From: Arthrobacter citreus
GTDB lineage: Bacteria; Actinomycetota; Actinomycetes; Actinomycetales; Micrococcaceae
Direction of reading: 5' to 3'
NCBI RefSeq assembly: GCF_038405225.1
Contig: NZ_CP151657.1
Span: forward strand, 310,001-374,000
Length of the DNA stretch: 64,000 nt
The notes beneath the pieces were generated by a model, which did no database searches, had not been told where the DNA came from, and saw nothing but the letters and a program-made list of their open reading frames with translations. The translations under genes and the position numbers were made by a program. Of the stretch, positions 1 through 64,000 are shown piece after piece (the first letter of the stretch is position 1; the number at the start of each line of letters is the position of its first letter).

Positions 1-1
1 C

Positions 2-385
2 ACCAGCGGAGACCACCCGTTCTACATGGCGGTCTACTTCCTGCTGATCGTGTTCTTCACGTACTTCTATGTGTCGATCACGTTCAACCCTGAGGAGGTC
101 TCCGAGAACATGAAGAAGTACGGCGGTTTCATTCCCGGCATCCGTGCCGGCCGCCCCACCGCCGAATACCTGCAGTACGTGCTGTCCCGCATCACCCTGC
201 CCGGCGCCCTCTACTTGGGGTTTGTAGCCCTGATTCCGTTGATCGCTCTGGTGCTGGTCGGAGCGAACGCGAACTTCCCGTTCGGCGGAACCTCGATCCT
301 CATCATGGTTGGTGTGGGACTCGAAACAGTCAAACAGATTGATGCACAACTGCAGCAACGTCACTATGAAGGGTTATTGCGATGA
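2..385 (+). CDS. secY: Preprotein translocase subunit SecY, C-terminal part
   Basis: This is the 3' end of SecY, the channel subunit of the Sec translocon in the cytoplasmic membrane; the 5' part lies outside the window. The reading frame is open from base 2. About 127 residues are visible, with hydrophobic helices at the start (VYFLLIVFFTYFY) and middle (YLGFVALIPLIALVLVG). The cytoplasmic SecY signature FNPEEVSENMKKYGGFIPG and the conserved end (GTSILIMVGVGLETVKQI) are both present. The stop codon overlaps the adk start (ATGA), as expected in the spc operon order secY-adk-map, so the two are translationally coupled. Identification is secure. Confidence 0.97.
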   Translation, partial: TSGDHPFYMAVYFLLIVFFTYFYVSITFNPEEVSENMKKYGGFIPGIRAGRPTAEYLQYVLSRITLPGALYLGFVALIPLIALVLVGANANFPFGGTSILIMVGVGLETVKQIDAQLQQRHYEGLLR

Positions 386-954
386 CAAGAATGCTCATTA
401 TCGGGCCTCCCGGCGCCGGTAAAGGTACACAGGCCGCCCGAATCTCGGACCGGCTTGGCGTCACGGCAATATCCACCGGCGATATCTTCCGCGCGAACGT
501 CAAGAACCAGACGCCGCTCGGCCTGGAAGCCAAGAAGTACATCGATGCCGGGAACTTCGTGCCGGACAGCGTCACCAATGACATGGTCCGCGCCCGTCTG
601 CTCGAAGACGACGTCGCTGACGGCTTCCTCCTGGACGGCTACCCGCGCACCGCAGCGCAGGTTCAGGAACTGGACGAGATCCTGGCCAGCAAAGGCCAGA
701 AGCTCGACGTCGTGCTGCAGCTGACCGCCGACGACGAAGAGCTCGTCGAGCGCCTGCTGAAGCGTGCCCAGATCGAAGGCCGCGCCGACGACAACGAGGA
801 CGTCATCCGGCACCGTCTGGACCTTTACAAGGCCCAGACGGCCGACGTCGTCGCCAGTTATGACAACCGCGGCATCGTGGCGCGGGTGGACGGGCTGGGC
901 GGCATCGACGATGTCACCGAGCGGGTCATGGAAGTTCTCAAGGATATTAGCTAA
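382..954 (+). CDS. adk: Adenylate kinase
   Basis: Adenylate kinase interconverts ATP + AMP and 2 ADP in the cytoplasm. The 190-residue protein has the P-loop GPPGAGKGT at residues 8-16 and the AMP-site motif LLDGYPRT near residue 80. It is a short-form enzyme: the LID region around residues 128-150 (RAQIEGRADDNEDVIRHR) lacks the roughly 27-residue insertion and the zinc-binding cysteines of long forms, as is usual in Actinobacteria. The start overlaps the secY stop by 4 nt, and map follows after 15 nt, so this belongs to the secY-adk-map transcription unit. Confidence 0.98.
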   Translation: MTRMLIIGPPGAGKGTQAARISDRLGVTAISTGDIFRANVKNQTPLGLEAKKYIDAGNFVPDSVTNDMVRARLLEDDVADGFLLDGYPRTAAQVQELDEILASKGQKLDVVLQLTADDEELVERLLKRAQIEGRADDNEDVIRHRLDLYKAQTADVVASYDNRGIVARVDGLGGIDDVTERVMEVLKDIS

Positions 955-969
955 AGAGTTAGAAGAGAT

Positions 970-1800
970 ATGTTCGGCCAGCCCAGGATTGAATACAAGA
1001 CCAATGCGCAGATGCGCACCATGCGCGAGGCCGGCCTCGTGCTGATCCGGGCACTGGACGCGGCAGTGGAGTCCGCGGTGGAGGGGGCAACCACCGCGGA
1101 CGTCGACGCAGTTTTCGCCGCGGTGCTCAAGGAGGCGGGGGCAACCTCGAACTTCCTCGGTTACCACGGATACCCTGCAACGGTCTGCGTTTCCGTGAAT
1201 GAAGAAGTGGTCCACGGCATCCCGGGGGAGAGGATCCTCAAGGACGGGGACATCCTCTCCATCGACGGCGGTGCCGTGGTCAACGGCTGGCACTCCGACT
1301 CCGCGCGCACCGTGATTGTCGGCACGGCGGACCCCGAGGATCAGCGCCTCTCCGACGTCACCGAACAGGCCATGTGGCACGGAATAGCCGCCGCTGCCAA
1401 GGGCCGGTTCGTCGGAGACATCGGCGCAGCCATCGATGACTACGTCTCCGGCGTTCCGGGCAAGCCGCTCGGCATCCTGGAAGACTACGTCGGCCACGGC
1501 ATCGGAACCCAGATGCACCAGGCACCGGACGTGCTCAATTACCGGACATCGCACAACGGTCCCAAGCTTCGGCCGGGACTGTGCCTGGCCATTGAGCCGA
1601 TGCTGGTGCGGGGCAAGATCGAAACGCTCACACTGGATGATGACTGGACAGTTATCACCACCGACGGCTCCCGGGCCTCGCAGTGGGAACATTCGGTCGC
1701 GATTCACGACAAAGGTATCTGGGTCCTCACATCGCCCGACGGCGGAGCCTCGCGGCTTGCGCCCCTGGGCGTAACCCCGGTGCCCATTCCCGAAGACTGA
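970..1800 (+). CDS. map: Type I methionine aminopeptidase
   Basis: MetAP removes the initiator methionine from nascent proteins. The 276-residue protein has the five expected metal ligands at D99 (ILSIDGGAVV), D110 (GWHSDSARTV), H176 (GHGIGTQMHQ), E209 (LAIEPML) and E240 (QWEHSVA), plus the substrate-site H82 in VVHGIPG. A purine-rich stretch (AGAAGAGA) precedes the ATG. It lacks the N-terminal SH3-binding zinc extension of MetAP 1c enzymes. It is the last gene of the secY-adk-map run; a new promoter for infA follows. Confidence 0.97.
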   Translation: MFGQPRIEYKTNAQMRTMREAGLVLIRALDAAVESAVEGATTADVDAVFAAVLKEAGATSNFLGYHGYPATVCVSVNEEVVHGIPGERILKDGDILSIDGGAVVNGWHSDSARTVIVGTADPEDQRLSDVTEQAMWHGIAAAAKGRFVGDIGAAIDDYVSGVPGKPLGILEDYVGHGIGTQMHQAPDVLNYRTSHNGPKLRPGLCLAIEPMLVRGKIETLTLDDDWTVITTDGSRASQWEHSVAIHDKGIWVLTSPDGGASRLAPLGVTPVPIPED

Positions 1801-1847
1801 CCCGACGGGCCCGGTGGCCCGCAACCCCGGCCGGGGCGCGGGACGAT

Positions 1848-1876
1848 TTAACTTATCCGGGCCTGTCGAGTAGAGT
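1848..1876 (+). promoter_or_regulatory. Predicted promoter for infA-rpmJ-rpsM-rpsK-rpoA-rplQ
   Basis: A -35-like TTAACT (1848-1853) and a -10 TAGAGT (1871-1876) are separated by exactly 17 bp in the 231-bp gap after map. The predicted start of transcription lies about 150 nt upstream of infA, leaving a long leader. This is a sequence-based prediction only. Confidence 0.5.
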
Positions 1877-1939
1877 TATCTGTTGGTTGTCTCTACATTC
1901 GTGCCCTTTTCCAAGCATGTGCGCCGTGTCAAAACGGCC

Positions 1940-1960
1940 CCTGCGCGGTAGATGCGCAGG
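1940..1960 (+). other. Hairpin in the infA leader
   Basis: CCTGCGC (1940-1946) and GCGCAGG (1954-1960) form a perfect 7-bp stem with a 7-nt loop in the untranslated leader of infA, between the predicted promoter and the ribosome binding site. There is no U-tract, so it is more likely a leader structure than a terminator. Confidence 0.45.
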
Positions 1961-2031
1961 AAGCACCGGAGAGAACCAAAGACATAAACCGTCCTTCGTG
2001 CATACGGGGGACACAGACGTTAGCGGAGGAT

Positions 2032-2253
2032 ATGGCCAAGAAAGACGGCGTCATTGAGATTGAGGGCTCGGTCAACGAAGCCCTGCCCAACGCGATGTTC
2101 CGCGTTGAGCTGGCCAACGGCCACATTGTGCTCGCACACATCTCGGGAAAGATGCGTCAACACTACATTCGCATCCTCCCCGGAGACCGCGTTGTGGTGG
2201 AACTTAGCCCGTACGACCTCACTCGAGGCCGTATCGTCTACCGCTACAAGTAA
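2032..2253 (+). CDS. infA: Translation initiation factor IF-1
   Basis: IF-1 binds the 30S A-site during initiation. The 73-residue protein has the standard length and an OB-fold sequence ([20 protein letters not shown], then [20 protein letters not shown]). A strong GGAGGA (2025-2030) sits unusually close, 1 nt before the ATG. It opens the infA-rpmJ-rpsM-rpsK-rpoA-rplQ unit, the usual actinobacterial arrangement. Confidence 0.98.
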
Positions 2254-2339
2254 AAACCGCCGCACTGGCAGACAGCGTCCCGGACATTTGGGGCGCCGGC
2301 TGCATGCGGCCCAACCCTGCAACCACGCAAAGGATAACC

Positions 2340-2453
2340 ATGAAGGTCCAGCCGAGCGTCAAGCAGATCTGCGATAAGTGCAAGGTGATTCGCCGTAACG
2401 GTCGAGTCATGGTGATCTGCGAGAACCCGCGCCACAAGCAGCGCCAGGGCTAA
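2340..2453 (+). CDS. rpmJ: Ribosomal protein L36 (bL36), zinc-binding form
   Basis: This 37-residue protein of the 50S subunit reads [14 protein letters not shown] and ends PRHKQRQG. It keeps the zinc-ribbon ligands C11, C14, C27 and H32, so it is the zinc-containing (C+) paralogue, not the zinc-independent one induced under zinc starvation. It lies between infA and rpsM, exactly where rpmJ is expected. Confidence 0.96.
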
Positions 2454-2533
2454 TTTCCTGCTCTCAGGGACAGCCCACGCGTAGTAGTAGTAATTGAATA
2501 TGGCAGTGCAGCGTTGATACGCGTAACGCATAC

Positions 2534-2553
2534 CCCCGGCCCGGAGGCCGGGG
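2534..2553 (+). other. Perfect GC hairpin between rpmJ and rpsM
   Basis: CCCCGGCC (2534-2541), loop CGGA, and GGCCGGGG (2546-2553) make a perfect 8-bp stem. It lies in the 160-bp gap before rpsM and has no following T-run. It could be a processing, attenuation or autoregulatory structure in the alpha operon; no function can be assigned from the sequence. Confidence 0.45.
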
Positions 2554-2613
2554 ACCTGGCAACAGGGATGCACTGCTTCAGACCTCCGGTGACACAAAAG
2601 GAGAACCGCCGAT

Positions 2614-2991
2614 ATGGCACGTCTCGCTGGCGTTGACATTCCCCGCGAAAAGCGGGTTGTGATTGCGCTTACTTATATCTACGGCGTGGGTAAGACCCGT
2701 GCAGACCAGACCCTGGCAGAGACCGGCATCAGCCCGGACACTCGCGTCAAGGACCTCACGGATGCTGAGCTCGTTCAGCTGCGTGACTACATCGAGGGCA
2801 ACTTCAAGGTTGAGGGTGACCTCCGCCGCGAGGTGGCCGCCGACATTCGCCGCAAGGTTGAAATCGGCAGCTACCAGGGTATCCGCCACCGTCGTGGCAT
2901 GCCCGTACACGGCCAGCGCACGAAGACCAACGCTCGTACCCGCAAGGGCCCGAAGCGTACGGTTGCCGGTAAGAAGAAGGCCGCCCGCTAA
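2614..2991 (+). CDS. rpsM: Ribosomal protein S13 (uS13)
   Basis: S13 sits in the head of the 30S subunit and contacts the P-site tRNA and the 50S subunit. The 125-residue protein begins [20 protein letters not shown] and ends in the basic tail typical of the family ([20 protein letters not shown] then KKKAAR). AAAAGGAGAA provides a clear ribosome binding site. It is co-directional with rpsK 64 bp downstream. Confidence 0.98.
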
Positions 2992-3055
2992 ATAGCGGTG
3001 TGAGGCCAAGGCCCGTCAGCGGGCCACCTAAACCAAACTCTTTGTAGGAGAAGTA

Positions 3056-3457
3056 ATGCCCCCCAAGACTCGTGGAGCGGTCCGCAAACCGCGTCGCAAG
3101 GATAAGAAGAATATCGCGCTTGGCCAGGCGCATATCAAGAGCACCTTTAACAACACCATCGTGTCCATCACGGACCCGTCCGGTGCTGTTATCTCATGGG
3201 CTTCCGCCGGTGAGGTTGGCTTCAAGGGCTCGCGTAAGTCCACCCCGTTCGCTGCGCAGATGGCTGCTGAAGCCGCTGCAAAGCGCGCCCAGGAGCACGG
3301 CGTCCGCAAGGTCGACGTCTTCGTCAAGGGTCCGGGATCAGGCCGCGAAACCGCCATCCGTTCGCTCCAGGCCACCGGCCTGGAGGTTGGCTCCATTTCG
3401 GATGTCACCCCGAGCGCGCACAACGGCTGCCGTCCCCCGAAGCGCCGCCGCGTATAA
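3056..3457 (+). CDS. rpsK: Ribosomal protein S11 (uS11)
   Basis: S11 forms part of the 30S platform. The 133-residue protein has the family core ([20 protein letters not shown], then [18 protein letters not shown] at the C-terminus). GTAGGAGAAGTA precedes the ATG. In many bacteria rpsD follows, but here a 186-bp gap with a strong hairpin leads straight to rpoA, as in Arthrobacter and Streptomyces; rpsD must be elsewhere. Confidence 0.98.
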
Positions 3458-3487
3458 GCAGCACTTGCGGTACCGGTTTCATCCGGC

Positions 3488-3517
3488 GGGCGGTCCACCC
3501 TTCGGGGCGGGCCGCCC
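3488..3517 (+). other. UUCG-capped hairpin between rpsK and rpoA
   Basis: Arms GGGCGGTCCACCC (3488-3500) and GGGCGGGCCGCCC (3505-3517) pair with one G-U and one A-C mismatch over 13 positions and close on a C(UUCG)G tetraloop. No T-tract follows, so a Rho-independent terminator is unlikely. A processing site or a regulatory mRNA structure that sets rpoA levels apart from the ribosomal proteins is possible. Confidence 0.5.
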
Positions 3518-3643
3518 ATCGGACGCCTCCGGCTCCGGGCACGTGGCTGCTAGCCGTCCAAGACGCCCGCGGAAGACCCGTCGTCGTCGTTTCCACCATT
3601 TGTGTTGCGTCATATAGCGGACGCTCGCTGAAAGGAAATGCAA

Positions 3644-4654
3644 GTGCTCATTGCACAGCGCCCTACCCTCACTGAAGAAGTCGTAGCCGACAACCGCTCG
3701 CGGTTCATCATCGAACCGCTGGAACCCGGTTTCGGCTACACCCTTGGCAACTCCCTTCGCCGTACGCTCCTGTCCTCGATTCCCGGTGCTGCAGTAACCA
3801 GCATTCGGATCGACGGCGTGCTGCACGAGTTCACCACGGTTCCGGGCGTGAAGGAAGATGTCACCGAGATCATCCTGAACGTCAAGAACCTGTCGGTCTC
3901 CTCCGAGCACGACGAACCCGTTGTCGCCTACCTGCGCAAGCAGGGTCCCGGCGTCGTGACGGCTGCGGACATTGCTCCGCCGGCCGGCGTGGAGTTCCAC
4001 AACCCGGATCTGCACATTGCCACTCTCAATTCGAAGGGCAAGTTCGAACTCGAACTGACCATCGAACGCGGACGCGGCTACGTTTCTGCCAGCCAGAACA
4101 AGTCCGGTGACCAGGAAATCGGCCGTATTCCGGTCGACTCCATCTACTCACCGGTCCTGAAGGTTACCTTCCGCGTGGAAGCTACCCGTGTTGAACAGCG
4201 CACCGACTTCGATCGCCTGATCGTTGACGTTGAAACCAAGGATGCCATTGCACCGCGCGACGCAGTCGCCTCTGCCGGCACCACCCTGGTTGAGCTGTTT
4301 GGCCTGGCCCGCGAACTGAACAGCGCAGCTGAAGGTATTGAAATCGGACCGAGCCCCACGGATGCCGCACTGGCAGCCGACATGGCCCTGCCGATCGAAG
4401 ACCTTGAGCTGACCGTGCGCTCCTACAACTGCCTCAAGCGTGAAGGCATCCACACTGTGGGTGAACTCGTTGCCCGCTCCGAGGCTGACCTGATGGACAT
4501 TCGCAACTTCGGTGCAAAGTCCATTGATGAGGTAAAGGCAAAGCTGGTCGAGCTCGGTCTGTCCCTGAAGGATTCCCCTCCCGGATTTGACCTCGCCGCC
4601 CGTGCCGCAGCTATTGAAGAGGACGAGTCCGAATACTCGGACGACGAGCTCTAA
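3644..4654 (+). CDS. rpoA: RNA polymerase alpha subunit
   Basis: Alpha dimerises to start RNA polymerase assembly, and its C-terminal domain binds UP elements and activators. The 336-residue protein shows the N-terminal dimerisation core ([20 protein letters not shown]), the linker and the alpha-CTD ([20 protein letters not shown]). I chose the GTG at 3644 ([12 protein letters not shown]) over the ATG at 3638: AAAGGA (3631-3636) is 7 nt from the GTG but only 1 nt from the ATG, and [12 protein letters not shown] is the form I recall from related actinobacteria. An acidic tail ([12 protein letters not shown]) ends the protein. Confidence 0.96.
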
Positions 4655-4720
4655 CACACGCAAAATTTTGCCGTCCGGGCCTGAAAGGCACCGTGCGGCA
4701 CCGTTTGAGGAGAAAATGTA

Positions 4721-5263
4721 ATGCCTACACCCACCAAGGGTAAGCGCCTCGGAGGCAGCCCGGCCCACCAGCGCCTGATGCTGGCGAACCTGGCTGCTCA
4801 GCTGTTCGAGCACAAGCAGATCACCACCACCGTGACCAAGGCCAAGCGCCTTCGTCCCTACGCCGAGCGCCTGATCACGTTCGCAAAGCGCGGAGACCTG
4901 TCTTCGCGCCGCCGCGTCCTGGGCCTGATCTCGGACAAGGGTATTGTCCACGAGCTCTTCACCGACATTGCTCCGGCAGTCGAGAAGCGCGACGGCGGTT
5001 ACACCCGCATCACCAAGATCGGCAACCGCAAGGGCGACAACGCTCCCATGGCTGTCATCGAACTGGTTCTCGAGCCCGTCTCGGCGAAGCAGGCCGTTGT
5101 GGCCGAGGCCGAAACCGCAGCAGCCGTGGCTGCTCCGGCACCGGTTGAGGAATCCGCTGAGTCTGCCGATTCCGCAGAGTCCGCCGATTCCGCTGAGTCT
5201 GCCGACTCCGCTGAGTCCGCAGATTCCGCTGACGAAGCAGTGGAGACCGAAGAGAAGAAGTAA
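4721..5263 (+). CDS. rplQ: Ribosomal protein L17 (bL17) with repetitive acidic tail
   Basis: L17 lies near the exit of the 50S peptide tunnel. Residues 1 to about 120 are the normal protein ([20 protein letters not shown], then [20 protein letters not shown] and [11 protein letters not shown]). Residues 121-180 are an added low-complexity tail: Ala/Val/Glu-rich, then four copies of ESADSA (residues 147-170), then [10 protein letters not shown]. The 180-residue total is about 60 longer than the usual 116-125. The tail is strongly acidic, unlike a typical ribosomal protein, and is likely disordered and surface-exposed. A terminator follows. Confidence 0.97.
5159..5230 (+). repeat. Four 18-bp tandem repeats in the rplQ 3' end
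   Basis: Four imperfect 18-bp units encode ESADSA x4 in the L17 C-terminal tail. The units differ at synonymous third positions (GAG TCT or TCC, GAT or GAC), so the protein repeat is better conserved than the DNA. Because the unit is a multiple of 3, gain or loss of copies would change tail length in frame. Confidence 0.8.
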
Positions 5264-5301
5264 TTTCTCGCTTCGGCACCATGTCCCTTAATATTGAGGG
5301 C

Positions 5302-6243
5302 ATGAGTATCGAAAGGCCCGCCGTACCCTCACCGGACGGCGGGCTTTTTCGTGTCCGGATGGATCTGTCCTACGACGGCGCGTCCTTCTACGGCTGGGCG
5401 GTCCAAGATGACCTTCCGACCGTCCAGGGCACCCTGGAAGCGGCGCTAAAGGTACTGGTACGGAGGCCGGTCCGGCTGACGGTGGCCGGGCGGACCGACT
5501 CGGGGGTGCACGCCCGCGGCCAAGTGGTCCACTTTGACCTCACAGGGGAGGAATGGACGGGCCTGTCCCGCGGTGCGGCACTGACTCCCGAGGAGGCCCT
5601 GATCCGCCGCATGCGGGGAATCCTCAACAAGGACCTCACCATGCCGCTGCGCAAGGCCAAGGCGTCCAAGCGGGTCATCCACGCCATGGAAGGCGCCATC
5701 ACGGTCCACTCGGCATCCCTGGCGCCAGAGGGCTTCGACGCCCGCTTCTCGGCCCTGTGGCGGCGCTACAGCTACCGCATCGCCGACCGGGAAGCCAGCC
5801 GCGATCCGCTCACGCGCACGGTCACTCTGTGGCACGACTTCGCGCTGGATGAGCACCGGATGAACGCCGCAGCCGACGCCGTGCTGGGGGTGAAGGACTT
5901 CCTGTCCTACTGCAAGCCCCGCACAGGGGCGACAACGGTCCGCGAGCTGCAGGAGTTTTCCTTTCTGCGCCGGCCCGACGGCGTGATCGAAGCCCACCTG
6001 CAGGCCGATGCCTTCTGCCACAACATGGTTAGGTCCCTCGTGGGCGGCGCCATGCTGGTGGGGGCGGGGGAGCGGACCCCCGAATGGCTGGGGGAACGTC
6101 TGCAGGCCCGGATCCGCGATTCAAAGTCCCTCCTGGCTGCGCCCCATCCCCTGATCCTCGAAGAGGTAAGGTATCCGGCCGATGCCCAAATGCAGCAGCG
6201 GGCCGAGAGCACGCGCGCCAAGCGCTCCCTCTCCGGCTTTTGA
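5302..6243 (+). CDS. truA: tRNA pseudouridine(38-40) synthase
   Basis: TruA isomerises uridines 38-40 in the tRNA anticodon stem. The catalytic Asp is in GRTDSGVHARGQVVHFD, and family motifs RMDLSYDGASFYGW (N-terminus), RRYSYRI and AFCHNMVRSLVG are present. The start is uncertain. The frame is open from 5281; ATG 5302 (MSIERPAV, 313 residues, after GAGGG) is preferred, because ATG 5359 would remove the FRVR strand before MDLSYDG. The rplQ terminator hairpin lies inside the first codons, so either the N-terminus is encoded by the terminator or translation starts later. Confidence 0.93.
   Translation: MSIERPAVPSPDGGLFRVRMDLSYDGASFYGWAVQDDLPTVQGTLEAALKVLVRRPVRLTVAGRTDSGVHARGQVVHFDLTGEEWTGLSRGAALTPEEALIRRMRGILNKDLTMPLRKAKASKRVIHAMEGAITVHSASLAPEGFDARFSALWRRYSYRIADREASRDPLTRTVTLWHDFALDEHRMNAAADAVLGVKDFLSYCKPRTGATTVRELQEFSFLRRPDGVIEAHLQADAFCHNMVRSLVGGAMLVGAGERTPEWLGERLQARIRDSKSLLAAPHPLILEEVRYPADAQMQQRAESTRAKRSLSGF
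5312..5349 (+). terminator. Rho-independent terminator of the alpha operon
   Basis: GCCCGCCG (5316-5323) pairs with CGGCGGGC (5337-5344) and is followed by TTTTT (5345-5349). This is a canonical intrinsic terminator ending the infA-to-rplQ unit. It lies within the 5' end of the truA reading frame. Confidence 0.85.
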
Positions 6244-6485
6244 CCTCGACCCGCAAGCAGGCTATTGTTTATAGTCGTTGTGCGTGTCCTACCTCGATAG
6301 GTCTATGCCCACGGGAGCGGCTCGGTTGCAGAGCCACCTGGCCCCGGGGAAATAGCCGAGTACATCAGGACCACTGGTTACATCAGTCCTCACCTGACCA
6401 TCCGGTAAACGCATAGAGAAGCTGCGGACCATGTGGCATCCATATGAGCCGCGCCACCTAAGAAGAAGAAACGAAGGCAAAAACC
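6244..6485 (+). promoter_or_regulatory. rplM-rpsI promoter and leader region
   Basis: This 242-bp gap has a plausible promoter, TCGACC (6246-6251) and TATAGT (6270-6275) with an 18-bp spacer, starting a leader of about 200 nt before rplM. The leader includes short self-complementary stretches (CTCGG near 6322 with CCGAG near 6356), so an L13-type autoregulatory structure is possible, but I cannot match it to a known leader class. Confidence 0.4.
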
Positions 6486-6929
6486 GTGCGTACGTACACC
6501 CCGAAGCCCGGCGACATCAACCGCCAGTGGCACGTCATTGACGCCACCGACGTTGTCCTAGGCCGTCTTGCCAGCCAGACCGCAACACTGCTGCGCGGAA
6601 AGCACAAGCCGACCTTCGCTCCCCACATGGACATGGGCGATTTCGTCATCATCATCAACGCCGAGAAGGTTGCCCTCACCGGCGCCAAGCTCGAACAGAA
6701 GCGTGCCTACCGCCACTCGGGTTACCCGGGCGGTCTGTCCTCCGTCAACTACGCAGAACTGCTGGAGTCGAATCCGGTACGTGCAGTTGAGAAGGCCATC
6801 CGCGGCATGCTGCCCAAGAACTCCCTGGCTGCTCAGCAGATCAGCAAGCTCAAGGTCTACCGCGGTGCAGAGCACCCGCATGGAGCCCAGCAGCCCAAGA
6901 CCTTCGAAATCACCCAGGTCGCCCAGTAG
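6486..6929 (+). CDS. rplM: Ribosomal protein L13 (uL13)
   Basis: L13 is an early-assembly 50S protein. The 147-residue sequence starts at GTG ([20 protein letters not shown]) and contains the family motif [19 protein letters not shown] and the C-terminal [21 protein letters not shown] precedes the start. It is followed by rpsI after 40 bp, the conserved rplM-rpsI pair. Confidence 0.97.
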
Positions 6930-6969
6930 TTCTGGCCCCGCCAACTAAAGAATTAATTCAAGGAGAATC

Positions 6970-7467
6970 GTGGCTCAGAACACTGAAGAGCTCAATGAAA
7001 CAACCGAGGAGCTTTCGAGCTACACCTCGGAAACCCCTGACGCAGCCGAGGCTGCTGTCAAGGAACGCCCGGCCCTGACTGTCTCCGGCTCTGCCGTTGG
7101 CCGCCGCAAGCAGGCTATTGCCCGCGTGCGCGTTGTCCCGGGTACCGGCAAGTGGCTGGTAAACGGCCGCGACCTGGCTGCTTACTTCCCGAACAAGCTG
7201 CACCAGCAGGACGTCAACGAGCCGTTCAAGGTCCTTGACCTTGATGGCGCCTACGACGTTATCGCCCGCATCCACGGCGGCGGCGCCTCCGGCCAGGCCG
7301 GCGCGCTGCGTCTGGGTGTTGCCCGTTCGCTGAACGAGATCGACCGCGAGAACAACCGCCCGACGCTGAAGAAGGCCGGTTACCTGACTCGTGACGCACG
7401 CGTCATCGAGCGCAAGAAGGCCGGTCTCAAGAAGGCCCGCAAGGCACCTCAGTACTCCAAGCGCTAA
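6970..7467 (+). CDS. rpsI: Ribosomal protein S9 (uS9) with N-terminal extension
   Basis: S9 contacts the P-site tRNA anticodon with its C-terminal SKR, which is present here (KAPQYSKR). The protein is 165 residues; the S9 core starts around residue 40 ([20 protein letters not shown]), so the first ~38 residues are an acidic extension ([20 protein letters not shown]), common in Actinobacteria. It starts at GTG after AAGGAGAA. Two strong hairpins follow. Confidence 0.97.
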
Positions 7468-7477
7468 TTCAGCGCTT

Positions 7478-7513
7478 CCCAAGACACATTCGCTGGAGCG
7501 AATGCGTCTTGGG
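7478..7513 (+). terminator. Hairpin just downstream of rpsI
   Basis: CCCAAGAC (7478-7485) and CATTCG (7487-7492) pair with CGAATG (7499-7504) and GTCTTGGG (7506-7513), leaving a single A-C mismatch and a 6-nt loop. It starts 10 nt after the rpsI stop. There is no T-run. Confidence 0.6.
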
Positions 7514-7586
7514 GCCCTCGCGCCGAATTGGCGCTTGGCTCCACGCGCTAAAAAGTCGTTGGGGCCGGCGCGATCAGCGCGGGACA

Positions 7587-7628
7587 GCAGAAAGTGCGTC
7601 TTCCAGCTTTGGAAGGCGCACTTTCTGC
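7587..7628 (+). terminator. Second, very long hairpin downstream of rpsI
   Basis: GCAGAAAGTGCG (7587-7598) plus CTTCC (7600-7604) pair with GGAAG (7611-7615) plus CGCACTTTCTGC (7617-7628): 17 pairs, one T-G opposition and a 6-nt loop. Together with the hairpin at 7478 it probably ends the rplM-rpsI transcript. The rest of the 338-bp gap up to glmM contains further GC-rich inverted repeats (GCGCC/GGCGC near 7520) but no gene. Confidence 0.7.
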
Positions 7629-7805
7629 GTTATGGACAAGGGAGTTTTCCGCCCTTTCCGCTCTCCGCTAAGTGTTGTTGGACACAGCAACCACCTACCT
7701 ACCTGCCGGCGCTTCGTCTGCTGCGGCATCGAAGTGGCACAATAGCCCAGTGGGTTGCCCCTGGGGCTGCCTTCAGCCCTGCCCCCTGTTTGAGGATAAT
7801 GTGCG

Positions 7806-9167
7806 ATGACTAGATTGTTTGGAACTGACGGCGTCCGTGGATTGGCCAACGGCCTGATTACCGCCGAAGTGGCCCTGGGCCTGGCGCAGGCGGCCGCCGT
7901 CGTTCTGGGGCACCGGCGCGTTGAAGGCGGCCGGCGGCCTGTTGCAGTTGTTGCACGCGACCCCCGCATCAGCGGTCACTTCATCTCAGCGGCAGTGGAA
8001 GCAGGACTTGCGAGCTCGGGCGTTGACGTCTTTGACGCCGGCGTCCTGCCGACCCCCGCTGCGGCCTTCCTGGTCGCAGACCTTGACGCTGACTTCGGCG
8101 TCATGATTTCCGCCTCCCACAATGCGGCTCCCGACAATGGCATCAAGTTTCTGGCCCGCGGCGGCCAGAAGCTTGACGATGCGGCTGAAGATGCCATTGA
8201 AATTGAAATGGACAAGCCCAGCCTTCGTCCCACCGGCGCCGATGTTGGACGCATCCACCGGTTCGCTGATGCCGAAGACCGCTATGTCATCCACCTGCTC
8301 CAGACACTCCCGAACCGGCTGGACGGCCTGAAAGTGGTCTTGGACTGCGCCAACGGAGCCGCGAGCGGTTGCTCGCCCCAAGTTTTCGCCGATGCAGGGG
8401 CCGAAGTGGTGGTCATCGGGGCGGACCCCGACGGCGTCAACATCAATGAAGGCTGCGGATCCACCCACCTGGAAAAGCTGCAGGCGGCAGTACTGGAACA
8501 CGGTGCAGACCTGGGCGTTGCGCACGACGGCGACGCCGACCGCTGCCTTGCCGTGGACCACGAGGGAACCGTCGTGGACGGTGACCAGATCATGGCGATC
8601 ATGGCGGTTGCCCTGAAGTCCGCCGGCAAGCTCAAGGATGACACCCTCGTGGCCACGGTGATGAGCAACCTGGGCCTGAAGCTCGCACTGCGCGAAGCGG
8701 GCATCAGCCTTCGCGAGACCGGGGTGGGGGACCGGTACGTACTTGAGGGCATGCGCGAGGGCGGCTACAGCCTTGGCGGCGAGCAGTCCGGGCATGTCAT
8801 TTTTTCTGAGCACGCAACAACCGGCGACGGTGTCCTCACCGGCCTGCAGCTCGCTGCTCAGGTGAAGCGCACCGGACGCACCCTCAAGGATCTTGCACAG
8901 GTCATGAACAAGCTCCCGCAGGTCCTGATCAACGTTAAGGGCGTCGACAAGGCAGCGGTCGGCAGCAATGACGCCGTTCTCCGCGCCGTGATGGACGCAC
9001 GGACGATCCTGGGCGAAACAGGCCGGGTACTGCTCCGTCCCTCGGGCACCGAAGCGCTCGTCCGGGTCATGGTCGAAGCTGAAGACATGGAAACAGCTGC
9101 CTCAGTGGCTGCGAAGCTGGCCGAGACGGTGGAAAACAACCTGGCGCTGGAGCCGACCGAAGCCTGA
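7806..9167 (+). CDS. glmM: Phosphoglucosamine mutase
   Basis: GlmM converts glucosamine-6-phosphate to glucosamine-1-phosphate for UDP-GlcNAc and peptidoglycan synthesis. The 453-residue protein has the phosphorylated active-site serine S104 in [15 protein letters not shown], the Mg-binding loop DGDADR at 241-246, the sugar-specificity region [10 protein letters not shown] and the phosphate-binding [11 protein letters not shown] near the C-terminus. GAGGA lies upstream of the ATG. glmS, the preceding pathway step, lies 1.1 kb away on the same strand beyond divergent coaA. Confidence 0.98.
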
Positions 9168-9181
9168 GGGAGGGCCGGCCC

Positions 9182-10177
9182 CTACGTCTTGCGCAGCAGC
9201 ATCCTGGTCACCGAGTGGTCGGCGTCCTTGGTCAGCACCAGCTGAGCACGTCCGCGCGTCGGCAGGACATTGGTCACCAGGTTTGGTTCATTGATGCGCT
9301 TCCAGATATCCAGCGCCGTGGCACGGGCTTCAGTGTCGGTCAGCCCGGCATAGCGGTGGAAATAGGATTCCGGATCAGCGAAGGCACCGCCGCGCAGTGA
9401 CATGAAGCGCTGGACGTACCATTCCTCGATGTAGGAGGTGCGGGCGTCCACGTAAATGGAAAAGTCGAAGAAGTCGCTCAGCGCCAGTCCTGCCCTGCCG
9501 TCCGCCCGGGTGCGGGCGGGAGCCAGGACGTTGAGGCCTTCGACGATCAGCACGTCGGGCCGGTGTACGACAATTTCCTCATTCGGCACGATGTCGTAGG
9601 TCAGGTGCGAGTAGCGCGGCGCGCGCACTTCCTCGGCCCCGCTCTTGACGGCGCTGACAAAGCGCAGCAGGGCCCGGCGGTCGTAGGACTCCGGGAAACC
9701 CTTCCGGTCCATCAGACCCCGGCGCTTCAGCTCGGCGTTCGGATAGAGGAATCCGTCGGTGGTGATCAGTTCCACGTTCGGGGTATCCGGCCAACGGCGC
9801 AGCATCTCCCGCAGAACGCGCGCCGTGGTCGACTTTCCCACGGCCACTGACCCGGCCACCCCGATAACAAACGGTGTCCGGGTGGTTTTCTCGCCCAGGA
9901 AAGTGGTGGTTGCGCTGTGCAGCCGCCCGGCAGCCGCAACGTAGAGGTTGAGCAGGCGCGAGAGGGGCAGGTACACCTCCCGGACCTCGTCCAGGCTCAG
10001 CCGTTCGCCGAGCCCCCGCAGCCGCAGGATGTCGTCCTGGTTCAGGGGCGACCGTATTTCGTTGGAAAGCCGTGACCAGGTCTGCCGGTCCAGTTCCACG
10101 AACGGGGAAAAGCCACTGTCCGGTGCATTTCCGGAGGCTTTGGCTGGATGAGGGGCTGCCTTTGTACGGTCTGTCAC
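9182..10177 (-). CDS. coaA: Type I pantothenate kinase
   Basis: CoaA phosphorylates pantothenate in the first step of CoA synthesis. The P-loop [16 protein letters not shown] and family motifs ([29 protein letters not shown]) are clear. I chose the GTG at 10177 ([10 protein letters not shown], 331 residues), close to the family's 310-320. The open frame extends upstream to 10363, but that extra 62 residues is low-complexity Arg/Ala sequence with no family match, and it would overlap the glmS 5' region. It is convergent with glmM (14-bp gap) and divergent from glmS. Confidence 0.95.
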
Positions 10178-10288
10178 TTTACGATTCTGCCCTGCCGTGC
10201 AGCCATTCCAAAACGGCCATGCCACGGCCCCGGCCGCGGCGGTTCGCAGGTGGTGCCGGTATTTTGGCGATGTAGGTAGTCGTGCCGG

Positions 10289-10294
10289 TAGTCT
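10289..10294 (+). promoter_or_regulatory. Candidate -10 box for leaderless glmS
   Basis: TAGTCT lies 7 nt before the glmS ATG with no Shine-Dalgarno sequence, so transcription should start at or next to the A of ATG. TTGGCG at 10264-10269 could be a -35, with a long 19-bp spacer. Confidence 0.45.
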
Positions 10295-10301
10295 TAGCCG
10301 T

Positions 10302-12197
10302 ATGTGTGGAATTGTTGGATATGCCGGTCGCCGCCCCAGTGCCGCCGCCGCAGGTGAGCTCAAGAGTCACGAGCACGGCGCGCTTGACGTCGTCATGGAG
10401 GGCCTGCGCCGACTGGAATACCGCGGGTACGATTCGGCGGGCGTTGCCGTTCTGACCGAAACCGGAATCGACTCCCGCAAGAAGTCAGGCAAGCTGGCCA
10501 ACCTGATCGCCGAACTGGCCGCCGCACCCCTGCCCGAGGCAACCACGGGCATCGGCCACACCCGCTGGGCGACCCATGGTGGTCCCACTGATGAAAATGC
10601 CCACCCGCACCTGGCGGACGAGGGGCGTCTTGCAGTGATCCATAACGGGATCATCGAGAATTTCGCGGAACTCAAGGCAGAGCTGCTCGCAGCCGGCGCC
10701 GAGTTCATTTCCGAAACCGACACCGAGGTTGCTGCCGCATTGTTGGCCTCCGTGTACCGCGGCGAAGGCGGCGGAGACCTGGCCCTGTCCATGCAGCTTG
10801 CCTGCCGTCGGCTGGAGGGCGCCTTCACTCTGCTGGCCATCCACGCCGATTCACCGGACCTGGTCGTCGCTGCCCGCCGCAACTCCCCGCTCGTGGTGGG
10901 GCTGGGAGAGGGCGAGAACTTCCTGGGATCCGACGTCTCCGGCTTCATCGACTTCACCCGCCGCGCCGTTGAGCTGGGACAGGACCAGATCGTCAGCATC
11001 ACCCCCGAACTGGTGGAGATTACCGACTTCTACGGCAACCCCGCCTCCGGCACCGAGTTCGAGGTCAACTGGGACGCCGCTGCAGCGGAAAAGGGCGGCT
11101 ACCCGTCCTTCATGGAGAAGGAAATTAATGACCAGCCGCAGGCCGTGGGCGACACCCTGCTGGGCCGTTCCGACGTCGAAGGGCGTCTGACGCTGGACGA
11201 ACTGCGCATTGATCCCGAAGAGCTCAAGGCCATCAACAAGATCATGGTCCTGGCGTGCGGAACTTCGGCCTACGCCGGCCAGGTGGCCAAGTACGCCATT
11301 GAGCACTGGTGCCGGATCCCGGTGGAGGTTGAGCTCAGCCACGAGTTCCGCTACCGCGACCCGATTGTTGACGCCAACACACTGATCGTCGCGATTTCCC
11401 AGTCCGGCGAAACCATGGACACCCTCATGGCCGTCCGTTACGCCAAGGAACAGGGCGCCAAGGTGCTTGCAATCTGCAACACCAACGGCTCCACCATCCC
11501 GCGCGAGTCCGACGCCGTGCTGTACACCCACGCCGGCCCCGAAATTGCGGTGGCTTCCACCAAGGCCTTCCTGGCGCAGATCACCGCCGCCTACCTGCTC
11601 GGCCTTTACCTGGCCCAGCTCCGCGGAGACAAGTTCCAGGGCGAAATCAAGGACATGCTCTCGGACCTTGGCAAGGTTCCCGCCAAGATCCAGCAGGTGC
11701 TGGATAACTCCGGACAGATCAAGGAACTCGCCGAGCTGATGGCGGACGCCAAGTCCGTGCTCTTCCTGGGCCGCCATGTTGGCTTCCCCGTTGCAATGGA
11801 AGGCGCCCTGAAGCTGAAGGAACTGGCCTACATCCATGCCGAGGGCTTCGCCGCAGGCGAGCTCAAGCACGGACCCATTGCGCTGATCGAAGAGGGCCAG
11901 CCCGTGTTCGTAGTGGTCCCCTCACCGCGGGGCCGGGATTCGCTTCACGCCAAGGTGGTTTCCAACATCCAGGAGATCCGCGCCCGCGGCGCCAAGACCA
12001 TCGTGATTGCCGAAGAGGGCGACGACGCCGTGAAGGCCTATGCCGAGCACGTCTTCTACGTTCCCGAGACACCCACGCTGCTGGCACCGCTGCTGACCAC
12101 CGTTCCGCTGCAGATCTTCGCCTGTGCCCTGGCCACTGCCAAGGGGTTCGACGTGGACCAGCCGCGGAACCTCGCCAAGTCAGTCACGGTCGAATAA
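10302..12197 (+). CDS. glmS: Glutamine-fructose-6-phosphate aminotransferase (isomerising)
   Basis: GlmS makes glucosamine-6-phosphate from fructose-6-phosphate and glutamine. The ATG at 10302 gives the required N-terminal catalytic cysteine ([11 protein letters not shown]; Cys is nucleophilic after Met removal), so the longer frame from 10197 is rejected. Residues 2 to about 230 are the class II glutaminase domain ([30 protein letters not shown]). The two SIS isomerase domains follow ([18 protein letters not shown]), ending [13 protein letters not shown]. Length is 631 residues. acpS starts 3 nt after the stop. Confidence 0.98.
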
Positions 12198-12200
12198 CCG

Positions 12201-12551
12201 GTGATCATTGGGATCGGCGTCGACGTGGTGGATATGCCGCGTTTTGGACGCCAGTTGGAACGGACACCCGGGCTTAGGACGCGGCTTTTTGTTCCAGCCG
12301 AACGCGAGCTGAACCTGCGTTCCCTCGCAGCCCGGTTTGCCGCGAAGGAAGCCGTTGCCAAGGCACTCGGCGCCCCGGCCGGCATGAACTGGCAGGACTG
12401 CCAAGTGGACCTTGACGCCGCCGGAGCACCCAGCGTCAGCGTCCGGGGAACGGTCGCAGCGGCTGCCGAAGCCAAGGGCGTCCGCACCTGGCATCTCTCG
12501 CTGAGCCACGACGGTGACGTTGCCACTGCCATGGTGATCGCCGAGGGTTAG
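12201..12551 (+). CDS. acpS: Holo-[acyl-carrier-protein] synthase
   Basis: AcpS transfers 4'-phosphopantetheine from CoA to acyl carrier protein. The 116-residue protein has the Mg-binding D8 in [12 protein letters not shown] and E50 in [12 protein letters not shown], the two hallmark motifs, plus [13 protein letters not shown] at the end. It starts at GTG only 3 nt after glmS and is followed within 9 nt by nnr, so the three are probably co-transcribed. CoaA nearby makes the CoA precursor. Confidence 0.96.
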
Positions 12552-12554
12552 TCT
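12549..12554 (+). promoter_or_regulatory. Candidate -10 box for an internal nnr promoter
   Basis: TAGTCT overlaps the acpS stop codon and lies 6 nt before the nnr ATG. nnr has no clear Shine-Dalgarno sequence, so a leaderless nnr transcript in addition to the operon message is possible. Confidence 0.35.
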
Positions 12555-12560
12555 GGACAC

Positions 12561-14108
12561 ATGATCAGTGCGTACTCCGGCACCGCTGTGCGGGCCGCGG
12601 AAAAGCCGTTGCTCGCCGCCGGGGACGGACCTGCACTGATGCAGCGTGCGGCTTACGGCCTGTATGCCGCGTGCGTCCGGGAACTCCTGGCGGGCCGGGG
12701 TTCGCTGTACGGGGCCCGCGTCACCGTGCTGGCCGGCGCGGGCAACAACGGCGGAGACGCCCTGTACGCCGCCGCCAGGCTGGCCCGCCGCGGTGCGGGC
12801 ATCACGGCTGTTCTCACGGCACCGGCGGCCCATCCCGAAGCCCTGGCGGAATTCCGGCGGCAGGGCGGCCGCGTGCTGGCACTGTCAGACGGAGTGCCGC
12901 AGGCCGCCGCCCTGTGCTCCGCGGCAGACCTGCTCATTGACGGAATCCTCGGCACCGGTGGCAGGGGAGGACTGCGCGGGGATGCCGCAGAACTGGCCCA
13001 GCACCTGGAGTCCGCGCGGCCGCCGCTGATCATTGCCTGCGACCTGCCCAGCGGAGTGGACGCCGACACCGGCGAAGCAGAGGGGAAAAACATCCCGGCG
13101 GATGTCACCGTGACCTTCGGAGCTTTCAAGACCGGGCTGCTGGCCGGCCCCGGGGCGCTGGCCGCCGGCCGCCTTGAATGCGTTGACATCGGCCTGCAGA
13201 TGCCGCCGGAACCGCACCTGCGGAGGCTCGAAACCGCCGACGTGGCTGCGCTGTTGCCAGTCCCGCGCAAAACCGACCACAAGTACACCCGCGGAGTCCT
13301 GGGCATCGCCGCCGGATCCTCGACCTACCCGGGTGCTGCAGTCCTGGCCACGGGGGCAGCACTGGCCACCGGGGTCGGCATGGTCCGCTATCTGGGACCC
13401 GAAGCAGTATGCCGGCTGATCAATGCATCGCATCCCGAAGCCGTCTGCGCCACCGATACCGTTCCCGCCACCCATGTCCAGGCATGGCTGGTGGGCCCGG
13501 GAGCCGGCGCGGACGAAGAGCAGCGCCAGCGTGCCCAGGATGCCATGGCATCCGGACTTCCCGCCGTCGTCGACGCCGACGCCGTTGCCTACGCACAGCC
13601 GGGCCTGGGGGAGCACATCATTCTGACCCCGCACGCCGGCGAGCTCACCGCACTCCTGGCCAGGCTCGGCGACGGGGACATTTCCCGGGACAGGATCGAA
13701 GCCGATCCGCTGCGGTACGCCCGCCGCGCCGCCGAGTTGACCGGAGCAACGGTCCTGCTGAAAGGCTGGGCCACCATTACGGCGGCGCCATCCGGGGAAA
13801 CATACAGCCAGGCGGAAGCGACACCCTGGCTCGCGGCGGCGGGCAGCGGTGACACGCTTTCCGGGATCCTGGGAGCGCTGCTGGCAACCGACCGCCGGGG
13901 CCGTGACGGCGCGCCGCCGCCCCCGCCGGGACACTATGCGGCACTGGCCGCCGCGGCAGCGAGCATTCACGGTCGGGCGGGGATCCGGGCCGCGGAGGCC
14001 GGACCTGTGCAGCCGTCGGCACTGCCGGAATCGGTGCGGACCGTGGTCCGGGACCTCATGACACCGGAGGCTGGCAATGAGGGCCGTTTAATGCTGGGCC
14101 CAGTCTGA
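12561..14108 (+). CDS. nnr: Bifunctional NAD(P)H-hydrate epimerase / ADP-dependent dehydratase
   Basis: This enzyme repairs hydrated NADH and NADPH. The N-terminal YjeF-type epimerase (about residues 1-220) has LAGAGNNGGDALYAAARL at residues 57-74 and DLPSGVDADTGE. The C-terminal dehydratase (about 235-500) has KYTRGVLGIAAGS, LTPHAGELTALL and the catalytic GSGDTLSGILGALLA with D431. Length (515) matches the fused form. The N-terminal residues are poorly conserved; ATG 12561 is the first start after acpS. Confidence 0.95.
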   Translation: MISAYSGTAVRAAEKPLLAAGDGPALMQRAAYGLYAACVRELLAGRGSLYGARVTVLAGAGNNGGDALYAAARLARRGAGITAVLTAPAAHPEALAEFRRQGGRVLALSDGVPQAAALCSAADLLIDGILGTGGRGGLRGDAAELAQHLESARPPLIIACDLPSGVDADTGEAEGKNIPADVTVTFGAFKTGLLAGPGALAAGRLECVDIGLQMPPEPHLRRLETADVAALLPVPRKTDHKYTRGVLGIAAGSSTYPGAAVLATGAALATGVGMVRYLGPEAVCRLINASHPEAVCATDTVPATHVQAWLVGPGAGADEEQRQRAQDAMASGLPAVVDADAVAYAQPGLGEHIILTPHAGELTALLARLGDGDISRDRIEADPLRYARRAAELTGATVLLKGWATITAAPSGETYSQAEATPWLAAAGSGDTLSGILGALLATDRRGRDGAPPPPPGHYAALAAAAASIHGRAGIRAAEAGPVQPSALPESVRTVVRDLMTPEAGNEGRLMLGPV

Positions 14109-14169
14109 GGTAGAAAGTAAGTAGACATACTATTCTTTTGTTGTCATCTGGACTAGTCAGGAGCTCTAC

Positions 14170-16359
14170 ATGGAAGTTTGGCCGGGAGATGCCTATCCGC
14201 TGGGCGCAACCTACGACGGAAACGGCACCAACTTTGCGCTGTACAGCGAGGTGGCCGATTCGGTCACGCTGTGCCTGTTCGACGACGACGGCGCTGAAGA
14301 GTGCGTGCGTCTGACCGAAGTGGACGGCTACGTGTGGCACGCCTACCTTCCCCACGTTCAGCCCGGGCAGAAGTACGGATACCGGGTGGACGGGCCGTAT
14401 GATCCGGAAAACGGCAACCGCTGCAATCCGAACAAGCTCCTGCTGGATCCCTATGCCAAGGCTGTTGCCGGCGAAATCGACTGGGATCAGTCGCTCTTTG
14501 GCTACAACTTCGGTGACGAAAACTCCCGCAACGACGAGGACTCCGCCTCGCACATGATGATGGGCGTTGTCATCAACCCCTTCTTCGACTGGGACGGGGA
14601 CCGCAAGCCGAAGATCCCCTACCACCGCTCCGTCATTTACGAGGCCCACGTGAAGGGCCTGACCCAGCGGCATCCGGAGGTGCCCGAGGAGCAGCGCGGC
14701 ACCTACGCCGGCGTGGCTCATCCGGCCGTCATTGCCCACCTGCAGAAACTGGGCATCACGGCCATCGAGCTGATGCCGGTGCACCAGTTCGTCAACGACT
14801 CCACACTGCAGGAAAAGGGCCTCTCCAACTACTGGGGCTACAACACCATTGGCTTCTTCGCGCCGCAGAACACGTACAGCGCCACCGGCGACGAGGGTCA
14901 GCAGGTCCAGGAGTTCAAGGCCATGGTGCGGGCCCTGCACCTGGCCGGCATCGAAGTCATCCTGGACGTGGTCTACAACCACACTGCCGAGGGAAACCAC
15001 CTCGGCCCCACCCTGTCCTTCCGCGGCATCGACAACCAGGCCTACTACCGGCTGATGGATGACGACAAGCGGTACTACATGGACTACACCGGCACCGGCA
15101 ACTCCCTGAACGTGGGCAACCCGCATTCCCTGCAGCTGCTCATGGATTCGCTGCGCTACTGGGTCACCGAAATGCACGTGGACGGCTTCCGCTTTGACCT
15201 TGCCTCCACGCTGGCACGCGAGTTCTACGACGTCGACCGCCTGTCCACCTTCTTCGAACTGGTGCAGCAGGACCCCGTGGTTTCCCAGGTGAAGCTCATT
15301 GCAGAGCCATGGGACATTGGCCCGGGTGGTTACCAGGTGGGCAACTTCCCGCCGCAGTGGACCGAATGGAACGGAAAGTACCGCGACACCGTCCGTGATT
15401 TCTGGCGGGGAGAACCCTCCACACTGGGCGAGTTTGCCTCCCGCATCACCGGCTCCGCCGACCTGTACGAGTCTTCGGCCCGGCGGCCGGTGGCTTCGAT
15501 CAACTTTGTCACCGCCCATGACGGCTTCACGCTGAATGACCTGGTCTCCTACAACGAAAAGCACAACGAAGCCAACGGCGAAGACAACAACGACGGCGAA
15601 TCCCACAACCGCTCCTGGAACTGCGGGGTTGAGGGTCCCACCGATGACCCCAACGTGCTGTCGCTGCGCGCCCGGCAGCAGCGCAACTTCCTGGCCACCC
15701 TGCTGCTGTCTCAGGGCGTCCCCATGATCGCCCACGGCGACGAACTCGGGCGCACCCAGCAGGGAAACAACAACACCTACGCCCAGGACTCCGAACTCAG
15801 CTGGATCAACTGGGAGCAGATGGACGCCCCGCTGATGGAGTTCACGGCAGCAGTGAATACCCTGCGGGCCGAGCATCCGACCTTCCGTCGCCGCCGTTTC
15901 TTCGACGGGCGGCCGGTGCGCCGCGGCGAGGGCGAGGCCCTGCCGGACATCGTCTGGCTGACCGAGGACGGCACGCCGATGACCCCGGATGACTGGGACA
16001 CCCCAGTCAGCCGCTCACTGGGCGTGTTCCTCAACGGACAGGGAATTTCCGGCAAGGACGCCCGCGGGCAGCGCATCACCGACCTGAACTTCCTGCTGTA
16101 CTTCAACGCGCACGACGAGGCCGTCAAGGTGACGATCCCGTCGAAGGAGTATGCCCCCATGTGGGATGAGGTCATCGACACCGCGGGTGAGTACGCGGAC
16201 TCGGCTCCCATCCCCGCCGACGGACGGATCACCGTGGCGGCCAAGTCCCTGGTGGTGCTGCGGGCGCATGAGGAGGAAGAGGAACACGACCACTCGGTGG
16301 CCGCATCCCTGGCCGCGCTGGCCGGTTCCAAGGCCCAGAGCCCGGAGGTCGCTGGATGA
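14170..16359 (+). CDS. glgX: Glycogen debranching enzyme (GlgX/TreX, GH13)
   Basis: It cleaves alpha-1,6 branches of glycogen or limit dextrin to give linear maltodextrins for TreY. The 729-residue protein has an N-terminal CBM48-like domain ([20 protein letters not shown]) and the GH13 barrel: [10 protein letters not shown], nucleophile D343 in DGFRFDLAS, acid/base E379 in IAEPWD and transition-state D451 in [14 protein letters not shown]. It heads a glgX-treY-treZ operon with 4-nt ATGA overlaps. Its role here is that of archaeal-type treX. CAGGAG precedes the ATG. Confidence 0.96.
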
Positions 16360-18686
16360 GGACACCACACTCAACGTACCGGCTCCAGATCCGCCCGTCC
16401 TTCACCCTGCAGGACGCCGCGGACCTCGTTCCGTACCTTGCGGACCTCGGGGTGGACTGGGTGTACCTCTCGCCCATCCTCACCGCTGAGGAGGGGTCCG
16501 ACCACGGCTACGACGTCACGGATCCCACCGCAGTGGACCCGGCACGCGGAGGCCCCGAAGGGCTGAAGGCACTTTCCGACGCCGCCCACGCCGCCGGCCT
16601 GGGCGTGCTGGTGGACATTGTTCCGAACCATATGGGGATTGCCACCCCGCATGCCAACGCCTGGTGGTGGTCGGTCCTGGCGGAGGGGCGGGGATCCCGG
16701 TATGCCGAAGCCTTCGACATTGACTGGGACGCCGGCAACGGCAAGCTGCGGCTTCCCATCCTGGGCGACGGCGACGACGAATTGGCCGAGCTGAAACTGG
16801 CCGGCGGTGAACTGCACTACTACGGCCACCGCTTCCCGGTGGCCGAAGGCACCGCCGGCGACGGCGACTCCGCGCAGGACGTCCACGCACGCCAGCACTA
16901 TGAGCTGGTGAACTGGCGGCGCGCGGACAATGAGCTGAATTACCGGCGGTTTTTCGGGGTCAACACCCTCGCCGGCATCCGGGTGGAGGAACCGTGGGTC
17001 TTTGACGAGTCGCATGCTGAAATCAAGCGCTGGTTTGATGAAGGCCTCGTGGACGGGCTGCGGATCGATCATCCGGACGGGCTGGCCGACCCCAAGGGGT
17101 ACCTCGCCCGGCTGCGGGAACTGACCAACGGCGCGTACATCCTGGTGGAGAAAATCCTGGAGCCGGGGGAGACGCTGCCCGCGGACTGGGAGACCGAAGG
17201 CACCACCGGGTATGACGCGCTCGCCGACATTGACCGGCTTTTCGTCGATCCGGAGGGGATGAAGCCGCTCACGGACCTTGTGCCCACGGAGCCCTTTGCG
17301 CACATGATCCACGGCACCAAGCGGAATATCGCCGATCAGCTGCTGCATTCGGAGGTGCTGCGGCTGGTCCGGCTGCTGCCTGAAGACAGCGGCCTGGACG
17401 CTGGCGTGGCCGCTGACGCGGTGGCGGAACTGCTCGCATGCTTCCCGGTGTACCGCAGCTACCTGCCCGAGGGCGCGGGGTATCTGGCCGACGCCGTCAC
17501 CGCGGCGAAGGTGCGCCGCCCGGACCTGGCCGGTGCCCTGGACGTCCTTCACCCGCTGTTGAATCCGCTGCTGGTCCCCGGGGCTGACCGCGCGGACCTG
17601 GGTGAGTTCGCGGTCCGGTTCCAGCAGACTTCAGGCATGGTGATGGCGAAGGGTGTGGAGGACACCGCGTTTTACCGCTACTCCCGGCTGACTTCCCTGA
17701 ACGAGGTGGGCGCGGATCCGGCGCACTTCGCACTGGAACCGTTCGAGCTGCACACCCGTCTGATCCGCCGGCATCAGGAACAGCCGGCGGCCATGACGAC
17801 TCTGACAACCCACGACACCAAACGCAGCGAAGACACCCGCGCACGGATTTCGGTGCTCGCGGAAATCCCGGACGAATGGCGGGACACTTTCACGCAGCTT
17901 TCGGCGCTGGTTCCGATGGGAGATCCGGCGATGGAGAACCTGCTGTGGCAGGCCATCATCGGAGCGTGGCCCCTGAGCCGGGAACGCGCCCACGCCTACG
18001 CTGAAAAAGCATCCCGGGAGGCTTCCTCCAGCACCACGTGGACTGCGCCGGACACCGGGTTTGAAGACCGGATGCACGCAGCAATGGACGCGGCCTACGA
18101 CAACCCCGCGGTGGCTTCCCTCGTGACGGCCATGGTGGAGCGGACCCGCTCCGCCGGGTATTCGAACTCCCTCTCAGCGAAGCTGCTGCAGCTGACCATG
18201 CCCGGCGTGCCGGACGTGTATCAGGGAACCGAGTTCTGGGATCGTTCGCTGGTGGACCCGGACAACCGCAGGGACGTGGATTTCAGTCGCCGCCGCGAAG
18301 TCCTGAACTCTTTCGCGGCAGGCACGGCGGACATCCCGGGCGTCAACGAGGAAGCCGCGGCCAAGATGCTCCTCGTTGCCCGTGCGCTGGGGCTCAAACG
18401 GTCCCATCCTGAGCTGTTCGGGGACTATTTGCCCGTTTCGGTGACCGGTCCGGCAGCGGCGCATGTTTTCGGGTTCGACCGCGGCGGCGCCGTGACCCTT
18501 GTGACCCGGCTGCCGCTGGGACTTGACCGCGACGGCGGGTGGCGGGACACCGCCGTCGTGCTGCCGGCGGGAAGCTACGTGGACGTCATCACCGGCCGGG
18601 CCCATAAGAGCAGCGGCACAGTGCCGGCCGCGGACCTGTTTGGCACTTACCCTGCTGCGCTGCTGGAACGGACGGACGGCGAATGA
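16356..18686 (+). CDS. treY: Malto-oligosyltrehalose synthase
   Basis: TreY isomerises the reducing-end alpha-1,4 bond of maltodextrin to a trehalose alpha,alpha-1,1 bond. The 776-residue GH13 protein starts [19 protein letters not shown] and has VDIVPNHMG, nucleophile D238 in [13 protein letters not shown], acid/base E265 in [10 protein letters not shown] and [18 protein letters not shown], which is distinctive of TreY. It overlaps glgX and treZ by 4 nt on each side, so the three enzymes are coupled in translation. Confidence 0.97.
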
Positions 18687-20428
18687 GAACCGATTTTGAC
18701 GTATGGGCACCAAAGGCCAACACCATGACCCTGCTTGCGGACGGCAGGAAACTGTCGATGAGCCGGGGGGACAACGGCTGGTGGCATGTCCAGCACGCCG
18801 AGCTTCCCGGAGACATCGACTACGGATACCTCATTGACGATGCCGAAACACCCGTTCCGGACCCCCGCTCCCGCTGCCAGCCGGACGGTGTCCACGCACT
18901 CTCGCGCACCTTCGACCCCGATCACTATGAATGGCATGACGCGGACTGGGTGTCGCCCGGGCTGGACGGCGGCGCCATCTACGAGCTGCACATCGGCACC
19001 TTCACGCCGGAGGGAACGTTCGACGCCGCCATCGCTAAGCTGGACTACCTCGTTGACCTGGGCGTCCGCTACGTGGAACTGCTGCCCGTAAACGCGTTCA
19101 ACGGCACGCACAACTGGGGCTACGACGGCGTGCTGTGGTACGCCGTGCAGGAGACCTACGGCGGACCGGAGGGCTACCAGCGCTTCGTGGACGCCGCGCA
19201 CCAGGCGGGCCTGGGAGTCATCCAGGACGTGGTCTACAACCACCTCGGACCCAGCGGAAATTACCTTCCCCAGTTCGGCCCCTACCTCTCCGAGGGAAAG
19301 GGCAACACTTGGGGCGACTCGGTGAATCTGGACGGACCGTCCTCCGACGTCGTCCGCCGGTACATCCTGGACAACGTGCTGATGTGGTTCCGCGACTTCC
19401 ACGTGGACGGGCTGCGGCTGGACGCGGTCCACGCGCTGCATGATGAGCGCGCCGTCCACATCCTGGAGGAAATGGCCGTTGAAACGGAGAACTGTGCACG
19501 GGAACTGGGCAAGCCGCTGTTCCTCATCGCCGAGTCCGACCTCAATGACCCGCGGCTCATTACTCCGTGTGACCTGAACGGTTACGGCCTCAGCGGCCAG
19601 TGGTCCGATGACTTCCACCATGCGGCGCACACCAACCTCACCGGTGAAAACGGCGGCTACTACGAGGACTTCGATTCCGTTGCGGCCCTGGCCAAGGTGC
19701 TGCAGGACGGTTTCTTCCACGACGGCTCCTTCTCGTCCTTCCGGGGACGCGCCCACGGCCGCCCGATCAACAAGGATGTGGTGAATGCGCGCCAGTTGGT
19801 GACCTGCATCCAAAACCACGACCAGATTGGCAACCGGGCGGCGGGGGACAGGCTCAGCGCCTCCTTGGATTACTCCCGGCTCGCACTCGGCGCCGTGCTG
19901 AACCTGACATCGCCGTTCACGCCCATGATCTTCATGGGCGAGGAATTCGGTGCCTCCACCCCCTGGCAGTTCTTCACCTCCCACCCGGAACCGGAGCTGG
20001 GCAAGGCGACGGCGGAGGGGCGGCTGCGCGAATTTGAACGAATGGGCTGGGACCCGGCCACCGTGCCCAACCCCCAGGACCCCGCAACGTTCACCAATTC
20101 GAAGCTGAACTGGTCCGAGGTGGATGAGGACGGGCACGCAGAACTGCATGAGCTGTACCGCAGCCTCCTGCGGCTGCGGGCCGGTCGCCCGGACCTGATG
20201 GACCCGGACCTGCGCAACGTGAGCGTGGATTTTGACGAGGTGGGCCGCTGGCTGGTCCTGCGCCGCGGTGACACCGCGGTGGCCCTCAATTTCGCTGACG
20301 CTCCCCGGGAAATGCCGGTTCCCTTCGACGGCAGGCCCAAGGTGCTGCTTGAAACAGCCCCTGCGGAGCTCTACGGAGGTGCCGTGCAGCTGCCCGCCTA
20401 CGGCGCCGCGGTTCTGGCCGCGGGATAG
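18683..20428 (+). CDS. treZ: Malto-oligosyltrehalose trehalohydrolase
   Basis: TreZ releases free trehalose from the TreY product. The 581-residue protein has an N-terminal beta-sandwich ([20 protein letters not shown]) and a GH13 barrel with [14 protein letters not shown], nucleophile D247 in [10 protein letters not shown], acid/base E284 in [12 protein letters not shown] and [12 protein letters not shown]. It completes the trehalose pathway (osmotic and desiccation protection). Confidence 0.97.
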
Positions 20429-20465
20429 GCAACGGGTTGTCCGCGGCAGTGGCAAGATGTAACCC

Positions 20466-21512
<1,047 letters not shown>

Positions 21513-21518
21513 CATTAT

Positions 21519-21548
21519 GGCCGCAACCGGTTGACCCCGGTTGCGGCC
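21519..21548 (+). terminator. Hairpin after the aldo/keto reductase
   Basis: GGCCGCAACCGG (21519-21530) and CCGGTTGCGGCC (21537-21548) form a perfect 12-bp stem with a 6-nt loop, 6 nt after the stop codon. No T-run follows, but the position suggests termination before alr. Confidence 0.65.
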
Positions 21549-21600
21549 CGGGCGGGTGCCCAAATCACCGGGTGCGTCCGGTGAGTGAAACAATGGTCAG

Positions 21601-22767
21601 GTGAATGACCAACAAGCTCCTCCCGCCGCAGAACGCCAAGCACTCATCGATTTGGCCGCAGTGCGGCACAACGTACGCCACCTTGTTCACCTAGTGAGCC
21701 CGGCCAGGGTAATGGCCGTCGTCAAGGCCGATGCCTACGGCCACGGCGCCGAACAAATGGCCCGCACCGCCCTGGAAGCAGGCGCTTCCTGGCTGGGTGT
21801 CGCCCATATCTCTGAGGCGCTGGCGTTGCGCGGCGCCGGCGTCAGCGCCCCGCTCCTGGCCTGGCTCCATACCGTGGACAGCCCCTTCGCCGAGGCAGTG
21901 GCGGCAAATGTGGACCTGGGCCTGTCCGGCTGGGAACTGGAAAGAGTGGTGGAGGCCGCGCGCGAACTCCAGATACCGGCCCGGGTGCACTTGAAGATCG
22001 ATACGGGACTGGGCCGCAACGGATGTCCGCCGGATCAGTGGGAAGCCTTTGTGGGGCGCGCCCTGGCCTATCAGGAAGAAGGGCTGCTGCGCGTCGTCGG
22101 AATCTTTTCCCATTTTTCAGTCGCCGATGAACCCGACCGCCCCGAAACCGATGAGCAACTCGAACGGTTCCGCACCGCCGTCGCGGTGGCCGAGGACGCC
22201 GGGGTGGACCACGAAGTGCGCCACATTGCCAACACCCCCGCAGCGCTGTCCCGCCCTGACTCCCATTTCGACATGGTCCGCGTGGGGCTGGGCCTCTACG
22301 GCCTTTCCCCCTTCCCCGGACAGGCCCCGGCCGAATTGGGCCTGCGCCCGGCGATGACCCTGAAAACCAGCATCGCCAACTGCAAGGAGGTCCCTGCCGG
22401 CCAGGGCGTTTCCTACGGGCTGCGGTACTCCACCTCTGAACCGACCACTCTGGCACTGGTGCCCCTGGGGTATGCCGACGGCGTTCCCCGCGTCGGCACC
22501 GGCGGCCCGGTCTGGGTGGACGGAACCGTGTACCCCGTAGTGGGCCGCATCGCCATGGATCAAATGGTCATCGACCTCAAGACCACCGGCATCGCCGGCA
22601 CGGGGAAGGACCTCGTGGGGCGCGAAGCTGTCCTGTTCGGCGGTGTCGGCATGCCCTCAGTGGATGAGTGGGCCGACGCTGCAGGCAGCATCAATTACGA
22701 GATCATCACGCGCATCAGCTCCCGGGTCGAGCGCAAATACACTGACTCCGAGGCGGCCACGGCATGA
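21601..22767 (+). CDS. alr: Alanine racemase
   Basis: Alr makes D-alanine for peptidoglycan. The PLP-binding K42 lies in VMAVVKADAYGHGAEQ, the second catalytic residue Y272 in GVSYGLRYST, and GRIAMDQMVIDL is conserved near the C-terminus. Length 388. It starts at GTG; no good Shine-Dalgarno sequence is visible, and AACAAT 6 nt upstream could be a -10 for a leaderless message. The stop overlaps tsaE (ATGA). The alr-tsaE-tsaB-rimI-tsaD order is typical of Actinobacteria. Confidence 0.96.
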   Translation: MNDQQAPPAAERQALIDLAAVRHNVRHLVHLVSPARVMAVVKADAYGHGAEQMARTALEAGASWLGVAHISEALALRGAGVSAPLLAWLHTVDSPFAEAVAANVDLGLSGWELERVVEAARELQIPARVHLKIDTGLGRNGCPPDQWEAFVGRALAYQEEGLLRVVGIFSHFSVADEPDRPETDEQLERFRTAVAVAEDAGVDHEVRHIANTPAALSRPDSHFDMVRVGLGLYGLSPFPGQAPAELGLRPAMTLKTSIANCKEVPAGQGVSYGLRYSTSEPTTLALVPLGYADGVPRVGTGGPVWVDGTVYPVVGRIAMDQMVIDLKTTGIAGTGKDLVGREAVLFGGVGMPSVDEWADAAGSINYEIITRISSRVERKYTDSEAATA

Positions 22768-23372
22768 GCGCAGTGAACGACGGCGGCACTCCGAACGACG
22801 GCGGCACCCCGGTCTGGGAAGAGGAGATCCGCACCGACGGCCCGGAAGGAACCCAGGCTGCCGCAGAACGGATCGGCCGCCAGCTCGTGGCCGGCGACCT
22901 CGTACTGCTCACCGGAGAGCTGGGGGCCGGGAAAACCACCTTCACGCAAGGCCTGGGCCGCGGGCTGGGCGTACGGCCCGGCATTATCTCGCCCACCTTC
23001 GTGCTGATGCGTATCCACCCCAGCCTCGCCGACGGGCCGGATCTGGTGCATGTGGATGCCTACCGGCTCGGATCCAGTGGTGAGATTGACGACATCGATC
23101 TCGAAAACACCATGGACAGCTCGGTCACCGTAGTGGAGTGGGGCCACGGCCTCGTGGAACATCTCACCGAAAGCCGCCTCGAGATCACCCTGGTCCGGCC
23201 GACCGGGGCTGATGCGGCCCAAGCCGGAAGTGCCGGCGGGCTTACCTTCGACTTTGACGATGATCCGGACGAGGAGCGGGTGATTCGGATCGCCGCCTAC
23301 GGCCCGCGCTGGGAGCACGCGGACCTGCGGTCCGCCGGGCCGGCGGAAGGAGCCGGGTCAAACGAGACGTAA
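22764..23372 (+). CDS. tsaE: tRNA threonylcarbamoyladenosine biosynthesis ATPase TsaE
   Basis: TsaE is the ATPase that supports the TsaBD complex in making t6A37 of ANN-decoding tRNAs. The P-loop GELGAGKTT is at residues 51-59, and downstream motifs SPTFVLM, HVDAYRL and VVEWG are typical. The N-terminus is an odd tandem NDGGTPNDGGTP (residues 5-16) coming from a 15-18 bp direct repeat in the DNA. The protein is 202 residues, longer than the usual 150-160 because of N- and C-terminal additions. Confidence 0.95.
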   Translation: MSAVNDGGTPNDGGTPVWEEEIRTDGPEGTQAAAERIGRQLVAGDLVLLTGELGAGKTTFTQGLGRGLGVRPGIISPTFVLMRIHPSLADGPDLVHVDAYRLGSSGEIDDIDLENTMDSSVTVVEWGHGLVEHLTESRLEITLVRPTGADAAQAGSAGGLTFDFDDDPDEERVIRIAAYGPRWEHADLRSAGPAEGAGSNET

Positions 23373-23373
23373 A

Positions 23374-24051
23374 ATGGGCACCGTGCTTATTCTCTCCATT
23401 GACACCTCCGCCATCGCCAGTGCGGCACTGTTGACCGGGGAAGGGGAGATCCTTGCGGCCTTTGCCACGGAAGACACCCGTTCCCACGCCGAAGTGCTGG
23501 CCCCGGGCATCAAAAACCTGATGGACACCGCCGGCGTCAGTCCGGAAGAGCTCGACGCCGTCGTGGTGGGAGTGGGGCCGGGGCCCTTCACCGGCCTGCG
23601 CTCCGGCATCGTGACGGCCCGTACCCTTGGTTTCGCCTGGAACAAGCCCGTGCACGGAGTGATGAGCCTTGACGCCATCGCCGTGGACGCTGCCCTGGAT
23701 GCCTGGAGGCTGGGTATCGACGAATTCGCAGTTGCCACCGATGCCCGGCGCAAGGAAGTGTACTGGGCGCACTACCGCAGCACGGGAGGAACGGCTGAAC
23801 TCCTGGCCGGCCCGTTTGTCAGCGACCCGGCCGACGTTCCTCAGCTGCCGGTCTACGGCGTCGGTGCAGGCCTCTACCCGGAAGTACTGCACGGCGTCTC
23901 GGGCTTCGCCGAAGCGCAACCCACGGCTTCGGCCCTGGGCCGCACCGCCGTCGTGCGCCTGGTCCGAGGGCTGCCGCTGCTGGACACCACCCCGCTGTAC
24001 CTGCGCGAATCCGATGCCAAGGTCCCCGGACCCCGGAAGCGCGCGCTGTGA
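23374..24051 (+). CDS. tsaB: tRNA threonylcarbamoyladenosine biosynthesis protein TsaB
   Basis: TsaB is the inactive TsaD paralogue that scaffolds the t6A complex. LSIDTSAIASAALL at the N-terminus (ASKHA fold) and VVGVGPGPFTGLRSGIVTAR are diagnostic. Two starts are possible: ATG 23374 (MGTVLILSIDTS, 225 residues) and GTG 23383 (VLILSIDTS), which matches the family start better. The gene begins 1 nt after tsaE and overlaps rimI by 4 nt. Confidence 0.94.
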   Translation: MGTVLILSIDTSAIASAALLTGEGEILAAFATEDTRSHAEVLAPGIKNLMDTAGVSPEELDAVVVGVGPGPFTGLRSGIVTARTLGFAWNKPVHGVMSLDAIAVDAALDAWRLGIDEFAVATDARRKEVYWAHYRSTGGTAELLAGPFVSDPADVPQLPVYGVGAGLYPEVLHGVSGFAEAQPTASALGRTAVVRLVRGLPLLDTTPLYLRESDAKVPGPRKRAL

Positions 24052-24539
24052 GCGGCGCCGTGCTCCGGCCCATGACCTTCGACGACATCGCAGCCGTGGA
24101 CAAGCTCGAACGGGCACTGTTCCCGGTGGACGCATGGCCGCTGCAAATGTTCTACGACGAGCTGAACCAGGCCGATACCCGTTCCTACTACGTTGCGGAG
24201 GACTCCGGCGGGCAAGTCGTCGGCTATGCCGGACTGATGTGCGTGCTGCCGATTGCCGATGTGCAGACCATCGCCGTCGCGCCGGAGGCTGAAGGCGCAG
24301 GCATCGGGTCGGCGCTCCTGACCACCCTCATCGACGAGGCCAAGCAGCGCGGCGCCGACGACGTACTGCTGGAAGTGCGCGCCGACAATCCCCGGGCGCA
24401 GCGGCTGTACCGCTGGTTCGGGTTCGAGCAGATCCACATTCGGCCGCGCTATTACCGCGACGGCGCCGACGCACTCATTATGCGGCTGGCCCTTTCCGCC
24501 TGGAACGGGTCCCCCGCGAGCAACAACGAAGGACTCTGA
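24048..24539 (+). CDS. rimI: Ribosomal-protein-alanine N-acetyltransferase RimI
   Basis: This 163-residue GNAT protein is the RimI type that acetylates the N-terminus of S18 and possibly other proteins. It has LRPMTFDDIAAVDKLERALF at the start, the acetyl-CoA loop VAPEAEGAGIGSALLTTLI and the RimI-like LLEVRADNPRAQRLYRWFGF with RPRYYRDGADALIMRL. It starts at GTG overlapping tsaB and ends directly against the tsaD ATG, as in many tsaB-rimI-tsaD operons. Confidence 0.94.
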   Translation: MSGAVLRPMTFDDIAAVDKLERALFPVDAWPLQMFYDELNQADTRSYYVAEDSGGQVVGYAGLMCVLPIADVQTIAVAPEAEGAGIGSALLTTLIDEAKQRGADDVLLEVRADNPRAQRLYRWFGFEQIHIRPRYYRDGADALIMRLALSAWNGSPASNNEGL

Positions 24540-25607
24540 ATGAACCGCACCGACCCCCTGGTGCTTGGCATCGAATCATCCTGCGACGAAACCGGCGTCG
24601 GCATTGTCCGCGGCGGCAAGCTGCTGACCAACACGGTGTCTTCTTCCATGGATGAACACGTCCGTTTTGGCGGGGTCATTCCCGAGATTGCCTCCCGCGC
24701 CCATCTGGATGCCTTCGTGCCCACGCTCCGGCAGGCTCTGGACGAGGCCGGTGTGACGTTGGAGGACGTTGACGCCATTGCCGTGACGTCAGGTCCGGGT
24801 CTTGCCGGGGCGCTCATGGTGGGAGTCTGCGCCGCCAAGGCGCTCGCCGTCGCCACCGGCAAGCCGCTGTATGCCATCAATCATTTGGTGGCGCATGTGG
24901 GGGTTGGCGTGCTCGACGGGGGAGAGCTGCCGGATAACCTCGCTGCGCTGCTTGTTTCCGGCGGCCACACGGAGATCCTCGCGGTGAAGTCGCTGACCGG
25001 CGATGTCCAGCTGCTCGGTTCAACCATTGACGATGCCGCTGGCGAGGCTTATGACAAGGTGGCGCGCATTCTGGGGCTGGGCTATCCCGGGGGACCGGCC
25101 ATCGACAAGCTCGCCCGCAGCGGTAACCCGAAGGCGATCCGGTTTCCCCGCGGCCTGACCCAGCCCAAGTACATGGGCACTGCCGATGAACCCGGCCCCC
25201 ACCGCTATGACTGGTCCTTTTCCGGGCTCAAGACGGCAGTGGCCCGCTGTGTGGAGCAGTATGAGGCCTCAGGCGAAGAACTCCCCGTGGCCGACATCGC
25301 CGCTTCTTTCCAGGAGGCCGTGGTTGATGTCATCACCGCCAAAGCCATTCTTGCGTGCACCGAACACGGCATCACTAATCTGCTGCTTGGCGGCGGCGTT
25401 GCTGCCAACTCCCGGCTGCGGGAGCTGACGGCGGAGCGCTGCGCGGCCAAGGGCATTACCCTGCGGGTGCCGCCCATTTCGCTCTGTACGGACAACGGTG
25501 CCATGGTTGCCGCCCTCGGCGCACAGGTGGTGATGGCCGGTGCTGAACCCTCGGGCATCACTTTTGCTCCGGATCCGTCCATGCCGGTCACCAGCATTCA
25601 TCTTTAG
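24540..25607 (+). CDS. tsaD: tRNA N6-adenosine threonylcarbamoyltransferase TsaD
   Basis: TsaD (Kae1/Gcp family) transfers the threonylcarbamoyl group to A37. [14 protein letters not shown] at the N-terminus, the metal-binding H115 and H119 in [20 protein letters not shown], and [11 protein letters not shown] are present. Length 355. The ATG abuts the rimI stop with no gap. TsaC, which makes the intermediate, is not in the window. Confidence 0.97.
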
Positions 25608-25615
25608 CGGATCTT

Positions 25616-25640
25616 GGTTACTGGTTACTGGTTACTGGTT
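25616..25640. repeat. Three and a half tandem copies of a 7-bp repeat
   Basis: GGTTACT is repeated at 25616-25622, 25623-25629 and 25630-25636, with a partial GGTT after. It lies between the convergent tsaD and the HNH gene and supplies TAA codons on the minus strand at the HNH stop. Copy-number change would move the HNH stop by a few residues. Confidence 0.8.
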
Positions 25641-27194
25641 CGCGGTGATGCCGGTGGTTCCCGGAGGCGCCGGAGACGCTGAGTAGTAGCGGTGTCCCGT
25701 GGGCGTCACCGTTTCCACTGTGTGCCTGCCGTGGCCGGCCCGGTCCATGCCTGGAATGTTCCGGGTGCCGGCGTTCACGGCGCTGTCGGCGTCTGTAGCT
25801 GTCCCGGCCCTTGAATCGGTGGGCGGGGCGGGCAGGGAACCAACCACGCCCATGGTGCGGGTGGTCCAGTCCGGGGCTTCCTTGGCCTGGTTGCAGGCCT
25901 CGCATAAGCCCTGGATGTTCTCTGCGCTGGTGGTTCCGCCGTCGCGGACCGGGCGGATGTGGTCATAGTGCCGGATGGGCGCACCGCACCACGGCATCCG
26001 GCATACCTGATCCCTTGCCGCTATGAACCGGGCCAAACCCTCGGGCACCAGCCGGGCCCGTGAGTCCATGCCCACCAGCTGGCCGGTGGACGGCGCCGTG
26101 TAAAGCCGCCGGAGCCAGGTGCGTGCTGACTTATCCGGGTCCACGGGGTCCTTGGTAGTTGAGTCCCGGCCCGTGGGCTTCCGGGGAATCCCGTCCCGGG
26201 TGGCGTCGCCGGAGGTTCGGTTCTGGGCGGTTGAGTTCCGGCGGATCAGGTCCCGGGCTGTCTGCGCGGGCAGGATCCCGTATCCGGGCAACACCGCCGG
26301 TTCCGCGGATCCGGCCAGCAGGGCCCGGTCCGTCATGATCAGCTGCACCTCGATCCGCACATCCTCAGCCCTGACCTGCCCAGTGGTGCGTTCCACGAAG
26401 GTGTCGGCCATGATCTGACCCTTGGTGCGCGGATCCCCGGCCCCGCGCAGGCGGTCCGCTTCGCGGGTCAGTGCCGCGTACACGCCCACGCCATGGGCCA
26501 CCGGCAGCAGCGCGGTCACGTAGGTCATGGTGTCCGGGGCCGGACGGCAGGACACAAACCGCTCGGACACGGCGTGCGCGGCACGGTTGACCACGGCATG
26601 CGGATCCATGGCGTAGGAAAGGGTCTTGATTTTGGCGATCAGGGCCCGGTCTCCGAGCTGTTCGAGCTCGGTCAGGTTCCCGGCGATCTGCTCGTCGATG
26701 CGCTGCCGGTCCGCCAGGGACAGGCAGGCGGTCTCGCGGACCAGCAGTGTGGCCCGCCATTCACTAATCACTCCGAGGGTGAGGGCGTGCAGGGTGTGGG
26801 GCATTTCGCGGGTCAGGATCCGGGCCAGGCCCAGCATCCGGGTTCCGCGGTGAGGGGACTCGCGGCGGGCAAACCCGATTTGCGCTCCGACGCCTTTGCC
26901 GAGCTGATCCGCTTTGACTCCTGCTGCAGCCTGGGCTTGCCGGGTGATGGCGTCAAAGAGAGCTGTCGCCCGGGCCTGAGCCGCGGACGCGGCCGCTTTG
27001 AGTTGCTCGAGCGCCCGGATGGAATCAATCAACCCGGCGAGCAGCGCAGGATCTGCTTCAACGAGCTCTCCGGGGATGCCGACGGGCTTATCAGGGATGC
27101 CAACGGGCTCCCCGGGAGAGCCGGCAGAGACAAGTTCGGAGGCCTTGGCACCCTCCTGCGTATCCTTTTTGGTGTCCTTCTTGACCCCGTACAT
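25632..27194 (-). CDS. DUF222 / HNH endonuclease domain protein (13E12 repeat family)
   Basis: This 520-residue protein belongs to the DUF222-HNH family, present in many copies in actinobacteria (mycobacterial 13E12 proteins). Residues about 45-330 are the helical DUF222 part (LLAGLIDSIRALEQLKAAAS, REMPHTLHALTLGVISEWRA). The HNH motif near residues 410-460 has HYDHIRPVRDGGTTSAENIQ and LCEACNQAKEAP, with CRMPWCGAP giving extra Cys. Nuclease activity is inferred, and the biological role of the family is unknown. A PVGIP repeat lies in residues 30-42. The upstream region is AT-rich with a perfect dyad over the predicted -10. It lies between housekeeping genes and may be a recent insertion. Confidence 0.88.
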   Translation of the reverse strand: MYGVKKDTKKDTQEGAKASELVSAGSPGEPVGIPDKPVGIPGELVEADPALLAGLIDSIRALEQLKAAASAAQARATALFDAITRQAQAAAGVKADQLGKGVGAQIGFARRESPHRGTRMLGLARILTREMPHTLHALTLGVISEWRATLLVRETACLSLADRQRIDEQIAGNLTELEQLGDRALIAKIKTLSYAMDPHAVVNRAAHAVSERFVSCRPAPDTMTYVTALLPVAHGVGVYAALTREADRLRGAGDPRTKGQIMADTFVERTTGQVRAEDVRIEVQLIMTDRALLAGSAEPAVLPGYGILPAQTARDLIRRNSTAQNRTSGDATRDGIPRKPTGRDSTTKDPVDPDKSARTWLRRLYTAPSTGQLVGMDSRARLVPEGLARFIAARDQVCRMPWCGAPIRHYDHIRPVRDGGTTSAENIQGLCEACNQAKEAPDWTTRTMGVVGSLPAPPTDSRAGTATDADSAVNAGTRNIPGMDRAGHGRHTVETVTPTGHRYYSASPAPPGTTGITANQ

Positions 27195-27201
27195 GTGTTC
27201 T

Positions 27202-27227
27202 ATTTTATGTGAGCTGACCCATAAAAT
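27202..27227 (-). promoter_or_regulatory. Inverted repeat and -10 box upstream of the HNH gene
   Basis: ATTTTATG (27202-27209) and CATAAAAT (27220-27227) are perfect 8-bp arms around a 10-bp spacer. On the minus strand one arm supplies TAAAAT (27207-27202), 7 nt before the ATG at 27194, with no Shine-Dalgarno sequence. The dyad therefore covers a predicted leaderless promoter and could be an operator. Confidence 0.5.
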
Positions 27228-27359
27228 GCCCGGAAATCATGTACCGGAGAAATACCCGTTTAGCGCGAAAGGGAAGAGGGGGGCACGGGTGTGTTGGCTG
27301 AACGCGGCCCCCAGCCCAGCTTTGGCGCGCCCGCCGCCACCCGCACCCAGCGCCGCGGC

Positions 27360-28508
27360 TTAGCCTTCGCCGCGCAGCTGCCGGATGCCGTCCTGGACCA
27401 CTGCCCGCAGATCGCCGCCGTTCTCCGCTGCTATGCGGCGCTGCCTCTGGTACCCGGCCCCGCGCTCGATGATGGTGCGCACATCGGCCAGCTCCGCAGT
27501 GCAGCCCAGCTTCTCGGCAACCGGTGCCAGGCGGGGCAGGACGTCTTCGAGGAGGTGGTCAGTGACCAGCTTCTCGTTGCCGGCTGCGTCCAGGATGATG
27601 ATGGCATCCAAGCCGTAACGGGCCGCACGCCACTTGTTCTCCTGCACATGCCACGGGGGCATGGTGGGGATGGTGCCGCCGTTGTCCAGGATGGTAGAGA
27701 ACTCCTCCACCAGGCACTGGGTCAGGGCGGCAACGGCGCCGACGTCTTCAATGGTGGCCATGCCGTCGCAGACCCGCATTTCCACGGTGCCCAGATTGGG
27801 GACGGGCCGGATGTCCCAGCGGATTTCGCTGATCGAATCGATCACTCCGGTGGTGAACATGTCCTGCACATAGGATTCGTACTCGGCCCAGGAAGCGAAC
27901 TGGAACGGGAGTCCCGCCGTCGGCAGCTGCTGGAACATCAGGGCGCGCTGCGACGCGTAGCCGGTGTCCTCGCCGGACCAGTACGGGGAGGACGCGGACA
28001 GTGCCTGGAAATGCGGGAAGTAGTTCACCAGTCCGTCCAGGACCGGCAGCGCCTTGTCCCGGGAGTCCAGGCCCACGTGCACATGCACGCCATAAATGAG
28101 CATCTGCTGGCCCCACCACTGGGTGCGGTCAATCAGCTTGGCGTAGCGTTCCTTGTCGGTGATCGGCTGTGACCGTGGAGCGCTGAAAGGATGCGACCCG
28201 GAGCAGAACAACTCCACGCCCATCGGGTCCGTCACCCGGCGCAGGGCTTCGAGGGAACGGTTCAGATCGGCTTTTGCCTCCGCCACGGTGTTGCAGACAC
28301 CGGTCACCAGTTCAACAGTGTTCTCGAGCAGCTCCTGCTTAATGTGCGGGTGCTCGTCATCCTCCCCGATCCCCGGGTGGGCGGCACTCACTCCGCGCAA
28401 CACCTCGTCGGCCACGGACACCAAATCTCCCGTGGTCCTGTCGACAAGTGCCAGCTCCCATTCAACGCCGAGTGTTGACTGAGCTGACTGGGCGAAACCG
28501 ATTTCCAA
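27360..28508 (-). CDS. Carboxylate-amine ligase, YbdK / glutamate-cysteine ligase 2 family
   Basis: The 382-residue ATP-dependent ligase shows the GCS2 signature: TLGVEWELALVD, IKQELLENTVELVTGVC, SGSHPF, GVHVHVGLDSRDKALPVLDG and LGTVEMRVCDGMAT. Family members make gamma-glutamylcysteine weakly; the true substrate in organisms that use mycothiol is uncertain. I chose TTG at 28508 (LEIGFAQSAQSTLG), because AGGAG lies 5 nt upstream, over an upstream ATG at 28556 that adds 16 residues without family match. Confidence 0.88.
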   Translation of the reverse strand: MEIGFAQSAQSTLGVEWELALVDRTTGDLVSVADEVLRGVSAAHPGIGEDDEHPHIKQELLENTVELVTGVCNTVAEAKADLNRSLEALRRVTDPMGVELFCSGSHPFSAPRSQPITDKERYAKLIDRTQWWGQQMLIYGVHVHVGLDSRDKALPVLDGLVNYFPHFQALSASSPYWSGEDTGYASQRALMFQQLPTAGLPFQFASWAEYESYVQDMFTTGVIDSISEIRWDIRPVPNLGTVEMRVCDGMATIEDVGAVAALTQCLVEEFSTILDNGGTIPTMPPWHVQENKWRAARYGLDAIIILDAAGNEKLVTDHLLEDVLPRLAPVAEKLGCTAELADVRTIIERGAGYQRQRRIAAENGGDLRAVVQDGIRQLRGEG

Positions 28509-28583
28509 ACTGTCTCCTGCTGTAATGCGTACCTCTGGAGGAACCCCGACCCGCATCTTCGCGCTTGAGAACCCGAATCAATC

Positions 28584-29756
28584 CTAGCCGTGCAAGGGTG
28601 GCAAACCGTTCACGAGCCGGGACAGGGCATCAGCAGTGAGCGCGGTGTACAGCGGGACGGCATCGGGATGGATATATTCTCCGCGCGCGTGCGCCCCGCT
28701 GCCCACGGCACCCATGCCGCACAGCACCGGCACGCCCAGCGCGGCGACAAAATTGGCGTCACTGGCACCGCCCACCGAGGCGTCCTCCAGCTCATGGCCC
28801 AGCGCAAGGGCCGCCCCGCGGACCAGGGCCAACAGGGGATCCCCGGGGTCGGCAGTCATGGGCGGCCGGTTCCAGAAGTGTTCAATCTGCAGGCTCACCC
28901 GGTCATCGCTGATCCGAATAGCGTCCAGCTCCCGGTCCACCCGCTCCATCTCGGCTGCTGTTTCCACCCGGATATCAATCGTTGCTTTGGCATGGCCTGC
29001 AGCTACATTGGACCCCGATCCTCCCTCGATAAGTCCCACGTTGATCGAGGTTCCACGGCTGAGATCGGCGACGCCGACGGCGGCCGTGACGAACTCGGCC
29101 AGAGCATGAATGGCGCTGGCACCGGCTGCGGGATCAAGGCCGGCATGGGCTTCAACACCGGTGGCGGTGACGGTGAAGATCCCCACGCCCTTGCGGCCGG
29201 TCTTCACCGCCCCTCCTGCGGTGGCCTCCAGCACCAGGACGGCGTCGGCGTCCTGTGCCGCCTTTTCTATGGCGGCGCGGGAGGCAATGGACCCAATCTC
29301 CTCATCGCCGTTGAAGAGGAAGGTGACAGTTGGGCGGGGGTTGCCTGCGTCCGTCAGGAGCTTCAGGGCCCAGATGCCCTGAACGAGGCCGGTCTTCATG
29401 TCGAAGATGCCCGGGCCGCTCAGTGTTGCGCGCCCGGATGGGTCTGTTCCTTCAGTGAGCGGCCATCCGGCCAGGGTGCCCGTGGGCCACACCGTGTCAT
29501 AGTGGGCCAGGATCAGAACCCGCCCCGGGCCGGATCCGGGGTAGGTGACCTTAAGCGTGGGACCGAGAACGCCGTCGTCCTCCAACTGCTCTTCGGCCGG
29601 GGCGCCGAGCCGAAGCGTGAGCAGCTTGCGCACGCACTCAAGCCCGTTATCGAGTCCGCTGCGGTCCCTGCTGTAGGTTTCGGTTTCCACCAGGGAAGCG
29701 ATGTCCCCGATGATTTCGGGGAGCCGGACGCGGGCGGTGTCGAGCGTGGTGTTCAT
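28584..29756 (-). CDS. M20-family metallopeptidase, carboxypeptidase G2-like
   Basis: The 390-residue zinc peptidase has the first metal motif LILAHYDTVWPTGTL, the bridging Asp in GPGIFDMKTGLVQG, catalytic Glu in FLFNGDEEIGS and the dimerisation domain with GVEAHAGLDPAAGASAIHAL. This pattern is closest to glutamate carboxypeptidases (CPG2), which cut C-terminal glutamate from folates or p-aminobenzoyl-glutamate. It lies 164 bp downstream of an AbgT-type transporter on the same strand, which fits uptake and hydrolysis of aminobenzoyl-glutamate-like compounds. AGGAGAACC precedes the ATG. The open frame runs upstream through a tandem repeat, which I exclude. Confidence 0.9.
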   Translation of the reverse strand: MNTTLDTARVRLPEIIGDIASLVETETYSRDRSGLDNGLECVRKLLTLRLGAPAEEQLEDDGVLGPTLKVTYPGSGPGRVLILAHYDTVWPTGTLAGWPLTEGTDPSGRATLSGPGIFDMKTGLVQGIWALKLLTDAGNPRPTVTFLFNGDEEIGSIASRAAIEKAAQDADAVLVLEATAGGAVKTGRKGVGIFTVTATGVEAHAGLDPAAGASAIHALAEFVTAAVGVADLSRGTSINVGLIEGGSGSNVAAGHAKATIDIRVETAAEMERVDRELDAIRISDDRVSLQIEHFWNRPPMTADPGDPLLALVRGAALALGHELEDASVGGASDANFVAALGVPVLCGMGAVGSGAHARGEYIHPDAVPLYTALTADALSRLVNGLPPLHG

Positions 29757-29770
29757 GGTTCTCCTGTTGT

Positions 29771-29890
29771 GAAGGTGTGAAGGTGCGAAGGTGCGAAGGT
29801 GTGAAGGTGTGAAGGTGTGAAGGTGTGAAGGTGTGAAGGTGTGAAGGTGTGAAGGTGTGAAGGTGCGAAGGTGTGAAGGTGTGAAGGTGC
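29771..29890. repeat. Fifteen tandem copies of an 8-bp repeat GAAGGTG(T/C)
   Basis: Fifteen exact copies of GAAGGTGY run from 29771 to 29890, followed by a degenerate GAAGGTTC. The last base varies T,C,C,T,T,T,T,T,T,T,T,C,T,T,C across the array. It fills most of the 164-bp gap between the AbgT-like gene and the M20 peptidase, starting 14 bp before the peptidase ATG (in minus orientation, ending just upstream of its ribosome binding site). On the minus strand it is free of stops in all frames. This is a classic slippage-prone array. Confidence 0.95.
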
Positions 29891-29920
29891 GAAGGTTCAG
29901 GGGTGTGTAAAGAGGGAGGC

Positions 29921-31450
29921 TCAGATCCCGAAGGGGATGCCGAGCGCGTACCAGATCATGAAGAAGGCGATCCAGACCACCCAGATGACCATGGCCAGCG
30001 GGATGGTGAAGGACGCCAGCGTCCCGATGCCCGCTGAGCGGCGGTACTTCTGGACAAACCCGAGGGCCATCACAAAATAGGGGCTCATCGGGGTGACGCA
30101 GTTGGTGACGGAATCGGCAATGCGGTACATCGCCTGCGTGGTTGCCGGTTCTATGTCCAGGAGCATGAGCATCGGCACGAAAATCGGTGCCGCCAGGGAC
30201 CACATGGCGGATCCGGACGTAATGATGAAGTTCATTACCGAAATCAGGACGGCGATGCCCAGCAGGATGGCCCAGCCCGGCGCATTAATGCTGTCCAGGG
30301 TCCGCGCTCCGCTAATGGCGAGGACTTCACCCATTCCGGTCCACTTGAAGTAGGCAAGGAACTGCGAAATGGCGAAGAACAGGACCAAGATGGGAGCCAT
30401 CGATTTGATGCCTTCGATCATGGCTGCCGTGACGTCGGAACCCTGAGTAAAGGTTCCGGCCGACCGCCCGTACACAACCCCGATCAGGGCGAAAAAGAGC
30501 CCGATGACGAAGGCCATGCCGCCGATCACCGGCGAATTCAGGACTCCGCCCGCTTCTCCCCGGAACGGGGAACCGGCGGGCACGAGCGAAGCGGCCACTG
30601 CGGCCAGGAACAGCAGCGCCGTGATGCCCGCGAGGCGCAGCGCACGGCGCTCCCTGGTGGAGATCCTCAGGTCGGCAACGGAACCGGCTGCTTCGTCGCT
30701 GGCATCGGCTTCCAGATCGGGGCGCTTGGACAGGACCTTCTCCACAACCACCGTGATAGTCAGCGCGATCAGGACGGATGACGCCAGGCTGAAGAAGTAG
30801 TTGGCCAGCGGCGTGACGACGACGGCGGAATCGATGGTGCCGGCCGCAGCGGTGGTGATGGAGGACAGCAGGACGTCGGTGGTGGTCAGCGAGGGGGAGG
30901 CATCGTATCCGGCGGAAATGGAGACGAAGGCGACAATGGCGCCGAGGACCGGGCTCTTCCCGACGGCCCGGAAAACCAGGGCTCCCAGCGGGATCAGGGT
31001 TACGTATGCAGCGTCTCCGGCGACGTGGCCCAGCATGGCCGCCATGGCGAGGGCGAAGGTGACGTACTTCGCCGGCACCTTGGTGACGGTGTTCCGCAGC
31101 AGCGTGTCGATCAGGCCGCTCTTCTCCGCGACTGCAATGCCGAGCATGGTGGTCAGGATGGTTGCCAGCGGGGGGAAGGATGCGAAGTTCTCAACGGCGT
31201 CGCCGATCATGGTCTGGATGCCGGCGGCGCTGAGGAGGCTGCGCACCTCGACAGCGTCTCCGGTGCCCGGGCTCACGGCGGATACCCCCGCTGCTTCCAG
31301 CGCGGCACTGAGGACGATGACGACCCCGGCCAGGATGCAAAACAGCCAGAACGGATGCGGCAGGAGATTACCGACCCGCTCGATCGCTGAAAAGACGCGG
31401 AACGCTGCGCGCATTCCCCGGGACTGCTCGACTGTGGCGGCCTGTGTCAT
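29921..31450 (-). CDS. AbgT-family transporter (p-aminobenzoyl-glutamate type)
   Basis: The 509-residue membrane protein matches the AbgT family. It has about 11-13 hydrophobic segments, LLPHPFWLFCILAGVVIVLS near the N-terminus, GHVAGDAAYVTLIPLGALVF, SPSLTTTDVLLSSIT, FITSGSAMWSLAAPIFVPML and VTPMSPYFVMALGF. Members import p-aminobenzoyl-glutamate or export sulfonamides. I chose ATG 31450 (MTQAATVEQSRG) after AGGGGGAA; the frame is open to 32479, but that part is antisense to the AroE-like gene. It is the first gene of a two-gene unit with the M20 peptidase. Confidence 0.92.
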   Translation of the reverse strand: MTQAATVEQSRGMRAAFRVFSAIERVGNLLPHPFWLFCILAGVVIVLSAALEAAGVSAVSPGTGDAVEVRSLLSAAGIQTMIGDAVENFASFPPLATILTTMLGIAVAEKSGLIDTLLRNTVTKVPAKYVTFALAMAAMLGHVAGDAAYVTLIPLGALVFRAVGKSPVLGAIVAFVSISAGYDASPSLTTTDVLLSSITTAAAGTIDSAVVVTPLANYFFSLASSVLIALTITVVVEKVLSKRPDLEADASDEAAGSVADLRISTRERRALRLAGITALLFLAAVAASLVPAGSPFRGEAGGVLNSPVIGGMAFVIGLFFALIGVVYGRSAGTFTQGSDVTAAMIEGIKSMAPILVLFFAISQFLAYFKWTGMGEVLAISGARTLDSINAPGWAILLGIAVLISVMNFIITSGSAMWSLAAPIFVPMLMLLDIEPATTQAMYRIADSVTNCVTPMSPYFVMALGFVQKYRRSAGIGTLASFTIPLAMVIWVVWIAFFMIWYALGIPFGI

Positions 31451-31603
31451 TGTTCCCCCTGCGGTGGTGATGGGTTCGCTCGGGCGGGGCCGTTGAAGCA
31501 CCACTGGCCCGAGGGAACGGTTCCACAGGAAACCTAGTGCAGGAAAGTGCTGCGGGAAAAGAGAATGCAGATTTGTTTCCTCCCGCACCCGCTGCCCAGC
31601 GGA

Positions 31604-31609
31604 CATAAT
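31604..31609 (+). promoter_or_regulatory. Candidate -10 box for a leaderless AroE-like gene
   Basis: CATAAT lies 6 nt before the GTG at 31616, and no Shine-Dalgarno sequence is present. The 165-bp region also holds the divergent abgT promoter, which I cannot place. Confidence 0.4.
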
Positions 31610-31615
31610 GGAAGC

Positions 31616-32428
31616 GTGCCAATCCTGAATAAAGACATGACCCTGTGCATTTCCCTGGCGGCGCGGCCGTCCAATATTGGAACGCGCTTCCACAACTATT
31701 TGTATGACCAGCTCGACCTGAATTTTGTGTACAAGGCCTTCGCCCCGACGGACCTGGCCCAGGCCATAGCGGGCGTCCGCGGCCTGCCCATCCGCGGCTG
31801 CGCCGTGTCCATGCCCTATAAGGAAGACGTCATTGCGCTGGTGGACCGCATGGATGCCTCGGCGCAGGCCATCAACTCGGTCAATACGATAGTGAACGAC
31901 GACGGCGTCCTCACCGCGTACAACACCGACTACCTGGCGGTCGCCCGGCTTCTGGCCGATCACCATGTGCCGGTCAGCTGGTCCGTGCTGCTGCAGGGAT
32001 CCGGAGGCATGGCCAAGGCTGTTGCAGCCGCACTGAGTGATGCCGGATTCTCGGACGTGACCGTCGTGGCCCGCAATGAGGGCACCGGTAGGGCGCTCGC
32101 GGACCGGTATGACTTCAACTGGCAGGCCGAGGCCGCCGGCGCCACGGCGGACCTGCTCATTAACGTGACACCGCTCGGCATGGCCGGGGAACATGTTGCG
32201 GTGCAGTCCTTCACCCATGCTGCTGTCGATGCGGCCCGGACGGTCTTCGACGTTGTTGCCATGCCGGCGGAGACGCCGCTGGTAACGGCTGCCCGCACCG
32301 CAGGCAAAAACGTCATCACCGGCGCCGAAGTGATCGCCATCCAGGCCGAGGAGCAGTTTGTGCTCTACACCGGCGTTCGGCCAACGCCGGAACAGGTCCG
32401 GGCCGCGAGCGAGTTTTCCCGCGCCTAG
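31616..32428 (+). CDS. AroE-like shikimate 5-dehydrogenase family protein
   Basis: This 270-residue protein has the AroE fold. The catalytic K69 lies in CAVSMPYKEDV, the catalytic D105 in TAYNTDYLAV, and the NAD(P)-binding loop in LLQGSGGMAKAVAAAL. The N-terminal shikimate-recognition motif of AroE (GSPVxHSxSPxxHN) is replaced by SLAARPSNIGTRFHN, so the two substrate-binding serines are not in the usual pattern. A shikimate-like or quinate-like but different substrate is plausible. I chose GTG 31616 (VPILNKDMTLC). It is divergent from abgT and convergent with the methyltransferase gene. Confidence 0.82.
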   Translation: MPILNKDMTLCISLAARPSNIGTRFHNYLYDQLDLNFVYKAFAPTDLAQAIAGVRGLPIRGCAVSMPYKEDVIALVDRMDASAQAINSVNTIVNDDGVLTAYNTDYLAVARLLADHHVPVSWSVLLQGSGGMAKAVAAALSDAGFSDVTVVARNEGTGRALADRYDFNWQAEAAGATADLLINVTPLGMAGEHVAVQSFTHAAVDAARTVFDVVAMPAETPLVTAARTAGKNVITGAEVIAIQAEEQFVLYTGVRPTPEQVRAASEFSRA

Positions 32429-32444
32429 TGGGCAGACGCGGCGG

Positions 32445-33674
32445 TTAGGAAACCTGCCCGGCGGAAGCCACGGGTTCAACCACGATGGCCACCCGGTCCT
32501 CGCCGATGCGGGTCAGGACAAGCGTTGCCTTGTTCGGTCCCTTGCCGGATCCGGTGAGCAGCTGCTTGCGCAGCTCCTCCGGGGTCACGGACATGCCGCG
32601 CTTCTTGATGTCCAGGACGCCGATCCCGTTCGCCTTCACCCAGGCCTTGAGCGCCTTGACGTTGTAGGGGCGGACCTCCAGCACGCGGTAGGCACGCGCA
32701 AACGGCGTATCCATCAGTTCCGGTGCGCCGATGTAGGCAATGTGCTCATCCAGCAAGTGCCCGCCCAGTGAGCGCGCGACGTCGGCCACAAGGCCCGCGC
32801 GGATCACCGCGCCGTCGGGCTCATACAGATAGGCGTCCACGGGACCGACGGCGACGTCCTCGCTTCCGGGGGCATAGTCCAGTGCCGAGGTGAGCTCGGC
32901 CGCGCCGTTGGGACCGATCACCAGCGCCGCCCGCCGGACACCCTCACGGCGCAGGGCGTTGAACCAGAGGGTGGCCTCGGTGACGTCTCCGTCCACGGAT
33001 ACCCACTGCGCTTCGCAGTTCCCCGGCAGCGCCTCGTGCGGAATTCCCGGCCCCATCTTCACGCCCACGGGCAGCCCGCGGTCGGCCAGGGACTCAACGA
33101 AGGACAGCGGCGGGGAGAACGCCTCCGGATCGAAGATGCGCGTGGTGCCGGACGTTGAGGTGGTGCGGCGCGCCGGATCAAGCCACACGCCGTCGAACCC
33201 GGTGAGATCGAAGTCCTCGGCGGTACCCTGAACCACCTTGGCGTTGGGCCATGGCATGAGGTTAATGGTGGCGGCCGCCGCGGTGATCTCATCAAGCTCC
33301 ACCGCGGTGACCTCCCGGTCCAGCGTGGCCAGCGCCAGGGAGTCGGCTCCAATTCCGCAGCCCAGGTCAGCAACCTTCTCCAAGCCGGCCTCAACGTACC
33401 GCTGGGCATGCAGCGCTGCGACATTCAGGCGCGTGGCCTGCTCGAGTCCGGGGGCGGTGAAGAGCATGTGCTCGGCAAACGGTCCAAACTTGCCGCGCGC
33501 CTTCATACGGAGCTTGGCCTGGGTCAGGACGGCGGCAACAACTTCGGGGGAGTGCCCGGCCTTGCGCAGATCGGTGTTGAGTTTGAAGGACTCGGATTCC
33601 AGATACGGGCCGAGGGAGTTCAGCAGTTCCCAGCCTTCGGAGGACAGAACATGGGCAAGGGAGATATCCGGCAT
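32445..33674 (-). CDS. Class I SAM-dependent methyltransferase with THUMP-like domain
   Basis: The 409-residue protein has the SAM-binding motif KVADLGCGIGADSLALATLD, an acidic motif II (VTAVELDEITAAAA) and LDPARRTT in the motif IV position. The C-terminal part (RAYRVLEVRPYNVKALKAW, GVLDIKKRGMSVTPEELRKQ) matches the THUMP-like domain, which suggests RNA as substrate. The start ATG 33674 (MPDISLAHVLSSEGWELL) is supported by the conserved N-terminal helix; the longer open frame is antisense to the next gene. Confidence 0.86.
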   Translation of the reverse strand: MPDISLAHVLSSEGWELLNSLGPYLESESFKLNTDLRKAGHSPEVVAAVLTQAKLRMKARGKFGPFAEHMLFTAPGLEQATRLNVAALHAQRYVEAGLEKVADLGCGIGADSLALATLDREVTAVELDEITAAAATINLMPWPNAKVVQGTAEDFDLTGFDGVWLDPARRTTSTSGTTRIFDPEAFSPPLSFVESLADRGLPVGVKMGPGIPHEALPGNCEAQWVSVDGDVTEATLWFNALRREGVRRAALVIGPNGAAELTSALDYAPGSEDVAVGPVDAYLYEPDGAVIRAGLVADVARSLGGHLLDEHIAYIGAPELMDTPFARAYRVLEVRPYNVKALKAWVKANGIGVLDIKKRGMSVTPEELRKQLLTGSGKGPNKATLVLTRIGEDRVAIVVEPVASAGQVS

Positions 33675-33715
33675 GCTTACCAGCCTAGTTCTTCTGCCGC
33701 CGTGCACGTTAGCTG

Positions 33716-33721
33716 TAGGTT
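33716..33721 (+). promoter_or_regulatory. Candidate -10 box for the leaderless MalY-like gene
   Basis: TAGGTT lies 7 nt before the ATG at 33729 and no clear Shine-Dalgarno sequence intervenes. It overlaps no other gene (the methyltransferase starts at 33674 on the other strand). Confidence 0.4.
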
Positions 33722-33728
33722 GGGCGGC

Positions 33729-34880
33729 ATGACGAAGATCGCCGCTGAGCCGATGGCCGCACTGCGCGCCCGGACGAGCTACAAATGGCAGACCTATCCC
33801 GCAGACGTGCTGCCGCTGTTCGTGGCCGAAATGGATTATCCGCTGGCAGAGCCGGTTCAGCAGGCGATGATCTCCAGGGTGCTGGCATCGGACACCGGTT
33901 ACATTGCCGGACCGGAACCGGTGGCTGCCGCATTTACGGGCTATGCGGGCAGGACCTGGGAGTGGTTCGTGGAGCCCGCGGACGTGCGGACCACCACGGA
34001 CGTGAGCGTGGCGATTGTCGAATGCCTGCGCCAGACCGTGCCCGTGGACGGCAGCGTGGTCATCACGCCGCCGGTGTATCCGCCCTTTTATGATCTGCCG
34101 CCCGAAGCCGATGCCTCCGTGGTGGAAGTGCCGCTGCTGCTCACCGGCGCGGGCTGGAAGCTGAACCTGCCGGAACTGGAACGCGCCTTCGCCCGCGGCG
34201 CGGACGCCCTGCTGCTGTGCAGCCCACACAATCCGCTGGGGTTGGTCCATTCGGATGAATCGCTGCGGGCGGTCGCGGATCTGTCAGCGAAGTACGGGGT
34301 GGCCGTCATCAGCGACGAAATCCATGCCCCGCTGACGTATGGCCCGGGCAGTTTTACGCCGTACCTTTCCGTCTCGGACAACGCCCGCGAGTACGGCATC
34401 TGCGTGACCGCGGCCAGCAAAGCCTGGAATATCGCCGGCACCAAGTGCGCGCTGATGGTGGCGCAAAGCGACCGCACCAGGCTGCAGCTGGATTCCATGC
34501 CGGAGGAAGTGTCGGCCCGCACCTCCATTCTGGGCCTGCACGGAACAGCAGCCGCGTACAACGACGGCGGACCCTGGCTTGGGGACGTCATGGACGCGCT
34601 GGCGGCGAACCGGGGCCTGCTGGGGGAGCTGCTCGCGGCCCGGCTGCCCGGGGTCATTTACCGTCCGCCGGCGGCCGGGTACCTGGCCTGGCTGGATTTC
34701 CGCGGCCTTGGCTGGGAAGACCCTGCGGCAGTGGCGCTGGAGCGTGCACGGGTTGCACTGGAACCGGGTGCGCGGTTCGGGCGGCAGGGGAGCGGGTTCG
34801 CCCGGCTGAACTTTGCCTGCTCTCCGGACGTCCTTGCCGAAGCCGTTGCCCGGCTGGCAGCCGCGGCGGCCGCAACCTAA
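33729..34880 (+). CDS. MalY/PatB-type PLP-dependent C-S lyase or aminotransferase
   Basis: This 383-residue fold-type I PLP enzyme has SYKWQTYPADVLPLFVAEMD near the N-terminus (MalY/PatB style), CSPHNPLGLVHS, AVISDEIHAPLTY and the PLP lysine K231 in AASKAWNIAGTKCA. MalY/PatB enzymes are cystathionine beta-lyases or C-S lyases. It starts at ATG 33729; the frame open from 33408 is antisense to the methyltransferase. It stands alone, divergent from the methyltransferase and convergent with the iron transport operon. Confidence 0.87.
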   Translation: MTKIAAEPMAALRARTSYKWQTYPADVLPLFVAEMDYPLAEPVQQAMISRVLASDTGYIAGPEPVAAAFTGYAGRTWEWFVEPADVRTTTDVSVAIVECLRQTVPVDGSVVITPPVYPPFYDLPPEADASVVEVPLLLTGAGWKLNLPELERAFARGADALLLCSPHNPLGLVHSDESLRAVADLSAKYGVAVISDEIHAPLTYGPGSFTPYLSVSDNAREYGICVTAASKAWNIAGTKCALMVAQSDRTRLQLDSMPEEVSARTSILGLHGTAAAYNDGGPWLGDVMDALAANRGLLGELLAARLPGVIYRPPAAGYLAWLDFRGLGWEDPAAVALERARVALEPGARFGRQGSGFARLNFACSPDVLAEAVARLAAAAAAT

Positions 34881-34907
34881 ACGGCTGGGCGAAGCACACG
34901 AACACAG

Positions 34908-35666
34908 CTAGGCGAAGTACACGCCAATCCGGTTGCCGTCGATCTCCTCGATCCGGATGTCGATGTCGTAAATGTCGCGCAGCACCTCCGGCTGCATGAT
35001 CTGCGCCGGAGGTCCCTGGTGGATGAGCCGGCCGTCCCGCATGGCAATAATGTCGTCGGAATAGCAGGAGGCAAAGTTGATGTCGTGGATGACCAGCACC
35101 ACCGTCTTGCCGAAGTCGTCGGTAAGCCGGCGCAGCAGCCGCATCATTTCCACCGAGTGCTTCATGTCGAGGTTGTTCAGTGGCTCATCCAGCAGCAGGT
35201 AATCAGTGCCCTGCGCCAGCACCATCGCGATGAAGGCCCGCTGGCGCTGGCCGCCGGACAGCTCGTCCACGAAGCGGTCCGCCAGTGCGGTCAGGTCCAG
35301 GTATGCCATGGCCTCGTCGATGAAGGCCTTGTCGTCGATGGTGGGGCGGCCGCCGTTGTGCGGATACCGGCCAAAGCCGACCAGGTCGCGCACGGTCAGG
35401 CGCACGGTGAGCTGGTTGTCCTGCCGCAGGATGGCCATCTTGCGGGCCAGCTCCTTGCCGGACGTGGCGTTCACGTCCAGGCCGTCCACGTTGACCGTGC
35501 CGGCATCCATGCGCAGCAGCCGCGAAATGATCGACAGCAGCGTGGATTTGCCCGCACCGTTGGGTCCGATGATCGAGGTGATGCCGCCCTCTTTGATGTC
35601 GGTGCTGACGCCGTCGACGACGAGTTGCGGGCCATAGGACTTGGAGACGCCGGTTACGGAGATCAT
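34908..35666 (-). CDS. Iron-siderophore ABC transporter, ATP-binding protein
   Basis: The 252-residue ATPase has Walker A GPNGAGKST (34-42), signature LSGGQRQR, Walker B YLLLDEPLNNLD and switch VIHDINFAS. It resembles YclP/FecE ATPases of siderophore importers. The ATG overlaps the stop of the upstream permease by 4 nt. It is the last gene of the binding protein-permease-permease-ATPase operon, which is controlled by an upstream iron box. Confidence 0.94.
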   Translation of the reverse strand: MISVTGVSKSYGPQLVVDGVSTDIKEGGITSIIGPNGAGKSTLLSIISRLLRMDAGTVNVDGLDVNATSGKELARKMAILRQDNQLTVRLTVRDLVGFGRYPHNGGRPTIDDKAFIDEAMAYLDLTALADRFVDELSGGQRQRAFIAMVLAQGTDYLLLDEPLNNLDMKHSVEMMRLLRRLTDDFGKTVVLVIHDINFASCYSDDIIAMRDGRLIHQGPPAQIMQPEVLRDIYDIDIRIEEIDGNRIGVYFA

Positions 35667-36706
35667 TTGACGTTGCCTCTCAGCAGCAGGATAAGGAAGA
35701 CGATGCCGCCGACAAATTCGATGACGATGCTCAGTGCGGTGTCGAACGCGAAGATCCGTTCCAGGACCAGCTGGCCGCCCACCAGGGCAATGATTCCGAG
35801 CAGGACGGCGATGGGCAGCACCGCGGTGTGCCGGAAGTGCGAGCACAGCTGGTAGGCCAGCGAAGCGACCAGCAGGCCGAAGAAAGTCACGGGTCCCACC
35901 AGGGCCGTGGACACGGCCACCAGGACGGAGCAGATGATCAGCGTGGAGGTCACGGCTTTGCGGTGGTCCACGCCCAGGTTGACGGCCATGTCCCGGCCCA
36001 GCGCCAGCACGTCAAAGGACCGGCGCATGCGCCAGGCCAGGACGCTGACCAGGGCGACGGCGGCCGTGGAGTAGCCCAGCAGGGCGCCGTCCACGTTGTT
36101 GAAGGACGCGAAGAACAAATCCTGCAGGATGATGAACTCGCTGGGGTCGATCAGGCGCTGGAGCAGGGAAGAGAAGCCGCGGAACATGGTCCCGAAAACA
36201 ATCCCCACCAGCAGCATCAGGTGCAGGGACTTGCCGCCGCCGGTGAAGAGCCAGCGGTACAGCAGGAAGGAGAAGCCGACCATGAGCACGAGTTCGATGA
36301 CGAACAGCAGCGGCTCGGACATGGTCAGGACCGCCTGCCCGCCGATAACGAAAACAAGCGCGGTCTGCAGCAGGATGTACAGGGCGTCAAATCCCATGAT
36401 GGACGGCGTCAGGATGCGGTTGCCGGTCACCGTCTGGAAGAGGACGGTGGAGACCCCGACGGCGTACGCCACCAGGATCATGGACGCCACCTTGATGGCG
36501 CGGCGGGGCAGGATGTAGCCGATGTTCCCGCGCAGCTCGATGGTCATGAAGACGGCCACGAGGGCGGCCGCCACAATCCCGAGCGTGATGATCCAAAACT
36601 TGGGCGGAACCGAGCGCACCGGATGCCGGCGGTGGGAGACCAGGGCAGTGGGCAGCGGGCGGGCGGGGGCTTCGAGGCCGGTTTCAGCTTTAGCCACGGG
36701 TGGCAC
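35663..36706 (-). CDS. Iron-siderophore ABC transporter, permease (FecCD family) 2
   Basis: The 347-residue polytopic membrane protein has FecCD-family features: TVLFQTVTGNRILTPSIMGF, LVGIVFGTMFRGFSSLLQRL, ALGRDMAVNLGVDH (the ATPase-coupling loop) and a C-terminal GPVTFFGLLVASLAYQL. It resembles YclO. Its GTG start overlaps the end of permease 1 by 17 nt; a second GTG at 36697 is also possible. Confidence 0.92.
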   Translation of the reverse strand: MPPVAKAETGLEAPARPLPTALVSHRRHPVRSVPPKFWIITLGIVAAALVAVFMTIELRGNIGYILPRRAIKVASMILVAYAVGVSTVLFQTVTGNRILTPSIMGFDALYILLQTALVFVIGGQAVLTMSEPLLFVIELVLMVGFSFLLYRWLFTGGGKSLHLMLLVGIVFGTMFRGFSSLLQRLIDPSEFIILQDLFFASFNNVDGALLGYSTAAVALVSVLAWRMRRSFDVLALGRDMAVNLGVDHRKAVTSTLIICSVLVAVSTALVGPVTFFGLLVASLAYQLCSHFRHTAVLPIAVLLGIIALVGGQLVLERIFAFDTALSIVIEFVGGIVFLILLLRGNVK

Positions 36707-37763
36707 GCTTTCGCAGGAGCAGGTAAAGGAAAAGGACGCTGCCGATGGCGGAGACGATCACGCCCACCGGAATTTCATACGGATAGCGGATGGTGCGCCC
36801 AATGATGTCGCAGGCCAGGACAAAGCCGGCGCCGAAAACGGCCACCCACGGCACGGCCCGGCGCACGTTGTCACCGATCATCAGGGACACCAGGTTCGGT
36901 ACGATCAGGCCCAGGAACGGAATGGATCCCACACTGACAACGACGACGGCGCTGATCAGGGACACGATGACCAGGCCCAGCGTCATTACGCGGTTGTAGT
37001 TCAGGCCCAGGTTGGTGGTGAAATCCGAGCCCATGCCGGCCACCGTGAAACGGTCGGCGGCAAGGTAACCGATGACGGTGAGGGCGCCGACGATCCACAG
37101 GAGTTCGTACCGGCCCCGCAGGACGCCCGAGAAATCTCCGACCATCCAGCTGTTCAGAGTCTGCAGCAGGTCGGAGCGGTAGGCGAAGAACGTGGTGACG
37201 GCGGAGATGACGCCGCCGAGCATGATGCCCACCAGGGGAACGATCAGCGTGTTGCGCAGCGGCAGCCGGCGCAGAATGAGCAGGAACAGCGCAGTCCCGG
37301 CGGCCGCAAAGATGGTGGCCGTGGACATCTTCATCATCAGGGATGCACCCGGAAGCAGGACGGTGACCACCAGGATGCCCAGAGATGCGGACTCCACGGT
37401 GCCGATGGTGCCCGGTTCCACGAACTTGTTGCGCGCCATCAGCTGCATGATCAGGCCGGCGACGCTGACGGCCATGCCGGCCAGGATGATGCTCAGGGTC
37501 CGGGGCACGCGGCTGACCCAAAAAACCTGCCATGCGGCGGGATCGCCGGCCAGCAGCAGGGGCAGCGAAACATCGCTGACCCCGATGAACATGCTCGCCA
37601 CAGCCAGCACCAGGACCGCCGCGGCACCCAGGGCCAGATTGAGGGCGGTACGCGGAAACCGCCGTCGTCGGGCGATGGCGGCGGGCGGGGGAGCCGACGG
37701 CGAGGCGGCTGGCCCCTCGGGGGCGGAAGCGGTGCCCGGTGCGCGGGCGGCGGTGGCGCTCAT
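36690..37763 (-). CDS. Iron-siderophore ABC transporter, permease (FecCD family) 1
   Basis: The 357-residue polytopic protein has VPRTLSIILAGMAVSVAGLI, MLGGVISAVTTFFAY, LNSWMVGDFSGVLRGRYELL and SIPFLGLIVPNLVSLMIG, the FecCD core, and resembles YclN. Residues 1-40 are Ala/Pro/Arg-rich and poorly conserved, and no clear Shine-Dalgarno sequence precedes ATG 37763, so the true start could be internal. It forms the heterodimeric channel with the downstream permease. Confidence 0.9.
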   Translation of the reverse strand: MSATAARAPGTASAPEGPAASPSAPPPAAIARRRRFPRTALNLALGAAAVLVLAVASMFIGVSDVSLPLLLAGDPAAWQVFWVSRVPRTLSIILAGMAVSVAGLIMQLMARNKFVEPGTIGTVESASLGILVVTVLLPGASLMMKMSTATIFAAAGTALFLLILRRLPLRNTLIVPLVGIMLGGVISAVTTFFAYRSDLLQTLNSWMVGDFSGVLRGRYELLWIVGALTVIGYLAADRFTVAGMGSDFTTNLGLNYNRVMTLGLVIVSLISAVVVVSVGSIPFLGLIVPNLVSLMIGDNVRRAVPWVAVFGAGFVLACDIIGRTIRYPYEIPVGVIVSAIGSVLFLYLLLRKRATRG

Positions 37764-37828
37764 AGGAAGGAATCCGGTCTTGCCTTGGGTCCGGCGGCGA
37801 TGCCGGAACCCAAGGCGTCGAGGGGTGG

Positions 37829-38779
37829 TTAGGAAATGCCGTTCTGGATTTCGGTGACCATGCTGTCCACGTTGGTCAGGCCGTAACCGACGAGGTACCA
37901 GCTGGAAGCGTCCAGGGAGGTGATGCGGTCATTCTTGGCCGCGTTGGTGCCGTTGACCAGTTCGTTGTCCATGACGGCCACGGCTGCCTCGCCGCTCTCG
38001 CCCACCGCGGTGTCGCGGTCAATAACGAACAGGTTGTCGGGGTTCTTGTCCGCGATGTACTCGGCGGTGATGGATTCGCCGTGCTTGCCGTCGGCCTTGA
38101 TCTCGGCAACCGGGGTAACGCCGAGGACGTCGTGGATGATGCCGAAGCGGGAGCCGGCGCCGTAGGCGGTCATTTCGCCGCCGCTGGTCATGACGATCAG
38201 GCCGGTTCCCGCATCAGCGGCAGCGGACTTGGTCTCTTCGATGTGCTTGTCGATAGCCGTGAGCTTCTCTTCGGCTTCCTCTTCCTTGTCGAAGATGCGG
38301 CCCAGGGTGCCGGTGACTTCCTGGAAGGATGCCATGGAATCCGTCTGGTCGACACTGAGGTCGATGGTCGGGGCGATCTTGCTCAGTTCCTCGTAGGAGG
38401 CGGCCACACGCCCGGAGATGATGATCAGGTCGGGGGCCCCTTCGCTGATGGCCTCGAAGTCGGGCTCCTTCATGGATCCGATCTTCGCGTAGTCATCACC
38501 GGCGTACTTGGAAAGGGACTCGGGGAAGTTGGCGGCCGGGACGCCGTCGACGTCAACGTCGAGGGCATCCATGGTGTCCAGTGCGCCCAGATCGAAGGTG
38601 TAGACAACTTCCGGGTTAACCGGAACCTCGGTGCTGCCCTGGGCGTGCTCCACCGTGATATTGGTCTGCACGGGAGCCGAGTCCGCCGTGGCGGCCGTCT
38701 CCGATCCGCAGGCGCTGAGGGCGAGGAGGGAAGCCAGCGCGGTGCCGGCGACGAGACGGGATTTTCCGATATTTTTCAC
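37829..38779 (-). CDS. Siderophore-binding lipoprotein
   Basis: This 316-residue substrate-binding protein of the CeuE/YclQ/FatB type carries a lipoprotein signal: KNIGKSRL, hydrophobic VAGTALASLLAL, then lipobox LSAC with C24. It captures a ferric siderophore (possibly a catecholate or petrobactin-like type) outside the membrane. I chose the GTG at 38779 over 38839, whose extra residues lack signal-peptide character. It is first in the operon, about 100 nt downstream of the predicted iron-regulated transcription start. Confidence 0.92.
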   Translation of the reverse strand: MKNIGKSRLVAGTALASLLALSACGSETAATADSAPVQTNITVEHAQGSTEVPVNPEVVYTFDLGALDTMDALDVDVDGVPAANFPESLSKYAGDDYAKIGSMKEPDFEAISEGAPDLIIISGRVAASYEELSKIAPTIDLSVDQTDSMASFQEVTGTLGRIFDKEEEAEEKLTAIDKHIEETKSAAADAGTGLIVMTSGGEMTAYGAGSRFGIIHDVLGVTPVAEIKADGKHGESITAEYIADKNPDNLFVIDRDTAVGESGEAAVAVMDNELVNGTNAAKNDRITSLDASSWYLVGYGLTNVDSMVTEIQNGIS

Positions 38780-38884
38780 TTTGGGGGAGCTCCAGGTACT
38801 TGGGGCCCGGCCCGGCGGGGACCCGCCAACCGAACACACAAAACTAATAGGTCACAGAAATGTTTGCTAATTGAATGCACCTGA

Positions 38885-38913
38885 AAACTATCGGTTAGGT
38901 AAGCCTAAGGCAA
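38885..38913 (-). promoter_or_regulatory. Iron-box promoter of the siderophore transport operon
   Basis: On the minus strand, -35 TTGCCT (38913-38908) and -10 TAGTTT (38890-38885) are 17 bp apart. Between them lies TTAGGCTTACCTAA (38908-38895), an inverted repeat of TTAGG and CCTAA matching the DtxR/IdeR iron-box core. A repressor bound there would block polymerase, so transcription is expected under iron limitation. Confidence 0.85.
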
Positions 38914-38972
38914 GTTGGCGTCTCGAATTATGTCCGGCGAAGGACCGCTTGGCAGGTCCGGGCCTGCCAATA

Positions 38973-38999
38973 TTGGCACTCGCCTTGACCGAGTGCTAA
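38973..38999 (+). promoter_or_regulatory. CIRCE operator 1 (HrcA site)
   Basis: TTGGCACTC (38973-38981), a 9-bp spacer, and GAGTGCTAA (38991-38999) match the CIRCE consensus TTAGCACTC-N9-GAGTGCTAA at 17 of 18 arm positions. It overlaps the -35 of the groES promoter. Confidence 0.88.
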
Positions 39000-39013
39000 C
39001 CGTTGCATAAAGT
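38985..39013 (+). promoter_or_regulatory. groES promoter
   Basis: TTGACC (38985-38990) and TAAAGT (39008-39013) with a 17-bp spacer form a good vegetative promoter. It is embedded between the two CIRCE elements, and the predicted transcription start (about 39020) falls inside CIRCE 2. Confidence 0.8.
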
Positions 39014-39018
39014 CGGAG

Positions 39019-39045
39019 CTAGCACTCTCCCAGTGAGGGTGCTAA
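39019..39045 (+). promoter_or_regulatory. CIRCE operator 2 (HrcA site)
   Basis: CTAGCACTC (39019-39027), 9-bp spacer, GGGTGCTAA (39037-39045) match the CIRCE consensus at 16 of 18 arm positions. It covers the predicted +1 of the groES transcript. Confidence 0.85.
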
Positions 39046-39136
39046 TTCCTGAGGGAAGCGCCAACCGGCACCGCGACGACGGCCAGCGCCCACCGACGGT
39101 CCACATCCGTTAGTAACTAAGCAAAGGAGAGCCCGA

Positions 39137-41124
<1,988 letters not shown>

Positions 41125-41136
41125 GCACCTCCAAAG

Positions 41137-41178
41137 CCCCGGCGCAGCAGCGGATTTCCGTTGCCGCGCCGGGGTTTT
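41137..41178 (+). terminator. Intrinsic terminator of groEL
   Basis: CCCCGGCGC (41137-41145) pairs with GCGCCGGGG (41166-41174), followed by TTTT, with a further short inner stem (CGG/CCG). It lies 12 nt after the groEL stop. Confidence 0.85.
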
Positions 41179-43023
<1,845 letters not shown>

Positions 43024-43037
43024 GACCGCAGCTGCCG

Positions 43038-43087
43038 GCGCAAGCCGCATCCTTCCGTGGTTGTCCACGGAAGGATGCGGCTTGCGC
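43038..43087 (+). terminator. 23-bp perfect hairpin after guaB
   Basis: A 23-nt arm (43038-43060) and its exact complement (43065-43087) enclose a 4-nt loop TTGT; CTGCTTTAA follows. It is one of the strongest inverted repeats in the window and sits 14 bp after the guaB stop, separating guaB from its paralogue. Confidence 0.8.
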
Positions 43088-43116
43088 TGCTTTAAGCCCC
43101 GGGCGCGTGGCTGGGA

Positions 43117-43122
43117 TAACCT
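43117..43122 (+). promoter_or_regulatory. Candidate -10 box for the leaderless GuaB3-type gene
   Basis: TAACCT lies 6 nt before the GTG at 43129. The intervening AGGGG is too close to act as a normal ribosome binding site. Confidence 0.4.
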
Positions 43123-43128
43123 AGGGGT

Positions 43129-44268
43129 GTGAGTAATGAGATTGAAATTGGCCGTGGCAAGCGTGGGCGCCGAGCCTACTCCCTCGATGATGTGGCGATT
43201 GTGCCGTCCCGGCGTACCCGGGACCCGCAGGACGTTTCGATCAATTGGCAGATAGACGCCTATCAGTTCGAGATGCCGGTGATGGGCGCTCCGATGGACT
43301 CGGTGATGTCTCCCGCCACCGCCATCACCATGGGCAAGCTGGGCGGCCTGGGCGTGCTGAACCTGGAAGGACTGTGGACCCGCTACGAGGATCCGCAGCC
43401 GCTGCTGGATGAAATCGCCGTCCTGAGCGAAGATAACTTCAATCCGGCGGCAACCCGCCGGCTGCAGGAAATCTACGAGGCGCCGATCCAGGCTGAACTG
43501 ATCACTTCCCGGCTGGCCGAAGTCCGCGAAGCCGGCGTGACCGTTGCCGGATCCCTGACCCCGCAGCGCACCCAGGAGTTTTACAAGACGGTGCTGGCCG
43601 CCGGAGTGGACATCTTCGTCATCCGCGGCACCACCGTGTCGGCGGAGCACGTGTCCAAGACGGTTGAGCCGCTGAACCTCAAGCAGTTCATCTATGAGCT
43701 GGACGTTCCCGTGATTGTCGGCGGAGCCGCGGGCTACACCCCGGCGCTGCACCTGATGCGCACCGGTGCCGCCGGTGTCCTCGTGGGCTTCGGCGGAGGA
43801 GCCACCACCACCACGCGCCGGGCGCTGGGCATCCATGCTCCGATGGCCACTGCCATCGCCGACATCGCCGAGGCACGCCGTGACTACATGGATGAATCGG
43901 GCGGACGCTATGTCCATGTGATTGCCGACGGCGGCATGGGCACCAGCGGCGACATCGTCAAGGCGATCGCCATGGGCGCCGACGCCGTCATGCTGGGTTC
44001 GGCGCTGGCCCGCGCCGAGGAAGCTCCGGGCCAGGGTTGGCACTGGGGCCAGGAAGCACACCACAGCGAACTTCCCCGCGGCGACAGGGTCCGGCTCGAT
44101 ACCGTGGGACCGCTGCAGGAAGTCCTCTGGGGACCGTCGCACCACACCAACGGAACATCGAACCTGATGGGCGCCCTGCGCCGGGCCATGGCCACCACGG
44201 GCTACTCGGATGTGAAGGCCTTCCAGCGCATCGAGGTGCTGGTCGCGCCCTACCTATCCACCATGTAA
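43129..44268 (+). CDS. GuaB3-family IMP dehydrogenase-related protein
   Basis: This 379-residue TIM-barrel protein belongs to the GuaB3 family, common in Actinobacteria beside guaB. It lacks the CBS domains and has SLDDVAIVPSRRTRDPQDVS, MPVMGAPMDSVMSPATA and VIADGGMGTSGDIVKAIAMG. The IMPDH catalytic loop GPGSICTTR is GGGATTTTR here (residues 222-230), so the nucleophilic Cys is T227 in a simple alignment. The phosphate-binding Gly-rich segments are kept. A canonical IMPDH reaction is therefore doubtful; a regulatory or different purine role is possible. Confidence 0.9.
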   Translation: MSNEIEIGRGKRGRRAYSLDDVAIVPSRRTRDPQDVSINWQIDAYQFEMPVMGAPMDSVMSPATAITMGKLGGLGVLNLEGLWTRYEDPQPLLDEIAVLSEDNFNPAATRRLQEIYEAPIQAELITSRLAEVREAGVTVAGSLTPQRTQEFYKTVLAAGVDIFVIRGTTVSAEHVSKTVEPLNLKQFIYELDVPVIVGGAAGYTPALHLMRTGAAGVLVGFGGGATTTTRRALGIHAPMATAIADIAEARRDYMDESGGRYVHVIADGGMGTSGDIVKAIAMGADAVMLGSALARAEEAPGQGWHWGQEAHHSELPRGDRVRLDTVGPLQEVLWGPSHHTNGTSNLMGALRRAMATTGYSDVKAFQRIEVLVAPYLSTM

Positions 44269-44337
44269 TTACCTAGAGTTACAGGGAGTTGCTGCAGGGA
44301 GTGCGGCACCGGCTGGTTCAGAGAGGAAATCTCGACG

Positions 44338-46062
44338 ATGAGTAAAGATGCACTCAGTCCCGAATACCGGGAAGATGCCCTGGCCGCGCTGCGTTCCACT
44401 GCGGAACCGGGCGAAGAACTGGACATCCTGATCGTCGGCGGCGGCGTGGTGGGCACCGGCGCCGCGCTGGACGCTGTCACCCGCGGCCTGAAAGTGGGGA
44501 TGGTGGAGGCCCGCGACTGGGCCTCCGGGACGTCGTCGCGCTCTTCCAAGCTCATCCACGGGGGACTGCGCTACCTGGAGATGCTGGACTTTGCCCTCGT
44601 GGCCGAGGCCCTGAAGGAACGCGGCCTGCTGATCCAGCGGATTGCCCCGCACCTGGTGAAGCCGGTTCCGTTCCTGTACCCGCTCACGCACCGCTTCTAC
44701 GAGCGCCCCTACGTGGGCGCCGGCATCCTGCTGTACGACACCATGGGCCTGACGTCCGGGAACTCCCGCGGCGTGCCCATGCACAAGCACCTCAGCAAGA
44801 AGGCAACCCTGCGGGCAGCGCCGAGCATCAAGGATGACGCCATGATCGGCTCCATCCGCTACTACGACGCCCAGGTTGACGACGCCCGCTACGTCGCCAT
44901 GATGGCCCGCACCGCCGCCCACTACGGCGCGGTCGTCGCCAACCGCGTTTCGGTGGTGGACTTCCTCCGTGAAGGCGAACGCGTGGTTGGCGCCCGGGTC
45001 AAGGATTCCGAATCCGGCCGGGAATTCGATGTTTTTGCCCGTCAGGTGGTGAACGCCACCGGCGTGTGGACCGACGAAACCCAGGCGATGGTCACGGACC
45101 GCGGCCAGCTGAAAGTCCGGGCATCCAAGGGCGTGCACCTGGTGGTGCCCCGGGACCGGATCCAGTCCACGGTTGGGATGATCCTGCGCACCGAAAAGTC
45201 GGTGCTGTTCGTCATTCCCTGGGGCCGGCACTGGATTGTTGGCACCACTGACACCGATTGGAACCTGGACAAGGCGCATCCGGCCGCCACCTCGGCGGAC
45301 ATCGACTACATCCTGGACCACGTCAACAAGGTCCTGAAAACCCCGCTGACCCGCGAGGACGTGGAAGGCGTGTACGCCGGACTGCGGCCGCTGCTTGCCG
45401 GCGAAAACGACTCCACGGCCAAGCTGTCCCGCGAACACGTGGTGGCCCACCCGGTCCCCGGACTGGTGGTGGTTGCCGGCGGCAAATGGACCACCTACCG
45501 GGTCATGGCGAAGGATGCCGTGGACGAGGCCGCCCGGGCCCTGGACGAGAAGGTGCCCGAAAGCTGCACATCCACCATCCCGCTGCTGGGCGCAGTGGGG
45601 TACAAGGCGGACTGGAACCGCCGCCACCGCACCGCTGAGCACTACGGCGTGCACGTTGCCCGGGTGGAGCACCTGCTGAACCGCTACGGATCGCTGGCCA
45701 CCGAGGTGCTCGAGCTGATCCGCGAGGATCCCTCCCTGGGCCAGACACTGCCCGGAGCGGACGACTACCTGCGGGCCGAGGTGGTGTACGCCACCACCGC
45801 CGAGGGCGCCCGCCATGTGGAGGACGTCCTGGCCCGCCGCACCCGCATTTCCATCGAATCCTGGGATCGAGGGGTGTCGGCGGCCCCCGTGGTGGCCGAG
45901 CTGATGGCACCCCTGCTGAACTGGGACCTGGACCGGGTGGAAAAGGAAGTTGCGCACTACCTGGCACGGGTCGAGGCGGAGCGCCTCAGCCAGGAACAGC
46001 CCGACGACGTATCAGCGGACGCAGCCCGGCTGAAGGCGCACGACATTGCGCCTCTTGCCTGA
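44338..46062 (+). CDS. glpD: Glycerol-3-phosphate dehydrogenase
   Basis: GlpD oxidises glycerol-3-phosphate to DHAP at the membrane, passing electrons to quinone. The FAD-binding motif IVGGGVVGTGAALDAVTRGL is at residues 32-51, followed by WASGTSSRSSKLIHGGLRYL; PWGRHWIVGTTDTDW and GLRPLLAG are further family motifs. Length 574. GAGAGGA precedes the ATG. Its stop overlaps the start of a PTS EIIA gene by 1 nt (TGATG), so the two are translationally coupled. Confidence 0.96.
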   Translation: MSKDALSPEYREDALAALRSTAEPGEELDILIVGGGVVGTGAALDAVTRGLKVGMVEARDWASGTSSRSSKLIHGGLRYLEMLDFALVAEALKERGLLIQRIAPHLVKPVPFLYPLTHRFYERPYVGAGILLYDTMGLTSGNSRGVPMHKHLSKKATLRAAPSIKDDAMIGSIRYYDAQVDDARYVAMMARTAAHYGAVVANRVSVVDFLREGERVVGARVKDSESGREFDVFARQVVNATGVWTDETQAMVTDRGQLKVRASKGVHLVVPRDRIQSTVGMILRTEKSVLFVIPWGRHWIVGTTDTDWNLDKAHPAATSADIDYILDHVNKVLKTPLTREDVEGVYAGLRPLLAGENDSTAKLSREHVVAHPVPGLVVVAGGKWTTYRVMAKDAVDEAARALDEKVPESCTSTIPLLGAVGYKADWNRRHRTAEHYGVHVARVEHLLNRYGSLATEVLELIREDPSLGQTLPGADDYLRAEVVYATTAEGARHVEDVLARRTRISIESWDRGVSAAPVVAELMAPLLNWDLDRVEKEVAHYLARVEAERLSQEQPDDVSADAARLKAHDIAPLA

Positions 46063-46556
46063 TGACGCCTGAACTCTCCCTCAACGAGAAGGGAGCCGTG
46101 CTGACGGTTCCCGGGATGGTCATTCTCGAGATGGAAGCCGCGGACCGCAGCGATGCCGCGGCGCAGCTTGCGGAGCGGATGTTCCGGGAGGGGAGGATCT
46201 CCAACCTGGAGGGGTTCCTGGAGCAGGTCAATGCCAGGGAGCACCAGATGGCCACCGGGCTTCCCGGCGGAATCGGCATGCCGCACGCCCGGAGCGAATA
46301 CGTGGCGGAAACGTCCATTGCGGTGGGGATCACACGCTACGGACACAGCATCGACTTCGGCGCGTCGGACGGGCCGGCCACCGTGATCCTTCTCATTGCA
46401 ACGCCTGCCGGGGCATTCTCGGAACACCTGGAGGTCCTGGCCACCCTGGCCCGGTCGCTGTTCCGGCCGTCCTTCCGGGAATCCCTCCGCCGGGCGAATG
46501 ACGCGGAAGTGATTGCCGAGTTGATCAATTCATCGCTGGTCTTCTTTGACCACTGA
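46062..46556 (+). CDS. PTS EIIA-2 (fructose/mannitol-type) domain protein
   Basis: The 164-residue stand-alone EIIA has its phosphorylation site at H75 in PGGIGMPHARSEYV, preceded by LEGFLEQVNAREHQMATGL and followed by VILLIATPAGAFSEHLEVLA. No EIIB, EIIC or HPr gene is nearby. Coupling to glpD suggests a regulatory role, or a contribution to a separate PTS transporter, but this is inference. GNTR or antiterminator domains are absent. Confidence 0.9.
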   Translation: MTPELSLNEKGAVLTVPGMVILEMEAADRSDAAAQLAERMFREGRISNLEGFLEQVNAREHQMATGLPGGIGMPHARSEYVAETSIAVGITRYGHSIDFGASDGPATVILLIATPAGAFSEHLEVLATLARSLFRPSFRESLRRANDAEVIAELINSSLVFFDH

Positions 46557-46614
46557 CCCGGCCGCCGGCCCTGTCCCGGCCGGCAGGCATTGGGTTTTCT
46601 ACACGGTTACGAAG

Positions 46615-46620
46615 TACGGT
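46615..46620 (+). promoter_or_regulatory. Candidate -10 box for leaderless SURF1
   Basis: TACGGT lies 6 nt before the GTG at 46627, with TTGGGT (46590-46595) as a possible -35 at a 19-bp spacing. Confidence 0.4.
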
Positions 46621-46626
46621 TAAGGC

Positions 46627-47463
46627 GTGCTGAAAACTGCCCTGCAACTCCGATGGATCGCCGCGCTGCTCCTGGCCCTCGCGATCTCCACGGTCTTCGT
46701 TCTCCTAAGCCAGTGGCAGTTTTCGACGGCCGAAAGCGACCTGCCGCCGTCGACCGACCGCACCGAAACAGTGCGGCCGCTGACCGAAGTCTTCACCCCC
46801 GGAGTGCAGCTGTTCGGCACCACGGCGGACCAGATGGTCTCCATGACCGGTTCCTTCCGCACCGACGACACCGTGCTGGTGGAGAACCGGCTGTACGACG
46901 GCGAGAAGGGCTACTGGGTGGTCACGGCCTTTGCCGTTGACGGCGCACCCGGTGACGCCGTGATTCCGGTGGTCCGGGGCTGGATTGCCGACCCCGGGGA
47001 AGCCGTACCCGCCCCGTCCGGCGAGGCCGCCGTCACCGGGCGCCTGCTGCCTCCCGAGGCCCCCGTCGCGCAGCCCACCGAGGACGGGATCCTGCCCAGC
47101 CTCGCCAGCGCTGAACTGATTAACGTGTGGGATGTTCCAGGGTATTCGGCCTTCGTGACGGCCGATGAAATAACGGTCAACGGAGCCCCCGCCGACACCG
47201 GCGAAATGCGGACCGTGGACGTCGACGCCCAGCCGCAGGAAACCTCGGTGAACTGGATGAACGTTTTCTACGCCATCGAGTGGGTCGTCTTCGCCGGGTT
47301 CTCCGTGTTCCTGTGGTGGCGCCTTGTCGCTGACGCGCACCGCCGTTCCCTCGAGGACGATGACGAGTACTACGACGACGAATACGACGACGACGATGAC
47401 GACGATGAGGCCGGCAGCCTGCCGTCCGAAGGTCCGGTCCCGAGCAGTGAGGTAAAGAAGTGA
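46627..47463 (+). CDS. SURF1-family cytochrome oxidase assembly protein
   Basis: SURF1 proteins help heme insertion into cytochrome c oxidase. The 278-residue protein has an N-terminal helix (WIAALLLALAISTVFVLLSQ), the SURF1 periplasmic core (LVENRLYDGEKGYWVVTAF, VIPVVRGWIADPG, NWMNVFYAIEWVVFAG) and a C-terminal membrane helix. The tail is extremely acidic (EDDDEYYDDEYDDDDDDD). It starts at GTG without a clear Shine-Dalgarno sequence, and the stop overlaps the DUF3817 gene by 4 nt. Confidence 0.92.
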   Translation: MLKTALQLRWIAALLLALAISTVFVLLSQWQFSTAESDLPPSTDRTETVRPLTEVFTPGVQLFGTTADQMVSMTGSFRTDDTVLVENRLYDGEKGYWVVTAFAVDGAPGDAVIPVVRGWIADPGEAVPAPSGEAAVTGRLLPPEAPVAQPTEDGILPSLASAELINVWDVPGYSAFVTADEITVNGAPADTGEMRTVDVDAQPQETSVNWMNVFYAIEWVVFAGFSVFLWWRLVADAHRRSLEDDDEYYDDEYDDDDDDDEAGSLPSEGPVPSSEVKK

Positions 47464-47882
47464 GCGATCCAGCACCGGCAGTAGCCAAGAAACCGCGGCG
47501 GAAGAAGCGCCGGTTCGGCGGCACGCACGCCCAGATCCGTTCGGCACTGACGTTTTACAAGGTTTCCTCCTACGTCACCGGCGTGTTCCTGCTGCTGCTG
47601 TGCATCGAAATGATCCTGAAGTACGGGATGAAAATCGAAGAGATCACCGTGGGACCGCTGAACCTGTTCACGGGCGTCCTGATCGCCCACGGCTGGCTGT
47701 ACGTGGTGTACCTGCTTGCCGACTTTCGGCTGTGGCAGCTCATGCGCTGGCCGTTCTCCAAGTTCATCGTGATTGCCCTGGGCGGCGTTGTGCCCTTCCT
47801 CTCCTTCATCGTGGAGAGCCGCACCCACAAGCAGGTCCTGGCCGAACTTGCGGCGCATCCGGAAGCGGCAAAGCGCTACTGA
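47460..47882 (+). CDS. DUF3817 membrane protein
   Basis: The 140-residue protein has a basic N-terminus (KKPRRKKRRFG) and three hydrophobic segments: YVTGVFLLLLCIEMILKYG, LFTGVLIAHGWLYVVYLLAD and FSKFIVIALGGVVPFLSFIV. It matches the DUF3817 family, integral membrane proteins of unknown function in Actinobacteria and others. It overlaps SURF1 by 4 nt (GTGA), so a link to respiratory-chain assembly is possible but not shown. Confidence 0.88.
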   Translation: MSDPAPAVAKKPRRKKRRFGGTHAQIRSALTFYKVSSYVTGVFLLLLCIEMILKYGMKIEEITVGPLNLFTGVLIAHGWLYVVYLLADFRLWQLMRWPFSKFIVIALGGVVPFLSFIVESRTHKQVLAELAAHPEAAKRY

Positions 47883-47951
47883 GCCGCACGGAAGCGGTGC
47901 CCGGCGGTCAGACTGAGCCGGAACGATGTGCGGCGCGCACGTTCCGGCGAC

Positions 47952-47957
47952 TATCCT
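47952..47957 (+). promoter_or_regulatory. Candidate -10 box for leaderless guaA
   Basis: TATCCT lies 6 nt before the guaA GTG at 47964, with no Shine-Dalgarno sequence. The -35 is not conserved. Confidence 0.45.
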
Positions 47958-47963
47958 TGAACC

Positions 47964-49553
47964 GTGACTAATTCCGCGACCCCTCCCATTGAAGAGCGCC
48001 CTGTCCTCGTTGTGGACTTCGGCGCCCAATACGCCCAGCTCATTGCCCGCCGGGTGCGCGATGCAGATGTTTATTCCGAAGTGGTTCCCCACACCTGGAC
48101 CACGGAACAGATCATGGCCAAGAACCCGGCAGCCATCATCCTTTCCGGCGGCCCCTCCAGCGTTTACGCGGAAGGCGCTCCCGCCGTCAGCGAAGGCCTG
48201 TTTGAAGCCGGCGTGCCGGTGCTGGGCATTTGCTACGGCTTCCAGGCCATGGCAAGCGTCCTCGGCGGCAAGGTCGCCGAGACCGGCCTGCGCGAGTACG
48301 GCTCCACCGACGCCACTGTGGTGGGCGGGGCCCGCTCCATCCTCGAAGGCACCCCCGAGCACCAGAACACCTGGATGAGCCACGGTGACAGCGTCCAGGA
48401 AGCCCCTCCCGGCTTCGATGTCCTGGCCACCACCGCCGGCGCCCCCGTTGCCGCCATTGCCAACGAAGAGAAGCGCCTTTACGGCGTTCAGTGGCACCCT
48501 GAGGTCAAGCATTCCGCCCACGGCCAGGCCGTGCTGGAAAACTTCCTCTTCAAGGGAGCCCGGCTGGAGCGCAGCTGGACCACCGGCAACATTGTCGAGG
48601 AACAGGTGGAGCGCATCCGCGAGCAGGTGGGCAGCTCCCGCGTCATCTGCGGGCTGTCCGGCGGCGTCGATTCCGCCGTCGCCGCTGCCCTGGTGCAGCG
48701 CGCAGTCGGCGACCAGCTCACCTGCGTCTTCGTTGACCACGGCCTGCTGCGCGAAGGCGAAGCGGAGCAGGTGGAACGCGACTTCGTGGCCTCCACCGGC
48801 GTCAACCTGTACGTCGCCAATGAGCAGAAGCGCTTCCTGGAAGCACTGGCCGGCGTCACCGACCCTGAAACGAAGCGCAAGATCATCGGCCGCGAGTTCA
48901 TCCGCGCCTTCGAGGAAGCCGAGCGGGCCATCATGGCCGAAGCCGAAGCTTCCGGCGAACCGATCCGTTTCCTGGTCCAGGGCACCCTGTACCCGGACGT
49001 CGTCGAATCCGGCGGCGGCGAAGGTGCAGCCAACATCAAGAGCCACCACAACGTGGGCGGCCTTCCCGAGGACCTGAAGTTTGAGCTCGTTGAGCCGCTG
49101 CGGGCCCTGTTCAAGGACGAAGTCCGCGCCGTGGGCGCCGAGCTTGGCTTGCCGGCGGAGATCGTCGGACGCCAGCCGTTCCCCGGCCCCGGCCTGGGCA
49201 TCCGCATCATCGGCGAAGTCAACCAGGAGCGCCTGGACCTGCTGCGCCGGGCCGACGCCATTGCCCGCGCCGAACTGACCGCAGCCGGCATGGACAATGA
49301 CGTGTGGCAGATGCCGGTGGTGCTGCTGGCCGACGTCCGCAGCGTCGGAGTGCAGGGTGACGGGCGGACCTACGGACACCCGATCGTCCTGCGTCCGGTC
49401 TCCAGCGAGGACGCGATGACCGCTGACTGGTCACGCCTGCCCTATGACCTGCTGGCACGCATCTCCAACCGGATTACCAACGAGGTGGACGGCATCAACC
49501 GAGTGGTCCTGGACGTCACGTCCAAGCCGCCGGGAACCATCGAGTGGGAGTAG
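47964..49553 (+). CDS. guaA: GMP synthase (glutamine-hydrolysing)
   Basis: GuaA aminates XMP to GMP. The class I glutaminase has C90 in [10 protein letters not shown] and H178/E180 in GVQWHPEV. The ATP-pyrophosphatase has the PP-loop [15 protein letters not shown] near residue 230. The C-terminal dimerisation part ends [20 protein letters not shown] and PPGTIEWE. Length 529. It starts at GTG without a ribosome binding site. guaB, the GuaB3 gene and guaA lie in the same 8-kb region but not in one operon. Confidence 0.97.
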
Positions 49554-49559
49554 ATTAGT

Positions 49560-49593
49560 CGCGGGGGACAGCCTAACCAGGCTGTCCCCCGCG
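49560..49593 (+). terminator. 15-bp perfect hairpin after guaA
   Basis: CGCGGGGGACAGCCT (49560-49574), loop AACC, AGGCTGTCCCCCGCG (49579-49593), then TTG. It starts 6 nt after the guaA stop and should terminate the transcript despite the short T-run. Confidence 0.78.
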
Positions 49594-49625
49594 TTGCTAT
49601 GCCGGGCAAACCCGGCAAGAAGCGA

Positions 49626-49631
49626 TAGTTT
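49626..49631 (+). promoter_or_regulatory. Candidate -10 box for the helicase-fold gene
   Basis: TAGTTT lies 7 nt before the ATG at 49639. GGAAGG lies between them, so the gene could be leaderless or use this as a close ribosome binding site. Confidence 0.4.
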
Positions 49632-49638
49632 GGAAGGT

Positions 49639-52600
49639 ATGCCGATTTGGTCAAGAACGCCGCGCGGAAGTGCAGAAAAGAGGGCACCTGTGTCTGAGCA
49701 GAATCCCGGGGACAACGCCTCGGACTTCCTGCTGCCCTGGCTGGGACAATTGGGGCAGCATGCCGGATCGGACACGCTTCTGCATTTCACCCCCTCAGCC
49801 TCCAACAGCATCGACCTGACTCACGCGCATCCTTCCGGGCTCGCCCAGCTGCTGGCAGGGCGCCGGACCCGGCTCTCCACCCTGCTGCGTGACTCGGAGC
49901 AGTACGGCGCGGCCATGAAAGCCGGACGCCTGCTGCGCGCCAAGATCTATGAACTGGGCACCGACCGCGGCATCGACGTCGGATACCTCGCCGCCGGAAC
50001 GGCATCCTGGCGCTACGCCGCCGACGACGCCGTCCGCCCCGAATCGCTGACCGCCCCGGTCCTGCTGACACCGGTGTCGCTGACAGTGCATCCCTCGCAG
50101 GACGACTACGAACTCCAGCTCACCGACAAGGCTTCCCTGAACCCCGCCTTTGTCCGGCACCTGCAGCAGGAACAGGAGCTGGACATCGACGTCGAGTCCC
50201 TGGCCCGGCTGGCCTACGGCACGGCGCGTTTCGATCCGCACCCGGTCCTGGAAAAACTGCGCGCCGTCACCGAGGGCGTCCGCGGCATCAACATTGAGCA
50301 CCGGCTCCTCGTTTCCACCTTCGCCGATCTCTCCGATCTTTCCGAAGACAGCGCACTGGACCCGGCGCACCCCATCCTGCGGGGACTGATGGACGCCGCC
50401 CGCGGGAAGAGCGCAGGCGCCCCCGCCGCCAAGGAACCGGGCCTCCCGCCGCTTGATGACCGGATGCCGGCCGACGAGCTCCTGGTGCTGGACGCCGACA
50501 GCGAGCAGCAGGACGTCCTGGACCTGATCCTGGACGGCCAGTCCCTGGTGGTTTCCGCCCCTCCGGGCACCGGACAGACCCAAACAGCCCTTAATGCCGC
50601 CGCGGCACTGGTCCACGCCGGAAAATCGGTCCTTGTGGTTGCCGAACGCCGTGGCACCCTGAACCAGTTCGTCTCCGAGCTCGACACGCTGAATCTGGGT
50701 TCAGCGGTGCTCCAGCTCAACGCCGGAGTCACCGAACAGCAGCTGAAGGACCAGCTGGTCCGGGCCATCGTCCGCAACGAGAAGGCCGCCGCACCGGACC
50801 TGGACAGCCTGCACAAGGTCCTGGTGGCCAACCGCCACCAGCTGCGCGACCACGTTAAGTCGCTGCACAACGTGCGCCGCCGCTGGGGCTGCTCGCCGTA
50901 CCAGGCCATGCAGTCCCTGGCCGAGCTGACCTCCATGAGCCCGGCACCGGCGACAACCGTCCGGCTCAAGCGCAGCGTCCTGGACAGCATCACGGACCGC
51001 ACCGAACTGACCGGCCGGCTGCGCCGCGCAGCGGAGCTTGGAAGCTTCAGCCGCGCCGCCACCACCAGCCCGTGGTTTGGCGCCAAGCTGCTCAACCGCA
51101 AGGAAACCGAAGAAGCCTACGAACTGACCCAGAGCCTGGCCCGGGACCTGCCGGAGCTGCGGGCCAAGGTGCAGGCTGTTGCCGAGCATTCGCAGATCCG
51201 CCTGGGCGAGACCTTTGCCCAGTGGGGCGAACAGCTGGAACTGCTGGTGGCCGTCCGGGAAAGCCTCGACAAGTTCACTCCGGACATCTTCGACCGCCCG
51301 GTCAGTGACCTGATTTCCGCCACGGCGTCCTCATCCTGGCGCCGCGAACGCGCCGTCGACATGAGTTCCATGACCCGTTCCCGGCTGCGCCGGGTGGCCA
51401 AGGAATACATCCGGCCGGGCGTGCACATCTCGGACCTGCACTCATCGCTGGTCGAGGTCCAGCAGCAGCGTGCCACCTGGGCACGCTATGCCACCACCCA
51501 GCGCCATCCCTCGGTGGCCACCGGGCTGGCGGACATCAACCGTTCCTACATCACCGTGAAGGACCAGCTCGACACCCTCACCGCAATCCTCGAGGGCACG
51601 CCCGCAAAGCCAAACCTCGCGGAGCTGACGCTGGACGAGCTGGAAAAGCAGCTCGACGCACTGGCCGGAGACCGGGAAACCCTCGAAACGCTGCCCGAGC
51701 GCACCCTGCTGCTCGACGAGATGCGCGGCCAGGGCCTGGGCGAACTGCTGGATGACCTGGAAGCACGGGAGGTCCAGCCCCGGCAGGTGGGATATGAGCT
51801 GGAACTGGCCTGGTGGCAGTCGGCCCTCGAAGCGATGATCAGCGGCGACGACTACCTGGCCATGAGTGACGGCGACAGCCTGCGCCGGCTGGAGGCCGAA
51901 TACCGGCTGGCCGACAATGCGCACATCGCCTCCGGCAGCTCCCGCGTCCGGTTTGCCCTGGCTGAGCGCTGGCGTCGCGGGGTGAAGGCGTCGGCTTCCG
52001 ACGCCGCGACCCTCCGCGATGCCATCAAGAACGGCCCCCTGACGCTGCAGCACCTGTGCAGCCAGCCGAAGGACCTGATTTCCGCACTCCTGCCGGTCTG
52101 GGCCGCGAGCCCGCTGGTGCTTCCCATGGTGCTGCCCGGAGACCGGACCTTCGACACGGTGATTGTCCTTGATGCCGAGTCCACGTCCCTGCAGTCCGCA
52201 GTGCCCGCGCTGGCCCGCGCGGCGCAGGTTGTTGCCTTTGGCGACGGCCAGCTGGGCGGACCACGGCCGTTCACCATCGGCGTCGAGCCGGCGCGTCCCG
52301 CAGGCGAGCAGCATGACCTCGTCAGCGCGTTCGAAGCCCTGGCCCAGGTCCTGCCGACCCGGACCCTGTCCACGGTGTACCGCGGAACGGACCGCGGCCT
52401 GCTGCATCAGCTCAGCCGCAGCTTCTACGATGACCGGCTTACCACCGTTCCGCGCGGCACTGATGTGTCCGACGACGAGCGGGCGCTGGTTGTGGAGTAC
52501 CTTGCTGACGGAACGGGCATGCCCAGCGCCGATCATGAGGGCGTCGAAAGCGTCGCCGCCGAGGTGAACCGGGTGGTGGACCTGGTCTTTGAGCACATCC

Positions 52601-53598
52601 GCCGCCGGCCGCATCAGTCCCTCGCAGTTGTCACGGCCAGCCCGCGGCACGCCGTGCGTGTGGCTGAGGCGATCCGGGTGCAGATGGCCAACTTCCCCTG
52701 GGCTTCGGACTTCTTCACTCCGGGCAAGGAATCCTTCCGCGTGGTCCCCGTGGACCGTGCCGCCGGCCTGGTGCGGGACTGCGTGATTTTCTCGCTCGGT
52801 TTCGGCCGCACTCCGCATGGGCGCGCGCTGCACACCTTCGGCCCGTTGTCCGCGTCCGACGGCCGTGGCAAGTTCCTGACGGCCATGACCCGTGCACGGA
52901 GCAAGCTCCATGTCCTGACCTGCTTCCGGCCCGAGGACCTCGATAAATCGCGCCTGGGGTATGGAGCACTCGACTTCTACGAGCTGATCAGCCGTGAACT
53001 GAGCCCTTCGTCCGGGGCAGCCTCCATCCCGCGCATCGACGCGGGAATCACCTTCAACGGTTCCGGCGGACGCGACACCAGCACCGGCGGCATCATGGAC
53101 GAGGATCCGCTGGTGGCGGACCTGGTCAACCGGCTCCGGGCCCGGGGCGCAAAGGTTTGGGACCACTATCAGGGGACCATCGACATTGTTGCCACCGTGG
53201 ACCGCAGCAGCAGCGACGCCGATCCCGCCGTGCCGATGGCTATCGAGTCCGACGGCACGGAGCGCTACCGCACCATGAGCGTGCGGGAACGCAGCCGGCT
53301 GCGCCCGCAGCTGCTGGAACGGCTTGGATGGCGCTACATGCCGCTGTGGACCATCGAGGTCTTCAGCGACCCCTCCGCATGTGCAGACCTGGTGGGACGC
53401 TACCTGAACCTGCCGGCGCCGAAGGACGGCGGAGAAAAGGCAGGCACCCCGGCCGCGTCAGTGCGGGGAACCATGGCCCGCCGCGGAAGCCAGCCTGTTG
53501 TTCCTCACGGCAGCAGCCGAATCCGGGAACGTGGAACGGTTACCCCCGGCAAGGAGGCTGGCCCGCAGGTTCCTGAGGCGGAAGCGCGCCGGCCGTGA
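49639..53598 (+). CDS. Large SF1-helicase-fold (COG1112/DUF4011-like) protein with nuclease-like C-terminus
   Basis: This 1319-residue protein follows the layout of UPF1-like SF1 helicases with an N-terminal DUF4011-type region (APVLLTPVSLTVHPSQDDYE, SLNPAFVRHLQQEQELDIDV) and a C-terminal restriction-nuclease-like domain. Its ATPase motifs are altered. Walker A is APPGTGQT (307-314) with Gln for Lys; motif II is LDAES (844-848) in place of DEAS; and motif III is GDGQLGGP in place of GDPKQLPP (868-875). Motif VI keeps TRAR (1084-1087). The C-terminus has D1182 and E1203-S-D-G with ERSRLRPQLLERLGWRYMPL, as in MTES_1575-type nucleases. I chose ATG 49639; GTG 49690 is an alternative. It is the largest gene in the window, follows guaA, and overlaps a small gene by 4 nt. 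Confidence 0.72.
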   Translation: MPIWSRTPRGSAEKRAPVSEQNPGDNASDFLLPWLGQLGQHAGSDTLLHFTPSASNSIDLTHAHPSGLAQLLAGRRTRLSTLLRDSEQYGAAMKAGRLLRAKIYELGTDRGIDVGYLAAGTASWRYAADDAVRPESLTAPVLLTPVSLTVHPSQDDYELQLTDKASLNPAFVRHLQQEQELDIDVESLARLAYGTARFDPHPVLEKLRAVTEGVRGINIEHRLLVSTFADLSDLSEDSALDPAHPILRGLMDAARGKSAGAPAAKEPGLPPLDDRMPADELLVLDADSEQQDVLDLILDGQSLVVSAPPGTGQTQTALNAAAALVHAGKSVLVVAERRGTLNQFVSELDTLNLGSAVLQLNAGVTEQQLKDQLVRAIVRNEKAAAPDLDSLHKVLVANRHQLRDHVKSLHNVRRRWGCSPYQAMQSLAELTSMSPAPATTVRLKRSVLDSITDRTELTGRLRRAAELGSFSRAATTSPWFGAKLLNRKETEEAYELTQSLARDLPELRAKVQAVAEHSQIRLGETFAQWGEQLELLVAVRESLDKFTPDIFDRPVSDLISATASSSWRRERAVDMSSMTRSRLRRVAKEYIRPGVHISDLHSSLVEVQQQRATWARYATTQRHPSVATGLADINRSYITVKDQLDTLTAILEGTPAKPNLAELTLDELEKQLDALAGDRETLETLPERTLLLDEMRGQGLGELLDDLEAREVQPRQVGYELELAWWQSALEAMISGDDYLAMSDGDSLRRLEAEYRLADNAHIASGSSRVRFALAERWRRGVKASASDAATLRDAIKNGPLTLQHLCSQPKDLISALLPVWAASPLVLPMVLPGDRTFDTVIVLDAESTSLQSAVPALARAAQVVAFGDGQLGGPRPFTIGVEPARPAGEQHDLVSAFEALAQVLPTRTLSTVYRGTDRGLLHQLSRSFYDDRLTTVPRGTDVSDDERALVVEYLADGTGMPSADHEGVESVAAEVNRVVDLVFEHIRRRPHQSLAVVTASPRHAVRVAEAIRVQMANFPWASDFFTPGKESFRVVPVDRAAGLVRDCVIFSLGFGRTPHGRALHTFGPLSASDGRGKFLTAMTRARSKLHVLTCFRPEDLDKSRLGYGALDFYELISRELSPSSGAASIPRIDAGITFNGSGGRDTSTGGIMDEDPLVADLVNRLRARGAKVWDHYQGTIDIVATVDRSSSDADPAVPMAIESDGTERYRTMSVRERSRLRPQLLERLGWRYMPLWTIEVFSDPSACADLVGRYLNLPAPKDGGEKAGTPAASVRGTMARRGSQPVVPHGSSRIRERGTVTPGKEAGPQVPEAEARRP

Positions 53599-53813
53599 GC
53601 CCCCGGAAACCGCACCGGCGGGCCAGCGGCGGAAGCGCGCCGAAGCCCGTCACGCCGTCTCAGCCGTCTCAATCGTCTGAAGAGTCCCGGGCGCCGGCGG
53701 AGCCGTCGGTGCTGAAGGCCAAGGCTGCGGATGACGATCCGCGGGTGTGGGGCGACGGGCCCGAGGACCGCGATTCATGGCTGCTCGAACAGCGTCCTCC
53801 CCACTGGGACTGA
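53595..53813 (+). CDS. Small conserved hydrophilic protein, function unknown
   Basis: The 72-residue protein starts at GTG overlapping the helicase-fold gene stop by 4 nt (GTGA). Residues 1-45 are Ser/Pro/Ala-rich and likely disordered; the end DDDPRVWGDGPEDRDSWLLE QRPPHW is compositionally distinct and looks conserved. I recall similar short proteins in Arthrobacter but know no function. Translational coupling suggests it works with or is dosed alongside the large upstream protein. Confidence 0.7.
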   Translation: MSPRKPHRRASGGSAPKPVTPSQPSQSSEESRAPAEPSVLKAKAADDDPRVWGDGPEDRDSWLLEQRPPHWD

Positions 53814-53821
53814 AACCCGGA

Positions 53822-54496
53822 TCACCCTCCGGTCAGGACCAAGTGGATCCGGCCCGATCCGGATGCTGCGGCCAGCGCCGCCGCCTCAGCGGGGGCGGCC
53901 GCAAGCACCACAACGGCGCCGCTTTCCTCTGACCCGGGCCACTGGCCGGTGCCCTCCGGGGAAGTCCACAGGACCGGTGCATCCGCTGCCAGCACCACGG
54001 GGGATGCGGTTCCCGGTTCTCCCTCGGCACCGCCGAGAATGACGTCCACGAGCTGTCCCGCCGAGATGAGCTGGACGAGTGCGGGATCGCCGGGGCGGAC
54101 GGCTACGGCCACCGAACCCGGGGGAGCACCAGTCAGCAGTCCGGTCCCCACCAGTGACGTCTGCATCAGCGGGCTTCCCCGCTCCAAGGGGGTTGCCAGA
54201 CGCCTGCCGGACAGCTGAGCGGCATCGGTGAAGGATCCGGGCGGAACGCCGGATGCCGCCACCGGCACCGTTTGAAGGTCCCGGGCCGTCAACAGCGCTC
54301 CGGCAGGCAAGTCAGCCGCCGTGACCACCAGGGAAACCTCGCCTGGGTCCGGCGGCAGCAGTGCCTGAACGGCGGTACCGGCAGCGGCGCAGCACAGCAG
54401 GGCGGCAAGCAGGCGCCGCCGCCGCAGGAGAAAACGCCGCAGGCGCAAAGCGGCAGCGGCGGCGGGACCGGCATGCGGCGCGGAAAAAGGAAGCAC
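53822..54496 (-). CDS. SAF-domain membrane-anchored protein (CpaB/RcpC-like)
   Basis: The 224-residue protein has an Arg-rich N-terminus, one membrane segment (LLAALLCCAAAGTAVQALL) and an extracytoplasmic SAF domain (VVTAADLPAGALLTARDLQT, GRRLATPLERGSPLMQTSLV) followed by a CpaB-like region (PPGSVAVAVRPGDPALVQLI). SAF domains occur in CpaB/RcpC pilus assembly proteins and in sugar-acid enzymes, but no pilus genes are adjacent. The gene lies between the helicase-fold unit and fmdB. Function is uncertain. Confidence 0.8.
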   Translation of the reverse strand: MLPFSAPHAGPAAAAALRLRRFLLRRRRLLAALLCCAAAGTAVQALLPPDPGEVSLVVTAADLPAGALLTARDLQTVPVAASGVPPGSFTDAAQLSGRRLATPLERGSPLMQTSLVGTGLLTGAPPGSVAVAVRPGDPALVQLISAGQLVDVILGGAEGEPGTASPVVLAADAPVLWTSPEGTGQWPGSEESGAVVVLAAAPAEAAALAAASGSGRIHLVLTGG

Positions 54497-54594
54497 ACAC
54501 CGAACCTAGGCGCTGCGGGAAACCCTCGGGATGCACTGCCGGTACCGGTGGAAAACTCCGGCTGCCGGGTGGGCCGGCAGGGGGTGGGGAGGAA

Positions 54595-54915
54595 CTATGC
54601 GGCGGAGGAACCGGTGCCGGCCGCTGAACCTGCGGACTGCGGTTTAGCCGACGAGCCGGACTCCGTGGACTTCGGGGAAGAAGCGCCGGCCGACGTGCTG
54701 TCGGACTTGGCCGGCGCTGCAGGCACCGTGTTCTTGGCGTCCCGGGAATCGGTGCGGTAGAAACCCGATCCCTTAAAGACGACGCCCACGCTGTTGAACT
54801 TCTTGCGCAGATTTCCGCTGCAAGAAGGGCATACGGTCAGGGTGTCATCGGTGAAGGACTGCTGGATGTCGAAAGCGGAACCGCAGTCCTTGCAGGCATA
54901 GGCATACGTAGGCAC
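54595..54915 (-). CDS. FmdB-family zinc-ribbon protein, probable Ruc-type chaperone
   Basis: The 106-residue protein starts MPTYAYACKDCGSAFDIQQS and has a zinc ribbon with C8/C11 and C29/C32 (CPSC). It then has a short FmdB core (KFNSVGVVFKGSGFYRTDSR) and a Ser/Ala-rich disordered tail (residues 64-106). In Mycobacterium tuberculosis the FmdB-like Rv0991c (Ruc) is a redox-regulated chaperone located next to the same neighbours, 5-formyl-THF cyclo-ligase and galU. That synteny, plus the CIRCE upstream, supports a heat-shock chaperone role. GGAGGAG lies upstream of the ATG. Confidence 0.88.
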   Translation of the reverse strand: MPTYAYACKDCGSAFDIQQSFTDDTLTVCPSCSGNLRKKFNSVGVVFKGSGFYRTDSRDAKNTVPAAPAKSDSTSAGASSPKSTESGSSAKPQSAGSAAGTGSSAA

Positions 54916-54984
54916 TGTTACTTACTCCTCCTGAAAACCAAGATGTCAGGCCCCTGGCCCCGCTGGTCCGTCAAAAAACGGCAG

Positions 54985-55011
54985 CTGGCACTCGGTGGCC
55001 TTGAGTGCTAA
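54985..55011 (-). promoter_or_regulatory. CIRCE operator for the FmdB/Ruc homologue
   Basis: On the minus strand, TTAGCACTC (55011-55003), a 9-bp spacer and GAGTGCCAG (54993-54985) match the CIRCE consensus at 16 of 18 arm positions, with the promoter-proximal arm perfect. TATAGT (55016-55011) directly upstream is a good -10, so transcription should start inside the operator, as at groES. It overlaps the stop codon of the cyclo-ligase gene. Confidence 0.82.
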
Positions 55012-55637
55012 CTATACACCGGGTGCCGCGGCAGTGTTTTCCATCCCGACGGCGTCAGGACAGCGTCCATCGGCTGGTCGAAATGATCCGCGGGCCAGCT
55101 TCCGGCAGGGGCAAACTCGTGGTCGTACACAATGCCCACCGCCGGTGCGGTGTTTCCGGCGGCCCGGAGACCGGACAGGAACCTGTCGTAATAACCGCCG
55201 CCCTTGCCCATGCGGACGCCGGTGTGGTCCACCGCCAGGGCCGGAACCAGCACGAGGTTCAGCCGGGGAAGTTCTGCCGCCGGCATCCGTTCCCCCGCAG
55301 GTTCCGGAACCGACGGAAACAGCCCTGGAACCAGCGGCGCATCAGGGCTCCAGCGGCACCACAGCAGCCGGCGGTCCGGCTGGCAGATGGGGACCACGAC
55401 GTCGTATCCCCGCTCCCGCAAGCCATGAAGCAGCGGCAGGGTGCCGGGTTCCCGGCCGGCGGACAAATAGGCCGCCACCGTGCTGCCGGGGGGAACGAGT
55501 CCCGGGACGGAGGACAGCGCGTGTTCGGCGAGGGAAGCGCCGGCCGCCGGCGGGGCCGTGGGGGGCAGTTCCCGGCGCAGCCGGCGGTACTTTTCCCGAA
55601 CCAGTTCCTTCGGTGCGGGGACAGGGAAGTCCATCAT
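55008..55637 (-). CDS. 5-formyltetrahydrofolate cyclo-ligase
   Basis: This enzyme (MTHFS) converts 5-formyl-THF to 5,10-methenyl-THF with ATP. The 209-residue protein has the family motif RMGKGGGYYDRFLSGLR, VLVPALAVDHTGV and VGIVYDHEF. Two Met codons open the frame (55637 and 55634). It is divergent from galU with a 102-bp gap and upstream of fmdB, matching the mycobacterial order Rv0991c-Rv0992c-galU. Its 3' end contains the fmdB promoter and CIRCE. Confidence 0.93.
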   Translation of the reverse strand: MMDFPVPAPKELVREKYRRLRRELPPTAPPAAGASLAEHALSSVPGLVPPGSTVAAYLSAGREPGTLPLLHGLRERGYDVVVPICQPDRRLLWCRWSPDAPLVPGLFPSVPEPAGERMPAAELPRLNLVLVPALAVDHTGVRMGKGGGYYDRFLSGLRAAGNTAPAVGIVYDHEFAPAGSWPADHFDQPMDAVLTPSGWKTLPRHPVYS

Positions 55638-55726
55638 TGGTCCATTCTTGCAAAGAGACTGCTTACAATCGGCGAAACGGGCCGGTATAACCGGCCGGTA
55701 TTTGGTGAAAGAGGCCTGTGCTTATG

Positions 55727-55732
55727 TACTCT
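55727..55732 (+). promoter_or_regulatory. Candidate -10 box for leaderless galU
   Basis: TACTCT lies 7 nt before the galU ATG at 55740, and there is no Shine-Dalgarno sequence. TTGGTG (55702-55707) is a weak -35 candidate. Confidence 0.45.
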
Positions 55733-55739
55733 TACGGAC

Positions 55740-56645
55740 ATGACTTCACGCGCCACCGTAACCAAAGCCGTTATTCCCGCCGCCGGGCTGGGTACCCGAT
55801 TCCTGCCGGCCACCAAGGCCATGCCGAAGGAAATGCTGCCGGTGGTTGACAAGCCCGCCATCCAGTACGTCGTGGAAGAAGCCGTTAATTCCGGGATGTC
55901 CGACATCCTGATGATTACCGGCCGCAACAAGCGTTCGCTGGAAGATCATTTTGACCGCGTTCCGTTCATTGAAAAGACGCTGGAAGACAAGGGCGACCTG
56001 GAACGCCTCGCCATGGTCCGTGCCGCCTCGGAACTGGGCGAAATTCACTACCTGCGCCAGGGCGACCCCAAGGGCCTCGGACATGCCGTCCTGCGCGCCA
56101 AGCTCCACGTGGGTAACGAGCCCTTCGCCGTCCTGCTCGGTGATGACCTCATTGATGCCCGTGACGAGCTCCTGAAGCAGATGGTTGAGGTCCAGGCGAA
56201 AACCGGTGGTTCGGTCATCGCCCTCATTGAGGTGGAACCCTCACAGATCAGCTCCTACGGCTGCGCCGACATCTCCGTGGTTGAGGGCGAGGACTACGTC
56301 CGCGTCAACAAGCTGGTGGAAAAGCCGTCGGTTGACGAGGCACCGTCCAACCTGGCCGTTATCGGCCGCTACGTGCTGCACCCGGCAGTGTTCGGCGTGC
56401 TGGAGGAAACCGGACCGGGCCGCGGCGGTGAAATCCAGCTGACTGATGCGCTGCAGACCCTTGCCGCGCAGGAAGACGGAGAGGGTGCCGGAGTCTACGG
56501 TGTTGTCTTCCGCGGCCGCCGGTACGACACCGGAGACAAGCTCAGCTACCTCAAGGCCGTGGTGACCCTGGCCTCCGAGCGCGAAGACTTGGGCCCGGAC
56601 CTTCGCGAGTGGCTCAAGAGCTTCACCGGTACGCTCGAAAGCTGA
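55740..56645 (+). CDS. galU: UTP-glucose-1-phosphate uridylyltransferase
   Basis: GalU makes UDP-glucose. The 301-residue protein has the nucleotide-binding loop AVIPAAGLGTRFLPATKAMP, KEMLPVVDKPAIQYVVEEAV, GDDLIDARDELL and VVFRGRRYDTGDKLSYLKA. ATG 55740 (MTSRATVTKAV) is chosen; the frame open from 55005 is antisense to the cyclo-ligase gene. It opens a galU-rimJ-(glpR/sepX-like) cluster. In other Actinobacteria a moeA-like gene (glp) lies between galU and rimJ; it is absent here. Confidence 0.96.
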   Translation: MTSRATVTKAVIPAAGLGTRFLPATKAMPKEMLPVVDKPAIQYVVEEAVNSGMSDILMITGRNKRSLEDHFDRVPFIEKTLEDKGDLERLAMVRAASELGEIHYLRQGDPKGLGHAVLRAKLHVGNEPFAVLLGDDLIDARDELLKQMVEVQAKTGGSVIALIEVEPSQISSYGCADISVVEGEDYVRVNKLVEKPSVDEAPSNLAVIGRYVLHPAVFGVLEETGPGRGGEIQLTDALQTLAAQEDGEGAGVYGVVFRGRRYDTGDKLSYLKAVVTLASEREDLGPDLREWLKSFTGTLES

Positions 56646-56649
56646 TGTT

Positions 56650-57267
56650 GTGTGGGGGTCGGCCATCTGGCCGGTGACGCTGGAATGCGGAGATCTGGGC
56701 CTGAGGCCCATCCGTTACCGTGACCGCCGTGAATGGACCGAGCTCCGGGTGCGCAACGCCAAGTGGATGGCACCCTGGGAAGCGAGCAACCCGCTTCCCG
56801 GGGGCGAACTTCCCTCTTACGCCGCGATGGTGCGCAGCCTCAACCAGCAGGCGCGCCAGGACTCGGCGCTGCCCTTTGTTATCACCGAACGCCGCGGCGG
56901 GCTGCGCAGCCCGCCGGCCATTACCGGTCAGCTGACGGTTTCGACCATCGTCTGGGGCTCAGCCCGCATGGCGACGCTCGGATACTGGGTGGACGAGGCG
57001 CGGGCCGGCCGGGGGATCGCCCCAACGGCGGTGGCCATGGCCACTGACCACTGTTTTCGCGTCCTCGGACTGCACCGCATGGAAATCAACATCAGGCCGG
57101 AAAACACGGCGAGCCTGAGGGTGGTGGAGAAACTGGGCTTCCGGGATGAGGGGCTGCGCGAGCGGTACCTGCACATCGGCGGCAGATGGGCCGATCACCG
57201 AAGCTTTGCCCTCACCACCGAGGATGTGCCCGAGGGGCTGCTGAACCGGTGGCTGGCGCAGCGGTGA
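56650..57267 (+). CDS. GNAT acetyltransferase, RimJ/RimL type
   Basis: The 205-residue protein has LECGDLGLRPIRYRDRREWT at the N-terminus, the acetyl-CoA motif GYWVDEARAGRGIAPTAVAM and HRMEINIRPENTASLRVVEK LGFRDEG, which is characteristic of RimJ/RimL enzymes that acetylate ribosomal protein N-termini. It starts at GTG 4 nt after galU. The galU-rimJ-membrane protein order matches Rv0993-Rv0995-Rv0996 of M. tuberculosis apart from the missing moeA1. Confidence 0.9.
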   Translation: MWGSAIWPVTLECGDLGLRPIRYRDRREWTELRVRNAKWMAPWEASNPLPGGELPSYAAMVRSLNQQARQDSALPFVITERRGGLRSPPAITGQLTVSTIVWGSARMATLGYWVDEARAGRGIAPTAVAMATDHCFRVLGLHRMEINIRPENTASLRVVEKLGFRDEGLRERYLHIGGRWADHRSFALTTEDVPEGLLNRWLAQR

Positions 57268-57303
57268 GCGCGGATTGAGGCCCATTTTCACGTCTGAACG
57301 CCG

Positions 57304-57335
57304 ACACACCGGCGGCAATGCGGGCCGCCGTGTGT
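57304..57335 (+). terminator. Hairpin after the RimJ-like gene
   Basis: ACACA and CGGCGGC (57304-57308 and 57310-57316, one bulged C) pair with GCCGCCG (57324-57330) and TGTGT (57331-57335) around a 7-nt loop. It precedes a separate promoter for the next gene. Confidence 0.55.
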
Positions 57336-57344
57336 ATTAGCTCA

Positions 57345-57350
57345 TAACGT
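57345..57350 (+). promoter_or_regulatory. Candidate -10 box for the leaderless GlpR/SepX-like gene
   Basis: TAACGT lies 7 nt before the GTG at 57358, directly after the terminator hairpin, with no Shine-Dalgarno sequence. Confidence 0.45.
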
Positions 57351-57357
57351 CGTAGAT

Positions 57358-58377
57358 GTGGACTTCCCTCTCAACAGCTCCCTGATCCTGGCCGCCACTG
57401 TCGGCCTTTGGCTGCTGTGGGTTGGTCCCTATGTTTTCCGCAGATCTGGTCTTTCCACGGTGCCGGTTGCCGGTGCTCCAGCTCCCTCGTCAACAGTCAT
57501 CCGCTCCTCCATCTCCGCCGATGGTCTGTCCCAGCAGGGGAACATCATGTACAACGCCTCCACCTCCCGGCCGCAGGACGCCGCTGCACCGGCACGCGCC
57601 TCCCACACACCGGATTCGTTCCCGCGCCGGCAGCCCGAGCTCCGCATCCGTTACGGACGCTCTGCCCTGGCACTGGCGGGAGCGCTTGCTCTTGCCTGCA
57701 TCGTCATCGGATTGCCGCTGGCCCTGTTCGGACCCGTTTCCTGGTGGTTCCCCGGTGCGGCCCTGGCCGTAACGGCTGCCGCAACTGTGTCCCTGCGGAC
57801 CCTTGCCGTGCGGGACCGCAGGCGCCGCGTCGATGCCGCCTTCCGGGCAGCCATGAGCGCCGGCCGCCCCGCAGCCCCGCGGCAGGATGACTCACCCCGG
57901 CAGGACGTGTCACTGCAGCAGGGTGCTGCGCCGGCCCGCAGCGAAGAGCCCCTGCAGTACCGCGAGACCGTGCTCTTCGACGCCCAAAGCACCGCCGGAT
58001 CTGATACTTCAGTTGAGCACGCGGCCCCCGCAGCGTCCTCCGTCACCACGGCGCCGGGAGCATCTGACCGCCGGCCCACGGCCGAGGAACTGCGCACCGC
58101 CGCGCTGGAGGTTGCCGCCAAGGCAGCACCTGCGGCACCGGCCGGCCCGCCGAAGACCTCCACCACCCCGTGGGAGCCGGTAGCCGTCCCCAAACCGACC
58201 TACGTTGAGGCACCGGTTGCCCAGCGCCCCGCGCCGGAGCCCCTGGTTCTGCCGGAGCCGCCCAAACCGGCAGCACGCACGTCCCTTCGCCCGCCGGCTG
58301 CGGAAGTCACTGACGCCGCATCGCCGAGCACCGGCAAGATCAATCTCGACGACGTCCTGCAGCGCCGCCGCGCCTAG
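57358..58377 (+). CDS. Membrane protein resembling GlpR/SepX divisome proteins
   Basis: The 339-residue protein starts at GTG. One hydrophobic segment lies near the N-terminus (LILAATVGLWLLWVGPYVF), a polar stretch follows, then a hairpin of two segments (ALALAGALALACIVIGLPLA, WFPGAALAVTAAATVSL) with a basic end (RTLAVRDRRRRVDAAFR). A long Ala/Pro-rich disordered C-terminus closes it. This 1+2 membrane layout and the position after galU-rimJ match the actinobacterial division protein called SepX in Streptomyces and GlpR in Corynebacterium (Rv0996 in M. tuberculosis). The match is by topology and synteny, not by alignment. Confidence 0.68.
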   Translation: MDFPLNSSLILAATVGLWLLWVGPYVFRRSGLSTVPVAGAPAPSSTVIRSSISADGLSQQGNIMYNASTSRPQDAAAPARASHTPDSFPRRQPELRIRYGRSALALAGALALACIVIGLPLALFGPVSWWFPGAALAVTAAATVSLRTLAVRDRRRRVDAAFRAAMSAGRPAAPRQDDSPRQDVSLQQGAAPARSEEPLQYRETVLFDAQSTAGSDTSVEHAAPAASSVTTAPGASDRRPTAEELRTAALEVAAKAAPAAPAGPPKTSTTPWEPVAVPKPTYVEAPVAQRPAPEPLVLPEPPKPAARTSLRPPAAEVTDAASPSTGKINLDDVLQRRRA

Positions 58378-58389
58378 CGTTCCTCTGGC

Positions 58390-59652
58390 ATGAGTCCGGG
58401 CAGCCGGAAAAACGCGGGTACAGCCGAAGGCGCCGCCAAAGCGCTGCTGGAGGGCGACGGGATGTCCGGGCCCCTGGCCGCCGCCCTGCGGCCGCTGGGA
58501 CTGAGGCCCGCAGCCTGGATTCATCTGCGCTCCCACCACCGCCCCGGCGCCGGCGTCAGCGCCCTTTACCGCGTTGATGCCGTGCCCCGTTCCGGCGCAG
58601 GCAGGCACACACGCGAAGCCGTGCGTCTTCACGTGGGGGCCACAACGGCGAACCTTCCCGACGCCGGTTCCGCCCTCCGTGCTGACTTGGGCGGCACAAC
58701 CGTGCGGTTGTGGATCCACCCGCGCGATCCGATCCTTTCCGGACTGCCATGGGCGACGAACGCCGAGGCGGTGGCACGGGATGTTTTCGGTGCAGACAGC
58801 GATACTGCCCGCGCAACGTTGAAGCTGGTGGCCTACCGCCCGCTGCGGCGGGCGGTTGTCCGCGGAGCGTATCAGGACGCCGTTGCCTACCTCAAGGTTC
58901 CGCAGCCCCACCTGGCCGCCGGGCTGCGGGAGCGTCTGCACCTGGCAGCGGCGGCCGGATTGCCGGTTCCACCGCTGCTGGAACCCCCGTCAGGTGCCGG
59001 GCCAGCCAGCGATGGCGTCCTGGTGCTCGGTGCGCTCCCGGGGCGGCCACTGCACCAGGAACTGCGGGGGGCCGGGCCGCACCGCCTGGACCCCGCCGTC
59101 CTGACAGGGCTGCTGGACCGGCTCCCTTCCGGGGTTCTGCTCCTGCCGCGCCGGCCCGCCTGGTCCGAACGCATTCTTGACTACGGCGCCGGGGCCGCCG
59201 TCGCGCTGCCGGAAGGAGCCGAACGAATAGAGCGCTGCGCCCAGGGGGTTGCGGCCATGGTCCGCGCCACCGATCCGGGCCCGCTGGTGCCTTCCCACGG
59301 AGACTTCCACGGCGGCAACATGCTCGCTGACGGCGGCGGGGACCTGCGGATCACCGGAATGCTCGACGTCGACGGGATGGGACCGGGACACCGGGTTGAT
59401 GACCTCGCGTGTTTCGTGGGACACCTGGCGGTGCTTGCAGCGCTGACGCCGGAGAACGCCGGGCTGCAGGGTGCGGCCGAACGCTGTGCCCGGAGTTTTG
59501 CCCGCAGCGCCGGCCCGGCTGCGCTCTACAGCCGTTCGGCCGGCGTGGCACTTACCCTCGTGGCGGGAGCGGCCGTACGCGGCCCGGACGCGGCAAAGCG
59601 TGCGCTGGGTGCCGCCGAGGACCTATTGGGCCGGGCCCGCGGCCGCAGCTGA
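58390..59652 (+). CDS. Aminoglycoside phosphotransferase (APH)-family protein
   Basis: The 420-residue kinase-like protein has Brenner's motif SHGDFHGGNMLA (H303, D305) and the Mg-binding LDVDGMGPGHRVDDLACF. The N-terminal lobe has AYLKVPQPHLAAGLRERLHL, where the Lys could anchor ATP. APH-family members phosphorylate small molecules such as sugars, choline or antibiotics; the substrate is not predictable, and the gene alone is not evidence for resistance. It is convergent with the Lrp gene, overlapping its 3' end by 30 bp. Confidence 0.85.
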   Translation: MSPGSRKNAGTAEGAAKALLEGDGMSGPLAAALRPLGLRPAAWIHLRSHHRPGAGVSALYRVDAVPRSGAGRHTREAVRLHVGATTANLPDAGSALRADLGGTTVRLWIHPRDPILSGLPWATNAEAVARDVFGADSDTARATLKLVAYRPLRRAVVRGAYQDAVAYLKVPQPHLAAGLRERLHLAAAAGLPVPPLLEPPSGAGPASDGVLVLGALPGRPLHQELRGAGPHRLDPAVLTGLLDRLPSGVLLLPRRPAWSERILDYGAGAAVALPEGAERIERCAQGVAAMVRATDPGPLVPSHGDFHGGNMLADGGGDLRITGMLDVDGMGPGHRVDDLACFVGHLAVLAALTPENAGLQGAAERCARSFARSAGPAALYSRSAGVALTLVAGAAVRGPDAAKRALGAAEDLLGRARGRS

Positions 59653-60141
59653 ACGGCCCTGTTCCGCGGGCACCAGCTTCTGAAGGAGTGGTTCGCTCCG
59701 GTACGGAATGTGCTCGTGCAGGGCCAGCACCGTCTCGGTGCGGATGACGCCCTTGATCCGCAGCACCGAACGCAGAGCCTGCTGCAGGTGCTGCGTGTCG
59801 GTGGCAGCCAGCCGGCACCAGACATCACCGTGGCCGGAGATCTCATGGACTTCCAGGATTTGCGGCAGCGTGCGCAGCCCGGCAATCACCGTGTCCAGCT
59901 CCCGGTGGGACACCTCGATGGTCACAAAGGCGAGGACGTCGTAGCCCAGCCGTGCCAGGTCCACGTCGCGTCCACCGGGACGGACGAGTCCGGCCCGGTC
60001 CAGGTGCTTCAAGTGACTCTGCGTGGTGTTCCGGGCAATGCCCAGGGTCTCGCTCAGCTCACCGATCTGAGCGCGTGGGTCCCGCACCAACTCCAGCAGC
60101 AGCCGAAGATCGATGGCATCCAGATTGCCCAATGCGCGCAT
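59623..60141 (-). CDS. Lrp/AsnC-family transcriptional regulator
   Basis: The 172-residue protein has an N-terminal winged helix (DAIDLRLLLELVRDPRAQIG, ELSETLGIARNTTQSHLKHL) and a C-terminal RAM ligand domain (AFVTIEVSHRELDTVIAGLR, EVHEISGHGDVWCRLAATDT). ATG 60141 has GAGGAG directly against it, so TTG 60132 (LGNLDAIDLR) at 9-nt spacing may be the real start. It is divergent from an MFS exporter gene, with an inverted repeat over its own promoter; such pairs are usually regulator and target. Its 3' end overlaps the APH gene. Confidence 0.92.
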   Translation of the reverse strand: MRALGNLDAIDLRLLLELVRDPRAQIGELSETLGIARNTTQSHLKHLDRAGLVRPGGRDVDLARLGYDVLAFVTIEVSHRELDTVIAGLRTLPQILEVHEISGHGDVWCRLAATDTQHLQQALRSVLRIKGVIRTETVLALHEHIPYRSEPLLQKLVPAEQGRSAAAAGPAQ

Positions 60142-60164
60142 CTCCTCTCAAGGAAAACGGAGAA

Positions 60165-60198
60165 TATTGATCATAACGGTCAATAGGGGGAGATTTAA
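60165..60198 (-). promoter_or_regulatory. lrp promoter with overlapping inverted repeat
   Basis: On the minus strand, TTAAAT (60198-60193) and TATGAT (60175-60170) with a 17-bp spacer are a plausible promoter. The perfect inverted repeat TATTGA-N9-TCAATA (60165-60185) covers the -10, so autoregulation by the Lrp protein, and control of the divergent MFS gene, are likely. Confidence 0.55.
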
Positions 60199-60337
60199 CG
60201 CCCCATAAGACCCTGCAGGCCCCATCCTATAGGGGAAATAGTTCGAAATCTCGATGAGGACGCGCTGCGCCGGCGACCTGCCCTGAACGGGCCCGGCAAC
60301 GGCGGCCCAGCGAACGCAGAAGGGTAATAAACGCGCG

Positions 60338-61582
60338 GTGACAGTCCTGAACGAACTGCGGATGAGGCCGGCCCAGTCCGGCCGCCGCGAATGGGACGCC
60401 GCCCGCCGGCCGCGCCTGCTGCTGACCCTCGCGGTCATGACCACCCTGCTGGTGGGTGCCAACCTCGCAACGCCGCTGTATCCGCTGCTCGGGGTGCGCC
60501 TGGGGCTGACCCACTTCGGCGTCACCGTGGCGTTTGCCGCGTATGTGATCGTCCTGATCGCCGGGCTGCTGCTGGTGGGGCACTGGTCCGACTTCATCGG
60601 CCGCCGGGCGGCCCTTGTCCTGGCCGGCGTCGTCAGCCTCCTGGGCGGAGTGCTGTTCGGCACCGCCACCAGCATGGAAGCGCTCATCGTGGGACGTGCG
60701 CTGCAGGGCGCCTCGGTGGCCCTTGCCACCGGTGCGAGCTCGGCGGCACTGCGTGAACTGCTGCCGCACCGGCCCGAATGGGCCACCCGGTTCACGCTGA
60801 TGGTTTCCGCCGGAGGAGTGGCCGCCGGCCCCGTCATCGGCGGACTGCTGTCCCTGCTGCCGGCCCCCACCCTGACTCCGTTCCTCATCCACTCAGTGGT
60901 GCTTGCCGGCCTGCTGGTTCCGCTGTGCCTGCTCAAGGCACGTCCTGCCATCGCGGTCCCACCGCTGGGCCGGGCTTTGGCGGCACTGCGGCCGCGCCGC
61001 CTCGCCGTCTCGCACCAGGCCCGCTCCCAGTTCTGGATGGCCTCGGTCACCGGCTTCCTGAGCTTTGCCGTTTTCGGGTTCTACCTGTCACTGGCTCCCA
61101 CCTACTTCGCCGGCATTGCGGGCACATCCGCCCGCCCGGTCGTTGGCCTGCTCGCGGCCCTGGCACTGGCGGCGTCCGCCGTCAGCCAGCTCACCGGCAT
61201 CCGTGGACGGCTGGTGGTCCCGGCGGGTCTGGCCCTGATGGGAACCGGCGTCGCATTGATTCCGGCGGCCGGCGCCCTGGGCAGCGTTGTCCTGCTCATC
61301 GCCGCATCACTGGCCGCCGGTTTCGGCCAGGGCATGGCCTTCCGGGCCGTGTTCAACGACGTCGCCGCGAAGGTGGAAGCCGCGCAGCACGCACAGATCA
61401 TCAGCACGGTGTACGTCATCACGTACCTGGGCAGCGCCATTCCGGTGCTCGGACTCGGTGCCGCAGGTGCAGCCTGGGGCCTTCCCACGGCAGTGGCCTG
61501 GTTCTCGGCCGCCATCGCGCTGAGCTGCGCGATCCTCTGCGCCTACGCGCTGGTCCGGGCCCGCCGGAGCACGCACGCCTGA
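60338..61582 (+). CDS. MFS transporter
   Basis: The 414-residue protein has about 12 hydrophobic segments and the MFS motif A-like loop GHWSDFIGRRAALVLAG between segments 2 and 3. The N-terminal LVGANLATPLYPLLGVRLGL and C-terminal VYVITYLGSAIPVLGLGAAG resemble drug or metabolite exporters of the MFS. It starts at GTG. Its divergent partner is the Lrp-type regulator, which suggests export of an amino acid or related compound as the induced function, but the substrate is unknown. Confidence 0.9.
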   Translation: MTVLNELRMRPAQSGRREWDAARRPRLLLTLAVMTTLLVGANLATPLYPLLGVRLGLTHFGVTVAFAAYVIVLIAGLLLVGHWSDFIGRRAALVLAGVVSLLGGVLFGTATSMEALIVGRALQGASVALATGASSAALRELLPHRPEWATRFTLMVSAGGVAAGPVIGGLLSLLPAPTLTPFLIHSVVLAGLLVPLCLLKARPAIAVPPLGRALAALRPRRLAVSHQARSQFWMASVTGFLSFAVFGFYLSLAPTYFAGIAGTSARPVVGLLAALALAASAVSQLTGIRGRLVVPAGLALMGTGVALIPAAGALGSVVLLIAASLAAGFGQGMAFRAVFNDVAAKVEAAQHAQIISTVYVITYLGSAIPVLGLGAAGAAWGLPTAVAWFSAAIALSCAILCAYALVRARRSTHA

Positions 61583-61632
61583 CGGATTACCCGCCGGGAC
61601 CGGGAACGTACCCAGCCGGTCCTATGGAAAGT

Positions 61633-61638
61633 AGGCTG
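61633..61638 (+). promoter_or_regulatory. Candidate -10 box for the leaderless BadF/NagK-like gene
   Basis: TAGGCT lies 5 nt before the ATG at 61644, with no Shine-Dalgarno sequence. Confidence 0.35.
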
Positions 61639-61643
61639 GTTCA

Positions 61644-62570
61644 ATGCACATCTCCCGCGAGAGGACACCCGCCGGCCCTGACGGCAGCGTCATCGGACTC
61701 GATATCGGCGGCACCAAGACCCACGGACTGCTCCTGCGCCACGGCGTACCGGCCGCCGAAGCGGTCGCGGGCAGCGCCAACCTGCAGAACGTCAGCGCCG
61801 AACAGGCCGCTGCACACCTCGCTGAAATCTTCACTGCGCTGGACGCGGGTCCGGTGGGGCGGGTTATCGCCGGATCCGGGGGCATAGACACCGACGACGA
61901 CGCCGCAGCGCTCCGCGCGCTCATCACCCCCCACGTCCCGGGCGCAGCGGTGGACGTCATCCACGACACCCGGCTGATCCTGGCCGCCGGCGAGGCTCCG
62001 GCGGGCATTGCGGTCATAGCAGGCACCGGTTCGGTGGCCTGGGGGCTGAACCCTGCCGGACAGGAAGCCCGGTGCGGAGGATGGGGCTACCTGCTCGGTG
62101 ACGAGGGCAGCGGCTACTGGGTGGCGCGGGAAGCGGTGCGTCATACCCTGCGCACCTTCAACCTCGGCGGGGAGCCGGATGAGCTGGGCGCTGGTCTGAT
62201 GCGGGCATGTTCGGTGACCGGGCCGGTACAGCTCATTTCGCTCTTCCATTCCCGCGAAACCGGACGGCGCTACTGGGCAGCCAAAGCCGGCGTCGTGTTC
62301 GACGCGGCGCTGCAGGGAAACCCCGCCGCCGTAGAAATCGTGGCGGCCGCATCCCGTCATCTGGCCGGGCTGGCAGCGGACACCGCCCGCATGCTGGGCA
62401 TCGACGGCCCCGTGGTGGTGGGCGGCGGCATGGGCATGCACCAGCCGCTGCTCCAGGAGCAGCTGCGGCAGGACCTGGAACGGGCAGGGCTGCGGGAGAT
62501 CCGCTTCCTGCACCGTGATCCGGTCCACGGGGCCGGCTTCCTTGCGGCAGGGGATGCGCCGCGTGGCTGA
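61644..62570 (+). CDS. BadF/BadG/BcrA/BcrD ATPase family, N-acetylglucosamine kinase-like
   Basis: The 308-residue ASKHA-fold protein has the phosphate-1 loop VIGLDIGGTKTHGLLL, the phosphate-2 motif VIAGTGSVAWGLNPAGQEAR, GWGYLLGDEGSGYWVAREAV and the adenosine motif PVVVGGGMGMHQPLL. This set is typical of N-acetylglucosamine kinases in the BadF/BadG family, which recycle amino sugars. The substrate is inferred. The NUDIX gene overlaps its 3' end. Confidence 0.87.
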   Translation: MHISRERTPAGPDGSVIGLDIGGTKTHGLLLRHGVPAAEAVAGSANLQNVSAEQAAAHLAEIFTALDAGPVGRVIAGSGGIDTDDDAAALRALITPHVPGAAVDVIHDTRLILAAGEAPAGIAVIAGTGSVAWGLNPAGQEARCGGWGYLLGDEGSGYWVAREAVRHTLRTFNLGGEPDELGAGLMRACSVTGPVQLISLFHSRETGRRYWAAKAGVVFDAALQGNPAAVEIVAAASRHLAGLAADTARMLGIDGPVVVGGGMGMHQPLLQEQLRQDLERAGLREIRFLHRDPVHGAGFLAAGDAPRG

Positions 62571-63012
62571 TGACTTCGACGTCCGGGTCGGCGCCTATGC
62601 CGTCATCATCCGGGACGGCAGCATCCTGCTGTCGCACTGGAACGACCACGGCTACTCGGGCTGGACGCTTCCCGGCGGCGGCCTGGAGCTGAAGGAAGAC
62701 GCGCCGGCCGCCGTCGTGCGCGAAGTCCGTGAGGAAACCGGATACGGCGTCGAAACCCAGGAGCTCCTGGGCGTGGACAGCATCTTCATTCCGCCCGAGC
62801 GGCGTTTCCCCGGCGAAAAGCCGCGGTTGCTGCACGCACTGCGGATCATTTACCGCGCCCGCGTCACCTCGGGAACACTGACCCATGAGCTTGCCGGCAG
62901 CACCGATGAGGCGGCCTGGGTGGCCCTGGACCAAGTTTCCGGGCTGGGCGCCACGCCGCTGGTGCAGGTGGGGCTTAAGCTGGCCATCCACAACGCCGTC
63001 CGCTCCGAATGA
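62563..63012 (+). CDS. NUDIX hydrolase
   Basis: The 149-residue protein has a complete NUDIX box, GGGLELKEDAPAAVVREV then REETGYG (pattern GX5EX7REUXEEXGU). The substrate, some nucleoside diphosphate derivative, is unknown. I chose GTG 62563 (VADDFDVRVGAYAV), 9 nt after AGGGG; ATG 62554 and a longer frame from 62515 are possible but would extend the overlap with the kinase gene. A hairpin follows. Confidence 0.9.
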   Translation: MADDFDVRVGAYAVIIRDGSILLSHWNDHGYSGWTLPGGGLELKEDAPAAVVREVREETGYGVETQELLGVDSIFIPPERRFPGEKPRLLHALRIIYRARVTSGTLTHELAGSTDEAAWVALDQVSGLGATPLVQVGLKLAIHNAVRSE

Positions 63013-63034
63013 ACAACTGGACTACTCCAACCCT

Positions 63035-63066
63035 GTGTCCTACCGTTTGAACTCACGGCAGGACAC
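63035..63066 (+). terminator. Hairpin between the NUDIX and ABC transporter genes
   Basis: GTGTCCT (63035-63041) and CCGT (63043-63046) pair with ACGG (63055-63058) and AGGACAC (63060-63066), with one A-C mismatch and an 8-nt loop. No T-run. It may terminate the NUDIX transcript or lie in the leader of the ABC operon. Confidence 0.5.
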
Positions 63067-63109
63067 CAGCTCCGCAGGACCCCCCAAGATTCCAACGGAA
63101 GGCCTCCCC

Positions 63110-64000
63110 ATGACCCCGACGGACCCCGCACGCCGGACCGCCGAGCCGATGATCAGTTTCCGCGGCGTGACCAAGTCCTATGCCGGATCTCCGGCTCCCG
63201 CAGTGGATGGCCTGAGTTTGGACATCGCCCGCGGTTCCGTGACGGTATTTGTCGGTCCGTCCGGCTGCGGCAAGACCACCTCGCTGCGGATGATCAACCG
63301 CATGATCGACCCCACCGCCGGCTCCATCACCGTGGATGGCACCAATGTCAGCGAGGTCAAAGCGCCGGAGCTGAGGCGGTCCATGGGGTACGTCATGCAG
63401 TCCGCCGGCCTGATGCCGCACCGCACCGTGCTGGACAACGTGGCCACGGTGCCCCGGCTGCTCGGCCAGTCCAAGGCGCGGGCGCGGGCCAGGGCAGCGG
63501 AACTGCTCGACGTCGTCGGGCTCGCTTCGGCCCTGGGCGGACGCTACCCGGGCCAGCTGTCCGGCGGACAGCAGCAGCGGGTGGGCGTGGCCCGCGCACT
63601 CGCCGCGGACCCGCCCGTGCTGCTCATGGATGAACCGTTCAGCGCCGTGGACCCCGTGGTCCGGGCCGAGCTGCAGGAAGAGCTGCTGCGGCTGCAGCGT
63701 GACCTGGCCAAGACGATTGTCTTTGTCACCCATGACATTGACGAAGCAACCATTCTCGGCGACAAGGTTGCCGTGTTTGCCGTGGGCGGGCGGCTGGCGC
63801 AGTACGCCGCGCCCGAGGAGATCCTGCGGGCCCCGGTGGATGACTTCGTGGCCGGATTTGTCGGCCGGGACCGGGGCTTCCGGCATCTGTCCTTCCAAGC
63901 GGGCTCCGATGTTCCGCTGCATCCGGTCCAGCTGCTGGATCCGGCCCGGCTGGCGGATCCGGCGGTGGCCGTGACCGGGAACTGGGCGCTGGCGGTTGAC
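63110..64000 (+). CDS. ABC transporter ATP-binding protein, osmoprotectant (ProV/OpuCA) type, truncated by the window
   Basis: The frame stays open to the window end (297 residues visible). It has Walker A GPSGCGKTT (49-57), QSAGLMPHRTVLDNV (Q-loop), signature LSGGQQQRVGVARAL, Walker B LLMDEPFSAVDP and the switch His FVTHDIDEATIL. FVGRDRGFRHLS beyond the core is typical of betaine/carnitine/choline ATPases. GGAAGG lies 7 nt before ATG 63110. Permease and binding-protein genes are expected just past 64000. Confidence 0.92.
   Translation, partial: MTPTDPARRTAEPMISFRGVTKSYAGSPAPAVDGLSLDIARGSVTVFVGPSGCGKTTSLRMINRMIDPTAGSITVDGTNVSEVKAPELRRSMGYVMQSAGLMPHRTVLDNVATVPRLLGQSKARARARAAELLDVVGLASALGGRYPGQLSGGQQQRVGVARALAADPPVLLMDEPFSAVDPVVRAELQEELLRLQRDLAKTIVFVTHDIDEATILGDKVAVFAVGGRLAQYAAPEEILRAPVDDFVAGFVGRDRGFRHLSFQAGSDVPLHPVQLLDPARLADPAVAVTGNWALAVD

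Follow-up and report, generated by a model that had tools for sequence, protein, structure and literature searches.

A conserved, probable UPF1-like pseudo-helicase with a nuclease-like C-terminus and a coupled small PPHW-tailed protein beside guaA in Arthrobacter citreus

What keeps a helicase-like protein of 1319 residues in a genome once its Walker A lysine and motif II glutamate are gone? This question is raised by P0001, encoded in the 64,000-nucleotide stretch of A. citreus contig NZ_CP151657.1 analysed here (the window). The original prediction had described P0001 as a helicase-fold protein with substituted ATPase motifs and a nuclease-like C-terminus, coupled to a small protein. Both open reading frames, the motifs and the coupling could be located in the sequence, which confirms that observation as a whole:

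47964..49553, + strand: guaA, the neighbour upstream of P0001, with GATase and GMP_synt_C domains
49639..53598, + strand: P0001, 1319 aa, DUF4011 / UPF1-like pseudo-helicase with a Vsr/MTES_1575-like C-terminal domain
49738..50418, + strand: P0001 N-terminal region including DUF4011, residues 34-260; median dN/dS 0.106
50557..50580, + strand: P0001 motif I (Walker A) APPGTGQT, from residue 307; Gln replaces Lys at 313
50839..51918, + strand: P0001 insert between motifs I and II, mostly helical, residues 401-760
52171..52182, + strand: P0001 motif II DAES, residues 845-848; Ala at the Glu position
52240..52263, + strand: P0001 motif III GDGQLGGP, residues 868-875
52726..52848, + strand: P0001 motif V region, residues 1030-1070
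52888..52899, + strand: P0001 motif VI TRAR, residues 1084-1087
53086..53403, + strand: P0001 Vsr/MTES_1575-like domain, residues 1150-1255, carrying D1182, E1203 and D1205
53595..53813, + strand: 72-aa ORF, GTGA-coupled to P0001, C-terminus RPPHWD, residues ~34-71 conserved
54595..56645, no strand assigned: zinc ribbon (FmdB-type), 5-FTHF cyclo-ligase and nucleotidyltransferase (presumably GalU-like), downstream of P0001

The helicase motifs of P0001 stand in UPF1-like order, and an AlphaFold2 model of residues 46-1245 (pLDDT 90.7, pTM 0.82; alignment of 93 rows, leaving out L126, L052, L076, L148, L150, L155 and 21 own-genus rows) found its best Foldseek matches in Senataxin, Aquarius, IGHMBP2, UPF1 and Dna2, bearing out the proposed UPF1-type architecture and RecA fold. 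A profile comparison likewise matched IGHMBP2 and UPF1 chains. Among Pfam families, DUF4011 (PF13195) was matched at residues 100-172 with 29.4 bits against a cut-off of 22.2 (profile positions 85-155 of 158), and a weak DEAD match covers residues 289-406. The MTES_1575 REase family (PF18741) matched residues 1162-1250 at E 8.3e-8 with 32.7 bits, below its cut-off of 38.2, so that the C-terminus is likely related to this family while standing outside formal Pfam membership; MTES_1575 is treated in the available text of PMC3710099. The PD-(D/E)xK nature predicted for this domain is suggested by sequence features, namely the sub-threshold match and the conserved residues, whereas the RecA/UPF1-like part is also carried by the model.

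Judged by its UPF1-type RecA domains, P0001 is an SF1 UPF1-like helicase; judged by the Walker A lysine and the DE of motif II it is not one (Q313, DAES), all four motifs reading exactly as first reported. Sister species with an intact lysine and DExx had been named as the sign of a decaying gene. The family shows nothing of the kind: across 76 distinct sequences residue 313 is Gln in 65 and Lys in none, and residue 846 is Ala in 72 and Glu in none. The substitutions are fixed in the family, and together with the UPF1-like model they support the proposal that the ATPase is probably dead while the fold remains. Gln313 itself lies only at the 64th percentile of column conservation. Retained in the same 76 sequences are D869 (76), R1087 (76), R915 (75), D845 (74), R1085 (74) and T314 (71). 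The codon pattern for P-G-[T/S]-G-Q-T-Q-T was found in 260 of 395 family genomes, its reversed control giving zero among the rows listed. Motif V of P0001, RDxVIFSLGxGRTPHGR, closely resembles that of the intact relatives, although AGLV precedes it in place of their QGDE, so not all nucleic-acid contacts are kept. The computed picture is one of a UPF1-like fold that has lost the Walker lysine and the motif II glutamate and has retained the P-loop shape, the motif II aspartate, part of motif V, the motif VI arginines and the helical insert.

Where did this protein come from? An intact ATPase occurs in 8 of 123 aligned relatives, all outside the own family and on one tree with P0001. The intact relatives of families f5 and f17 sit in the same locus as P0001, and in seven of the eight the gene carries a PPHW tail and is followed by fmdB (L119, L121, L129, L147, L070, L069 and L080, the latter three also as L265, L266 and L267), while the eighth, L211 of family f45, has neither nearby. 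In contrast to P0001, those of f5, f17 and f45 retain the Walker lysine and DEAS, and all eight keep the nuclease triad. Both activities appear intact in 8 of the 123 sequences, 34 are ATPase-dead with the triad kept, 81 have lost both and none combines an intact ATPase with a lost triad, from which it follows, as far as residues can tell, that nuclease loss comes after ATPase loss. Fitch parsimony requires 3 changes at the lysine site, fewer than the 4 or 6 Dollo losses; loss counts vary with method and rooting, and the tree represents the genus by P0001 and five own-genus loci, with L126 left out for its apparently shifted C-terminus. By these sequence comparisons P0001 is a vertically inherited core protein, whose ancestor at this chromosomal position was apparently an active helicase-nuclease of the DUF4011 (UPF1-like) type. 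It is probably a pseudohelicase in the sense worded after the available text of PMC4504706, being akin by descent to intact helicases and lacking the catalytic residues.

The surroundings of the gene are conserved as well. P0001 adjoins guaA as predicted (guaA ends at 49553, P0001 starts at 49639), and within the family guaA precedes the gene in 72 of 76 distinct sequences, all but L066, L067, L102 and L154. A general guaA link was rejected, as none of 32 other-family loci (L117-L148) has guaA in the 2.6 kb upstream; the downstream synteny of FmdB-type zinc ribbon, 5-FTHF cyclo-ligase and nucleotidyltransferase is common to other families of the order. Searches of the window genome returned no second P0001 match and no PF13087 match.

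The predicted translational coupling was confirmed as a GTGA overlap, the 72-aa ORF starting at 53595 and P0001 ending at 53598. That ORF had been called disordered, which needs correction: its last ~35 residues form a conserved element ending in PPHW, and in 39 of 123 relatives a PPHW-ending small protein is joined in frame to the helicase. Of 77 loci over 14 kb, 66 carry the tail (49 of 60 without 17 named Arthrobacter loci), against 7 of 799 control windows. Its profile misses some tails, as six f19 genomes gave no hit while f19 loci have downstream PPHY/PPHW ORFs by pattern. A mere helicase tail was rejected as the sole reading of the small ORF, since 12 of 20 listed genomes without a helicase match (out of 81 such genomes) have a tail match; as the microprotein thus occurs without the helicase, the link between them may partly be adjacency. 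Rough ORF calls showed differing upstream genes at these helicase-less microproteins, and no partner emerged from them. In an AlphaFold model of the fused form (67 rows, leaving out L126 and 54 of 83 available non-fused rows) the tail reached a pLDDT of only about 61-64, which does not support docking.

Our preferred explanation, which we hold to be probable though by no means secure, is that P0001 is a pseudo-helicase working as an ATP-independent nucleic-acid-binding scaffold for recognition or assembly. Without turning over ATP, it would bind a nucleic-acid structure by means of the conserved insert and the groove of the former helicase and serve recognition or assembly in the manner of D. 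radiodurans PriA (DrPriA), RecC/AddB and Utp25, with the PPHW tail, supplied in cis or in trans, as the putative site where a partner docks. In Arthrobacter the substrate recognised by the scaffold may still be cleaved by the nuclease; in most aligned relatives the triad is incomplete. Conservation of P0001 together with its tiny linked protein suggests a structural role in nucleic-acid handling. The prediction of a conserved pseudo-helicase is supported by the family-wide substitutions and the model.

A relic in decay, for which a few loci whose match is interrupted by one or two stops could speak, is hardly conceivable and was rejected: P0001 was matched in all 29 genus genomes and in 295 of 295 family genomes from 32 genera (G099 weakly, E 1.6e-7), the substitutions are identically fixed over the family, and the dN/dS check gave a genus median of 0.155, with the insert (residues 401-760) lowest among the parts measured at 0.101. 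The gene is under purifying selection in the genus. Within the order it was matched in 194 of 198 genomes, 15 of the 198 being from the own family and the four misses being drafts in 170-610 contigs; at the limit of E <= 0.001 some matches in the order and the class are paralogues, and orthology was checked on the fetched loci. Its near-universal presence in these samples also bears on a role in phage defence. Hhe and ProA are anti-phage proteins with active motifs, and anti-phage defence systems are typically patchy, mobile and found in islands. A defence protein of the Hhe, ProA or PDC-S37 type with altered motifs would explain why these are the best library matches, yet P0001 scores 330 bits against the NCBIfam cut-off of 1500 for ProA and 166.5 against 2000 for Hhe, outside equivalog membership (PADLOC PDC-S37, a model without a stated cut-off: 363.5 bits over 3 stretches), and neither its distribution nor its conserved synteny is that of a mobile island gene. 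Even two genomes of 0.8-0.9 Mb retain it: their frames of 1205 and 1221 aa are open, the motifs are eroded and fmdB follows downstream, though no recognisable tail was found at these loci. In P. aeruginosa a defence hotspot is bordered by a large DUF4011 gene, but according to the available text of PMC10250203 it is a core gene of every isolate, a flank and not cargo. We regard a defence role as unlikely.

Two further readings, both rather unlikely, assign P0001 a residual activity. An ATP-independent structure-specific nuclease, in which the dead helicase positions DNA or RNA for cutting by the Vsr-like domain, agrees with the genus, where D1182, E1203 (the start of ESDGTERYR) and D1205 are all kept in 27 of 27 sequences and the nuclease segment has a dN/dS of 0.146, with D1205 in 76 of 76 family sequences and with the 34 relatives that combine a dead ATPase with a full triad. 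Across the group the nuclease residues are not generally kept: 23 of 76 family sequences have another residue in place of E1203, and only 42 of the 123 aligned sequences possess the full triad. Since the gene nonetheless stays, cutting is improbable as the function common to all. A nucleotide-sensing switch that binds nucleotide without hydrolysis and changes shape is a more doubtful idea. The residual P-loop, T314, D845 and the motif VI arginines, mostly kept in the family, could still allow nucleotide binding or slow hydrolysis, and in 81 of 123 sequences the P-loop is kept with the lysine alone replaced (8 are intact). On the other hand, it is eroded in the remaining 34, which keep the gene nonetheless, and the exchange K230R is said to abolish both ATPase and helicase activities of E. 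coli PriA in the available text of PMC4504706.

Extending the scaffold reading, we tentatively entertain, at somewhat less than even confidence, a housekeeping nucleic-acid scaffold, spread throughout the order and possibly essential, in which both enzymes of a helicase-nuclease were switched off successively and several times independently and whose partner would be the class-widespread PPHW microprotein. A protein of ~1200-1700 residues matched in nearly all sampled genomes of the order and in the two small ones, mostly without functional ATPase motifs, implies a core function, and the series from intact over ATPase-dead to doubly dead relatives lets the selected property be tested. The tail-recognised microprotein, itself a conserved gene, offers a handle on partners. 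Through the PDC-S37 match, automatic pipelines could list this core gene among defence candidates.

Nothing on the P0001 lineage or its putative PPHW partner was found in the open-licence papers searched. That a conserved pseudo-helicase scaffold would be new was nevertheless too strong a claim, as D. radiodurans PriA (PMC4504706) and yeast Utp25 (PMC9539457) are pseudohelicases according to the available texts. DrPriA is, like P0001, a bacterial helicase relative with the Walker A lysine replaced lineage-wide; it has no ATPase and keeps DNA binding, which for P0001 is only predicted (PMC4504706, available text). It differs in belonging to the PriA family, in its change from Lys to Arg and in its partner DnaB, whereas P0001 is UPF1-like, carries a nuclease-like domain, is accompanied by the PPHW microprotein and shows Lys to Gln in its family, with Gly, Ala, Arg and others elsewhere. 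RecC and AddB are also motif-less helicase folds and recognise nucleic acid in helicase-nuclease machines, but are UvrD-like and complexed with active helicases (PMC4824097, available text). Utp25 shares the helicase fold and is essential with dispensable motifs, but is DEAD-box-like, eukaryotic and involved in ribosome assembly (PMC9539457, available text). The models of Hhe, described as DUF4011-containing, ProA and PDC-S37 match both the helicase and the C-terminal parts of P0001 and are longer, with 1797, 1903 and 1550 positions against its 1319 residues.

The paired reading frames of the original prediction, overlapping at GTGA, were recovered in the window as follows:

49639-53598, + strand: P0001, the 1319-residue putative pseudo-helicase (ORF reading)
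53595-53813, + strand: P0002, a 72-residue microprotein whose frame shares the GTGA overlap with P0001 (ORF reading)

The motif spellings claimed for P0001 are correct by sequence. An AlphaFold2 model was built of residues 46-1245 (pLDDT 90.7, pTM 0.82, alignment of 93 rows). Foldseek matched this model to the UPF1-like helicases Senataxin, Aquarius, IGHMBP2, UPF1 and Dna2, in agreement with a profile search of PDB sequences. DUF4011 scored above the Pfam cut-off and MTES_1575 REase below it, the latter match pointing to a REase-like C-terminal domain. Anti-phage models were the nearest library matches, far under the NCBIfam cut-offs and, for PADLOC, with no cut-off given.

The ATPase was described as dead-looking, and the family alignment agrees. 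It comprises 76 distinct sequences, of which 27 are from the own genus. At the Walker lysine site 313, 65 have Gln (38/49 outside the genus) and none Lys; at the motif II site 846, Ala (72 sequences) gives way to Gly or Ser in two sequences each and never to Glu. The substitutions are thus largely fixed; Gln313 is conserved (86 % versus 74 % for the median column, 64th percentile), yet stands outside the strictest columns, and Ala846 lies at the 80th percentile. Retained residues comprise G310 (76), T314 (71), D845 (74), D869 (76) and the arginines R915 (75), R1085 (74) and R1087 (76); the motif III glutamine is not retained, with Q at 871 in 18 of 76. Motif Ia resembles that of intact relatives, i.e. 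helicases keeping the Walker Lys and DEAS, as does the RDxVIFSLGxGRTPHGR stretch of motif V, but the QGDE that precedes it in those relatives is AGLV in P0001. Of 395 family genomes, 260 contain a codon pattern for PG[TS]GQTQT, which the own-genus PAGTGQ sub-clade is unable to match; the reversed-pattern control gave no hit among the rows listed. In other families the loop reads TLPGTGGTQT (f19), TPPGTGATQ (f6) or GRTQT (f38), or is eroded.

Pairwise NG86 analysis of 29 genus genomes, the dN/dS check proposed originally, gave a median of 0.155 for residues 34-1255. Values were 0.106 for the N-terminus, 0.180 for residues 261-400, 0.101 for the insert 401-760, 0.199 for 761-1115, 0.146 for the nuclease part and 0.563 for 1256-1319; the N-terminus and helical insert are guarded most strongly, rather than the ATPase site. 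Open helicase frames of 1205 and 1221 aa, with eroded motifs and fmdB downstream, persist in two genomes that are 0.8-0.9 Mb in size and 99 and 100 % complete; a search of both loci found no tail, the conserved C-terminal PPHW element of the microprotein. Both frames (L205 and L206, family f4) end in MGIGDLEDDKG without a recognisable PPHW tail.

The nearest named relatives of P0001 belong to Arthrobacter (Micrococcaceae), an A. gandavensis protein being 97 % identical. Matches occur in 29/29 genus genomes, 295/295 family genomes (G099 weakly, E 1.6e-7), 194 of 198 order genomes (15 of the 198 own-family), where weak matches may be paralogues, and 37 of 118 genomes of the class sample; near-full-query matches outside the order come from 9 genomes (f25, f38, f45). 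The reported guaA adjacency holds for 72 of 76 distinct family sequences, but guaA lies within 2.6 kb upstream in 0 of 32 loci of other families (L117-L148), 28 of which have a gene for FmdB, 5-FTHF cyclo-ligase, a GalU-like protein or the acetyltransferase, or several of these, within 9 kb downstream. Given this near-universal presence and the shared downstream neighbours, the locus is a single vertical one and not an island. Between guaA and the P0001 start lies a GC-rich inverted repeat (GGGGGACAGCC...GGCTGTCCCCC, window 49558-49596), possibly the guaA terminator, so that both genes may be transcribed apart. Stop-to-stop frames of 1602-1734 aa were seen in the other-family relatives L219, L184, L212, L120, L127 and L130. 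Some genomes (2/29 in the genus, G024 = L030 and G027; also G037:C12 and G050:C1) also encode another, separate frame of ~2100 aa that aligns with P0001 at 26-28 % identity; it is probably an active paralogue of the DUF4011 type.

Across 123 aligned sequences the P-loop has only its Lys replaced in 81, is eroded in 34 and intact in 8. In a tree built with the catalytic columns removed, the 8 intact sequences sit near several dead ones; Dollo parsimony gives 4 Lys losses (root outside the order) or 6 (midpoint), and Fitch parsimony 3 changes at the site. The proposed restriction-type nuclease is supported by sequence resemblance. Its triad (D1182, E1203, D1205) is kept in 8/8 intact-ATPase sequences and 34 with a dead ATPase, lost together with the ATPase in 81, and never broken beside an intact ATPase. 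Seven of the eight intact copies have fmdB downstream as well as a PPHW tail (L119, L121, L129, L147, and L070, L069 and L080, refetched as L265-L267), and two further intact loci outside the tree (L268, L269) look alike; the f45 copy L211 has neither an fmdB neighbour nor a tail nearby.

No Pfam, NCBIfam or PADLOC model matched P0002. At E <= 0.001 its relatives appear in 62 of 100 family genomes, chiefly through residues ~34-71. The tail (consensus LPxxAxxDxxxxWGDxxxxxDxxLxxxRPPHW) occurs in 66 of 77 loci over 14 kb, in 49 of 60 without 17 named Arthrobacter loci, and in 7 of 799 control windows. Downstream ORFs ending in PPH[WYFH] were separate in 103, fused in 40 and lacking in 5 of 148 partly redundant loci, at least one match (L102) being probably chance, with the likelier L102 tail found by BLAST. 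The tail is fused to the helicase in 39 of 123 tree sequences, with 15 fused/separate changes by Fitch; such in-frame fusions suggest, without proving, a shared function. Docking is not supported in a model of the last 1200 residues of the natural fusion L150 (pLDDT 88.1), since its tail reaches only ~61-64. The tail profile matches 110 of 197 class genomes at a single place each (at least 10 from the own order), including 12 of 20 helicase-negative class genomes among those listed. Since it is present where no helicase matches, the microprotein exists in its own right. It forms a short ORF there, at several loci adjoining MscL-, SAF- and FmdB-like genes (7, 8 and 10 of the 19 loci L245-L263, counted by clustering of rough ORFs, with MscL confirmed by Pfam at one).

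In UPF1-like helicases, several of the parts that P0001 retains point towards nucleic acid or stabilise the fold. As the residues for hydrolysis are lost, several such parts and the helical insert kept, and the nuclease also dispensed with in many relatives, we favour P0001 as a putative ATP-independent binding scaffold. Pairing with an active paralogue of its own family is unlikely in the window genome, where neither a second P0001 match nor a PF13087 match was found. The original prediction was factually right, and its reading largely so. Pseudohelicases as such are already known; what is new, as far as the literature searched shows, is an order-wide helicase-nuclease of the UPF1-like type that was disarmed step by step and is linked to a widespread microprotein. 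Precedents for an ATP-independent scaffold are D. radiodurans PriA, which keeps DNA binding, with evidence of DnaB contact, without ATPase (PMC4504706), AddB and RecC, which are described as recognising Chi through inactivated helicase domains (PMC4824097), and the essential Utp25, whose helicase motifs are dispensable (PMC9539457).
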